Source: Protonemura montana (lineage: Eukaryota > Arthropoda > Insecta > Plecoptera > Nemouridae). From it: a stretch of DNA of 64,000 bases. Position 1 is the first letter of the stretch, and every line of letters begins with the position of its first letter. Shown piece by piece: positions 1 to 64,000 of the stretch. The position numbers and the translations under genes were made by a program. The DNA is taken from contig OX387602.1 in the NCBI GenBank assembly GCA_947568835.1, forward strand, positions 15,241,021 through 15,305,020, read 5' to 3'. A model generated the notes under the pieces. It did not search any database, was not told the origin of the DNA, and was given only the letters and a program-made list of their open reading frames with translations.

Positions 1-380
1 CAGCCTCCTTGCTAACATCTTGGAGATTGCATTGTAGGTCCTAGCTCGCCTCACCTCTCCCAGCGAAATAACATTTTATAAATGTGGCCTGAGCCAAGCT
101 GAGCAGAGCAAATTACAAGAAACAGTACAAACGGGTTCTAGTTTGTCAACGTTGGTTAGCTGAGGTTTAGTCTGATCTGCAGCAACCAGCAAGCAAGCAG
201 AGGCTGAGTGCAGCTAGCCTGGCTGGACAGGTTAGCAAGCCGAGTGGAATGTTGCTTGCTGCTCGGTGTTCGCTTCAGGTTCACCGTTTCCACAATTAGC
301 CCGAGGAAGTTTCAAGTCTGAAATGAGTCGCTAGCTCCATGAATATTATATCATGTCCGATGCTTGGTTGATTGCAGAGC
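1..380 (+). other. 5' flank / probable 5' UTR of roughest/kirre gene
   Basis: This stretch precedes the first start codon of the adhesion gene. An in-frame TGA at 369-371 lies just before the ATG at 381, so within this exon the protein cannot extend further upstream. The interval is rich in short GCAAG and GCTA words. I see no clear TATA box or initiator and cannot place the transcription start; a further non-coding exon may lie outside the window. Confidence 0.5.
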
Positions 381-3300
381 ATGGTGGTGCGAGGAGCCAG
401 TGGCGCGTGCGCGGGCTGCCGTCGTCGCCGAACGATGATCGACGTGCTCCTGGTGTTCGGCGTCGTCGTCGCAGTGGCGCCCGCTGTAGTCGTCGCCAGC
501 GCCGAGCAGAGATTCGCGCGACAACCGGAAGACCAGACGACCATCGTCGGCAACAGGGTCACGTTACCATGTCGCGTCATCAACAAGACGGGTGTCTTGC
601 AGTGGACGAAAGATGACTTCGGTCTGGGAACGTATAGAAACTTATCTGGTTTCGAGCGCTACTCAATGATTGGCAGTGATGAAGAAGGTTAGTTAAATCA
701 CTTTTATCTCAATCAATAAAGCTGAGAAGAGAACATTAATTTGATCTGTCCATCTGGCTGTCTTCGATTTCTTGTCCCCTAGCTGCGCTATATAGCCAGT
801 CGAGTCCAATCCTCTCATGTCCCCCACTTCTTTATATCCGCGCCTCTTCCCTTTCCTTTCACCCGTCATTCTCCCAGGGAACTTGCTAAGAAGAAAAGAA
901 AATCTGCTCGAAAGATAAAAATCTACGATTCGATGCTTTATATACCTTGAAATGGCAATGTTTCCCAGTTTGGCTCTCCATTAAACCTGTATGCCGCTCG
1001 CTGCCGCTGGAGAGCTCAGCCTATCGACGGCATAAAAACTAACGCAAGTACTGCTGGTTCGAGCCCCGGCGATGCCGACCGATTCCCATTACAGCAAATT
1101 GATATTTCATGTTCAAAATGTCAAGCCCAGTTTCTAGAAACAAATTTCATCATTTATTAGCAAAATAGCAAATAAAAGCAACACCGTTTAACCCGTTGGT
1201 ATTGATGGAAATAATGGCCTCTTCCTGGCCAGCCGTGTTCACTATAAATCGGTGGCTGAGCGATGGAGCTCGCGCCACCGGGAGGGCCTGGGGAGGGGGT
1301 GAAATATGTTCGCCGGTCAGTTAGCGCTGTTCCCGTCACGTGATTTCACGCACTGACACATTAAAACGGCTCTCGGAACGCGCCGCTGCCGATGCCGCCG
1401 CTGCTGACCGCGCTAAACGCCCCACTATAGTGCCCTATGGATGCCTTCCTCCATTGATTCAGCGTGCGGTTGCCACTTAATTAACGCCATTGTTTTTTGT
1501 TCCTTCAAAACAAATTCCAGTTTCAATTAGATCAATGATACTCTGTTCCGGCCGAGTTATGCCAATATCAATTTATCCCCTGCACGCATTCGGCGACGTT
1601 GCATGGCTTTTGCAATCAATGATTAAATTTCATGTGACGTCAGCATTAAAATAGCACCACGCTGGCTTCGGGCCCTGTGGGGTACACGGGATGCGGCCGG
1701 TTGCGTCCGAAATCACCTCACGCCCGCCGCTCGCTGCCCGCCGCCGCGGGGCGGTTTTCCGGCTGATTGAAGGGTTTCACCAAATTATCTTCTGTCCTAG
1801 GGGACTTTTCGCTCGAGATGTACCCGGTGATGCTGGACGACGACGCCAGGTACCAGTGCCAAGTGGGGCCGGGATCGCACGGGGAGCCTGGCATTCGGTC
1901 CAAGTTCGCGCATCTCACAGTGCTAGTGCCACCGGAACCGCCCCGGATCATCCAGGGAGACTACCTCATCACCACCGAAGACCGCGAGATCGAGCTCGAG
2001 TGCGTGTCATACGCGGGGAAGCCGGCGGCGGAGGTCAGTACAAGCGCCGACATCGTCGATATCTTGCGTCTCGCACTCGAGGAGTCGGCGATCCGCGAGA
2101 ACAGATGCTGCTTGCCTCTTTTATGTGCCGAGATTTGAAGCGACGTGTTTCCACAAATTGAGCCGATCCATCCTGCCTAGCTTCCAGGCATATAACACTT
2201 TATTTTGAATGAGTTGGTATCGAAAACGGCTCGTCCCTTAATCTCGTAAAACAACCCAACGAGAAAAGAGTGTTCGCTCTCGCTTGCTGGACGGGCTACT
2301 GAAGGGCCACTTTAACAAAAGTAGCCACTGAAAATACACCCCACGGCGTGGCGAGCCGAGGCAAAAGATCAACCCTTCTTATCTGTAGCCCTTATCCCGC
2401 GTTTAAAGCAAACAGCCTGTGCCTGGTGTGATTGGGTTCCGCTGCGAAATCGACGGCATGGACCATGGAGTCTAGTTCTCGCCTCGCATTTCCACCAGCC
2501 ATGCCAGCTAGCCAGCCAGTCCATCCAGGCCAGGCCACCAAGGCAATTGTCTTTCATCCTCCTTTGTGTTATAAATCATAACAGCACGGTTATATTCATG
2601 ACATACGGCACCACCTTCTCGAGGTGGTATCCATTCTCGGAATCAGATTTATATGCGATAGTCGTATTAAAGGTAGCCAGGTGCAAGCAAGTAGTGAAAT
2701 AACAGCTTTCCCATATCGTTTTCTGGCTGGCCCTGCCTGCAGCCCGCCGCCAAAATCTCTTCTGCGCAAAGATGCTGGTAGGAATTACTCAAGAATTCAC
2801 AAGGTTGCTTGCCATCTGTGTGATCGTCTTGACCCTATTTCTTAAATCATGCAGTATGATAACTTTAAGAATTGAATAATGGCCAAGGCTCAAGACTCTC
2901 TCTGCAAACCATATTGCCTAGCACCAACGCAAATTGTGAAGAAAACTCGCAAAAGCCGGATCTTAGCGTTTGCCGTGACTGTCGCCTGTCAGAAAAATGT
3001 CTACCGTGTGTGCAGAAGAGTTGTGCAAACAATTTTTTGTTACAATGCCGTCACATAGTATGTTCATCTTTGCGTCAATGACGCGATGTAACGGAAGCAT
3101 TATTTTCATCCTGTGCGAACCGTGCAACGTGCAGCTTGACAGGTCATTGGATGAAGTCTAAAGTTTCACCGCGATATACTAATAAGAAACACACTACGGG
3201 AATCTTTCCTACAAAGTCTCGTCTCATCGCGCACACGTACCAACCAGCCAATCAAAACAGCTAAAAATGCTTATCGGGAGAAAAACTAATTAACACCCCC

Positions 3301-6300
3301 CCGTTGTTAATTAACGCGCAGAGCACAGAGAGGCTGTTCGTACTGTACCAGTGCCGACTCCTTGGAAATCACAAAGCACAGTCTAACGCCCATGACGCCT
3401 ATGCGTATCGCACTTGCCTAGATGAATTTGACGCTACCCCGTACACACACATTTGAACTAGAAGAGTGCGCTTGCCAGTAATTAAAATACAAAATCAATT
3501 CTTCTGCTCGGTCTATTACGTTATAATTATAGCATGGGGTATATCCTACTAGTGGGTCGCCGCCGGTGCGTAAACCCCCGTGGTTGCATGCCTCGGTAGC
3601 TCCCTGCGAGGCACTCGATATCTCGAGATTTTTTACTGCGTCTACCGACACGCACAGGGGCTAGTAAAACATCTTGAACATCAAGTGGCCTGCTGCTGGT
3701 GCCTTCAAGCAACTTGGAGCCGGGAGGCAGCCGCGCGACGTGGTGAGAGCTGCTCGGGTGGGTTGCCTAGTCGCCGTCTGGCAGGGGAAACTGCAGTAAA
3801 ACCGCAGGACGATGACTCCGATGAGTGCTACTAAAAACTAGCCTACATATATCCCTAGCGCAGAGAGATTGAAGTGTAGACGCTGAAACCAGTGGATACG
3901 ATATATATGTATATAGGTATACACCTATTTCTTGTTGAAGGGTGTTTTTTTTTTTTATGAAAAAAATCCCGAACAGCTCCAAGGCGCAAGGTTTGCTCGT
4001 CTTTGATGTATGATGTTGCATTACTCGTTTGTTGTAATGGCAGGCATGGGCGCAAACCAGCGCACAGACGGGCGTAGACCGGCAAACAGGCCGAGTGTTA
4101 TAGATTGTTCCTGTTACTGGGCAAGCTGGTGATTAGTTCTTGCTCTCTTTCAACTTTAAACCAGCCTAATAATAGCAAGTTAGAGATCGGGTCAAAGCGT
4201 AGGAGGCGGCTAGGCTGCCATTCTCCTTCCGCTATATACACATCCAATAAGCGGTGCCGACTACCGTGGCGACGGCGACGCCGTTGTTGCTGGCGTCGTT
4301 CTAGTCTGCTTTTCGACGTTCGAGTTAGCAGGCCGCAAGTGAAATGCTTTACTTCCTATCAACGGGAATATATTGGTCTATAAACGAAAATAATTTGCTG
4401 TTGTCATGATTGTTTGATGCATATACACGGATCTCCGAAAATAGAAATTCGAAAAGTTTCTGCTATAGTACGCGCTATTGGAAAAATGTTTTTGCCTCTC
4501 TTTTCATTTGAATGGACAAAATATTCAATGTCGCACGAGATATTGTTATTTGATTTGATTCCCTGTTTTGTGGAATAATAATTACATGCTCGGCTGAATT
4601 CTGTAGGGCTTTGCTTTACCGGATTTGCTGGATACTTGAACCACATGAACCTTGGCATATTATTCTCGATGTCTAAAAGGTTAAACTCGCTTACCAGCTG
4701 TTCTATAGGTTTAAAAGTAGGCGAATCCTCTTTTCTCCTGTCAAAATATGTTTCTCAAACAGCTAGCTACATAACATACCCAAGCGCTGTATGGACGAAA
4801 GCTTGCGAGCCAACTACATGGAATTTAAACTAAATTACGTTCTCACAGTTTTCGAAAAAAAAAGTTTCTCTCAACTAATTCATTGTACCCTAACGTCGCT
4901 TCCACCTTTTGTTACAGATCACTTGGATTGACGGGCTCGGCAACGTAATGACCGATGGCTTGGAATACATCGTCGAGGCATTACCAGACGGACGTCTTTT
5001 CACGGCCAAATCAATCCTGAAATTGACGCCGAAAAAAGAGCACCACAACACGAACTTCACGTGTCAGGCACAAAATACTGCCGACCGAACGTACCGCAGC
5101 GCGAAGCTTCGACTCGAGGTGAAATATGCTCCGAAAGTGACGCTGAGCGTCGTCGGTATGAGCCCGTCGGGACGCATCCCCGAAGGCGCCGAAGTGAGGA
5201 TGGCCTGCAAAGCCGACGCCAATCCGTCAGACCTGACATATCGGTGGTACATCAATGATGAGATGATGATAGGAGATTACACGACCGAACTGATACTTCC
5301 GAACGTTACGAGAAAGCAGCACGACGCGATCATCAAGTGCGAGGTGCACAACGCAGTGGGGAAGAGTGAAGAGTCGGAGACGCTTGACATCAGCTGTAAG
5401 TATTGATGCTCCATAAATAGTGGCGGTACTTAGGAATAGGGTCCATCGAGTGAATCAGTCGGCCGGGCCAGGCCGGGGAGGGCCGGGGAGGTCACCCCAG
5501 CTGGGCGCGCACGAAACGCACGAAACGCACCCCAACCACCCATCCCACCCGCTGCCACCTTAGTTACCGGCGCCACGGCCTCGAGTGAACGCATCCACCG
5601 TAATTCCCAAGTAGCACACTTTGCGTCGGAGTTAGTCGTTTCGACGGGTCGATATCGGTGCTAAGAATGAATGGCCATCGCCATGCTAAACGTCCATATT
5701 AAGTGATGCCCAAAGTAGTGACCCATAAAGGGTCAAGTGTCCATTAAACGGTTAAAACCAAGTACTTGTTTTATGCAAGTTGCGACAACCTCCAAGTTTT
5801 CGTATAATACTTAATATGACGTATAATGTAAACACCGAGTTATAGCATGGGTTGTATATGGCCAAGACACAGGGTTGAAAATCATTTTAAAGTCCATGGT
5901 CGGTCAGACCGACCAATTTCAACGCACTTTATTCCACGCAACAACTTTGGCCCTACGACGACACGAGGAAAAGGACCTCGAACAGTGTTTTCAATACTTC
6001 TTTATTCATAGAGTTCAAAGTAAAATTACTTAGCTTTGAACAAAGAACAGAAAAACGGAACTTCATATCAAGCTCACAAGTCGCGAAAACACTTTGCAAT
6101 TTTCTCTATACACTCTCTTTTCTTTATCTTTCTAAAAAGTGCACAAAGTTTTTAGTCCGTTTTTGTATCATTTTAACAATATCGTCGTCTTGTGTACCTA
6201 ACTTGTTCGAAATTACGTCGTCAATTTATTTATTATCTCCGCTATAACGAGCTCGCGAAGAAGTTGTGTCCCCCACGCGGCCCGCGGTGGAGGCGCCGGT

Positions 6301-9300
6301 CTCACGGCAGCCGCCTGGGAAATTCGTGCAGCGCCAGGCTGGGCACCGCGACGACTTTACCGCCGAGCGTCGAGGCAAATAAAACCCCGGCCGCCGAGCG
6401 TCGCCGGGCGTCGCGGTGCGCCATATTGGAAATCGGGCGAATTTATTTGATGCGTAACGAATTCACCGTGTCGCTAATTGCTTGCCTTGGAGTTTTCTCA
6501 AAATGGCGGCAAACACGCAGGGCGGGGGCGGGGGCACGACGTGGGCTCTCGGCACGGCGACGATTTGCCCGATTTCTTTGTCCGCCTGTGCGGCTGACTG
6601 CAATGGACGCGCCGGGCCAGACTGTACACATGGATTATTATCTATCTTTCCCGAGTCCGACTCGCGAGTCCGAGCAACTCGCAGATAATGCTGGCTGAGC
6701 CTCTGTTGTCACGTCCAGTCCGCTCCCTAGGTCGGTCAATAACGATCATCCAATTACCATTGTGCTAACCTTAATTGCTTCCGAAAAGTTGTCTAGCAAT
6801 TTTACGATGGAAACGAAATTTATTCGTATAATAATATATCCTTCCGTTTCACGAGGCACTTAAAAGGGATAATAATGAGAAGTAGCAAGTCAGTCATTAC
6901 CAAAGTCTGATAATCAATATCAATCACACTCGACTCGAGTATTCAGATCATAACATCGCCACATTGCGAGGCGACGTCGGCGTCGGCCGGGCTTGGCCCA
7001 AAGTTTGCAGTTCGCTTTATGATGGGACGGGGCTGCATTATTAATTTCATTCGGGCATGGCGTAGAAGGAAACGTAAAAAGAGATCGCGCGGGATCTTTT
7101 TATTCTGCACAACAACAAACACTTTCAGTAATGTGCTTCCACTTCTCTAGACGCCGTATCCCCCCTCCAGCTCCCCGTGTTGCCTGCCTCACACCGTTCC
7201 TCGCCATCTTCCTTCTACACTTCCTATGCAACGCCGACGACGAGAATAATTGTCAGCCTGGAATTCTTTCCCGTTCCTTTATGCCTTAAATATCTTACAT
7301 AATAATTCAACTCGCAACAAGAGCAAAGGAGTAATAATAATATTACGCCGAGGAAATCACTACACAACGCGACGGCACGGAATTTCCCGGGAAAGAACAG
7401 ATTTCCATCAGACACGCGTACACAATACATAATATAAAATGTAACGCTCCCATTTGCCGTTCACACAACACACAGTACTTTTCGCGTAATCACCAATCAT
7501 CCCCCGAAAGGGCGAACTCAGTAAAGCCGTGTATAATAGCATCGGCGTCGTGCAGGGTTTCCGTTACAATCGTGCACATATCGGGGTAATATAGTGCCCG
7601 TGCCGGCACTGCCGCCGTCGTCCCGTGCAGGTACCGGCAGATTGGCATCATCAATACCAATACTCCATTCATATTAACGACGTTATATTTCAAGAGGATT
7701 GAGCCGAGCTGGTGAGTCTGTCGAGCGAGCGAGTCTCATGGTTTGCGATGAGGAAGAGTGGAGACTGAATGGTGGAGAGAATGCCGCGGCACGGTCTTGG
7801 GTCCTTGGTTCACCAGCGGAGCGTCATCGAGTGCGCGCAATATGCTTCCCTTCTGCGTCACAATGGGCGCCTGTCTACGGGCTTCCTTTTCACACAAATA
7901 ATACGCGATTTTCCATTGAGTTGCTTTTCTTTTTGGAGGGAAAAAAATCACGCGAAGAGGATGCTTTGTAAACAAAAATGAATCATCTATGTCAAGTGAG
8001 ACTCTATAATGAGTTTCACGGACGGTTAATGAGGACGATTGGGATTAGTAGTTAGTGTAGTACCTACGCTGATTAACTCACTTGGCGCAGTTTGAGTAAA
8101 AGTCAGAAGCGTCTAACTCTGAGCTGCACACTTTACCACTTCACCTTTCTCCACTTTTTACCCCACTTCTTCCACTAGGCGCTTTACGAGCCACGTCTCA
8201 ATTTCACTCGACGATTATGTGAAGAAAATATCAAATCTGGCGACAATGGCGATAAAACTAGCAAGTCAGGCCATGCCGTCGAACTGAATCACTCTTTATA
8301 GATTTACCGCCGAAGAGAGTGTAGCGAAACGATGTTTGTAATCTTGCCTGTTGGGAGGTTTCGGCGGGCTTACGACAATCTTTATTTCTCATATATTCGG
8401 TATTCCCTGTGAGACAATAAAGCGGAGACAACTCCACTCAATGGCTTAAAGCGTCACCACCGCAAGTCGCCATGTTGCGAGCAACCAGCCAGCTAGAAGG
8501 CCCTATGGCTGCCAACCGATTTGGGGATACGTCGCTCCGTTCGCAGTATCTGGAAGGTCAGAACCGTCCCCCCAAGAGAAACTTGCAAAGTTTTAAGTAT
8601 GCCTTTCCTCTGTATGTGTAGTAAGCTGAGCAATTCCCTCTTTGGTTTTGCGGTACGAAGTGACATAGCCCAAACTAAGTCAGATAACCGCAGAAACCTA
8701 ACAGCGTCTTATGTGCTCGCTGCACAGCCCCAGCCCCTGAGAGCGGGCGGCGAATGCAAGGCGGCGGGAGGCGACGCGCGCGGGGGAGGTTTTGAACTTT
8801 CCTACGCGAGGGTTTAATTATTACCCGTTCCTATAAAATCTGCCTATACAATCAGGAAACTTTAGTAGCACGAAAATATGACGTCGACGTCGGAGCTGTG
8901 CTTTATCTCCTTCGTTCTTAGAAAACTGTCCTCCGCTATGGGGCATATATTTTCTTGAAAAAGCATGTTTATTCAATATTGACGTGGCAGAAGCAGGCCA
9001 TACCCCCGAACCCTCAGCCACACCACCTTGGTATATAACCCTTTACGGCGCTGACTTACTGATCCCACTTCCTTGATAAAGGATATAAAGGCAAGGTCTC
9101 ACACCTTACATCCTTTTGATCGCTCTTCCATCTCCGCCGTGTGATACGTTACTTCGTACTCATGCCAGGAAGCATCAAACTTGCTTCCCGACTCGTTTCC
9201 TTTACCCACAACTTGCATACTAAACAGCGGGCCGTGCATAACGAGGATAATAGGCCCGGGATAAAATTAAATAATGTGGCTTGACGTCGACCACCCCCAC

Positions 9301-12300
9301 GTAGGTGTACGGGGGTTGTAGCGGAGAGCGCGCGAATCACCAGGGCAGCCTACCGGCCAGCCAGCAGCACTCGACGTGGTTAGAAATGAGACCGATCCGG
9401 GGCTAGATTGTGATTCAAGAGGCACGCGTCGTTCTAATTCCCGACGCCGGTTATATCCCGATTGAAGTTTTATTCCATTAGCGCAGCAATAAAGCGTGGG
9501 CGATGCCCGATGCTGGGCAGAGGTGCACCACGGATAGCCTACGAATTCGCGACGTCCCCCCCCTCCCCTCCCCTGTGCTCCCCAGCTCCCTAGCGCCCAT
9601 TCGCCCCGACAGCCCACTGAAGATGTTGTCTACAAGCGCACAATGGGCAATTGTTCCCCGTTTTCCGAGCATCGCGTTCCATCCATTTTTTATCAATATA
9701 TTCAATGTGCGACGCGTCGGGCTTTGTTGTAACCGGTAACCTAATGATGGTGCATGTTTTTCTTCTCCCTCCGTGTAGACGGGCCGCGTTTCCGAATGCG
9801 GCCACGGAGCATTCAAGCCGACCTGGGCACGACCGTCACCCTCACCTGCGACGTCGACGGCAACCCCCAGCCGGATATCGTCTGGATTCACGACGACTCA
9901 GCCAAGGTAAGACTAAGACTAGGATGTGGGACGCAGACGAGCCGGAGCGCTCGACCGATATGCATCTATCCATCTATTTTCACTCGATTTACATAATGAA
10001 GGCGGAAGCCGTGGTTCTATGGTGATGGCATTTTCGCTGTTCATGTTGCTAGCTACCGCTGTCTTCGTTTACTCTGTGATGCAGTTCACCTTTGCGCGCG
10101 CGCGCGACCCTTTTCTCTGTGGAACTGTAATCTTATCTAAAAATCCAGAGTTTTGAATGGTGCAACGCTCTGTCATGAGCCTACCTGATAATTAAATCGG
10201 TTTGAAACAGGTGCATTGTGTGTGCCGTATCCCATTTCATTTCTGCCGATGACAAAAGATCTCAAAGATTGATTACACGCGATTTAAATTTCATTTCATT
10301 TTGATGTGTAATAACGAGACATATATACGTATACAGTCGGCAGTATATGTGGTGTGTAGAGCACACAATATATGTATACTTATATATACATTCGAGACGA
10401 TTCTAAGTTGACAATAGAGGGGTGTTATTTCTAGTTTCGTGAGTAAACAAGTGAAAAGCAACATGTCGCCATGCCACTATACCAACCACTCCATGGTGCA
10501 CCTTAATCGATTTTTTCCACCGAGCAGGCTAGGCTCTAGGCATGAGGCAGGCAGGCAGGCAGGCAGAGCAGGCTGCATGGCAGGCCGAGACGGGGTTGGG
10601 AGCGCCAACTTATATTTGAGAGTGAAGAAGCAAAACGCGCGCGCGGTTATATACACATACTATTATCAACACGAGACGACGTCGACGTCGACGACGCCAG
10701 GCCAGGCCAGGCCAGGCCAGGCCGACGCTCAAGCGAGCAAAGAGCTTTAAGGGCTGTTTTTATAAAACTAAGGAAAACGATGTAGTAGCGAACACGAGAG
10801 GGAAATTGTGGTCTGAGCGAGCGTAAGAGCTCGTCGGGAGTGTAGATAAAAATCGACAACTCTACAGAACCGGAAACTGGCGGTTAAAAAAAGCTTTTCA
10901 GTTATTTCAGTTCCGCGTGTCGATGTGGTGGTAGCTTCGCTCCCTTGTAAGCAGAGTGCAAAGTTAGTTAGATAACCCACCAATAATTATTCTAATGAAC
11001 ATTTAACTGATTCGGGCTTTAATTCTAAGTTCGCAAAATGGTTGAACTTTAATTGTTCGCGCTGGGAAAATCTAATTGCGAATCGATTCGAGTGCACCCA
11101 GGAGCTGTGTGTTTAACGACGCACTGCAAACTACGATGACAGCTTAAAATAATACCACGAGTGGGGGCTGCAAATAAAATCGTAATTTAGAGTGAACGAG
11201 TTGTTTGGACAGGGACAGCTTTTCGTATGCTTTCTCGTTCATCCAATAATGGAAATGGGATTAACTTTCCCAATTATTCCGTTCTTTTTCGAATAAAAAA
11301 ATTAACAGATCGTAATTGGGAGGCAAAATCACATTCGCATTTGCGGAAAGAGAGGGTTGTTCCGGTGACGGGAACGGGAACGAAATACAGCAGCATGAGC
11401 GAGGGAAGTGAGAGGGCACGGGGCACAAGCGATTAATCAATTACCACAATTTTTTTCCAAACGGCCTCTTGTTCGGATTTTGTTTCATCAATCAAAACGT
11501 AACAGATCCTCTCATTTTGTTTCCACGGCAGCTCGCAGCTTTGTGTGGCTATATCCCTCAATACACGATCAACGTTACCGTTGAAAGTACAACTCGACTC
11601 GCCTAAAAGACAGACACACCGCCAAAACGGCACACCCGTTCTACCATGTCCGCGTTCATATTCATCATGACAAAGTCAAAGAGTGTAGTTAATTTAGAAA
11701 ATGTCTTGCCGTTAATTGGGTCGTGCATCACGCACAATCTTCGACACGCTCTTTAGAAAATCCGAGTTTCATGTCTGAAACGTTTACAAGCGCCGAGTCG
11801 ACGAATTCGGTGCCGTGTTTGTGCCGGTGCCGGTGCCGGCATGCATGGGGCCGTTCACGGTAACACCTCGCACCATGGGACAGCCGCGCGGGGTCCGGGT
11901 GGATAGGACACGAAACTGCCATTGATAGAGACGCACGGGGGCAAACCAGTGCGAGTGGCGCGACCATTTGATCCCCTGCGGAGCGGAAAACACGGACCTC
12001 CCGGTCGTCGCTGGGAACGCGGGATCCAAGCCTCAAGAGTCGAGCTGCCAGCCATACCAACCGCTGTAGCTTGTTCAGAGATTCACCAGCACTAGATTCA
12101 TATACACTCTATACAGTCTATACAGTTCGACTGGGACCTCTTTATGCTTATCACATTAATCACTGGTTGAAACTTGAAATAATGATTTCTCGGAGAACGT
12201 TTACGTTTTTGTCACGGCGCAATTAGCAATTATTGTTCCTGTCGTAGCGATCGGTATGCGAGCGTGCTTTCGTTCGTGTCGAACTGGATCTAGGATCAAC

Positions 12301-15300
12301 GGCGAAGTGCCACGTGACGCGAAAAGTATGAGCTAGTTGTACTACAGACAGCTATAAATTTAAAGATAGCTGCTATATATACAACACACGGAGGAAAAAG
12401 AAGAAATTATTCTACTCTACGTGTTCCTTTTGGATTTGTTGTTAGGATGGAATATGGTATAGTATGTCAATTGTCATGAGTATGGTTGAAAACTTGTCGT
12501 TTCCACTTTTCATCAAAGAAAGTGGCTTGTACACAAAATCATGTCAATTTTATTGTCTTGTTTTCTGTTTCGTTATAAGTGTACCTTTTCTTCGTTATTC
12601 AGTAAGCACCTGACAGCCAAGTGACAAATTCTAGGGACAATCGAACCGGAAGGTGGTTTGTTTCAAATCATGTTATTGGGTGCAAGCCACTTCGGTCGGC
12701 CGGCGTTCTCTGCGCAGTCGACCACCAAATTTGACGTCTTTGCAACTCATCAATGTTTTACACAGTGTTTAATATCCCGTCTATGCATAATACATCTTTA
12801 TAGAATTATAAATGAATTCATCTTCCCATGAGCTTTAGATAGAGAACCGCGCATGAATTAGAAACGAGGCGAATTGTTTTATAATATTGCGAGAGCTCGT
12901 TTTAATAAAATGATGAGACGAGAGCTTTTTTGCTGCCGCCCCCGCCGGGAGAGACGCCGACGCCGACGACGTGCAATCTGACTTACTGTGCTGGAAGAGC
13001 GCGAAAAAGTACATAATTGTATTAATTATTAATAGGTTATTGAAAGGACGCCGCTCGGGCGTCGGTCCCATGAATAATGCTTCTTGAATCTTGACTGACG
13101 TGCAAGTTTCGTATAATGGCATTAAACAATTTCAACGCGTCTTCTTTCCACCGTCAATGAGAATTCTTCACTAATAGCGCCTCCACGATTGTTTGCTCAT
13201 ATGGCTGCCTGCCTGTATAATATAAATTTGTGTTTTTACACACGTCAACATAGATTAAAGCAGAATAAAAGCTCATAATACGAATTTCTGGTTTCGGAAA
13301 AAAAGCGTAGAAAAAGTGGTCGCCGCCGCCGCTTGAATGTAGTTAATATAACACATGGCAGTGACAGTTGGTAATGCCCGATTTCCGCGCGGCACCATCG
13401 CGGGAGAACTCGCTGACGGACTAATTAATACCCGAGCACTGGGTTGGGCCGGGACGAGGCTGGGCCCGGACGAGGCTGGGCCCGGGCCCAACCCGGCCAC
13501 ACTCAACGCTAATAACACAAATAATTAAAACTTCACGAATCATAACAATTGTCCAAACCGTTCTTTTGGCTCGGCAACATAAATAGCTGGGCGCATGGAA
13601 AACAGAACAGCGTTGGTCGGCGACGGGGCAGGGGGGGGGGGGGGGGGGTGTTGATTGTCTAAACAGTTCGATATACACCGGCATACCTCCGTGCTCTGTG
13701 GGTCACGACTGGCGCCTCCACCAAGAACGTACACCCGTTAGTTGTGGGAGGAGTGAGTCGACGTCGCGACGCATTCCACCCCCAGAATTCCGATGACTTC
13801 ATATCGGAAACTAATTTAATGTCTTACAAAAATACAAGAATTCTTCGTGTTTTCCTCTGAACGTAAAATGAAATTACTATCTTAGAGCTCCGACACGACG
13901 ATTCGTGTTGTTTATTTATCGCCGAGTATAGCAAGCAGCAAGCTGGTGCAATGGCGGAACAGGCAACTATGCAAGGTGACTTTTCAACTTTCTGCAGCTA
14001 TGTTCCTTGGGTAGTCGCGCGACAGAGAAAATATGCTTCTTGCTCCCGGTAGCAGCATATTAATGGAAACTATAATATTAGTTATTAACTACGGTGTACA
14101 ACTAGGTTTTACCTAAGCAAAGTTTTAAACATCGTAATTAGCATTATTATGTAATAAGCTTCTCTTTGCAAATTCTTGACAGAATTTACATTGTTCGTCG
14201 CGAAACGAAAATAACGTGAAAACTTTTTAATTACCACCTCTCTATAGATATATATATATATAACATACTTAAAGGATTAACAGGAAGTTGATCATTTCAC
14301 ATGGAGCGGTGGGTCCTCTTGCTTATTTTACCATCATAAACACTTAGTTTTTGCGATGAAAGACAAAGATAAGCCCGCTTAGGTACTACACAAAATAATT
14401 AAAAACAACTGTGGCGTGAATAAAGTCTAACTTATAATTAGCCAGGGGAGATATATTTTTCTCATGCGATTTTTGGAGTCGTGTCCCCATCGCAGGCGAC
14501 GAGCGGGCAGGCCGGCAGCTCCACGAAATAAATTATATTCCAGAGAGCTTAACTTTCTGCTGCTGTGGGTATAGTTGTAAATATGACGAACTCTGCGCAC
14601 GCCGCGGCGCCGTAATTGAAGTTGCTTTTCACATACACAACGTCAAAACGTATATACGTACAAGCGTTAGTATACATAGTATTATGTGCCGATGAAAATT
14701 AATTTTTACTTCAAACACAGAGCACAACAAGTTAATGCAATTACATTCTAATAATTGTTCGGATATATTGACGCATAAGCAATTACATTGCAATTTTACA
14801 GCAAAGCCAACAAAACTCGTGCCTATATGTAATTGCATATCTATTTAAATGCCTCACTCTGTACACTTTTCTTTCATCTCCCTCGGACCCGATATCAATG
14901 GCGTGGCGACAGATAATTGTAGACCAGCAATACCGGTCAGTTTTTCCATCCGTCACATTCCCTGCTAATCGGCGTCGTTCGCCATCTCCGTTTCAGGTTG
15001 TTGGCACTACAGTGAACCTGACGCTCGATGTGGACCGAGAGACCGCCGGCCGATACTACTGCAAAGCGAGCGTGCTCGGGTACCCAGAGGTGGGTGCCGA
15101 GGCGGCCGTCTATCTCAAAGGACCCCCCTCGATTATCAGTCATCGCACCCAGTTCGGCATCCAAGGAGACAACGTGCGTCTGGAATGCGTTGCCTTCTCC
15201 ATCCCTAAGCCGGAACACGTAACTTGGACGTACAGGGGCAATGAGGTGGACGCAGAAGATAAGGACTATACGATCCTGGAGGACCCGCTCCCAGAGGGCA

Positions 15301-18240
15301 TTAAGAGCACGCTCGTGATAAGAGAGTCGCAAGAGCAACATTTCGGGGCGTACAACTGCTCGGTTACTAATCCATACGGCAATGACGTCGTCGAGATTTA
15401 TCTGAGACCTCAGAGTAAGTACATCGCTGATGTTGATTCAATGAAATAATCCTGGGAGGGTTGTATGTATGTGTGGGGTATATAGAACGTATTTGATTTT
15501 TAATTGGAAATTCCGAATCGTACCCAAACTGCAGTTAACCACCTCTCCCGTACTTCCTAAACAATTCCCGAAATATGATGAAGGGTTCGTCGCCGAGCGA
15601 AATAGGCGGCCTGAAATTGAAATGCATAGTAATGCGTTATCGTGATAAATGCCAGCACACGCCCATACGGTGGTCGTCGCTCGCAACCCCTAGCTAGCTG
15701 CCTCGTGTGACGCATTGTGCATTGAAAACGCTGCTAGCTGGGCCAAAGCAATTAAAAGGTACAGAGATGGAATTTTAAAGGGGGTGATAAACGTTGCATT
15801 GGCACCATTCGAAATGTTTTTATAGTTCCAATGCCCTCTAGTCTAAACCAATACCCACATTCTGTGTACATATATAAACAAAGACCACCACCAATGGAAT
15901 TCCAAATACTATTATCATGGCAAACTTACGCCATGCATCTCTTCGCACTGTCAGGAAAGACATCCATTATCCAGTAGCTGATAACGTTAATGCTATTACT
16001 GTCATTAGTAACGTCCAAGTACAAACAACAAGCGCAACCCAAACTGCTGTCTTGTCCTTTCACAATGAAATAATTTGCGCACTTTGTAATACTTGCTCGC
16101 TTCAAACACACTGAACATTTAATGTTCGCATGTAAAATTAACCCACTTCAATTAAATTATGCTACACAGAACCAAATATTCTATGCCGGTAAATTGAGCC
16201 ACATGGGGCCACCCCTTCTCCCACCTGACTTATCTTCACCGTCCCTTCCCTAACCGTCAGACTAGCTCTCTAATTGGCTTATTGCGTCTGCTACGTCATA
16301 CGATTTGAATTAGGTGGGAATTATGAAAAATTGCCTTCTTCCTTAGCAGCAGCAAAGAATTTGCAATCGGAAGCAATTATGTACCTAATACAGTCGAAGG
16401 GGAGACACTGATGTAGTCAATTGGAAGAAATGAGATTCCTACGCGAAATTCCGTCCCGGTAATGAGCCAAATAAGTGTACAATCAAAGAAACATGTCCTA
16501 AAGGCAACTTCGCCGTTAGCTCGACACCAAAGCTACGTGTTGTAATGGGGGGGTGCATAATCACCACTGCTTTCATCTGCCCACGCCGAGCTCGATATTT
16601 TAGAACGCAAACTTCCACTACGACGATTGAACCATAAAGCTGAAAAGTTATAGATTTTTGACTAGCAGGCTTCTGACGATACTGTGGCAATATTACATAG
16701 ACTGCAAGGTATACCAAACATGAAATTGGAATTATTTTGCCTCAATGGACTCTTCAAACTCTGCCAAAAGTCAATATCGTAGTTTCCGCATTATTGTACC
16801 CCACCACGTTGTCCATTATAAAGTTTCCAGCTGTTCCTCCTAAATCCCAAGTGCAATTAGTTTAGTTTATTTATATTTTCTCGTTTTATTACTACATAAT
16901 GTTTTTGCCAAATAGCTCGCAACGAACAAAATAACGTCTGTGGTCAGACATTTTCAATAATTTCCTTGGGGGATTTCTATTGTATTATCATGTATTTTAT
17001 TACTGCACTACCTTTTCACAAATATTAACCCATGGGATTTGGATGCGAGACTATGACATACATAAAACAATAAAGTGCATAGTTTTGTTATTGTTTCCAA
17101 CTTTATTTTATATTTACCAAGAAAATTAGCATATATTTCATTAGAAGCTCAATTACCATATTTTGCACACGTTAATGGATGGTTGTTTTTGCTCATTTAC
17201 AGAAAACTTCCCGCTGCTTATGATTCTCACAGGGGTGATTGGCGGCGTTATTGTGATCATAGCTATTGCGATGGTCGTCATATTGTGCCAGCGCAGGGAC
17301 AAGAAAGAAGGTAATTGCACAAATTCAATTCGCTCAATGCAGCTGCTCCGACTAAAATATTTAAACAACAATGCAATGCAAATTGTATACAAAGTCATGG
17401 TAGCTTTGTAGTTAAACACTCTTCCTAGCTAACCAAAGCACCTCTTTATTTTTACCACTTTATTTTAAAGCCCAAACAGTTACATCTCGCAGCATACCAG
17501 GAAATGTTCACGCTAACTTTCCGACTTTGTCGACAGATTCGCGAGACATCGAGAAACAATGCAAAGAGTCAGACCGTTCGTCCAACATTTCGGACATGAA
17601 GATGGAGCTGCGTACTGGCTCGTCTGTGAGTAACGTGCACTGCGAACTTGAGTATGGACACGATTCGGAGACAGGCAGCGAGAGTGTGGTCACGCGGATA
17701 GGCGTGCCATTGGCAGGTCCAGTTGCCATGCCACTCAACGGAGGAGAACACCTTTACAGATACTCAGCGGACTTCCCAGAGCCCATCTTCCCCCCAAAGG
17801 TAAGCAATAAGGCAATCTTAAAAAGGTTTGCGCAAGACAAAATTTGACAACAAAATCCACAAAACAACTAGTCCTGATGTTTGCCCCTTCAATTTCAGGA
17901 TGGGCAGAACAACAACGGCTACGTCCCGTACGTGGACTACGCACGTGACTACAACCCTCCCCCACCACTGGACAGCAGCCGAGAGTCGATACCAAGCCTG
18001 GTGGACCCTCGTTACTCTGCGATATACGGCAATCCGTACTTGCGCAACTCTAACACGTCGTTACCTGCGCCGCACGCGACCATCGCAGGCGCGCCCGCGC
18101 CGCCGCCCTACTCATCCGCGACGCGCAACGGCGCAGTCCCGCAAGTCGCGCGGCTGCCTAACTCGCCCACGTCGCAATACATTGTGCCGGCGTCGCAAGC
18201 GCCTACCGTCAAGCGAGGGACGCTAGCGACGCACGTATAA
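381..18240 (+). CDS. kirre: Roughest/Kin-of-irre (IRM/Neph family) Ig cell-adhesion receptor
   Basis: Eight exons join in frame: 381-687, 1801-2033, 4918-5395, 9779-9906, 14997-15414, 17203-17310, 17537-17799 and 17899-18240, giving 758 residues. A signal peptide (about 19-41) is followed by five Ig domains; Cys64 and Cys122 form the first pair, and the stretch around residues 74-110 (LQWTKDDFGLG, NLSGFERYSM) is diagnostic of the roughest/kirre family. A transmembrane helix spans about 526-550. The cytoplasmic tail ends in Thr-His-Val (756-758), the family's PDZ ligand. Family proteins are type I membrane receptors that bind nephrin/hibris partners in myoblast fusion, eye patterning and nephrocyte slit diaphragms. 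Two in-frame ATGs (381, 435) compete; the second gives a standard signal peptide and the first adds 18 Arg-rich residues. Roughest and Kirre are close paralogs and I cannot tell which one this is, or whether it is a single pre-duplication gene. Start choice and transcript ends are uncertain; the exon joins are strong. Confidence 0.95.
688..1800 (+). other. First intron of roughest/kirre gene
   Basis: Intron between codons Glu102 and Gly103 (phase 1), with donor GTTAGT and acceptor TCCTAG. It is moderately GC-rich. A T-loop-like string near 1057-1070 has no matching acceptor stem, so I do not call a tRNA. Nothing else is supported. Confidence 0.7.
2034..4917 (+). other. Second intron of roughest/kirre gene
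   Basis: Phase 0 intron splitting the second Ig domain, with donor GTCAGT and acceptor TTACAG. Only short unsupported open frames occur. I see no repeat or RNA gene. Developmental enhancers are plausible in introns of this family, but none can be shown from the sequence alone. Confidence 0.7.
5396..9778 (+). other. Third intron of roughest/kirre gene, CpG-rich
   Basis: Phase 1 intron of 4.4 kb. It contains several GC- and CpG-rich blocks (for example 5460-5600, 6260-6700 and 8700-8815) separated by AT-rich DNA. Open frames of up to about 168 codons occur inside the GC-rich blocks, but they show no domain, no splice partners and low-complexity Arg/Ala composition, so they are not called as genes. 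CpG blocks of this kind could be intronic regulatory or alternative-promoter DNA. Confidence 0.6.
10545..10566. repeat. AGGC microsatellite
   Basis: About five and a half perfect copies of AGGC inside the fourth intron of the roughest/kirre gene, flanked by further imperfect CAGGC words. Confidence 0.9.
10675..10723. repeat. GACGTC-type and CCAGG simple repeats
   Basis: A CpG-dense run of alternating GACGTC words (about 10675-10696) passes directly into five copies of the pentamer CCAGG. Both lie in the fourth intron of the roughest/kirre gene. Confidence 0.85.
13631..13648. repeat. Poly-G tract (18 G)
   Basis: An uninterrupted run of 18 G in the fourth intron of the roughest/kirre gene, in a GC-rich setting. 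Length may be unreliable because such tracts are prone to sequencing error; a G-quadruplex is possible. Confidence 0.9.
14247..14262. repeat. AT dinucleotide repeat
   Basis: Short alternating A/T run in the fourth intron of the roughest/kirre gene. Confidence 0.85.
15415..17202 (+). other. Fifth intron of roughest/kirre gene
   Basis: Phase 1 intron of 1.8 kb between the last Ig domain and the transmembrane exon, with donor GTAAGT and acceptor TTACAG. It is more AT-rich than the upstream introns. Nothing further is supported. Confidence 0.65.
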
Positions 18241-20179
18241 TAGACGCTGTCACTGTGTAGCGAGGACTCCAGTGCACGGAGAATGAGTGGAAAGACTTAT
18301 ATTTCTAATGTAAATACGTTTCTGATGTGTTGCTTCTTCTGAGTGCGTGTGTAGCCGAACACTGGAAGCTGTATCCTAGCAGTCGAATAGACCGAGTAGG
18401 GGGATTTTAAATCAAGAGAGCTTCCAGTATACGAAAAAAACAATGGTAGATTCATACAGATGAAATATTAACTACTTCGTGACAAAAAAAAATACCAAAG
18501 ACGCAGTTTTAAAATCATCGTAGGTCGGTGTGTTGCAATGAAACGTGCGAGCGTTAAGATTTCTTTCCGAGAAAGACGGTGGATGGACTAGTTAATGTGA
18601 CGAGGATTGGTCTTTTTGACGGCTCCCCTTCGGCAAATGCTTGGCGTAGTGCCATCCAATGAGACAATTGGTTAGCCTTAAGTGTAGCTATTGAGCGGCA
18701 ACGAGATTGGCTTTCATTATCATGTAACTTACAACGCAATTAGCCCAACGATGTGATGTAGTGAATCCTACGCAGTCTACCTGTTAATTAAGTGTGAATT
18801 GCGCTCACTCGTGCAGCTGCTGCCTAGCAAATGTTCTTCTTGACGTAACATCTTAACTGTGATTCAACTCATTTTGATGTCTTTGCTATACAAATTCCGT
18901 CATTCATGGAATACATTTATATATTCCTTTCCAAAATATAAGTCAATGTTCTTTAAAGTTTAAACGATAATATAAAAGTGAGAAATCCATTTCGACACAG
19001 GCCTAATATGACTCAGCTTTTGGACATAATTTATAAAAAAAAAATCAATGTTTATTTTGAAAAAAAAAAGGGTCTGTTAAATTAGTTGCCCAAAAAAGGC
19101 TTTAGTCAAATTTATCAGTTTTCACTTGTACTACTCCATGTCAATTTGTACCAGGGCTGTAGGCGAGGATCGTGTAATCCCCTTGACATTTCTAAAATGT
19201 ACCGTGGTTTTAATACTGCGACGCTAGAGTGGTCGCCGCGTCATTTTTCTTGGTATTTTTGTATACCGTAGTCGGCATTCAGACAGTAGCATGGCTGATC
19301 CCGTCCCTTCTGCCGCTAAAGTCGCGTGACTGGCTCCGTCGGGGCCGCTGGTCCTGTTCCTGCTTGCCGTAGAGGCCCGGAGCATGTCTAGCCACCATAT
19401 CGTCATCGACACATGGGTGATACTAACGTTAGGTGGACTCGTTTGATTATCAAAGACTGTTAAAAGATTGTATATTAAAAGCGAACATGTGCTCATCGAA
19501 TATTATAAATATAAAAGGAGTATTTGTTTTAGATTGTTTAATGTTGAGTGAAGTCTGCCTTAGTAAATATTGAGTGATAACTCATCGAGTGTTTGGGCCT
19601 AATTGTTTTATATTAAACATTGAATAATAAATAGCTACTCGACTCCCTATATTTGCCATATTGCGTAGATGTTTAATGATTGAAAGCACGTTGACAAATC
19701 TTTTGGAATCGATTCGAATAGAACGTCAAGCAAGTCAACTTTTCCTGGGCTTTGCATTGGTAACCGAGTCATTCACACTCTCCATCCATATCATCAGATG
19801 TTACTTCTCGTATGTCCCAGCGTTAGATTTCGCCTTGATTGCCTACGTATTATTAATTATCATCGTTGGCGTGAGCACATTGGCCTCATGTTTGACGCTC
19901 GATATCTCTCCATCCATGGTTGTATTTACGAAGCATTGTTATCCTATGGTCGTTCATATCGTCGAGTTGGGGTACGAATGATTGCCAGTACGACCCCGAT
20001 TCATTCCATTGCATTCTAGTGTAAATTCGAGTTTCATTTCCCTGCTATTCGCTCAATAATTCTAACACTTTTGGAATTCAAAATACTAGGATCTTTCCTG
20101 TTAAAGCAATATGTGAATTTTGTGAATATGAATGATGTACATTGATTTTTATCGTGCAACGAAATATGAGTTGTGTTAC

Positions 20180-20185
20180 AATAAA
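20180..20185 (+). terminator. Candidate poly(A) signal for roughest/kirre gene
   Basis: AATAAA hexamer followed by a TG-rich stretch, about 1.9 kb after the stop codon. Other AATAAA hexamers occur at 19626 and 20859, so the choice is uncertain. Confidence 0.35.
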
Positions 20186-20707
20186 TGTTGTAACAACATG
20201 GTATATAAAAATGAAATGTTTCCTATCATTCAACTATCATTCTTCATTAGGCCTATCATTATCAAATTGTTATTTATATTACGAGCTAGGTCTACATTGT
20301 GTGCTGAGAACGATTAAGGATTCATGAGTCGGGATATTGCAGCTGATCTTGCCACAATTTTGGAGGCAGTTTGGTTGTCAACAAATGAGGAATAAGTATG
20401 GAATGCAGTTTGCAGGTGAATAATTTTATCACAAATCCAAAAACAAATGCATTGCATTCGTACATTGCCGAAGCAATAATTTTAAAATACAATTGCTCAA
20501 CTCTACTTAAGTTGGCTTGGAGTGAAAATTTTAACTACAAAACAAAATACCTACCACAACTTGTTCAAAAAATGGTTAACCCCCTGAATTTCTTCCCCAT
20601 CAGTTTCTCACAATTACAATGTAATTAACACGTAATTGACTGACCAGAGTGATTCCAAATATTACCTAACAATTCATTGCATCTTTACTTAAGTATCAAT
20701 ATTTGTT

Positions 20708-20713
20708 TTTATT
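20708..20713 (-). terminator. Candidate poly(A) signal for retinol-dehydrogenase-like gene
   Basis: AATAAA on the minus strand, about 230 bp downstream of that gene's stop codon. If the opposite gene uses its 20859 signal, the two 3' UTRs overlap. Confidence 0.4.
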
Positions 20714-20825
20714 TGGGTATCGACTTATTTGTTGTTGGCTGTACTTTTGGCAGATGACTGATTCATAATTCATGTAGAACTCGATATTGTTAGCTTTATA
20801 GAAAATTGATCACAGATCAGACGAA

Positions 20826-20843
20826 ATATATATATATATATAT
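20826..20843. repeat. AT dinucleotide repeat
   Basis: Alternating A/T run of about 18 bp between the convergent genes, followed by a short GT run. Confidence 0.85.
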
Positions 20844-20941
20844 GTGTGTTCACAGAGGAATAAAATACCATCATCATATCGAATAATAAAAATATGCTCC
20901 GTTGCTTAATGATTTAGTGGATGCTATTTTACCTTGCTCGC

Positions 20942-22815
20942 CTAGAAGGTTTCTTCAGGGCGGAGCTTCACCAATTCGGCACTTTGATCCCAGAGTTTGA
21001 CGCTGACGACTGGGTCGAAAACAGTCTTAGACTTGTAAGGTTTGCAATCGCGGTAAAATCCGCCCGACTCGATCGCAGAAGTGGTCGCGCAATGCAGGAC
21101 TGTCTGGGCGCCCTGAAAGCATTGTGACCCGACAAAATCATAATAGGTCAGAATTGTAAAAAAATGGGCAAAAAGAAACAAAAGCATACAACGAAGAAAA
21201 CACAACTTTTGGAATTAACCAGACATTCAAAATAAATCAAAGGAATGAGAAATTGTCCCTCTTGTGTCAGGAAACCACAAAGGTCCAGAATCCAAAGTAG
21301 CTACTGGGCAACTGGAAATGGACATTAGAGGTTGATTTTTATGCAACTACAAGGTTTATTGTTGTCACCTAATGGTACAGTTCCTTCCATATTAAAGATC
21401 AACTAGATCAGACAAACTGAGCTAGGTAATTTCACTCATCACTGCTCTGAAAAATATCTAAGATCGGCAGGCCATTGGGTAAAATGTAGCTATGTGAAAA
21501 TCACCTGGTATGCACTGCGCATGTAGAAAAGTGCGATGGGAGCGAAGAAGATCCATTGATACCACTTGAAGGTGTTGGGTGTGTTCCTGAACAAGCCCGT
21601 GTAAGTGAATCCCGGACACAGAGCACACACTTCGACGCCAGTGTCCCGTGTTCGATACGCTAGCTCGCGAGCAAAGTACATATTGGCCAGCTTTGAATTG
21701 CAGTAGCCAGGGTTCATGCGACGGGTTGCATCGAAACCTTTCTCTCCATTCAGATTGTCAAAGTCAATAACACCATTTTCATGAAGCAAAGACGAGACAA
21801 TAATAACCCTGTGGAAAAAGGTATAGTTTTACTAAATTTCTTTGCAAAACAAACTTTTAATCATAAAAATGTACTGGTTGTAGGTACTATTTGTTTGGTA
21901 TGGAAAGTGACTATCTTTTTATATGTATTTATTAGGTACTTTTGTCAAAGGATTGAAGGACCTAATAACTTATTTAGAATCAGTACACAGGAATCAGGAC
22001 TCACCTGCTTGGGGCAGATTTCTTAAGGAGTGGAAGCAAAATATTTGTGAGTAAAAAGTGGCCAAGATGGTTAACCCCAAAGTTGATTTCAAATCCATCC
22101 ACTGTCTTCTTGTTTTGATCCACTGGCACCCACACTCCTGCATTGTCGATGAGGACATTAATTTCTGGGAAATCCTTTAAAATCACTTTGGAAAACTCCC
22201 GCACCGATTCCAACGATGCCAAATCAAGTTCAAGAGGTACCTAGTTGCAAGAAAAAATTATAGAATTAATGTAATGCCTCTACTTATAGGTTCAGAAAAT
22301 GAATGATGGAAAGATGTGGTAGTAATGTAGTTTCAGGCATAACTTTGGCTAGTCATTGCAGGGCTGGGATACACAGATCACCATTTGGTTATATGTGCAT
22401 GGTATTGTTGTAGTCAACAATGTTCCGTGTGTAAAGAAGAATGGCATTTTACGTAAACGCTGCTTACCTACATATTATTTTTCTGAATGTTCACGGAAGG
22501 ATGGGGTGTGGCTGGATTTTAGGTTAAATTGAGGGTGCTCACCAGTTCTCCGGTCGTAACAGTGCAGCGTATTTCCTCAATAGTACTCCTGGCATTTTTT
22601 AGATCACGACATGCCATTATTACTCTGGCCTTCTTTCTAGCCAATTCACGGACCGTTTCTTTACCTATGCCCGAATTGGCCCCGGTAACCAAAAACACCT
22701 TTCCTTGAAGGGAACCTTTCATTTTGCTGTGCCCCCATTGATATTCCCTGAACTTTCGCAAAATTCCGATTGCTATTACCACTGGAAAAATTACATACAC
22801 AACAGTCGATACCAT
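20942..22815 (-). CDS. Retinol dehydrogenase 11-14-like short-chain dehydrogenase/reductase
   Basis: Four minus-strand exons join in frame: 22815-22543, 22240-22005, 21808-21505 and 21112-20942, giving 327 residues, the usual size for RDH11-14-type enzymes. The N-terminus is a hydrophobic membrane anchor (about residues 2-19). A Rossmann fold follows with the cofactor motif TGANSGIG (44-51), the Asn-Ala-Gly motif (124-126), the catalytic serine region (175-176) and the active-site YxxxK (Tyr205, Lys209). The final exon begins with Gly-Ala-Gln-Thr and carries the tail typical of this group. Family members reduce retinal or oxidise retinol, and some act on other lipid aldehydes or steroids, with NADP(H) at the ER membrane; the substrate here cannot be read from sequence. 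An upstream GTG in the same frame is less likely than the ATG at 22815. The gene is divergent from the CFAP119-like gene. Confidence 0.92.
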
Positions 22816-23426
22816 GATCACATCTAATTAAAATGCCACTGAAGTAAAGGCAACGTAATGCAGGATATCGCTTATCAGAGCAGCCCCGAAACCTGCTATT
22901 GACATTCGAACTTTGAAACACCGGACTGCACCAAACCAACTGTCAGAAACAGGTGTTTTATTCGAATACGCCCAGGTAGTAACTTTTGCAATTATGATTG
23001 GCTGCCTTGTATGGCGCGTTTTTAGCAATCTAAATTTGAAAATTTCAGATACCTTCGTTTTCTTCTATGAGTTTAGCTATTTTCGTATGAAAGAAACAAG
23101 AACTCAGGAACTACTAATTTGCTACACGGGGAAATGTATGATGATTTTTGGTGTTTAAGGGGCATCAAAGCCCATTGGATGTTTTGCCAGAGCCCAAAAA
23201 AATAAAAACCCAGCACTTGTTTCAATTTAATACTTTCAAACCATCAAAATTCTAAATGTTTTTTTTATTATGTTCTTTATCAACTTTTAGAGATAAGTTG
23301 AGATCAAGAAGTAAAGCTCAATCTGTAACAAAATTTTACTGATATTTTATATACAAGTGCATATCTTTGTTTAGAAATTGTATATTTTCTTGTAACTATT
23401 TTCTAACAATCTTAGGTGTATTTGAC
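22816..23426. promoter_or_regulatory. Divergent promoter region between dehydrogenase and CFAP119-like genes
   Basis: A 611-bp gap separates two start codons that face away from each other, so the promoters of both genes must lie within or overlap it. A pyrimidine-rich stretch ending in AG at 23414-23415 just before the plus-strand ATG looks like a splice acceptor, which would place a 5'-UTR exon of the CFAP119-like gene inside the gap. No TATA box is obvious. Confidence 0.45.
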
Positions 23427-24630
23427 ATGGCTAAAGGTAAAAATTCTAATAAAAAGGGGGAAAAAAAAGAAAAGGGTAGTAAAAAAGGCAAAGGTGATAA
23501 AAAGAAAGGAAAGGAACCTAAGTCATCAAAACAAAAAGGAGATGGTGATGCTCTCAGCGAACCACCAAAAGCACCGTTCATACCATTCGATTGGAGCAAA
23601 CAACGAAAAGAAAGACTATCGTTAGATTTTGAAATTCAACAATCCACCGTAATAAAAGAAGAAATTGATATCACAAAGCACTCGCAATCTACACCTGGGC
23701 TTTTACCAACGCACAAATTGGATGATCTCTGTGCACCAAGCTTCCCAGGTGTTCCACCTTTTCTATATGGGACAGAAGTGAAGGTACCACACGTTTGTCT
23801 ACGAGAGTTATTTTCTAAAGAAGACATGAATGCATTGCAACAGATAAGCAACAAAGAGGAAATTTTAAATTTTTTTGGTAATGCATAGTCCTTTTAGTAT
23901 ACTCCTATAGTAACTTAATGCTAAGTAATTCTATGCTAAACATGTCATAAGAATGAAAAAAACTCTTTACAGCACAAAAATTAGTATGGGAAGAAAATTG
24001 CATGGACATAACCTTGACTTTTGAACTTTTGTATGAAGCCTTACGATTTGCAAGGTAATTGTGCTTAACAATTGTATTCAAGTGCAGACCAATTTAAAAC
24101 TTACTTAAAAAATCCTCTGAATTAAACTAACTGATGATTCCACAATAGGGTTAACAAAATGACCAACAAGAAAACTGCAGCAGTGCTATCAATATTTTAC
24201 CTTACACACACATTCTTTAAATCTTCACTATGGCACTCTGCTCTAGAAACCTATGAGTATGTGAAAGAAGCTCTTCTCCTACACACTATTCAGGTGACAA
24301 TTTAACCTGCCTATTTCATAGAAAGGTGAGTTTGGAATAAGCATTGAATACTAATTTCATTCATATTTGTAATATCAACAGCGACCAATAAAAAGTGCAG
24401 AGATATTCGACCCTGAAGAGTGTAGATCAGCTTTGCTCCAATTCTGCGAGACATACCTATGCAACCTTCCCTTGATCCATTTGACTGCATTGCCAAGTTA
24501 CCAATTACGTCTAGAATGGCAACCTAAGGCTGTACCTGTCGTAGAAGAAGTCGGCTCAAAATCCAAAGGAAAAGAAAAGAAAGCCGGGAAAGAAAAGAAA
24601 GCAAAAGGGAAAGGAAAGAAGAAGAAATAA
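23427..24630 (+). CDS. Cfap119: CFAP119 (CCDC189)-like ciliary central-apparatus protein
   Basis: Four exons join in frame: 23427-23877, 23973-24054, 24149-24293 and 24382-24630, giving 308 residues. Both ends are Lys/Gly-rich low-complexity sequence (about residues 3-35 and the last 25). The central part (about 150-285) resembles the conserved region of CCDC189/CFAP119 as I recall it: an LTFELLYEALRFAR helix, then a long helical stretch with YEYVKEALLLHTIQRP, then the segment leading to TYLCNLP. CFAP119 belongs to the C1a projection of the 9+2 axoneme central pair, so the protein is expected in motile cilia or, in arthropods, mainly sperm flagella. The assignment rests on remembered resemblance, not an alignment. 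Its 3' end converges on the coiled-coil gene, and it is divergent from the dehydrogenase gene. Confidence 0.72.
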
Positions 24631-24675
24631 GCATTTTAAAAACGGTTTTACTATTGTTGAATTTTTTGTATTTTT

Positions 24676-24681
24676 TTTATT
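24676..24681 (-). terminator. Poly(A) signal for the long coiled-coil gene
   Basis: AATAAA on the minus strand, 185 bp beyond the coiled-coil gene's stop codon and only about 46 bp from the stop codon of the convergent CFAP119-like gene. The two 3' UTRs therefore almost certainly overlap. Confidence 0.5.
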
Positions 24682-24865
24682 AAGCAATCAAGGTGAAAAT
24701 AGCCATAAGGGTAAGGAAAGTAAAAATATTCAAACCATAGGTACGTACAAAACATTGCTTGCAATTAAACATATTGTAAAAAGAACTAAAGTAAACAATG
24801 AATAAAAGGCTGACCACACACAATATGTAACCTCAATACAGCAGAACCACATGCGAACATTTCCC

Positions 24866-27800
24866 TTAACGGGTGCTGGATGTATCAGATGTTTCTTCTG
24901 GGTATTCACGGGAATGATGGCGGGAGAGTTTAGAGATCTCTTCGTCTTGTCCATAAGTGCCCTAAAAATAATGGTGATTAATGGTTAACATAGTTTAAGA
25001 AAAAAAATAAGCAGTTTAGGTTGGCAGTAACAATTTTTACAAGCCACAAATCTAATTAAAATCTTGAATTTCACTAGCATAAAAAAAAAGCAATTCTCAT
25101 AAAACTTTAAGAGTCCAAATTCATATTCCTCAATTCAAACCCCCATGCATTTTTCAGCAAAATTAGTCAATATTTTTTCTAGTTGATGCTAATTTCTCAG
25201 AACTAGGGCAAACAGTTGTTGTTATTCTTCTTGAACTTTACAAGAACGTATTCAAAGCATGCATAATATTTACAGCCAGGTCTTTTCGTAAATTTTGCAA
25301 AATTTATAGTCTTTTCTTTACTACATTAAATAGCTAAAAGCTCATCTAAAATGCAACTCAAAATGTATATACAAAACCTGTTAAGATTTCTACAAGCGAG
25401 CGCACTATCTTTCCAGCGACAAGTGCAAGGCAAAGGCAAGGTAAGTGCTGAAACTTTATAACCTGAAGCAACTTTGCAACACCATGTATTTCTTGAGTTA
25501 TCGGCAAGTTGCGCTCTTCCTTGTTGATTTTCCTTCTACACCAATTAAGCAGCTTTTTGGCACTCATGCTAATTATTTATAAAGTTTGATGAAAGATCAT
25601 TCTACACTTCTTGAACAAGGCACCAGCAAGTCTTTTTATCTCTTTTTGTCTTTTGCATCGGCCATTTCTCCTTCGGTACAGAGCATTTCCTCCCTAACTC
25701 TTACCCAGTATATTTACTTTACATATAAAATGTATTTAAATAGAACTTTTAGATACGTAAGAGAGGTCACATTTTGCAAGTGCAAACTTTTAAGGTAAAT
25801 TGCAGCATGACAAAAATATTAAATAATTAAAGGTTCTCTTTGCATATCTTACTTCGGTTGATGTTGATGTGTCACTCCCTTCTCTACTTGAAGTCTGGCT
25901 AGAGCCATTCGATGCGATATTTTCTACCTTTTTATGGATTTCCAGGATTTTGTGTGGGTATGACAAAAGGGGCCAGCCATTGTTTTGAGATAAGGTTCGT
26001 GCCCGTAGCTTCCTACGCAAATTCGTGTTGTCACCAATTAGTCTGTTTATCACTTTTGTCATTAGCCTAGAAAAAAACAAGTTGAAAAATTAAATATTTA
26101 CCACCATTAAAGTTAAAAAAATCTTATATTATAAAATTAAATTAAATAATTAAAATTAAAGTCCAATGGGTGCATATACCCTTTTGTCCTGTACAACTTC
26201 TTGATTTCATTTTGGGGATTAAATTCTTTTTGTGCCACCATATCCTGCACCTGTGGTGGGCAATCCCCCCGCTGCATTGTGCACCGGACAACCATGCTTT
26301 GGCTATCAGAAAATGACACTTTAGACAAGATGGATCGAAGCTTTACGATTGATTGGGATTTGGAATTAAATTCATAATTCAAATATAGATATGCTTCTTG
26401 CAGTGCAGCCACCTGAAATAACAACCAAGGATATTAATGCTTGAACTGGAACACTTGAGCCTAGGCGCTTATTAAAAAAGACGACAGCAGGCACGCGGCA
26501 AAAGGAAACAGATTAACTGAATTTTAGGATTTTGCTTGACAAACTGACCTAATTCTTAGTACAGCACATCAATAAGAAATACATTTCTATTTTAACAGAG
26601 ATAACATTTCTAGTTGACGAATTGTTCAAAATGATGGAATTCGAAGGAATTTGAAAAAATGAGAGCATGCAAACACATACCTTCTTGTCAAAAATTAAGA
26701 ATGTGGATTTGTTTATCACTATATTTCATGAAATGTATTGCGTAATAGGAAACATTTAGCCTCAATAGTAGTGAAATGGAAAAAAATAATTTAAGCACTA
26801 TAAACACTCTTTTTTTGGTACATATTATAGTGCGTTAAGCAATAAACCATAGTCCCACAACCTAATATTATCATTGGCGTAGAAATAAAAGCGCTGGTTT
26901 CTGCAATAAAGAAGCATATTACCCATTTAAATCAATCATCTGAGAAATTATATCAAGTTTACATGCAATTATATATCAACTTATTTTTTATAAATGTTCC
27001 ATCGCTGATTATGTATGTATACATAATCAGCGATGGAACAAAAAATAGCTTTCGAGGTTCTGCTACATAAACGATAATGTTTTAAGACAGCTTAGTAATA
27101 GTGAATACTAAAAAATTGTATATATAAATTATAAAGCAACAAAAATGGGGGTTTGTGGTGACAGGAGATAGGTGATGGGAGACGTTGGTGGGTTGGCATT
27201 TCATGCACCAATGAAGAAAAAGCCAAGAACGTACCACATCTGCGAGTAATCATCCCACCACCACTTTTCGGTGACAATTAAGTACTCTCTCACCTCAGCG
27301 TTTGTTTTCTCACGCAATTGCACCAGACGTGTGATCTCACACTTGAGATTGGTCATCTCTTGCACCATAGTTAGGAGTTTTTCATTTGTGCAGCTACCCT
27401 GATTTTTCAGCAACAGGTGGGAAAAAAAAATATGATTAAAACATATCTTGAATGAACAACAAACACATTCCCCAGTTGAAAAAAGGATTAAAACTTAACA
27501 TTTCATACCTTCTCATCTTGAGAATTTGAAAGCATGGATCTAAGTTGGTCTACTTCAATGGCCTTTCTTTCCAAATGATTTTTGGCTTCAATCAAAAATG
27601 AATTTGCCTTGAACAGAGCCTCATGAAGCTTTCCATATTCTCTTCGACCCTCTTCCAGCTGTAATATTGAAAAACGGTAAACTCTAAATGGTAACAAGCT
27701 ACATTTCCATTTAAAAGGTAGACATAAACAAGTCAATCAACGCACTTCAGCATGCATATCTTTGTTGTCAACTCGCATTCTTTCCACCAGGCAGGTTTCT

Positions 27801-30800
27801 TGTCGCAGCTTGCACTCTAGGTTGAGAACTTGTGTGTTAAGTGCTTGTACTTCGTCTGACAGCTGCAGTTCCATCACATGCATCTCTTGCATCTTGGCAC
27901 GCAGCTGCCTGTCATTTTTAGTGAACGTAGCCTGGAGTGCAGCCTCGCGTTCCACCGCCTCTGTTAGAGCAGCTTGATTTTTCTTGCAGTTGCAGTTGCT
28001 CTGCACATCTTTGGTTGCATTTGCTAGCTCACACAGCCGCCTCTCCATGTCTCTCTGTTGCCAAGGAAGATCACATGTAATAATGTGTCACAATAAATAA
28101 GTGATGTTCACTGCTTTGAGATTTTTATCTAGCACCTATCTATGAAATACCTTTTCCTCATAGAACTGATTCTGTGAGGCATTGAATTCTTCATCTTTTT
28201 GACAAATTATACTCTCCATTTTGGCCAAGCTTCCTTGCATTGTCTGAATGTTCCTCTCTTGCTCTATAACCTTGCACCGTGAAGCACATCGGCAAGCTGC
28301 TAGTCTTTGACGCAGCTCAGCTATTTCTCTTCTTTGCCGATTCAGTTCTGCTTCTTTTCTCTTCAGCTGACATGACATAGAGTGGCAGTTGCACTCATTC
28401 ACCTTTTCTCGTAGCTCACTTATTTGGTGGGCTAGGCCTTCCAGCTCATCGTCCTTCTGAAGTAGTTCTGCTTTCAGCTCTGTACACTTGCATGAATTGC
28501 TTTTATGCTTCAGGTTATCAATTTCCTGCTCCATAAAATCCACTTGTTGCTCTCGTTGTTTGAGTTTGCTACGAAGTAAGGAGCACTGACAAGCTTCTGC
28601 TGAACTCTGCTGTTCACATATTTCTTGTTTAAGTAGTTTTATTGCATTCTCCTTTTCTTGAGCACAACGCTGAGCCATGTCGTAAGATTTCTGAAGTTTG
28701 TTCATAGAAAGTTTCCAATTTTTAATCTAGAATAAAAAGGTGAAGATTATCTCTAAACTTGCTTTTGGTTTCTAGACTTGTTTGATTTTTGACAAAGGCA
28801 ACGAAATGTTCACAACTTCTAGAGCTTGAGAGTCGACCGTGAGTTGCAGCTCTCCCAACTTCTCTGCATTCTCGTCATTCAGTCTCTCCTCATCAGTCAG
28901 TTGGGCTTCCAGATCCATGATTTGCTGTTCTAATTGCCTTACAGATTCATCTTCTGACTCTGCTCGAGATTTGCACTGAAAACGTATTTCAAACAATTAT
29001 TGCTGTGTACAAAAATTAGCAGGTATAAGAATCTAGTAAACGTTTACACAATACATGCCAGTCAACAATTACCTTACAGACACCTTTTGGAGAATTGTGG
29101 CTCTTCATACAAATAGCCTTCACCTTTTTGGTAACATTAATTTTGAAGTTCCTGGTCGATTCGTGGATTATTTGCATGTGCTGTTGCATCCTTACTAGGC
29201 TGGTTGTATTGCTGAGTTCGTCTTGTAACTAATAAGATACAAAATACGCTCCCTTTAATATTTTTTGATTTTATATTCAATTTTGCTCAATGTCTGTCTT
29301 TAAACTTACTTCTCTTTGCAAAATTGTTCTCTCGTAATTGACCTTAGCCATTTTCCGTAGTATTTCATCTTTTTGTTGCAGTTCCTCGTATAAACTGCCA
29401 TTCTAAATATTCAAATCATGCAATAAATGATAGATTTGTTAATATATAACATCATGGACAGCAAAATCAAACTCCACTGACCTCCATCATCAAGTGTTCA
29501 AGATCGGTTTGAAGCTTTTCCACCATATTTTTTAGTGCACCCAAGCCTTCCTCCTAAAAAGGTAAACAAGTACTCGAAAATTTTCCCACGGTAGACAATC
29601 TCAACCAAGTCACAAAAAGGGAAACCACACATCTTTGAGACAGTTGGCAAGCCGTAATTCGTAGACCCTGCAACATCTCCTGCATGCATTTACATTTTAT
29701 TACAGTATCTATCTTGCATTCACTCAATACCATGACAGATACCTTGAAATGAAACTGTCCAGCATTCTTGTTAAAGATGCCTTCCAACTGAGCAACATCT
29801 AGGATAAGATTGACGTTCTCTGCTTCAAGATCTAGATTCTCATCTCGCAGTCTTTCGATGATGTTTTCCTGCCTCAATACCTTAACACAAAGTATTTTAT
29901 AGCCGGATCAGCATCCAGAAAATAATACTACGATGCCACATTGGTGGGAAGATGTAACACGTCAATGCAATAGTCTCCTAGGACTAGCATTGGACAATTC
30001 AAGAAAGTGTAATCTTCACAATTTTTTTTTTTTTTTTTTTTTTTAAGGATCGGTTAGAAAAAGTATGAGCAAGGATTGGATGCAGTGACAGAATTAAGAA
30101 ATTAGAAACCACACAGAGAAGTATTTAACATTGCAATATATTGTTTTAAGGTAACTCGATGATATAAGCATTCATTGATGCACATGAAATTTAATTTGAA
30201 GAATTTTAACACTGTTAATAGCATATGCAAATGCAATATTATATATAATTATAAATCTGTTAACAAAGTATTTGCAAAAAAACAACAGCCAGTTATGGTT
30301 TAATTAATAAATAAATTAGTACTTGTTAGCTACCAAACATACATGCTGCTTGGTCAAAGGTCAAATGAAAACATTCCCATCAAATCTACATTCCAAAATA
30401 GACATCAGGATCGCTTTTGCACCGGCGTTTCAACGAGAATCTCGTTTTTTTATCTGAGATCATTTTTTGGATATTAACTTCTCAGCGGAGTCTTTAAAGC
30501 CAGCATATAAGTACAAAATAAGTAAATAGCAAACAGTATTCAGGTACCTAAAAGTTTCAGACATAGCTTGGTAATTTAGTTATTGCAGATTACATGATTT
30601 TTTTGGAATGAGTGGTAACATAATTTTTAAATAAAAACAGTAACAACTTTCTATAAATAATTAAAGGCAAAAGAGGGTCAAGAGATGACAAACCCCCAAA
30701 TAAGCAGGTATTTATCAGACAGGTAGTTGGTAATATGTCCCGCAAGTAAGCGCAAAATGTAAAAAAAAAAAAAAAAACAGGTAGAAAATTCTTAAATGTA

Positions 30801-33800
30801 CAATCCTTTGCCCCCCCCCCCCCCCCTCTCTTCTTGCTACACCGCTTCTATTAGGACTGCCTGAAAAATTTGTTTATATTATTAGCAAAGAAACCTCACA
30901 TTTTATACATAAAATCAAATTATTAAAATTGAATTGTCTTTTTACAGATGTGCTAACTAAATTGCCCAAAAATTAACTAACCCCAAAACTTCTACACATT
31001 AGTATCCTATAGGTTACAATTCATTCTAGTTCCTCTCTCTAAGGTTCCATCATACTCATGATCACCACAAATTTTCAATTCTTAGCTCCTACTATACCAC
31101 AACAACAGTTTTGATCAGAAATTAACAAGCACCGACTGTTCATTTAAAAAACAAAGCCTAATTAGCTGAGGAATCTGTTAACTTTAATTATAGAGAAAAG
31201 CATCGACAAATACCTTCTTAAATCACATAGTTTGTACAAATTACCATCTGGCATGTGGCAAGTACCTAGGCAGTTTATTCATGAACAGTCAATTCAAAAC
31301 TTTGATTGGTTAGTAGAAATAAAACTATACATATAGATTAAACCAGTCAGCTCAAAAGAGCTTCGTAACATTAGTAGGTTAGCATCAAGGATACGTTAGC
31401 ATAGTCCTGGCATATTCTCATCAGCATTAGTTCTACAGAAAGACTTTCTATTTTTACTGACTTGATTAAAGATCAGTCCAATATCAATGCTGACAAAAAT
31501 GAAAATAAAAACATAAAACAAGAGAATATTTCAAGGAATGGCACATAGCAAAAATTGATATTATTGCCAGTGGAAAAACAACGAATAAGTTATGAACTAA
31601 CATAAGGTACTTGGTACCAAACTCAATAAGGTACTTTAACAACCCACAAAGCCACCTGATAGGTGACTTTGAACACTAAACTGAAGGAAGCAAATATAAA
31701 AAGACACGTGAAAGAAGAGAACGGTCTGGAGATCAGACGTCATGCACGGTGCGTTTAGTTTTACTGATAGCACCTCCCGTCGGCCAAGACCAAGAGCTGC
31801 TGGACCCGCCTACACTCACTTCGAAAGAACCTCTGCCCTGCAGATCCTCCAACTGATGCTTGGTCGCCAACAGCGCCTTTTGCAGATTACCGATGGTCAC
31901 CTGCTGATGGGCTACTTGCCTCTCTAATTCTTCCACCAGTACATTTGTACTCGACTCTCCCTACAAAAATCTCATATGATTGGTCGTTCCAAGGAGGAAG
32001 ATTATGCTATGTTTAATGGTGTATCCCAAAAACTCAGGTGCATCAGCATAGTTAGGTCTTTGTTCGATTCGTGTTCATCTCGTCAGATGTGAACACTTCA
32101 AGCCGTCTCAAATGAGACATTTAACTTGTATTGCCAACTCACGTACCTATTTTAACCCCTTCCCCTCAGGTACATGTCAGAAATAGAATTGCTATGAATG
32201 CTCAATGGTTGGACAACAAAGCCCAAACAATCAATTCTCCCATTTAACATGTTTAAAAGGTAAATATTTACTTTTACAAATGAAAACATTGTTAGATATC
32301 GATGCACCTGAGTTATTGGAATACTCCACAAATAAATGTACAGGAATTAAAAGTAAAGCTTTAAAATTGCTTCAGTCAATTAGATTAACGTTAAAATGTG
32401 CAAGCAGGATATAAAAGAAGTGCTTACTTCTGTGGATCAACATTGAAATTGTTTAGTTAATTGTTTTATTCAACAGATTACCATAGAAAATATAAAAAAC
32501 CGTCTTTTAAAAAGTAAGATTTTTTATAAAAACTAGCAATTTTTCCGGATAACTGTACGGGTTATTTTCAAAGTTGTACTCACCGGTGGTAATGGTTGGC
32601 ATAAACACGCATCACCTTCAGAGAACTGATTATTTAGCGGATGTTGGGAGTCGGTTGGCGGTTTCTTCTCCGAACACTGGCATCTTTGCTTCTGCTTTTC
32701 GAGCAAAAGAAAAGTACATAATAAAAGCCTTGCAATCATATATAATTGTATATGTATGAATAAAAGACATTGCATGAGTAAAGAGCCCTTGGGTTTCCAA
32801 TTAGTCAGAGCCTCAGTGCTAATGTTATGCTGCCTTCGCAAAATATGCTGACCGATGACTACATTACCGACAAAAGTGGTGGTCAACCAAAGTGAGTGTT
32901 AAAAAATTCATCATCAAATTGCAATCGCTTGCATTTAGACTGGTCTACGCTCAATTAACCTCAACAATTCTAAAACCTAACGGCGCTACTCACTTGTTCA
33001 ACGTTGCTCTTCCATTCACCCTTAATTGATTGCACTTGAGCTCTTGAGTGTTCAAGTTCTTCTTCCAGCTGCAACGTTTTTTTGCAGTACTCGTCCAAAA
33101 CGGTCTGCTGCTCTTTGCTTGAAGGAAGTTGATTTACAGATTTCCTGTCATTTCTCTCTGACATTGTGCGAATCTGAGCGCGTGCTTTGTCAAGCGCATT
33201 TTGAAGATTCTTGGACCTGCTATTCAATTCGTCAACTATCGCGGTGTGCTCTCCAATTAGAGCTACAAGGTCTTTTGCGGGACTGTTTTCACTATACACA
33301 TCTTCACTAAGCTGAGAAAAAAAATAAGTTGAGTTAATAAGTAATTACTGAGCTGCTTGAAATCAGTCTTGCTATGTGGAAGCCAAAGAAAGCTCCTCAC
33401 CAGATTTTCAATGTCTTTTTGAATCTGTTCAAGCTCGTAGTTGGTCGTTTCCAAAGCATCTTGAAGGATCTCTGTAGGATTTTCCTGTACGACTGCATCG
33501 TCTTCTTCAGCACAGTTGCAATCTTCGTCCTAGCAACAAATTTCAAATATTCAGTCAAATGAACACTGGCAATGCGGAAACGATTACACCATAAGGATAA
33601 ATACAGAAACTAATACATCATTAACATACATCAAAGGTATGAATAAAAAAACCATAGAAAAACTAAGATAATACATATTGGATTGAAACGTTAAATTAAC
33701 TGAAGGATTGTTTGCAATTTGCACAGACATATTAAGTCTACTTTTATCAAAGCTTTATCTAATTCAAAAAGATATCGGTTCCAAATTAACTATAACGTAT

Positions 33801-36800
33801 AAAAATATGTTATATGCCACAAAGTATAAAATTAACCAATGGCTCTGAATAACTCCATCAATCCATATTTTTTATTTATTAGCAGTAACACTTCATATAC
33901 TCGTAACAATAAACAAGCATATTACACACCACCAAAGTAAAATTACCTTTTGTTTCAGTACAAACCAAACCAAATAAATTTTAGAAAGAAAATATTTATT
34001 TTAAATACACGTTTTTATTGGATTCTAAAGAAGCACAAATAGACATTTGAAAAAAAAAAAAAACTGGAGGATGAAAAATAAAAAATATATTCATTACTTA
34101 CTGCATGGCTGCCATTGACTGCACTACGCTGCAAGGAGGCAACCTGACTTTGAACACTCTCAAGATTTTCTTGCAACTCTTTAACCTTCTCCTCATTTGC
34201 TTCTTTAAAATTGTCAAACACCTCTAACTCATCAACCAATATATCTATCTGCTCCTTGAATTCTTCAATGGTCCTCCTTACTTCGTTATCGCTTCCTCGA
34301 TAAACATGATTTCGGATAAGTGGAGATCTCGAAGGAGGTCGTTCCTTGTTAGCCATCTGGACCAATCTGCGAGAGGCGTATTCTGTAGCTGCATATTGTT
34401 CCACATTTTCTCTCAGTTCATCCTGGGCATTCTCCAGCTCTGCCTGCCATTTCTCCATCTTGCGTTCACTTTCTCTTCGGCTTTTCTCAGTCTTTTCTTT
34501 CACTTGCAAATAACTGACTAGTTCTACCTGCACTTGGCCCATGTTGCTCTGAATCTGAGCAAGCGATTCCTTTACGCCTCGAATAACATCTTGCTTGAAC
34601 ACCATTTGTTTTTCTCTTGAGAGAACTACTTGCATTATATCCATGAGTTCACAAGTAATCTTGTCCATTGCCAGCTGGAACTCATTTGCCGCAATTTGAT
34701 AATGGTCCGCCCTCGTCTGGTGTGGGGACGCAGATAGATTTGCAAATGATTCACTCAGCGATTCTTTCAGTTGCAGAATTTGGATTGCTTTGCCTTCAAG
34801 GCTTATAACTGGGACTTGGTTTTCTAGTTCGCTTTGACTGGTGTCGTTTTCGAGTTCATTCATCTCTTGTCTGTTTTTGTAAAGAGTTTGTTTCAACTTC
34901 TCAATAATGGTTTCCAGTTCGTTAAACTTTTTTTCACGTTCATTCAAATTACTGAGCAGAGTCTCCATTTCCTCCGTCATGTCTTCGATTGCTGCTTGCG
35001 CCTCGACAGTTTTAACACGAAACTCTTCTATGCTAGCAGCACGTAACATTTTTGGAGGCTGTACGTCTTCTTTAGATACTCTTTTGGAGCAAGAAATTTC
35101 AGAAGGACTGGATTTAGTAGTATTGGTACATTTCCTCGGACTATCAGTAGCTTTACACAAACCAAAATGTGCCAATCTCAACAAAGATCTCAACTGCACA
35201 ATCATTGCATTTTTGTGACATATTTCTTCTTCTCGTTCTTCTAACATTAAGTTCATTTCCTCCACTTGCAGCATGGAGCTTTTTAATCCTTTGAAACAAT
35301 AATTGGAGTCCTCTCTTTGAGCAATTTCGGTATCTCCTTGAGAGAAATCTGCAAGGACACCAGGCATTTCCGTAAAAACTGTAAACTGAGTGGGATCACC
35401 GATTGTTGGTGGTGAATGTTCTCCATTTGATCCATTCAACATGCTTGATTTTGATAAACTTTCCTGTTTTTTGGCCAAGTCTTCTTTAAGTTCTTCTATA
35501 AGTATCTCCTGTAAGGCAATCTTCTCATCGCGTGCCTTTAATATTGCGATGTTATTTTCTTCGTTCATTTCATCTGTGGCTACATTTTGTCCAAAACCTG
35601 CCTGGCTTGATGATTCTGGAATTTGCGAATTGCTCTACGAAAACAAAAAAATGTTCATGGTAATTGCTACAACAGAATATAGTTTTATACTTTGATAACA
35701 CTGTACAAATTGCATAATTTCAGCAATGCTGCTGAAATGGTTGGCAACTGGATGCATTTTTTACCGCAGTTAAACAAAAATATTTACATAAAAGCACATG
35801 CTAATCAAAGAATGGTTTACGTATTATAGAAAAAGAAAGAGCATTCAGAAAAATCAAGTCACAAGCAATATATATGCCCTTGAAAATCATAGAGATACTA
35901 ATTTGCAGACATTCTTATTTCTTAACATGAAACCACAACAATCTTCTACTTGTGAGAATGAAATGAGCTATAAAAACTATCAGTTAGAATATCACCATAA
36001 TGCAGTATTTTAGACACAAGCAGTTAAGTATTTAAGAAAAGTAGGCCCAGAAGAAATAAATACATTTGTTTAATCAATACAATCAATACTAACACAGTGT
36101 TCAAGTACAGGCACAGAACGTAGATAGACAAATAAAAACAGAACCATTCAAATCAAACACATTATTCATTGAACAACAACAAAAAAATATATATAAGGTC
36201 ACCAGTTTTGTTAGAGAAATTTGAACATTAGATTCAGAGCTACCATGAATGCTCATCTCTGGAAGGTGATGAGCTGAGATGATTCCCCAGATTGCCCATG
36301 CAGAGATTAAGTGACAATTAACAGGCTATTTCAGCACCACTCCCTGATCATGAAGCAAACTTCTTGCGGTTCCATGCATTAGCCATGCAACAAGTGGCGA
36401 TTAATGTCAATAATGGCCCTTGCGATGAAATTCAGGAGGTTTAAGGAAATCAGATTTTGTCTCCTTAACCACTCCTACCTTGGGTCGCGTCTCTCCGTAA
36501 GACATCCCTTTAAGCTTGGCAAGTTTTATTTCCTTGCGCATCTCTTTGATTATGCCATCTTTGAAGATAATCTGCACGTCTGCTTGCCTACAACGGTCCT
36601 CTAGTTGCAGGCATTCACGTTTCAGTTGGGATATTTCATCGTGTTTGTCTGCTACTTCTCCCGTGAGAGCAGCTTGCTTATCCTTTGCACACTGCACAGA
36701 GAACCAAGAATAATGTAAAACATGAACAGTCATTGTCTTAAGATTAGAACTTAATTGTAGACACAATTAAAGCCAGTCGTACCTTGTCCATGTCTGTAAT

Positions 36801-39800
36801 GACATTTGTCAGGGCTTCTACTTCCTGTTTTTTGATGAGCAGTTCTCTATGTACCGAATTAAGATTATCAGTAAGTTGTTGTTTGTCACTGAGCACATAG
36901 TCTAGACGATACTCCGTTTCCTGCAGCTGCCGCGATAGTATGAGGATCTCGTTTTGCTGATCATCAATCTTCCGCTGTTTAACAGATAGTGACTAAAACA
37001 GGCAAAGAAAATAAATTCACCTTGAAGAACTATGAGAAGTTGTGCAGTCCTAACTTAAAAATATTATATGATGAGTGCCAATAAAACTTACCGTTAAAAT
37101 CCCAAAGGGCTTCAAAAATCATATGTGCAGTGTTTTTTTTTTTTCATTTTCATGCAAACAAAAAGTAAGAATATCCTCTTCCCATGCATAATTAGATATA
37201 TGTGCATTAAGTTTTAGTAGAAAATGTTGGGAACATTAGATTTAACACCTTATACGTGGTGACATGCATTTGATAGTTAAGGATGTTATAAAACAGACAT
37301 ATCCTAAAGTCCCATATAAAAGGCACTTTTCTAATTTTGTTTTTTGTAAGTTGTTAACTTGTCCTTACACTTCCTGCCATGTACATATACGATTGCTATC
37401 ATTTTACTGGGCCAAACTGGCCATGAATATTATAGGCTATTTAAGTGCCATTAGAAAGATAAGTGTGTAATTACTTGTGTTACTTCGGTAGCATTCTGCA
37501 ATAGACTGCTCACAGTGCAGGCTTTTTCTTGAAGATCATCACGAAGCTCTTGAATTTTCTGGATTAAGCTTACAATTTGCTCATCTTTCAAAGCCATGTG
37601 CTCCTTCATTGTCTTCAAATCATTCTCCAGGGATCCAATTACACTAAAACATAAATGGAGAAAGTTTATAATAACACTTATGATATGGGCAAATCTCTAA
37701 TGTTTACTTTTAAAATTTCCCAAGTTTCCAAAACATGTGAACTAGAATGGCCATTTTTATGCAATAAACCTAGATTCAGTTTCACTATTATACATACACA
37801 CCTATTTCTGTCAGTTAATTCCTCATCAATGTTTTCCTGGGTTCGATTAAACTCCGACAATTCTAGACCGAGTTTTTTCAGTTGGGCATCCTTACATAGG
37901 ATTTCCTCATTTAGCTTCTTCACCTCAAACTGCAGAGCATCTGAAGCCCTGCAGTAATGAAATATGCCCATCAAAAATGTATGTAATGCAATTCCTATAG
38001 TCTTTCAAAAATCAAATATCAACAATGACTTACTTCTTATTCTCTTCTAGTTGCAGTCTTAGGTTATCGCAGTCGCAATCCTCCTCAGATGTATTGTTGG
38101 CCTGAGGGCAGCAAGAAAATTATATTGAGAAAGAAAATTTAGAAAATTTAGCAGAAAACAGCAGAAAGAGACACATTCTTGAACAAGCTTGAAAATTAAA
38201 ATTTAACAATGTTCTTTAAAAAGGTCTTTAAAAGAAAACTAACCATCGGTAATGAAGTATACAAAAATCAATTAACTTTGCACGTGCCTCAATCCTAACA
38301 ATCAAACTAGAAAATTGCACAAAATTTCACAGAAATTGCAAACAGATATGCACCCAGAAGAAGCAGGCATTTCAACAGGGAATTTTTAATACATACAAGT
38401 CTTTAAAAAAATAAGTTTATTACATCATAAAGGACAGGAATTGAAGTAAAAAAATAACTTTAAAAGTTTCATAGATTAAGCCGAAGAAATGCAAGAGCAA
38501 CTTGTCTATGTGGTAGAATGGCTCTCCCAATTAGTAGAGTTTCCATCGTCAGATGGTTGCAGCACCCAAGTATTGACCGAGTCTCGTTTTCTATCGTGTA
38601 ATGCTCCACCACTTCGATCTAATGATATTTCTAAACAGAATTTAGGGAGCGTTGGTTTGGCAGGCTCCATTGGTAACTGATCTCCAAAGGGGCACGAGGA
38701 ACAGAGTTGGCATGGTGCCATACGTTGAATGTGAGTGCCATTGCATTTGCATGGTCTATGATACACTTTTGGCAATAAAGGAGTTTGTGTGTCAACGTTC
38801 CGAAAGGGGATTGACCCCACTTGCAGACTAGAGCATGGACACCGAGTATATGACGTGCTTTCAGTGATTGGCGGACTGCTATAGCGTCTTGTCAACGAAC
38901 TGACTTTAGCGTCGTGAAATTGATACGGTTTGTATGTTACGTTCTGAGAATACCGGGGATTAAGATTACTAGGGTGTGCTATATTTGTTTGGTTGCAACA
39001 TAATTGACATTGCGTGTCAATAGCAAGATTTGCAGTGTATGGCGTACTAAAACAGCTAGATGTTCTCTGGTTAGTTAGATTGTTGAATCGTGCATTTGGC
39101 TCATAAACTCTGTTAGCAAATGGGCGTGGAGAGCAAATATTGTAAGAGGGAATGAAATTACGAGTGGCAAGGCATTTACAAGCCTCATATGGTGATTCAT
39201 TTGCTCTGCTTTGTGAATTAAAATTACTAGGTGGAATCCAGTTGAACTGGTTATTTTGCAAGTGTTGATTTCCATCGTATGGGACGTAAGAATGAATGGA
39301 CGTAGTGATCGGTAGTTGCAAATCTGATGTCTGATTCACATTGCTACTTGAATAATGATTTTCTTTGCTCAAATTTTGCCGAGGACTTGGTATGTTGGAA
39401 AACATTCTTGTTAATCGGGGGTCACTTTCGGACAACGATGTCACATCATTCGGATGTGTCCGATTCGTGTTTAATTTACTGGAACCTCTAAATTCTGGGC
39501 TGGAAATAGGAACACTAGATTGATTGACCCTATTGCTCTGGCCATTGCTTGAATATGGATGTTGATATTCATCCTTCGATGCAGGTGGTGAATTTGGAGT
39601 CTTAGATGCCATTGCAGTGGAATTAGCATAGTTTGAATATTCTTCAGATGGACTTTCTTTGTCTGATGCTCCCAATGTATTCTTCCTGTGATTGCTGGCT
39701 ATTTGTGTTTCACTTCTATTTGAGCTTTGATGACTATAGTAAGATGTTGGTGTTTGACTCCATGGCAACCCTTCAATTCGAGAATCTCTTCCATTTGAGG

Positions 39801-42800
39801 ATTGGTCATCTAGTTCCAAGGACGGTGAATTACCATGTACACCGGGTGGCTTTGTAGCTTTGACTGTGCAAGTACTGAGAGGGTTACCTTCAGGTATTGA
39901 AGGACTATTGATTTCAGTGTGATTACTTATCAAGTTCTCAATTTCTTTCTTAGATTCTAGTTGTGAGCTGGTGGGCACAGTACTTATTTGTGTGTCACTA
40001 TTTTTAGAGCTTCGATACCCTTTGCTCAATTGTGGTGAGGTAAATTTTAGAGAGTCGTTTCTCTCTAATTGACCATTCAATTTGGGCAAGGAATATGAGG
40101 GGCCATGTTCATTTGGTGTCATATGCCCTTTTAAAGAATCACTTCCATTTGAGTGTGCATACCCATTGTTATAAAATGGTGACAGACCTTGCCTGCCTGG
40201 ACTTATTTGTGTTTCACTTCTATTCGAGTTTTCATTATCTTTGTTGTCAAGTGATGGTTCTAGGCTGTTAGATAGAGTTGCTTCGACTAAACTGTAATTT
40301 TTATAGCCTAGGTGTTCTTGGGGAGAAGCAGTAACATAGCCATCTAAATCTCTAACCACATTTTTTTCAATTGGTGATGGCATTATTTGAGATACACTTC
40401 CTTTGAAAATTTGTATTTCATTAGAATTAAGGGGTGGTTTATAAATGATACCCGGTGTTGCTTTTGTTTGAGTGACTCCCTGAATGAGAGGTTGAGGATT
40501 ATCGTTAGACTTAGTTAGTGGTTTCAAAATGTCTTTGGATATTGATGTCAATTGAGTATCACTTTTGCTTTTTGCAGACACTGCACTAGACTTTGGAGGA
40601 TTATTCTTAACACCTCCGGGATAAACACTCTTTTGAGAATCACTTGTATTTGGGTGCAGTGTATCTTCAAGAACCAAATGTGGGAATATTTGTTCAATCA
40701 GAGGAACCGAGACATTTTGATCAACTGTTATAGTTGTGACAGAGGCAGGGGTTACATTTCTAGGTTGCCCGGGATTGGCCAGAGTATCTCCCTTATTTGA
40801 GCAGGTACAATTTTCACCACAGTTTGGTGTAGATAGCCTCTGATAGTGATTGTTTGGTGCAAATTGACTGGCTGGACTGGCCAAGGGTAGAATTCTGTTA
40901 GGTGATAAACTCAGGTGACTGGATGGCATTGGCTGAAGATTGATTCCATTAGAGGTTTCATTTTGTTTGTTAGCGGTCAGAGTTGGAATTGTCTTATAGC
41001 CTGAGTGCATAGCCCCAATATTCGAGGAAACTACAGTAGAATCCAGTGGTCTGTTCATAGTACTTCTGGGAATGGATCCCGTATTTGAATCAAGATATTC
41101 TTTGCTTGGCATTGTAGAAATCTTGTAGCCATCTGGACTCTTATCGGAGTCCGGAAATTGATTTAGATTGCTCGGTGGATTCGAAATAGCTTGTATGTAA
41201 TTTCTATTGAGAATCCGATTCTCTTCTACACAATTTGCTGGCTGACTCTGATGCAAGTTTTTATTAGAACTAGCTTTTGATAAATCAAGTGAAACGCTAA
41301 AATTGGGCGGTATGTTAATATTTCTTTGAGGATTGAAGCTTAAATCAGTATGATCTTTAATTTTCTGATTATCTCTGCTGGTACTTGAAGGTGGACTCTG
41401 ATAGCCATGTGGAGAACTATTCAAAGTCGAGTTAAGATTGCTAGGTGTAATAGAACTAGCCTGTTGGTACCTCTTAGATGAGCCCCAATTCTCCTCATTA
41501 GCACCTATTAGTGGGCCCTGATCGTCATAAGCAGAACTTCTTTTTGAATAATCAAGAGCTATGTTTGAATTAAGATTGCTACCATCCTGGTTATTAGGTG
41601 GAATCGAACTGATTTGTGGCTCATATCCACTTGAACTCCAGCTTTCTTCAAATGGAGTTGCTGGTGGATTTCGAATACTAGGTGGAACCACACTACTTTG
41701 AGGGTATTCAAGAGGAATGTGTGTGGGGAGGTTGCCAGAAGGAGACTTCATGCCATGAGTACCACTGGAACCTGAGTAAGTGAGATTTTCATTGGGTGTT
41801 GTATCTAAACCCCCATCAATTGGAGCGAGCCCACTTATGTGAGGGTGGCTGGATTTTGAAATTAGATTGGAATTGTGTATTTTGGTATTGAGCGTTGATT
41901 GGTCTTGTGCAGGTAAGGTATGCATGCTCGCTGGATTGCTTCGTTTACCCACCTGGCTATCAGAGGTGGTCTCATTTGGCTTGGTCAACCTAAATACAAA
42001 ATAAATCTTATTAGTAAAGGTATACTGCACACCAAATTCCCTCCATTTTGTTGGATTATTTCAGAACCAAACATAAAAATGAGCTGAAGTATTTTTCTGC
42101 TAGGAGGGCAGAGTGGTTTAGAGCTGCAGTGCGATGTTTCAGTTTTGCTTTGATATATTGGGCTTTCGGGCCTAAAACGGAACTCTGTTTATGTTGCAAC
42201 CGCCAATGCTGTTGAAATGTGGACAAGTATAAATAAATATATTTTCTTACTTGGGTTTATCAGAATATGTGCCAAAAATCTCTTCCAACGTGACTTCAAA
42301 GAAAATGTAATCATCAGTATTCCAGTTGTCATGTTCTCGGCCTTGTTGGATGAGTCTGCAGAGGTTTCTTATGTCGCTCTTTAAATGATCAATTTGTGCG
42401 TTATCTTCATGGCCCTGTAAACAAATTATTTTGGTTACGTGAAAGGAGCACACATTTAAAAAAAAGAGCTTTACATTTGTAACATATGAAACATGCATAC
42501 ACTGGAATAAACCTACCTGCACCCTCCCATTTGGAACACTCTGCAACTGGTTGTTGTAATCCTGAGCTTTAGCCATATAATCTCTTGTTGCAATAGAGGT
42601 GCCTTTCAGTTTCTCTTCTATTAACTTTACGCGACATGCAGTTTCTCGCTCCAGATCCTCAAGAGCATGGACCAATTCGGCATTCTGAACGTTGATATCA
42701 GTTATCCATGATTTAAGTGTGTGCACTAGTGGCTGAAAAGTATATATGGAAGCATTGGAACAAAAAATGACAAATATACTGTATTTTAAACAATTTAATC

Positions 42801-43312
42801 TTTAAGTTTGGATGAAGCCCTACAGAATATTTACCAAAATGTTGCTATCACAGTAGATAGGAAAAGTTACAATATGGTTAAAATTATTATTTAATTATAT
42901 CCCTTGCATCTTTAAAATATTAGAAATTATTAAACTATTAAAAGTACAGGGGATTTTATTATCATTTCAGTAAGCACCTCAAAATTTTGTAAGCATTAAA
43001 AATGTAATCTTTTGACTGTAGTCTACATTAATTTGCTTACATGCAGAATATCTATAAATTGCTGTGTGGCTTTTGAATAATTAATAGATAACGCTAGTAC
43101 TAAAATATGAAAAGAAATATACTTACATCATTTGCACTTAGTCCTGATCTAGATTCTATTTTCTTCACGCGCTCTTCGTATAAACTGTTCAGTTCGGATA
43201 TTATGTTTAAAGATCCAGATTCACCACATGCCAGTGCCATGCAATCAAATTGATGGTACTGCGATCCACTTGATTGAGCTGACGGCAAAGCTTCAGAGTT
43301 GTTGGTAATCAT
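24866..43312 (-). CDS. Long coiled-coil protein with repeated Cys-x-Cys pairs, family unknown
   Basis: Twenty-seven minus-strand exons join without a frame break: 43312-43127, 42732-42517, 42414-42251, 41989-41953, 38101-38034, 37948-37802, 37643-37475, 36992-36783, 36691-36479, 35634-34102, 33529-33401, 33311-32994, 32694-32584, 31960-31820, 29880-29743, 29553-29482, 29402-29310, 29228-29073, 28975-28814, 28726-28151, 28054-27746, 27658-27509, 27398-27294, 26412-26180, 26066-25853, 25552-25463 and 24961-24866, giving 2,011 residues. Nearly all of it is charged heptad-type coiled coil with no enzyme motif. At least ten Cys-x-Cys pairs occur; four in the exon at 28726-28151 are spaced exactly 33 residues apart, and one (CKC) is created by the splice joining the 29073 and 28975 ends. 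Size and composition suggest a cytoskeletal, centrosomal or golgin-like scaffold, which is inference. The weakest joins are the 28814 donor and the 25552 acceptor (AAAAG). The exon at 32694 has a tandem acceptor. Several donors have in-frame read-through extensions. Confidence 0.8.
26995..27040. repeat. Perfect 21-bp inverted repeat with 4-bp loop
   Basis: Arms of 21 bp are exact reverse complements, separated by TGTA. The palindrome lies in the intron between coiled-coil exons 27398-27294 and 26412-26180. It would form a strong hairpin in DNA or in either strand's transcript. No target-site duplication or transposon end is obvious. Confidence 0.95.
30022..30044. repeat. Poly-T tract (23 T)
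   Basis: Uninterrupted T run in an intron of the coiled-coil gene. On the gene's sense strand it is poly-A and could be the tail of an old retroposed insertion, but no recognisable body lies beside it. Confidence 0.9.
30761..30826. repeat. Poly-A (17) and poly-C (16) tracts
   Basis: A17 at 30761-30777 and C16 at 30811-30826 in the same intron. The lengths may carry sequencing error. Confidence 0.9.
33530..34101 (-). other. Intron of the coiled-coil gene
   Basis: AT-rich intron between the 1.5-kb exon and the exon that opens with Asp-Glu-Asp-Cys-Asn-Cys. The sense-strand donor is GTAAGT and the acceptor GCTAG. Nothing else is supported. Confidence 0.7.
35635..36478 (-). other. Intron of the coiled-coil gene
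   Basis: Intron of about 840 bp upstream of the 1.5-kb exon. If its donor (AAG|GTAGGA) is not used, the preceding exon runs on for 23 more codons to a stop at 36407. Otherwise it is AT-rich and featureless. Confidence 0.65.
38416..38421 (-). terminator. Intronic poly(A) signal for the read-through form
   Basis: Minus-strand AATAAA 85 bp after the stop codon of the read-through terminal exon, and upstream (in the transcript sense) of the next coiled-coil exon at 38101. Its position is what a composite terminal exon needs. Confidence 0.5.
38506..43312 (-). CDS. Alternative short-N, Ser/Asn/Pro-rich form of the coiled-coil gene (read-through terminal exon)
   Basis: The first three exons (43312-43127, 42732-42517, 42414-42251) are shared. 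If the donor CAG|GTGGGT at 41953/41952 is not used, the fourth exon runs on from 41989 to a stop at 38506, giving 1,349 residues. The added 1,149 residues have no interruption, are rich in Ser, Asn, Pro and Thr, and look disordered. They contain a degenerate repeated motif of the form [ST][DE][ST]Q (TSDSQ, SDTQL, SETQI, SDTQI, SETQI). The last 270 or so residues are Cys-rich, with CKC, CPC, CKC and CxxC pairs like those in the coiled-coil form. A minus-strand AATAAA follows 85 bp beyond the stop. An open frame this long without function is very unlikely, so I infer a genuine alternative product. Another possibility is that this is the main form and the downstream exons are reached only by the minor splice. 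Confidence 0.7.
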
Positions 43313-43806
43313 TTTGGCTATTTGTTTCTTTTAAAACTGAAATTTTCGGCGCGATTGAAAGATAAAATGTGAGTTGAAAATAAATAATACCCTAAAAATA
43401 TCCCCATGATATGACAGACATGGCAGCCATCCCTGTTGTCATTTGTCGCCTGAAGCAGTGTACTGCGCTGCGCCGCGGTGTGCACTTGATGTTTGTTTTG
43501 ATTTATTGTTGGCACTGTCAGTTGGGGAAGTGGCACCGAGATGTCGCCACTTGCAGGAGGCGGTGAGCTCATGACTGGTACCAACTAAATGGCAAAACAA
43601 ATGTTACACCACCCATCAGGCTAAACCACTTGTTAAGTTGGTAATGTGTTATATAGTATTTCTTTGCAAATGGTAAACGTTGTTGGTCATCCATAACCTA
43701 CCGACGCGGAAAATTTTAACAGATTTTACAAAAGAAGTAAATACTGAAGCTTTTTCTCGCTTGTTAGCCTATTTTTATTTTAGAGTAAAAGTGTAAAACC
43801 GCAAGC
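43313..43806. promoter_or_regulatory. Divergent promoter region between coiled-coil and CWC22 genes
   Basis: Only 494 bp separate the two oppositely directed start codons, so both promoters lie here. The segment at 43480-43580 is more GC-rich than its surroundings. No TATA box is evident. The coiled-coil start codon has A at -3 (CAAAATG). Confidence 0.5.
43318..43584 (-). other. Possible upstream open reading frame of the coiled-coil gene
   Basis: An 88-codon minus-strand open frame ends five bases before the coiled-coil start codon. If transcription begins upstream of 43584, this frame would be translated first and could limit initiation at 43312. No domain is recognised, and part of it may simply be promoter DNA. 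Confidence 0.3.
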
Positions 43807-46655
43807 ATGTCGGAAAAAGAAGGCCTTGATAAAGGGGAGAAATGTTTGGGAGGAACCGAAAAGGAAGGAAGCAAAAGGCCGACTAAAAACAAAAACAGCA
43901 GCACTGATTCAGATTCCGACGGTGCAGAACGCAAGTCGTCTGCTAAGAAGCGAAGAAGCCATGAAGATAGTGAGGGTCATGGGGATAGCAGGGAAAGGAG
44001 AGTAACAACATCAAGGTCTCGAAAAGATCGACGCTCCTCCCCTGAGAATGGCAAAGGGCGTAAGAGCCAAGACAATTCGGATGATCCAGACAGAAGGCAT
44101 CGGTCTTCATCTCACAGACATCAAAGATACTGGGGAAGAGACGACTCTGAATCACGTTCTTCCCGCCGCAACAATGATCGTTATTGGAACAAGTACCAGG
44201 CAAAGGATGGTGATCGATCAGTAGGATCACGATATTATGGAGATGATTCGTCTAGGGAAAGAAAACGTGATGGTAAGGAAAACTATCACAACAAAAGAAA
44301 GCATGATGACGACGGTGATTCAGCACGTCAAGATGACAGGCGCAACAAAACTAATCGGTCTCGGGAAAGAGATAACAAGCCCAAGGCTGAATCACAATTA
44401 AATCAAGAAGAAAACCCACCCCCTCCAAAGGCACCAAGAAAAGTGATTGATATGCTCACTTCAAAAACTGGTGGTGCTTATATTCCCCCAGCAAGGCTAC
44501 GAATGATGCAAGCCCAAATTACAGATAAGTCGAGTGCTGCTTATCAGAGAATTTCCTGGGAAGCATTAAAAAAGTCAATTCATGGCCATATTAACAAGGT
44601 TAATACAGGAAACATAGGTATTATTGTGCGCGAGCTTCTTAAGGAAAACGTTGTGCGTGGACGAGGGCTTCTCTGCCGATCCATAATTCAGGCGCAAGCT
44701 GCTTCTATAACATTCACTCACGTCTATGCTGGTCTTGTGGCAGTCATAAATTGCAAGTTTCCCAATGTAGGAGAACTTTTGTTGAAGCGGTTGATAATCC
44801 AATTTAAACGAGGCTTCAAACGCAATGACAAGAGTGTCTGCATTTCGGCTGCCACATTCCTCGCACATCTGGTCAATCAGAGAGTGGCGCACGAAATTTT
44901 GGCTTTAGAGATACTGACATTACTTGTAGAGAGCCCCACAGATGATTCAGTGGAAGTTGCTATTGCTTTTCTGAAGGAGTGTGGAAGCAAACTTTTAGAA
45001 GTATCAAACAAAGGAATTCTTGCCATCTTTGAGATGCTTCGTAATATTCTACACGAGGGTCAACTAGAAAAGAGAGTTCAGTATATGATTGAGGTGATGT
45101 TTCAAGTACGAAAAGATAATTTTAAGGATCACGAAGCTGTCATCAGCGATCTAGACTTGGTCGGAGAAGAGGACCAGTTTACGCACTTGATTACACTCGA
45201 AGATGTAACAGACCCAGAAGATCTTCTTAGTAAGTCTTATAATAATTTAAAAAAAATTGCTAGTGTTTAACTATGTCATTTGAGGTTTATATGTAATTTC
45301 ATAATAAACTGGAAACTGCCTTTCTCTATTTTAGATGTGTTCAAGCTTGATCCAGATTTTGAAGTGAATGAGGGAAAGTACAAAGCTTTGAAAGAAGAAC
45401 TTTTGGACGAAGAGAGCAGCGGAAATGAGAGTGGGTCTGGTTCGGAGGAAGAGGACGACTCAGATGCTGAAAGCGAGAGTGCCAAGCGAGCTAAGGAGGA
45501 GACCATTATCGACAACACCGAGACCAACTTGGTTGCGCTGCGACGCACCATCTACCTTACTATTCACTCGAGTTTAGACTTTGAAGAGTGTGCCCACAAG
45601 CTTATGCGGATGGAACTGAAACCCGGCCAAGAAATAGAATTGTGTCACATGTTTTTGGACTGTTGTGCTGAGCAGAGGACATATGAAAAATTCTATGGTC
45701 TGTTGTCACAGCGGTTCTGCATGATCAATAAGATATTCGTCCCTCCATTTCAGCAGATTTTCAGAGACACTTATGAAACCATTCACCGCCTCGATATTAA
45801 TAAACTTCGTAATGTAGCCAAGTTTTTTGCTCATCTCCTTTTTACTGACGCCATCTCCTGGGAAGTTCTCTCGCTGATTCGTCTCAATGAAGAAGACACT
45901 TCTAGCTCAAGTCGTATTTTCATCAAGATCCTTTTCCAAGAGCTTTCAGAGTACATGGGCCTGACCAAACTAAACGATCGAGTCAAAGATGTGTGAGTGT
46001 CTACCTATTGCTTAATGGAAATCAAGATGGGGTTTTTGCATAACTTATACTAAGTGGTTATTATTATTTCAGAACTCTTCAGTCCGCATTTGATGGTTTG
46101 TTCCCGAGAGATGATCCCAAAAACACTAGATTTGCAGTTAACTTCTTTACTTCAATTGGTTTGGGTGGATTAACGTAAGTGAACTCATTATTTGCTGGCT
46201 GCGTACACATTTTGTTGAATCTGTAAAATTGTACATTTTTTGTTGTGTTTCCAGAGATGAGCTTCGAGAGCACTTGAAAGCCCAGTCAAAGTTGGCAGCT
46301 GCTGCAAAGGTTGTGCCACCGCCACCTGCAGTCAGTAAGAACGTTCCAAACGACTCCTCTAGTTCTGATTCTAGTTCTAGTAGTTCAAGTTCCAGCAGCT
46401 CTGGTAAGACTTACCACATAAAAACTGTTTTATTTGGTGGTGTCGAAATTTTGGATGTGTAACAAGTGTCAATTTTTTGTTTTAGATTCCAGCTCCGAGT
46501 CTGAATCAAGTGATGAAGATGATCGTAAGAAATCTAAGAAGAAGAGCAAGAATATGAAAAAGAAAGTGTCTTCTAAAGTTCCATTGACGAAAGTTTCCCA
46601 TAGTAGGAAAAGTAGAACGCCTGGTATGTCCAAGCACAGAAGCAGTAGAAGATAA
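43807..46655 (+). CDS. Cwc22: Pre-mRNA-splicing factor CWC22 (nucampholin)
   Basis: Five exons join in frame: 43807-45229, 45335-45992, 46073-46174, 46255-46403 and 46486-46655, giving 833 residues. The first 210 or so residues are Arg/Ser/Asp-rich and probably disordered. A YIPP segment (about 224) introduces a MIF4G domain (about 245-435), followed by the characteristic [20 protein letters not shown] stretch. An acidic linker leads into an MA3 domain (about 535-650), then [20 protein letters not shown] and a Ser-rich, basic tail. CWC22 is a spliceosome component that binds eIF4A3 through its MIF4G domain and is required to load the exon junction complex onto mRNA. Length is near that of animal orthologs. 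The gene is divergent from the coiled-coil gene and followed in the same direction by Rab5. The identification is secure; the exact start assumes the first ATG. Confidence 0.96.
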
Positions 46656-46713
46656 TCAACAAAATATGTCTGTCGCTATTTTATACATTTTTTCTAGTAC
46701 AATCTATTGTATT

Positions 46714-46719
46714 ATTAAA
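46714..46719 (+). terminator. Candidate poly(A) signal for CWC22
   Basis: ATTAAA about 60 bp after the stop codon, followed by a T-rich stretch. It is a common variant of the canonical hexamer. Confidence 0.4.
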
Positions 46720-46885
46720 ATTATATTTTTTTGTAATATGCTTTCTTGTGTTGAGCTAATTAAGATACACATTTTGTTTTTCTGGAAGTAAATTCAATTG
46801 AACCAAACAATTTGACGATTCCTTAAGTTATTAGTTTTTGCTGCATTTACCTTGACTCCATTCTTGCTGTGCAATCTTCATTTTG

Positions 46886-46901
46886 ATAATAATAATAATA
46901 A
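46886..46901. repeat. ATA trinucleotide repeat
   Basis: About five copies of a three-base unit downstream of CWC22. It may be the tail of the LINE fragment on the minus strand. Confidence 0.8.
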
Positions 46902-47560
46902 AAAATAAAATTTATTTTATTCTAGAATCAATACAAAGTAAGGGTTTGTTATAGAATGCATAAAATGAGAGGAGCAGCAGTAGAATGGCATAAAATAGAA
47001 TATTGTCTTCTACATGTAAATGATAATCATGTAATGAATATGGACATATCTTGCAGAGAAATATTTTGAGTTCAGTCTAGAAGTGGTTCGTTCCTTGGAA
47101 TGCTTTCAACGATTGTGGGAGGTCATTCAAAAGGACTTGTCCCTGATAAAAAGAGCTTTTGCCATAGATTTGTATATTGCAGTTGGGCCGAGCGTAGTGC
47201 GTTTTGTTTCGGGTGTTGATGCGTTCGGTGTATTGTGTTGGGGACAGCGTATTGTGGGTTGTTGCGATGTGAAATCTTACCACATATTTTGCTAGTACCA
47301 ACCAATTCTAATGAACAGATTTTCTTTCGTCGCAAAATTTACGAAGGAATGCGTGTGTGAATATCGTGAGGCTAGGTGTTACTGCTATTGGCTCCAACAG
47401 TTGCATGCTCAAAGTTACTGGGGTTACATTGAATTTTTGTTTTAGAATGTTTTGGAATATAGTGTTTGCATGGTGCCATACTAGGTGAAGCCAACAAGTC
47501 GTTGGAGAGCGGATAATAACAGTATGGTAATTAATTATAAGGGAATTTTAAACTTGCATG
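46886..47560 (-). mobile_element. Decayed LINE 3' end (Jockey/CR1/L2-type, C-terminal fragment)
   Basis: On the minus strand, at about 47290-47080, a translation contains the sequence NTRNK, then a Tyr-Gly-Lys-Ser-Ser-Phe-Tyr-Gln-Gly segment and LNDLPQSLK. This order (NTRN, a YxG/WNSLP-like segment, LPxxLK) is typical of the extreme C-terminus of reverse transcriptases of Jockey/CR1/L2-like LINEs. Only the last 70 or so residues are recognisable. The reading frame is broken upstream and no endonuclease or core polymerase domain is present, so this is a dead 5'-truncated copy. An AT-rich trinucleotide run at 46886-46901 may mark the element's 3' tail. The exact limits and family are uncertain. 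Confidence 0.45.
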
Positions 47561-48540
47561 TTCTCAGTACACCTGACTAAACTGTAAGCTGATTACTAAT
47601 TAAGTAGAGCCAAAGAAAACTGGGTGGCTAGGCAGCATATCAGAATCGGTTAGTGGGCCATGCCTCCGCTGGAAAGAAATCACACTATGTATTTGTAAAC
47701 CTATTGGCATGTTCTAGAGATTATCTATTAGGAAATTGTCGATTTGGACCTTCGATTAGGACTTCTTAGGTGGGGCCTGGACCTTCACAATCTCACTCAA
47801 ATCCATGCCTCCATATGGTCAACTGAACCTAGTACATGTACATGTGCAGTACAATTTTTTTCCAAATGGGTTTAGATTTTACTCGTGCTGCTATAATGAA
47901 ATGGTGCATTATTTTCTTCTTCAACCAGAGCTTAAGACCATTACATCATACATTTCAGATAAGGTTTGCACTTGTAATGCCAATAATATGATTGGGTGTC
48001 GCCCTTTTAAGTAAAAAATCTAAAATTTATCTTTTGTGTTCCACCGCTTTGATGTAGTTTAGCCGTTTTAGAGTGCTGGATGTTTCATCCCTTTTGTATA
48101 AGTATTTTAACGTTTTGTGTAGATAATCGTGGCTTAAGTCTGCTTTGGCTGTTTAAATTTGGTCGCGCCAGTCTTTTGTGACGTCAAGAAAGAGACAACG
48201 CACGAATACGTTCATGAAACTTCCGTCGAATGAATAAAAATAGTGCCGTGTATAAGTACATGTCTTGACAATATTATTTAGAAAATCTATTAAATATATT
48301 CGCTGTACGTAAAAAAATTATACATTTGAAATATTTCTGAAGACCAAAGTGAAACCTTTGAACGAAATAAAATTATGAGTGAGTAGTAATACATTTTTAG
48401 GTCGTGATGTGTCCACGAAAGGATGTGTGGAGGAGGGTGTTGCGCTGCGCGATATATTCTGTGCTCGGAAAGTAAAGAACGTCGCTGTGCGCTTGACTTT
48501 GTTCTCGTGGTCAAATACCGATACAAACGTCTGTAATTAA
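47561..48540. other. Intergenic DNA, nothing supported
   Basis: AT-rich sequence between the LINE fragment and the presumed Rab5 promoter. A GC-richer stretch at 48420-48500 may belong to the Rab5 promoter. No coding frame or RNA gene is supported. Confidence 0.5.
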
Positions 48541-48652
48541 TAAATAGTTCATTGATAATTTGTGACTGGAGTGCGTTGAAGTGAACTAACTGTTCGTGTA
48601 GGGGGTGTTTTCTACCAGTTAATTGCAATTCATCATTTTTGTTGAGGTGAAG

Positions 48653-49004
48653 GTAGGTCTTGTTATGGTCGAATTGCCATTCCGATTACAAGTCATTTTA
48701 TTACTGTATTGCTCACAGGATGCTGCAGGTTCATGTTGCTTTGAGTTTTAAGTCGCCCGCACAACTATTTGTTGCATGCCTACTTTTGTTGCACATTTAG
48801 TGCTAGTTACATCATTTTAATTCCATTTCCTGGAAGTCCATTACCATTAAAATTCCTGAACTGTCAGAAAAATATGTTGCCATTGTATCTGCCATCAATG
48901 TCAGCTGACAGCTATAATCTCCAAGCTACTTATTGGAATTGGTACTTAGTAGGTCATCACTCATCAGTATTTTAAAAAGGTTTCTGGTCTTGTGCTTTTT
49001 ATAG
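48653..49004 (+). other. Probable 5'-UTR intron of Rab5
   Basis: A strong donor (AAG|GTAGGT) at 48652/48653 and an acceptor (TTTTTATAG) at 49004 lie just before the Rab5 start codon. The 5' untranslated leader is probably split here, with a first exon ending at 48652. No transcript is available to confirm it. Confidence 0.45.
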
Positions 49005-49021
49005 GCGGGAAATAGCTTCCA

Positions 49022-50287
49022 ATGGCTAATCGAGGTGGTGCCCAGAGACCGAATGGTTCGTCTCAGGGAAAAATCTGTCAGTTCAAGCTTGTTCTGCTTG
49101 GAGAATCGGCTGTAGGAAAGTCAAGTTTAGTATTAAGGTTTGTCAAAGGACAGTTCCATGAATACCAAGAGAGCACGATAGGAGGTAAGTACCAAAAATT
49201 TGCTACTAGCTTTTTGACATTTTATTATTTTTTAAAAATTATTCTGTGGAATACATTTCCACTTAAACTGTATTCTATTCTTTACAGCGGCATTTCTTAC
49301 ACAAACAGTCTGCCTCGATGATACCACAGTTAAATTTGAAATATGGGACACTGCTGGTCAAGAGAGGTATCACAGTTTAGCTCCCATGTACTATCGAGGA
49401 GCACAAGCAGCAATTGTCGTGTATGACATAACAAACCAGGTTTGTGTTTTATTTTTTAAATTGTGAGTTCATTAGTTATTTGGATATTTCTTCATGGTTG
49501 TTCTATTTGTTGTCAGTGTTATTTGAGAGAACACAGGGCTAAGGAATGGGGTTTACTGTAACTTGTAATGCAAATTGCAAAGCACTTGTTAACTGTTGAA
49601 TGTGGTGTTTAAGGATACTTTTGGACGTGCCAAAACATGGGTAAAAGAACTTCAGAGGCAAGCGTCGCCGAACATTGTGATTGCGTTAGCAGGCAACAAA
49701 GCCGATCTAGCCAACAAGAGGATGGTGGAATATGATGAAGCGCAGGCATATGCTGAAGAAAATGGTCTCCTCTTTATGGAAACTTCTGCAAAAACAGCTA
49801 TGAATGTGAACGAAATATTTTTAGCAATAGGTGGGTAAAGTGTAATTCTATTTAGTTTGACCTTTATCATGGGTATAGGATTACCAACCAAATGTCTACG
49901 AACTGAGAAGCCATATTGGTTGACATTGTAGGTATTCATTTAAACACATCATTCAACCTTGAATTGCTGACGTAAATACTTCAATTCTTGGACATTCTCG
50001 ATCACAAATTGTTAAGTTTGCCTAATTTCCAGAGAGCATACATACAAATGTTATAAGGCAGCCACCAATTTGGAAAACAGGGGTGTGGTACACATCCCTA
50101 GATGGGATAGAAGCAATGTATGGAAGCAATTTGAAGTTCATTTTATCTCTGTTAATTAATCAATACCCTTACAGCTAAGAAACTCCCTAAGAATGAGCAA
50201 GTCCCAGGCGCTGGCACCAGTGGGCAAGGCCGGCGACTTGTCGAGTCTGAAGGGCAACAAAAAGCGACAGGAAACTGCTGCAAGTGA
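49022..50287 (+). CDS. Rab5: Small GTPase Rab5
   Basis: Four exons join in frame: 49022-49184, 49288-49439, 49614-49830 and 50175-50287, giving 214 residues, the usual Rab5 size. The P-loop GESAVGKS is at 27-34, the Rab5-type effector region with AAFLTQTV at 55-62, WDTAGQE at 74-80, NKAD at 133-136 and the SAK loop at 163-165. The C-terminus ends Asn-Cys-Cys-Lys; the two cysteines (212-213) are the expected geranylgeranylation sites. Rab5 controls homotypic early-endosome fusion and clathrin-dependent uptake through effectors such as EEA1 and Rabaptin. All catalytic residues are present, including the switch II Gln79, so the protein should be a working GTPase. The gene follows CWC22 on the same strand and converges on cyclin Y. 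Confidence 0.98.
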
Positions 50288-52150
50288 TCCCTCTACATTA
50301 CAATCAACAATTTTATCAACCATGTGAGTCACCCTTAATGTCACTTTCTTTTGTGAAATGGGATTTGTTTCCAAGAGGTCAATGTTTATAATTTTTCAGC
50401 TGCACCCATTAATAATTAATTAACTAATACACAATGAAGATCTTAGGATAATTTCCTCGATCATACCGACTTTGATAGCCAAAAATAAGGAACCTCATAA
50501 TTTTTATCGCTGTGCTATACATGGAATGTTGATGCATTGTTCTTTGTGCTTTGTGTGGAGACTAGTTACCTCTGTACCAAAGTATGGATCGTAGTCGCTA
50601 TTTTCATATTATGGATGGTGCATATTAATGGAGTTTTAGCGATGTCAGCCTCACTTTCCAAGGTCAAGCTAAACTGACCAAGCACAACACAATTTTAACT
50701 TATCTTTGTAGATCACTGTTTATTAACACTTCAAATAGGTACTTCACAGTTTAGTGAATCAACAATCTTGAGATTTGTAATGGTAAACCAATGATCCCTC
50801 AATGCTCTATATAGTGTGCACCTTTTACTGTCTGGTATGCTTTCCAGTGCTACTAGCACATATTTCTTATCTAGGTATTGCATGTTTTTAAATGACTCTG
50901 TTTATTGACACAACTCTGCTTGGGCTTATTGCAAGTTTTGTCTCCACCACTAAAGACCTACATAAAAGTTGGCCAGGCACCAACATTACTACCACACAAG
51001 ATATCTTGCTAGCTCTGATGCTTAGTCTTTGTTTCTAGGTTTGTCATTCTTAGCTAGGAGGGCAATATTCTGGCTGGCACATCGCAGACTGAGAGAATTC
51101 CAGCATTTATTATGGCTGGAAACATTCCCGACGGTTGGAATCAAATTAACCTCCGCATGTGAAAAAAAAAAACTCAATTCAGTGGCAAGCAATCGTAGTG
51201 ATCACTTGTCAAATAACTTGATACAGTTTATCAGTGGCGATTGTTCATAGGTGAAATAAGTGTAATAATAATATGAATAGTGGTGATGATAATATAAAAT
51301 GTACTACGTACTTGATTTATTTTCGAGTCGTGGGATTGCATACGAAGAAAGAAGAACGTCTGCTACTCCGAATGATTGTACGGGATGGTTTAGCGTTGGC
51401 TGGTTTTTGCGCTTGGCTCTTGCAAGGCTCTCAATATCTGGTAGCAAATTGTACGCTTAGACCAAGGAATCCGCGTTTAGAAATGTGTTCCAAAATGATC
51501 TGATAAATGCAAGTTGCTAACAGATATTGTCAAGTTTCTTACTGTATTTGATATAAAAACAAATGTTTTACTGTTTTACCCAGTGCAGCTTTTTCTTAAA
51601 CTATTGTAGCAAATTCATTCAATGTTCGGAACATATTTCTGTGTCTTCGGTATCCGGTCTTCACCCATGAATGCAACGTTTCTAACTAAACGCGTAGTAA
51701 TTGCGATATGATTAAACTACTGTACGCTCACGGTCCAACCTCTAATAGCTTGTGTATCATATTAATTAATATGATTTATTACAGTTTACAATATTGAATG
51801 TTATTATTAAATACTTATTATTATATGTATATTCATGCTGGTACCTAGGCAAAATTTCAGTCAGTTTTATTTGTTTTCCTCGAATGTATAGCACATGATT
51901 GTTGTGTATGTACATTTTGAATCAAGTTCTATCAATTGTTTAATTAAATAATAAGCTCAGATTATATTATATAAAATAAATTAGATATCATCATATATAA
52001 TATTATATTGTATGGGTGTTAAAATTATGCTACCCAGCCAATTCAAGCACTGTATTATACTTATTGGAAATGCTTGCTCTATCTTCTGTATGCACAGAGA
52101 CACTACAATTGTACAGGATGAAATTATAATGAAATAAAGTTAATAGTATC
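50288..52150 (+). other. Probable long 3' UTR of Rab5
   Basis: AT-rich DNA downstream of the Rab5 stop codon with no supported gene. The canonical AATAAA that I noted in a favourable setting is at 52133, so the transcript may carry a 3' UTR of about 1.85 kb, although shorter forms using variant signals are possible. Confidence 0.4.
52133..52138 (+). terminator. Candidate poly(A) signal for Rab5
   Basis: AATAAA in AT-rich DNA about 1.85 kb after the stop codon. No nearer gene on the plus strand needs it. Confidence 0.4.
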
Positions 52151-55100
52151 AAATTATAAATTATAAAACGCTGTTTTACATTTTATTAGCAAACTATAAC
52201 TGCATTCCAACATCAACCTTGACAAGCCAAAATTTCCTCCATCTGGCATTGGCGTAACATTTTTGTGGCAGACCTTGAGACAATGAAGCATTGCAGTGTG
52301 CATCGCTATGGATCAAATGTTGCATACAAACACGACGAGAGTTAAATAAACTGCAATCTTTTCTGATACTTGTAGTGTAACTTCTGGGGCAAGAGAAGAA
52401 TTGCTGCGATGCTGGAAATGAGACACAATGGCTTAGTGTCTAAACCAGACTCTCTTATCACTCCTGCGGAGTATTCAACTGGATTCCCCAGTGCACTAGG
52501 GTGCACTAATTTTTGGCATATCTAGCTTCACATGAAATTGAGAGAAGAAAGCACGAAGCACATCTTACCGATGTGGGACTGTCATCTCTGGTAAAAGGTT
52601 ACAGTAACTTTGAAGAAAACCTTTTTGAGTCAAAAACTAGAATTTTCAGACCCATTTATGGTAACTTGCTCTATTATCCTCTCTTAAAAATCTTTGTCTT
52701 CTAAATCAGCTGCTTCAGCCAAACGTTTTTGAAATTAATATTGCTATCATTGGAAGCTGCACATGCCTGTTAACCTGTAACAGCACCATTATCACTAACA
52801 TCATCTCCTTAACCGTAATTCTGTTACTTTTCCCAAAATGATCGAAATTGGTTTCTTGCTTCTTGAATTCAGCTAGACATGTGACCGAAAACCGAGATAT
52901 TACTTCTTTAAATAAACATAAGGCAATGAGTTATTTGCAAAAATACCTACTGAACAACTTTGTGCTAGTGAGTCGAAACAAAACAAAGTAACCATCTGGA
53001 GTAGGCTTCTAAAGTTTTTAACATCCTGAATGAATAGATTTTATTGAAGAGTAATGACCAAATGTAATATAAGAATTCTCCATTTTGTATGCACCGAGGA
53101 ACGAGGGTAGAAAGTGTGTGCAATTACTGCAACTGTTGGTAAAAAGCTTATTTTGCCCGGACTTTTGGCATATGAAAGGTCTGGAAGAGTCACTCAACTG
53201 AATGATAAAGATACGACTTCTAGACATTGTACAAAAAGTTGGAAACTAAACTTTACTTATTTTAGGTCTGATTGAAAAAAAAAAATAATATGTCCTAAGG
53301 AAATGTTGATTAAAAGGTTCAAAATATATCAAATTTTAAAGTGTCCAGATACTCATCATTAGCCTCGTAGCATTTATAATACTCGTCATTTTTTTCTGTG
53401 TTGGAACTTTGTAAGTAATTCTTTTTATAACGATTCTTTGATGTTGCCACTTTCCATCGTGGGATTGTTGCCATTGCAACAAATTGAATTGGTGTGCCCA
53501 AATTTCACACCCAAACATAAAGATTTCTAACAAAAGTGAAAAATGATTCCGGGAAAAATAAAGGGATTGCATTTCACCGTATCGACAACACTCAACAACT
53601 GATTGAAACATTAATTGTTCAGGTAGAAATCAGTTGTGAGTTTGGAAAGTAAGTCCTTGAAATAGAAAAAGTTTTTGGCTCTCCAATAGCAAATAGATAC
53701 AATTTCTCATTCCTACATTCTCAATGTCTATCATTTTCTTATGAGTTTGGGAAAAGAAGAAATATCTTGGAGACATTTATTCAAAGGATAACTTAGACCA
53801 AAGATACTAGCATAGAACAAGGACCTAAAAACCTGTGGGTTTATTATTCCTTCTATCTCAGTGGAGGAATCAAACGTAAGCATCCGTACTAAAATAAAAT
53901 ACTAACCAAGCCAAGAAGGCCCTTGTATTCCAAACAATTCTATTGTATTTACTAGTTGAGATAAAATGCCAAGTGTAAACAAAACCAATCCTGTTAGCTG
54001 CTTGTTGGTAGAGAATGGAAGCATTCATGCCAGCTTCCATAAGAGTGGCAAATGTTATTACATTTTAGTAGTCTTCTCCTTCCCTGTTCATAGAAATTCA
54101 TAGTTAAATTATCCTCAAGGGGAGATGTGGAAAAGAGACAGCAATCACCGATGGGAATATGAAATCTCTGTTGCATAATATCTCTATCATTAACAAAATT
54201 CTTTGATTTACCTAATTCATTTTTTCAGTTAAAAATGTTCGCACAAAGCCAAATATATGGAATAAAGATGTTGTCAACCTCGGGTTTTGGTAAGCTACCA
54301 AATATTAATTGAAAAATTCTAATTCTTTTAGATAGCAAGCAAAACATTAGGTCTAGGTGTGTTACATGCCTGGGAGCCCCGATTCGTAAGGGCCATCATT
54401 AACCAATATGAAGTTTAAGTCCAAAATTTCATCAAGGACAAGTCAGGGAAAATGGAGCATTCCCTTGGCATGAGATGCTTTTGAGTATTGTCTCTAAGCA
54501 CCTACAAAATCCGGGAAACTATATACAATTTTGAACTTGTAAACAGTTACTTCACTCATTTGATAAAATTGCAGAGCCCCCTATAATTCCACCCTGAACC
54601 ACCCTCTCCACCTATTCTTTTTTTCCACTAAACCGTAAGTAAAACCTGAAATTTCACAAATTGGCCCCCAAAAATGTTTGCATGCCCCTGACACATTAGC
54701 AACTTAATCAGGTCGGCCAACTGGGACTGCAAACATTCACCATCCACTCTGCAGGATACCTTTTTCGATACACATTCAATTTTCTAAAAAAACACTTTTG
54801 TATAAAAATAAGTTGGGAAGAAGAACTTCGGTATGTTTTTACGGCAGAGGTTACGCATTAAAAAATATATTACTGGAAGTTGGCAATAGTGATGTATTTC
54901 TAGGTATAACATAATCAGTACAAGCTAAAATATTATTAAATATGCAATATTGACAGATACAATTTTGTTAGTAAATTTTAAAATGCATTAGGTAACCCTT
55001 TGACCAGTGCTAGATTTAAATGCAGCTGAAAAATATGTTTAGAAGCCATATAGGTTTGAAAATACAAGATAGAAGAAAATTGCTCAAAAAATGCATGAAT

Positions 55101-55743
55101 CTCATTAAAAAATTATTTTTTGTATTACATCAAATTATAATGATAATTAATAATAATAATCAGCATCACCACATAATCGGCATATAATTCTACGGAAAGT
55201 AAACCCATTACTGTTGTAGTACAACGCACTACATCGTTCCTTAATATTAGGTAATTATAATTACAACTTATTTATGCAGAAAGACAATAATATTGTGGAA
55301 AGTTGCATCTTTCTACGATTTATGATGATTCCGATGACACTTATATTTATCTTTTTTTTTCACTCAGTTGCTAGTTGGTTAAAAAAATGGAAGAATTGAA
55401 ATCAGACGCGCTCCATTCCCATTTGTTCTCGTGCTTACTCTTTGCTTAACATTGGCAGTTGGACCTCCTTTGGTAAACATTCTGATAATTCACTTATTTT
55501 AGTAACCATTCTTTCGATGTGAGATCCTGAACAGACTTCTTACAACACTGGACAAACACTATCACACAGATTATCACACACTTACCCAGGAATTATTGTG
55601 CCTGTTGGCACATTTGGACCAAACTTCACAAAACTATGATCTTGTCAGAGAAAAGTGATTCTTGAAAAACATGTCCACTAAAAAAATGTGTCTCTTTTGT
55701 CTCAGCGTAGCCGATGAACTAGGTTAGACTTGGCGTTAGGTTT
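52151..55743. other. Intergenic DNA, nothing supported
   Basis: About 3.6 kb of AT-rich sequence between the presumed Rab5 3' end and the cyclin Y stop codon. Open frames are short (at most about 90 codons on the minus strand near 53336-53611), without domains, splice partners or start context. No RNA gene or transposon end was recognised. The right end must contain the cyclin Y 3' UTR, but I see no clear canonical poly(A) signal there. Confidence 0.5.
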
Positions 55744-57231
<1,488 letters not shown>

Positions 57232-57928
57232 TGCTCGTCGAATGCAATTTTGTAATAAAGTGGTGTTTATTTGTAGGTTTATCCACAAATTTCAACGACT
57301 TGGCGATTGGTTAAGTATAAAAAAATGGAAATGGACATTATTGTTGATACAATAGCATATATAGGAATGTTCAAAGTAGCTACAAAATAGGTGCCAAAAA
57401 TGATCTTATGAATGGTAAGTTTCTTGTATATATTCACAAAACATGTCAGATTGCCGCATACTGTCAACCAACAGTAACCAATAACTGCCCTGAAAAAGAG
57501 AACACATTTACTAACGATTGACGAACTAGATACAAGCCAGTATTTTCACATTTTATTAGTTCCTCAAATGATTTTAGTGCAGATTATTGTACTAAACAAA
57601 TACAGATGACTTGAAAAGGCTACGCCTTCTCCTAAAGCCATCAGTTGCAACCGGTTACGTCTCTACTCGACCTTTTTCATGTAATCGCATCACTAAAATT
57701 CAGCTAAATTTTCGTTCGATGGATCTAACATTGTAAATGTAACAAAATAAGTATTAACAACGTTTCTAATTCATAAACATACCTTAAAAACCAGTTTTAC
57801 AGTCTCAGTTCGACATTTGTGGAACGAGCAGCACCCATTTTTCCACAGCCTGCCAAACTTCGATGGGATTGAATTTTTTAAGAAGTTCGATAACCAAGGC
57901 AGTGTCATCGTCCTTTGTCGACCGAAAC
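57232..57928. promoter_or_regulatory. Divergent promoter region between cyclin Y and DNAJC7
   Basis: The two start codons face away from each other across 697 bp, so both promoters lie here. The sequence is AT-rich with a less AT-rich stretch at about 57600-57700. No TATA box or CpG block stands out. Confidence 0.45.
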
Positions 57929-60900
57929 ATGGCCGACACAATGACGGATTGTGACATGGATGTAATTGGCCTAGTGGAAAATATCATTGCGGAAAACAAT
58001 GAAGAGTGAGTTCATAGTCGATAAGCTTTCGTTAATATTGTTGCACCCAATTATTATCCGCTAGTGCTAGATTAGTGCATACGTCCGGTTTTTATCCCGT
58101 TTTTTGACATTGCTGAAGACACGGACTTCTTGCCTGACGGAATGATCGAGACACAGTTTTCGACAATTCTTGGATCACTTACATTATTGTACCGAGTATT
58201 TGAAGTGATTATTTGCTACACGTAACGCATAGCTATTTTTTATTGCATTCATATCCGTACATTAGGCGTTTCTGGGTTGAGCTAAGGTCGTGTTTTGTAG
58301 GGCACCTAACTTGTGGTCCCAACTACCATGTGCGCTAGTGGTAAAAAAACAAAATTCCAACCGAACTCGCTGTTCTGACTCACCTACTTACCGTCTGATA
58401 TCATCAATCTTACCTCTGCAAACGTGAAGTAAAATTTCGGTCCATAGCATCTTTCATTAGCCACTGGGTCGAGTTTAAAGCTCAGAAGCATATTACCAAG
58501 ATTAGCGTGTAGAACACATCACAAGATTTAATATTGGGTCTTTAAGAATTTAGCATGCCCAAAGCTAGAACTAACCGTCGACGAAAGAGTAATATCATGG
58601 GTGATGAAGGATCATTTACGGTTATCAGTGTGAGGAAGCCACTGGGTAAACCTTCGTAAGTGGCTGTTTTTCTTTATATCTTAGCATTTCATTTTAATTC
58701 ACATTTATATCGGAATTTGATAGTTAAGACTGTTTTTTTAATCAATTTATTGTTGCTATTCTGCTGGGAGCTGCATGTGTTAACAGTGTAACATGATCTA
58801 CTTAATAATGTTTGTCTCCAGAGCGGCCGAGACCAAGAAAGAACAAGGGAACCAGTTTTACAAGACCAAGAAATATGTTCAGGCCCTATCTGCATACTCT
58901 GAAGCTATTGGTATGTGAAACTACATTTGGTTAGGAATGATGGATTCATTCAATTCCTTCAAGACTAACAATTTTACATAGCTTTAATATAGCGATCAGT
59001 ACCACTAAGAGGGGCAGCCTCCTTAATGTTAGGTGAGGTAGAGGGGGCCGGTAGAGGGTACGTGCACTGGGTGCCACGGTGTTTTTGTTGGTTTTAGTTG
59101 TTGCTCATCGATGTTTGCTGAGATGTGTGTTGGAAAAGCATAGATTTATTTATTGTACGGGTGAATGCCCCCATTATGAACAACACTATCTTGATAAGTC
59201 CCTGTGAAACATAACAGATAGTTAAAATAAAGTCTGCGAAAATCATACTCAGCAAATAAAACCTTTTGAAATTTATCAATAAGAGGAAATTTTTTGTAAC
59301 TTGTACCTGTTACTTAATTTGAACTGGACTGCATTCACCCTTGATAAAGTAACAGGTACAAGTGAAAAAATGGTTGGGATATTTAGCGTTCTTCACTTAG
59401 AATTGAAATCCCAATTTAAATAGGTTTTGTCACAGCTTTGGTTTTCCTTACATTTTGTACTGGTTTGCAGAACTGTGTCCCAGCACACCAGCGTATTATG
59501 GGAATCGGTCAGCATGTTACATGATGCTCCATCAATACAAGGACGCACTGGAAGATGCAAGGAAATCAGTTCTATTGGATCCAAACTTTGTCAAGGCAAG
59601 TACTTTTAATTCAGTCCTTTCTCTTCTTTTTTTCTTCTTTGAATTCAGTTGGTCTAACTATTTTTAAATGCACAGGGATACATTCGCATTTCTAAATGTT
59701 GCCTCACACTTGGCGACATCTCGGCTGCTGAAAATGCACTCTCTAATGCCTCTGACATTGAAGCCACCAATCCAGTGATCCAACCAGAGTTGTACAAAAT
59801 TCAAGCAATCAAACGACATATCGAAGATGGGGAGAAGGCTTACGCGAAAAAGGATTATCGTCGGGTGGTGTACTGCATGGATCGTGTTCTTGAGCAAATT
59901 CCTAGCGCCAGGTTCAAGATTCTGAAAGCAGAATGTTTGGCACTTATCGGCAGGTACCAAGAGGCTCAGGAGATAGCCAAGTGAGTATATTCATTAATAT
60001 TCATTAATATAATGTCCAGTATTGCAATTGTCTTAACTCCTAAAGAAAGTGGGAGTTAAATCACTTGCCATGGCGACAACCAATCACAGACAGTGTGAGT
60101 TAAAAGCTTAACTCTGAGTTGAAAAATATTGTAAAAATGGGCCTAAGAATGTGTTGTATTTGGGAGGGATGACAAGCTACAACACCTATATTTTTGTTGG
60201 GGTGGCAGGAAAAGAAACAAGTTGCTATATAGACATTTTTACACTATCATCATCTCTTGTTTATCCATCGCATTCCATACCGCGATAACTTGCTCACTTC
60301 CCAAGTTCTCAACTCTCAACAGAAAAAATGTGATATATACTAGAAAATTCTTCATGAAAAGAAATTGACAAATTTCTTTGCTTTACCATGGTTACAGCGA
60401 CATCCTTCACGTAGATATGCAGAACGCCGATGCGATCTACGTACGAGGCATGTGCCTCTACTATGAAGACAACGTCGACAAGGCATTCACCCACTTCCAG
60501 CATGTTCTCAAGCTGGCTCCAGATCATACCAAAGCCATGGATATTTACAAAGTATGTTCTAGAATTGAGCTACCAACTTCAGCCGGTACTGATATCTTAA
60601 TTTGAGCATACAGCAAAGCATTTTGTGCATACAAAGCGATTTGTGCATACAGCAAAGACCTGTAAATGCTGAGGTGCTTAGAATTAGAACAATACCTTAC
60701 AATACTGGACCAGGTTCCACAAGAAAAAGGTTTTCAAAATCCAGGTTTAACTACTTGTTCCAAGCTGTCGAAGCCATCATAATCAACCGCACTTTGAATA
60801 AGATTGGCAGTTTACAAATACCCCGCGCATTGCAAGCGTTTGCAATTTAAATAAGATTTCATCCTAATATTCCTTCTGGGGTTTTAAAAATCATGTTTTG

Positions 60901-62416
60901 TATATCCTGGGTGCTGTACTGATTATGTACTGTAAGTGTACTTGTACTAGGTTATAAATCGATGGTAACTAACTGCAAAATGTGTTTTGTTTTCCAATTT
61001 TAGCGTGCCAAATCCCTTAAAGTGAAGAAAGAGGAAGGCAACGAAGCATTCAAGGCCGGTCGGCTGACTGAGGCGTATAGTCTGTACACCGAGGCGATGA
61101 CCATCGACCCTACCAATAATCGAACCAACGCCAAGTTGTACTTCAACCGAGCAACCGTATCATCACGTCTTGGCAGGCTCAACGAATCGATTGCAGACTG
61201 CACCTCGGCCTTGGCCCTTGACGAGACCTACCTCAAAGCATTGCTGCGACGTGCCAAGTGTTACATGGACTCCGGGGACTTCGAGGAGGCAGTTCGAGAT
61301 TATGAAAAGGCAGTCAAGATGGACAGGGACAGGGGTAATGATCTGCTTCTATTTCTGTTTGTTTCATGCATTTTATTACAACGCAAACACTTTCTCAAAT
61401 TTCACATTTTTGTTTAACTTGTGCTACACAGTACTCTTTAACTTTTTGCGAAGGGCCCTCGACCCCAAAATCTGTTGTTAGTGACTATTCTTTTTGAGGA
61501 TTCTTAATCAGGATTTAGACTTCAAGCCCCTCTGCTAAAAGCCTATTCACGCCTTTTCAGAGAGCAAACGGCTGCTAGCCGAAGCCAAACTGGCTCTGAA
61601 GAAGTCAAAACGTAAGGACTACTACAAAATACTGGGTGTTGAAAAGAATGCCTCCTCCGACGATGTTAAGAAGGCTTATAGGAAGAGGGCGCTCGTCTTC
61701 CATCCTGGTGAGTGCTCTGACTAAAATAATGAACAAGCTCAGTATACCTTTTGGAAATTAATTGTGCAATGACAAATAGTGATACTATAAGAGTCTTTTG
61801 TTATGTCTGGGTCAAGAACTTAACTTAAGTTAACACATCAGAATTTAAGTTTGTATATGGCACTAAAGGTGTCTCCAGACCCTGGGGTTATCAAAACTTT
61901 AACCCCAAAATTATGAGGGTATTTTTTAAGTCTGCTTTGTGTGTCTGGACCCTGAAGTGTTTGCACATCAATTTCACACAATGAAGGAGTCTCTGGAATT
62001 CCTGATTAGCCTGTATATTCGGGGAATCCTTCAATTATTACAGACCTCTGCTCTGTAAAGATGCATCATTCATTGCAAATGAAAAATTTTGTTTGAAAAT
62101 AGAAAATCTTTATTGACTATTCAATTTCTCTTTAGATCGACATGCCGATGCAACAGATACTGAGAAAAAGGAGCAAGAGCGCAAGTTCAAGGAAGTTGGA
62201 GAAGCTTATGGTATTCTCTCTGATCCGAAGAAGAGAGCTCGTTATGACAATGGTCAAGATCTTGAAGACATGGAGGGCATGAACTGCCACATGGACCCCA
62301 GCACTGTGTTCTCCAACTTCTTTGGCGAACAAGGCGGCGGGCAAAGCTTCAGTTTTAATGGGGCTGGTGGCCAGGGCGGCGGATTCCCTGGCGGCTTTGC
62401 TTTCCAGTTTGGTTAG
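57929..62416 (+). CDS. Dnajc7: DNAJC7 / TPR2 co-chaperone
   Basis: Eight exons join in frame: 57929-58005, 58822-58910, 59471-59595, 59676-59980, 60398-60551, 61004-61334, 61561-61707 and 62136-62416, giving 502 residues (human DNAJC7 has 494). Tetratricopeptide repeats fill about residues 26-355, and a C-terminal J domain spans about 380-450 with the HPD motif at 408-410, its Asp codon split by the last intron. The tail is Gly/Phe-rich and ends Phe-Gln-Phe-Gly, as in orthologs. DNAJC7 binds Hsp70 and Hsp90 through its TPRs, stimulates Hsp70 ATPase through the J domain and passes clients between the two. The intron after 59595 uses a GC donor (AAG|GCAAGT) instead of GT. An optional exon at 58554-58655 is listed separately. 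Confidence 0.96.
58554..58655 (+). CDS. Dnajc7: Alternative exon of DNAJC7 (cassette or alternative first exon)
   Basis: The segment is bounded by an acceptor-like AATTTAG and a good donor (TTC|GTAAGT). It is exactly 102 bp, and its entry and exit phases both match the surrounding intron, so it can be included between the first and second coding exons and add 34 residues without a frameshift. It also opens with its own ATG at 58555, so it could instead be the first coding exon of a second promoter, giving a 510-residue protein that starts with a basic Arg-rich segment. The acceptor's pyrimidine tract is poor, which favours the alternative-first-exon reading. Confidence 0.5.
59299..59363. repeat. 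17-bp inverted repeat with 31-bp loop
   Basis: Perfect 17-bp arms at 59299-59315 and 59347-59363 inside the second intron of DNAJC7, about 110 bp before the next exon. They would form a stem-loop in the transcript. No transposon family was recognised. Confidence 0.85.
60604..60661. repeat. Short imperfect tandem repeat
   Basis: Three imperfect copies of a unit of about 18-22 bp beginning GCATAC(AG)CAAAG in the intron after the fifth DNAJC7 exon. Confidence 0.6.
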
Positions 62417-63831
62417 ATATTCGTCTCTTGCGCATTCCGTCATTGTGTTTGGTTGTGTTGTCGATCTTCCCTACTAGTATGAACTGTTTGATTTCGTACT
62501 CAGTGAATGGCGCATACTACTTACTCTATTGACCACTACTAAAGCTCCCAATTCTTCGTAGTATGTTACAATTCACTTGCTAGGGTGTCATATTTTCTGA
62601 TCTTGCCTGCATGTTATGACACATGGGGAGTGTAAGACCCAGTGTTTAGTCTGGAGTTACATGCACTTGTTCAAAGAGTAGGTTGCTAAACGTTTTATCT
62701 AGTTGCTTTGTACATATATTAAAATGATGAGACTTTAAAATTTCTAATGTGTGGATACATTGCTAAGCAAAATGATGTTTACTTCCTGGTTTCTGAATTT
62801 AGTTTTTTGTAGTAAGTTACAGTTCTGGAAATGAACCTTTATATTTGTATTGAGATAAACGTTTCTTGACATGATTCTAAAATCTGCTATTTTCAGAATA
62901 CAAGATGATTTGTATATATTTACTGATACTTAAATTAATTTTCTGGTTTTTGTTACTTTGAATTTTGATAGCTTGATTTTAACATCCAATTCACCATAAC
63001 CACATTTTCACTTAAGGAATGTGGAGAACAGGTATGCAGAATTATAGAAGAATGAGGGGTTTATGATGTTTCCATTTATTAACAGTGAATAGTTGATTCT
63101 ATTAATATTTCACCTTGGTAAATAAATCTTTCTGATCTTCACAACTGCATATCAATGACTAGCCTTACCTGGAATAAAATAAAAACATTTCCTAGAAAGT
63201 GAATTCTTCATCACATTGGTTTGCAGCCACAACAACGTACTGGGTGTTCCAAAACCTACTGTCGTAGCAAACTGAAAGTCGGGACAGGCTTTAAACAGTG
63301 AATCTGGCAGCTTTTAGGGCACAACTATTGACAAGGTAGTGGAGATACCTAATGCAGGGTTGGTATGATACTACCTTGCTGGCCAAGCAACATCTACATT
63401 TCTCATACTCTGTAACTTCCAACCTAATTGACAGAATCCCTTAAGTTGCCAATTTTTTCACCACTCATCGTCAGCAGCTTAATTAGAATTATATGGTCAA
63501 CATCATCACAGAGCTAAAACAACAAGGAATAAGGGCAATTTGAAATTATTATTCACTAGAGTTCACAAATTATCTTTTTTAATATTTGGTGAAATTATTA
63601 TGCAGCATCAATTTTTGTTCACTCATGTCATTGGGGAACATGCTTGATCAAACCAAGCCTAGGAAAGAAGCTTGCTTACCTACTTAGCGCAGCACTTTGG
63701 AGGTGACCGAGATCTATCATTGTCCACCTTGGACGGTATGTTCTCGAACCTAGAGTGAACAAGCAGCAGTTTTGGCAAAACATTTTTTCATAAAACATCT
63801 CGTTTGAAAAGTGATATAGTACATGAATAAT
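62417..63831 (+). other. 3' UTR of DNAJC7 and convergent intergenic DNA
   Basis: AT-rich sequence between the DNAJC7 stop codon and the stop codon of the minus-strand partial gene. Plus-strand AATAAA hexamers at 63121 and about 63174 could end the DNAJC7 transcript. No coding frame is supported. Confidence 0.5.
63121..63126 (+). terminator. Candidate poly(A) signal for DNAJC7
   Basis: AATAAA about 700 bp after the stop codon, followed by T-rich DNA; a second hexamer lies about 50 bp further on. Confidence 0.4.
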
Positions 63832-64000
63832 TTACTTCTTCATCTTGAATAATTTGGCTGTACTCAGTGGCTCATTATTCGCAGCTAACTTCTGTTTCTT
63901 TAACCGTAATCCACGCTTAACGTTTTTGCGCAGGAAATTGGCCTTTTCTTTGGCAGGATATGCTCTTCGTTCATAGATCTTTTTTTCCTCTTCATACATT
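63832..64000 (-). CDS. C-terminal end of an unidentified basic protein (partial)
   Basis: An open minus-strand frame runs from the window edge to a TAA at 63834-63832. The 55 visible residues are strongly basic (about one third Lys or Arg), with the segments YERRAYPAKEKANFL and KRGLRLKKQKLAANNEPLS and a Lys-rich end. The composition suggests a nucleolar, ribosome-biogenesis or other RNA-binding protein, but I do not recognise the family. The ATG at 63999 is in frame, but most of the gene probably lies beyond the window. It converges on DNAJC7. Confidence 0.55.
   Translation of the reverse strand, partial: MYEEEKKIYERRAYPAKEKANFLRKNVKRGLRLKKQKLAANNEPLSTAKLFKMKK

Follow-up and report, generated by a model that had tools for sequence, protein, structure and literature searches.

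A gene of Protonemura montana (Plecoptera) that encodes a long coiled-coil rod contains an intron in which the reading frame of the preceding exon stays open for 3.4 kb, and the locus raises the question of whether this frame is a second end of the same gene, a gene of its own or a product of chance. We analyzed a window of 64,000 nucleotides (15,241,021-15,305,020 of contig C1), within a genome of 258 Mb in 34 contigs; positions below refer to the window. The rod gene is encoded on the minus strand and arranged head to head with a neighbor on the plus strand that carries a MIF4G domain (Pfam) and that we take to be CWC22. Elsewhere in the assembly, the mitochondrial contig C34 (15,885 bases) carries tRNA-Leu(TAA) between COX1 and COX2, the pancrustacean order. 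TTAGG arrays are abundant, with 7,938 forward and 7,633 reverse matches vs 1 and 0 for the reversed control. Both features point to an insect or a related crustacean lineage as the most likely host.

Exon layout and the two continuations of exon 4

The N-terminal part of the gene is composed of four minus-strand exons in one frame. Exon 1 (43127..43312) starts from the ATG and ends at the donor GAT|gtaagt, exon 2 (42517..42732) is bounded by the acceptor ttttcag and the donor CAG|gtaggt, and exon 3 (42251..42414) by the acceptor tttacag and the donor CAA|gtaaga. Exon 4 (41953..41989) comprises only 37 nt and possesses both an acceptor and a donor, CAG|GTGGGT at 41953. Together, the four exons amount to 603 nt or 201 codons, which bears out the shared N-terminus of the first-pass annotation, given there as 200 residues. 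Skipping of exon 4, considered as a third form and rejected, leads to a stop at residue 203.

As read from the genomic sequence, exon 4 can continue in two ways. Joining donor 41953 to the acceptor at 38101, as had been proposed, keeps the frame into exon 5 (38034..38101, minus strand, phase 0, acceptor ccctcag, donor GAA|gtaagt), the first exon of the rod, and through exons 6-26 on the same strand (24866..37948, stop at 24866-24868), which encode a coiled coil with ten Cys-x-Cys motifs. The list of 26 exons yields a single frame of 1,980 residues followed by a stop, an in-frame rod as previously described but shorter than the 2,011 residues then reported. The rod exons were picked by eye and their ends are uncertain; negative scores mark two of the 25 listed donors (28817 and 26180) as probably misplaced, and this may account for the difference in length.

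Without splicing at donor 41953, the frame of exon 4 runs on to a TAG at 38506. This private tail frame (38506..41952, minus strand) comprises 1,148 codons plus the TAG in phase with exons 1-4 (the 1,149-codon frame of the first-pass annotation), and the resulting product has 1,349 residues, the same figure as before. An AATAAA, the putative poly(A) signal for the tail form, is located 85 nt past the TAG (38416..38421, minus strand), and we found the stop, donor, acceptor and AATAAA where they had been placed initially. Both continuations of exon 4 are open, in frame and coding-like. Since the rod and the tail both follow in frame from exon 4, both continuations are encoded, and the proposed anatomy of a composite terminal exon is indeed present. 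We infer that both products may be made, i.e., that transcripts would include some with the 41953-38101 junction and others with a 3' end near 38400.

Coding character of the intronic frame

No stop codon occurs on the minus strand from 42060 down to the TAG at 38506. At the base composition of the tail, stop codons are expected at about 6% per triplet, and the chance of the open run, (1-p_stop)^1148, is 1.2e-30. The longest open runs in simulated 3.55-kb sequences were 140 codons with an intron model and 200 codons with a tail model (n=300 for each). In its remaining five frames, the tail stretch stays open for at most 86 codons. The base composition of the tail is uneven among codon positions (chi2 151.7, p 3e-30), compared with chi2 values of 4.5 (p 0.61) and 9.3 (p 0.16) for two intron samples of the same length. 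When the tail was divided, five of six stretches showed significant periodicity, the exception being its last 104 codons (chi2 4.2, p 0.65), a stretch contained in the fifth. The odds of the open run and the three-base periodicity rule out an accidental open frame in the intron.

Comparison of the tail DNA with itself revealed 28 ungapped matches, 27 of which are shifted by a whole number of codons (binomial p 2.5e-12, under an independence of the matches that holds only in part). In 100 codon-order shuffles of the tail, in-register matches averaged 3.1 and out-of-register ones 1.0; none of the shuffles reached the 11 self-matches found in the tail at E up to 0.1 (at most 2). The self-matches in register indicate that the tail holds degenerate in-frame repeats. 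S-[ED]-T-Q-[IL] and P-S-N-[LF]-N each occur in four copies, where 0.007 and 0.015 would be expected, both motifs having been chosen after looking. Self-comparison of the tail protein by windows gave best scores of 60, 60 and 59, barely more than the 59 attained in 10 shuffles.

Neither synonymous codon use nor repeat mismatches gave a sign of purifying selection on the tail. Its synonymous codon usage exceeds the corresponding null (z 5.6 and 7.5), but against the intron background the open frame scores 0.0015 per codon, lower than the other two frames (0.072 and 0.081); therefore, synonymous usage does not pick out the tail frame. The mismatches between in-register repeats number 72, 70 and 80 at codon positions 1, 2 and 3, with no excess of silent changes. 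As judged from the sequence, the tail looks like a genuine coding stretch and not a product of chance.

Features of the shared module, the rod and the tail

The tail contains 15.9% S, 10.2% N and 9.8% P. A single-sequence fold of its last 249 residues had a mean pLDDT of 34.9 and showed no fold, which agrees with a disordered tail without proving disorder. The designation "disordered" in the first-pass annotation is thus to be read as a prediction from the composition and an uninformative single-sequence fold.

The rod carries 10 Cys-x-Cys motifs vs 1.23 expected (0 of 5,000 shuffles reach 10), as counted on a 1,773-residue version misread at its end. The tail carries 4 vs 0.32 expected (0 of 5,000 shuffles; p 0.0001 with 20,000 shuffles), and the shared 201 residues have none. 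Cys-x-x-Cys is enriched in the tail with three occurrences (p 0.004) and absent from the rod. The Cys pairs of the tail reside mostly near its C-terminus, with CKC at residues 1068-1070 and CxxCxxC at 1081-1087. The occurrence of Cys-x-Cys in both the rod and the tail hints at a shared biology, possibly disulfide or metal bridging.

Searches against the PDB gave no significant match for the shared N-terminus (best E 0.05) and no match at E up to 1 for the tail. For the tail frame, no Pfam family scored above the cut-off and NCBIfam returned 0 families. The Pfam scan of the remaining gene covered four unspliced frames (exons 2-3, 6, 9 and 10) and the spliced first 470 residues and found no family above the cut-off; the scanned parts of the rod matched only coiled-coil families, below the Pfam cut-offs. 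In NCBIfam, the first 470 residues matched 12 families, all below the cut-offs, and the lowest E-values belonged to SMC-like families. Searching the genome with the tail yielded one match, the tail itself, with 4 candidates scored, and the last 249 residues gave one further match at E 0.25. A mobile-element origin of the frame is not supported, as the frame matched only itself among the genomic candidates scored and has 0 Pfam and 0 NCBIfam families.

Probable alternative 3' end formation, rival explanations and known systems

We scored the splice sites with a matrix derived from the gene's own sites, each site being left out in turn. Donor 41953 scored 10.61, the sixth best of 25, and among the 172 GT dinucleotides in 42060..38000 it is outscored only by the exon 5 donor at 38034, which makes a decoy unlikely. 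Acceptor 38101 has an ordinary score of 4.06 (fifteenth of 25), and 19 other AG dinucleotides in 42060..38000 score at least as high; its support therefore comes from its frame and place and not from its score. The AATAAA starting at 38421 is followed by an ATTAAA at 38390. The other introns of the gene contain AATAAA 8 times in 8,653 nt (0.92 per kb), so that the hexamer at 38421 is weak evidence alone; one would occur within 100 nt by chance in about 1 of 11 cases. Another AATAAA is located inside the tail frame at 41265.

The locus is probably a single gene with an alternative 3' end, in which a composite terminal exon, formed by intronic polyadenylation, competes with splicing. The spliceosome would pair donor 41953 with acceptor 38101 to produce the coiled-coil rod protein. 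If cleavage and polyadenylation near 38400 came first, donor 41953 would remain unused, resulting in the 1,349-residue protein, in which the N-terminal module is kept and the tail replaces the rod. The poly(A) signal would emerge only about 315 nt before acceptor 38101, and the polymerase would therefore present both choices almost together, with the outcome set by the balance between splicing and 3' processing in a given cell type. The strength of donor 41953 suggests that splicing would be the default, while the tail form might need active 3' processing or lower U1 access in some cell type. More speculatively, the Cys-x-Cys ends could tie one N-terminal module into two disulfide- or metal-bridged structures.

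We tentatively extend this explanation to a lineage-specific gene with two products, a possibility to which we would give somewhat less than even chances. The 201-residue module would be carried either on a 1,779-residue Cys-x-Cys rod or on a 1,148-residue disordered Cys-x-Cys tail, depending on whether a strong donor or a poly(A) site located some 315 nt short of the acceptor wins a timed race. Internal duplications within the intron would have enlarged the tail in frame, giving rise to a second large protein and not a truncated one.

The main rival is a single-exon gene nested on the same strand within the intron, transcribed from a promoter close to exon 4 and translated from the ATG at 41925, producing 1,139 residues without the shared N-terminus, while the host gene is spliced as the rod only. 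This ATG lies 28 nt past the donor with an A at -3, the strength of the exon 4 donor would fit constitutive use, and the frequency of G at four-fold sites differs somewhat between the tail (0.128, 494 sites) and the rod (0.201, 626 sites). We nevertheless consider a nested gene unlikely, as the tail frame extends upstream without a stop through exon 4, in phase with exons 1-3, a continuity that a nested gene would not require. The stop and the AATAAA between the tail and the rod, together with the ordinary score of acceptor 38101, would also suit two tandem genes, one formed by exons 1-4 and the tail and ending near 38400, the other a separate rod gene from 38101, with donor 41953 as a decoy. 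However, exon 5 starts at an acceptor, its unspliced frame closes upstream at 38119, 18 nt ahead of the exon, without an ATG, and beyond residue 201 the rod has no Met before residue 285. Tandem genes are improbable because exon 5 needs an upstream exon, and a donor surpassed by only 38034 in 4 kb is in phase with it.

The tail itself contains two donors in phase 0, 38821 and 38905, whose scores of 7.76 and 7.69 are in the range of the gene's donors; either could be spliced to 38101, turning the tail into a giant internal exon of a protein of about 3,000 residues. Even though the missing periodicity in the last 104 codons of the tail (p 0.65) would fit, the 104 open codons past 38821 with their further Cys motifs would be left unexplained, and a score of at least 7 is reached by five donor-like sites in the tail, a number close to chance (mean 3.19 across 500 synonymous shuffles, 93% of which had 5 or fewer). 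A depletion of decoy donors in the tail, as expected from selection to stay exon, was not significant. We regard such a giant exon as very improbable, and give the same small credence to a relic, in which the rod alone is used and the tail descends from an earlier exon or frame, open by history, whose expression has been lost. The lack of a sign of purifying selection in synonymous usage and repeat mismatches is in line with a relic, but at about 6% stops per triplet, 1,148 stop-free codons would soon be lost without constraint.

We prefer the alternative 3' end as the explanation of the locus. Intronic polyadenylation is mostly discussed as protein-truncating. If our explanation is true, the 1,148 private codons imply that it can also build a second large protein. 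The arrangement of a strong donor and a poly(A) signal that precedes the acceptor by about 315 nt would offer a simple, testable race between splicing and 3' processing.

Among coiled-coil genes, Drosophila centrosomin has a testis form, CnnT, with different ends, and the present gene would be similar if its two forms are made. Pfam gave no match above the cut-off to centrosomin or a known coiled-coil family in the parts scanned. The short form of the IgM heavy chain has a small private sequence, whereas the private extension here amounts to 1,148 codons. The IgM heavy chain is the classic composite terminal exon, distinguishing the secreted from the membrane form (PMC7852185, PMC5928244). As proposed for the present gene, its C-terminus is swapped according to whether an internal donor is spliced or passed over for an intronic poly(A) site. 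Of 2,675 human intronic-poly(A) isoforms that could be resolved, 1,648 had composite terminal exons, and in 80% of the human composite cases the cleavage site in the intron is preceded by AAUAAA or AUUAAA (PMC5928244); AATAAA (38421..38416) and ATTAAA (38390) are found here.

Intron 3 of CstF-77 is a described case in which a donor races against a poly(A) site within the intron (PMC3708835). There, the donor is weak and no protein product is apparent, unlike the strong donor and the long coding extension found here. The strong donor 41953 counts against our preferred explanation insofar as known cases can have weak donors (PMC3708835). TRAP150 and U1 are among the factors acting on composite terminal exons (PMC4227790). 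Titin would resemble the present gene as a giant filament gene that also produces a shorter protein with a private coding end, novex-3 (PMC11178842), which has its own knockout phenotype in mice (PMC11178842, PMC5852582). Novex-3 derives from a separate alternative exon (exons 45, 46 and 48 being mutually exclusive; PMC11178842), whereas the tail here would be an unspliced extension of a shared exon. By titles and the starts of abstracts, we recognized no comparable insect or coiled-coil case among the literature matches listed. As far as known, this kind of switch is familiar and the size of the private extension is unusual; what sets the present gene apart is the size of its private coding extension together with the enrichment of Cys-x-Cys in both the rod and the tail.

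Neighbouring genes and the intergenic region

The gene under study and a plus-strand MIF4G gene, which we take to be CWC22, start head to head within 43312-43807, with a distance of approximately 490 bp from ATG to ATG. A promoter common to both genes likely resides within this interval. Another minus-strand gene, at 20959-22815, has a frame that resembles a short-chain dehydrogenase, with a TGxxxGIG motif, judged by eye.

Sequence features of the rod

The coiled-coil rod, encoded on the minus strand, contains ten Cys-x-Cys pairs within 27746-38101, about eight times the expected number. One of its introns carries a perfect inverted repeat at 26995-27040, composed of two 22-nt arms and a 2-nt spacer; this could be what is left of a small transposon, or it could be a hairpin.

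TTAGG arrays and COX1 copies on the contigs

The contig holding the window (C1) bears separate TTAGG arrays near 0.92, 0.96, 1.04, 1.10, 11.6, 14.2, and 16.5 Mb, among the matches listed. Inside another large nuclear contig of the same genome (C4), we identified two COX1 copies, L002 (5760925-5762262) and L004 (5776811-5777755), the former with a score of 455.5 bits, identical to that of the mitochondrial COX1 on the mitochondrial contig (C34). These copies may have arisen when mitochondrial DNA was recently inserted into the nuclear genome, or else through an assembly join.
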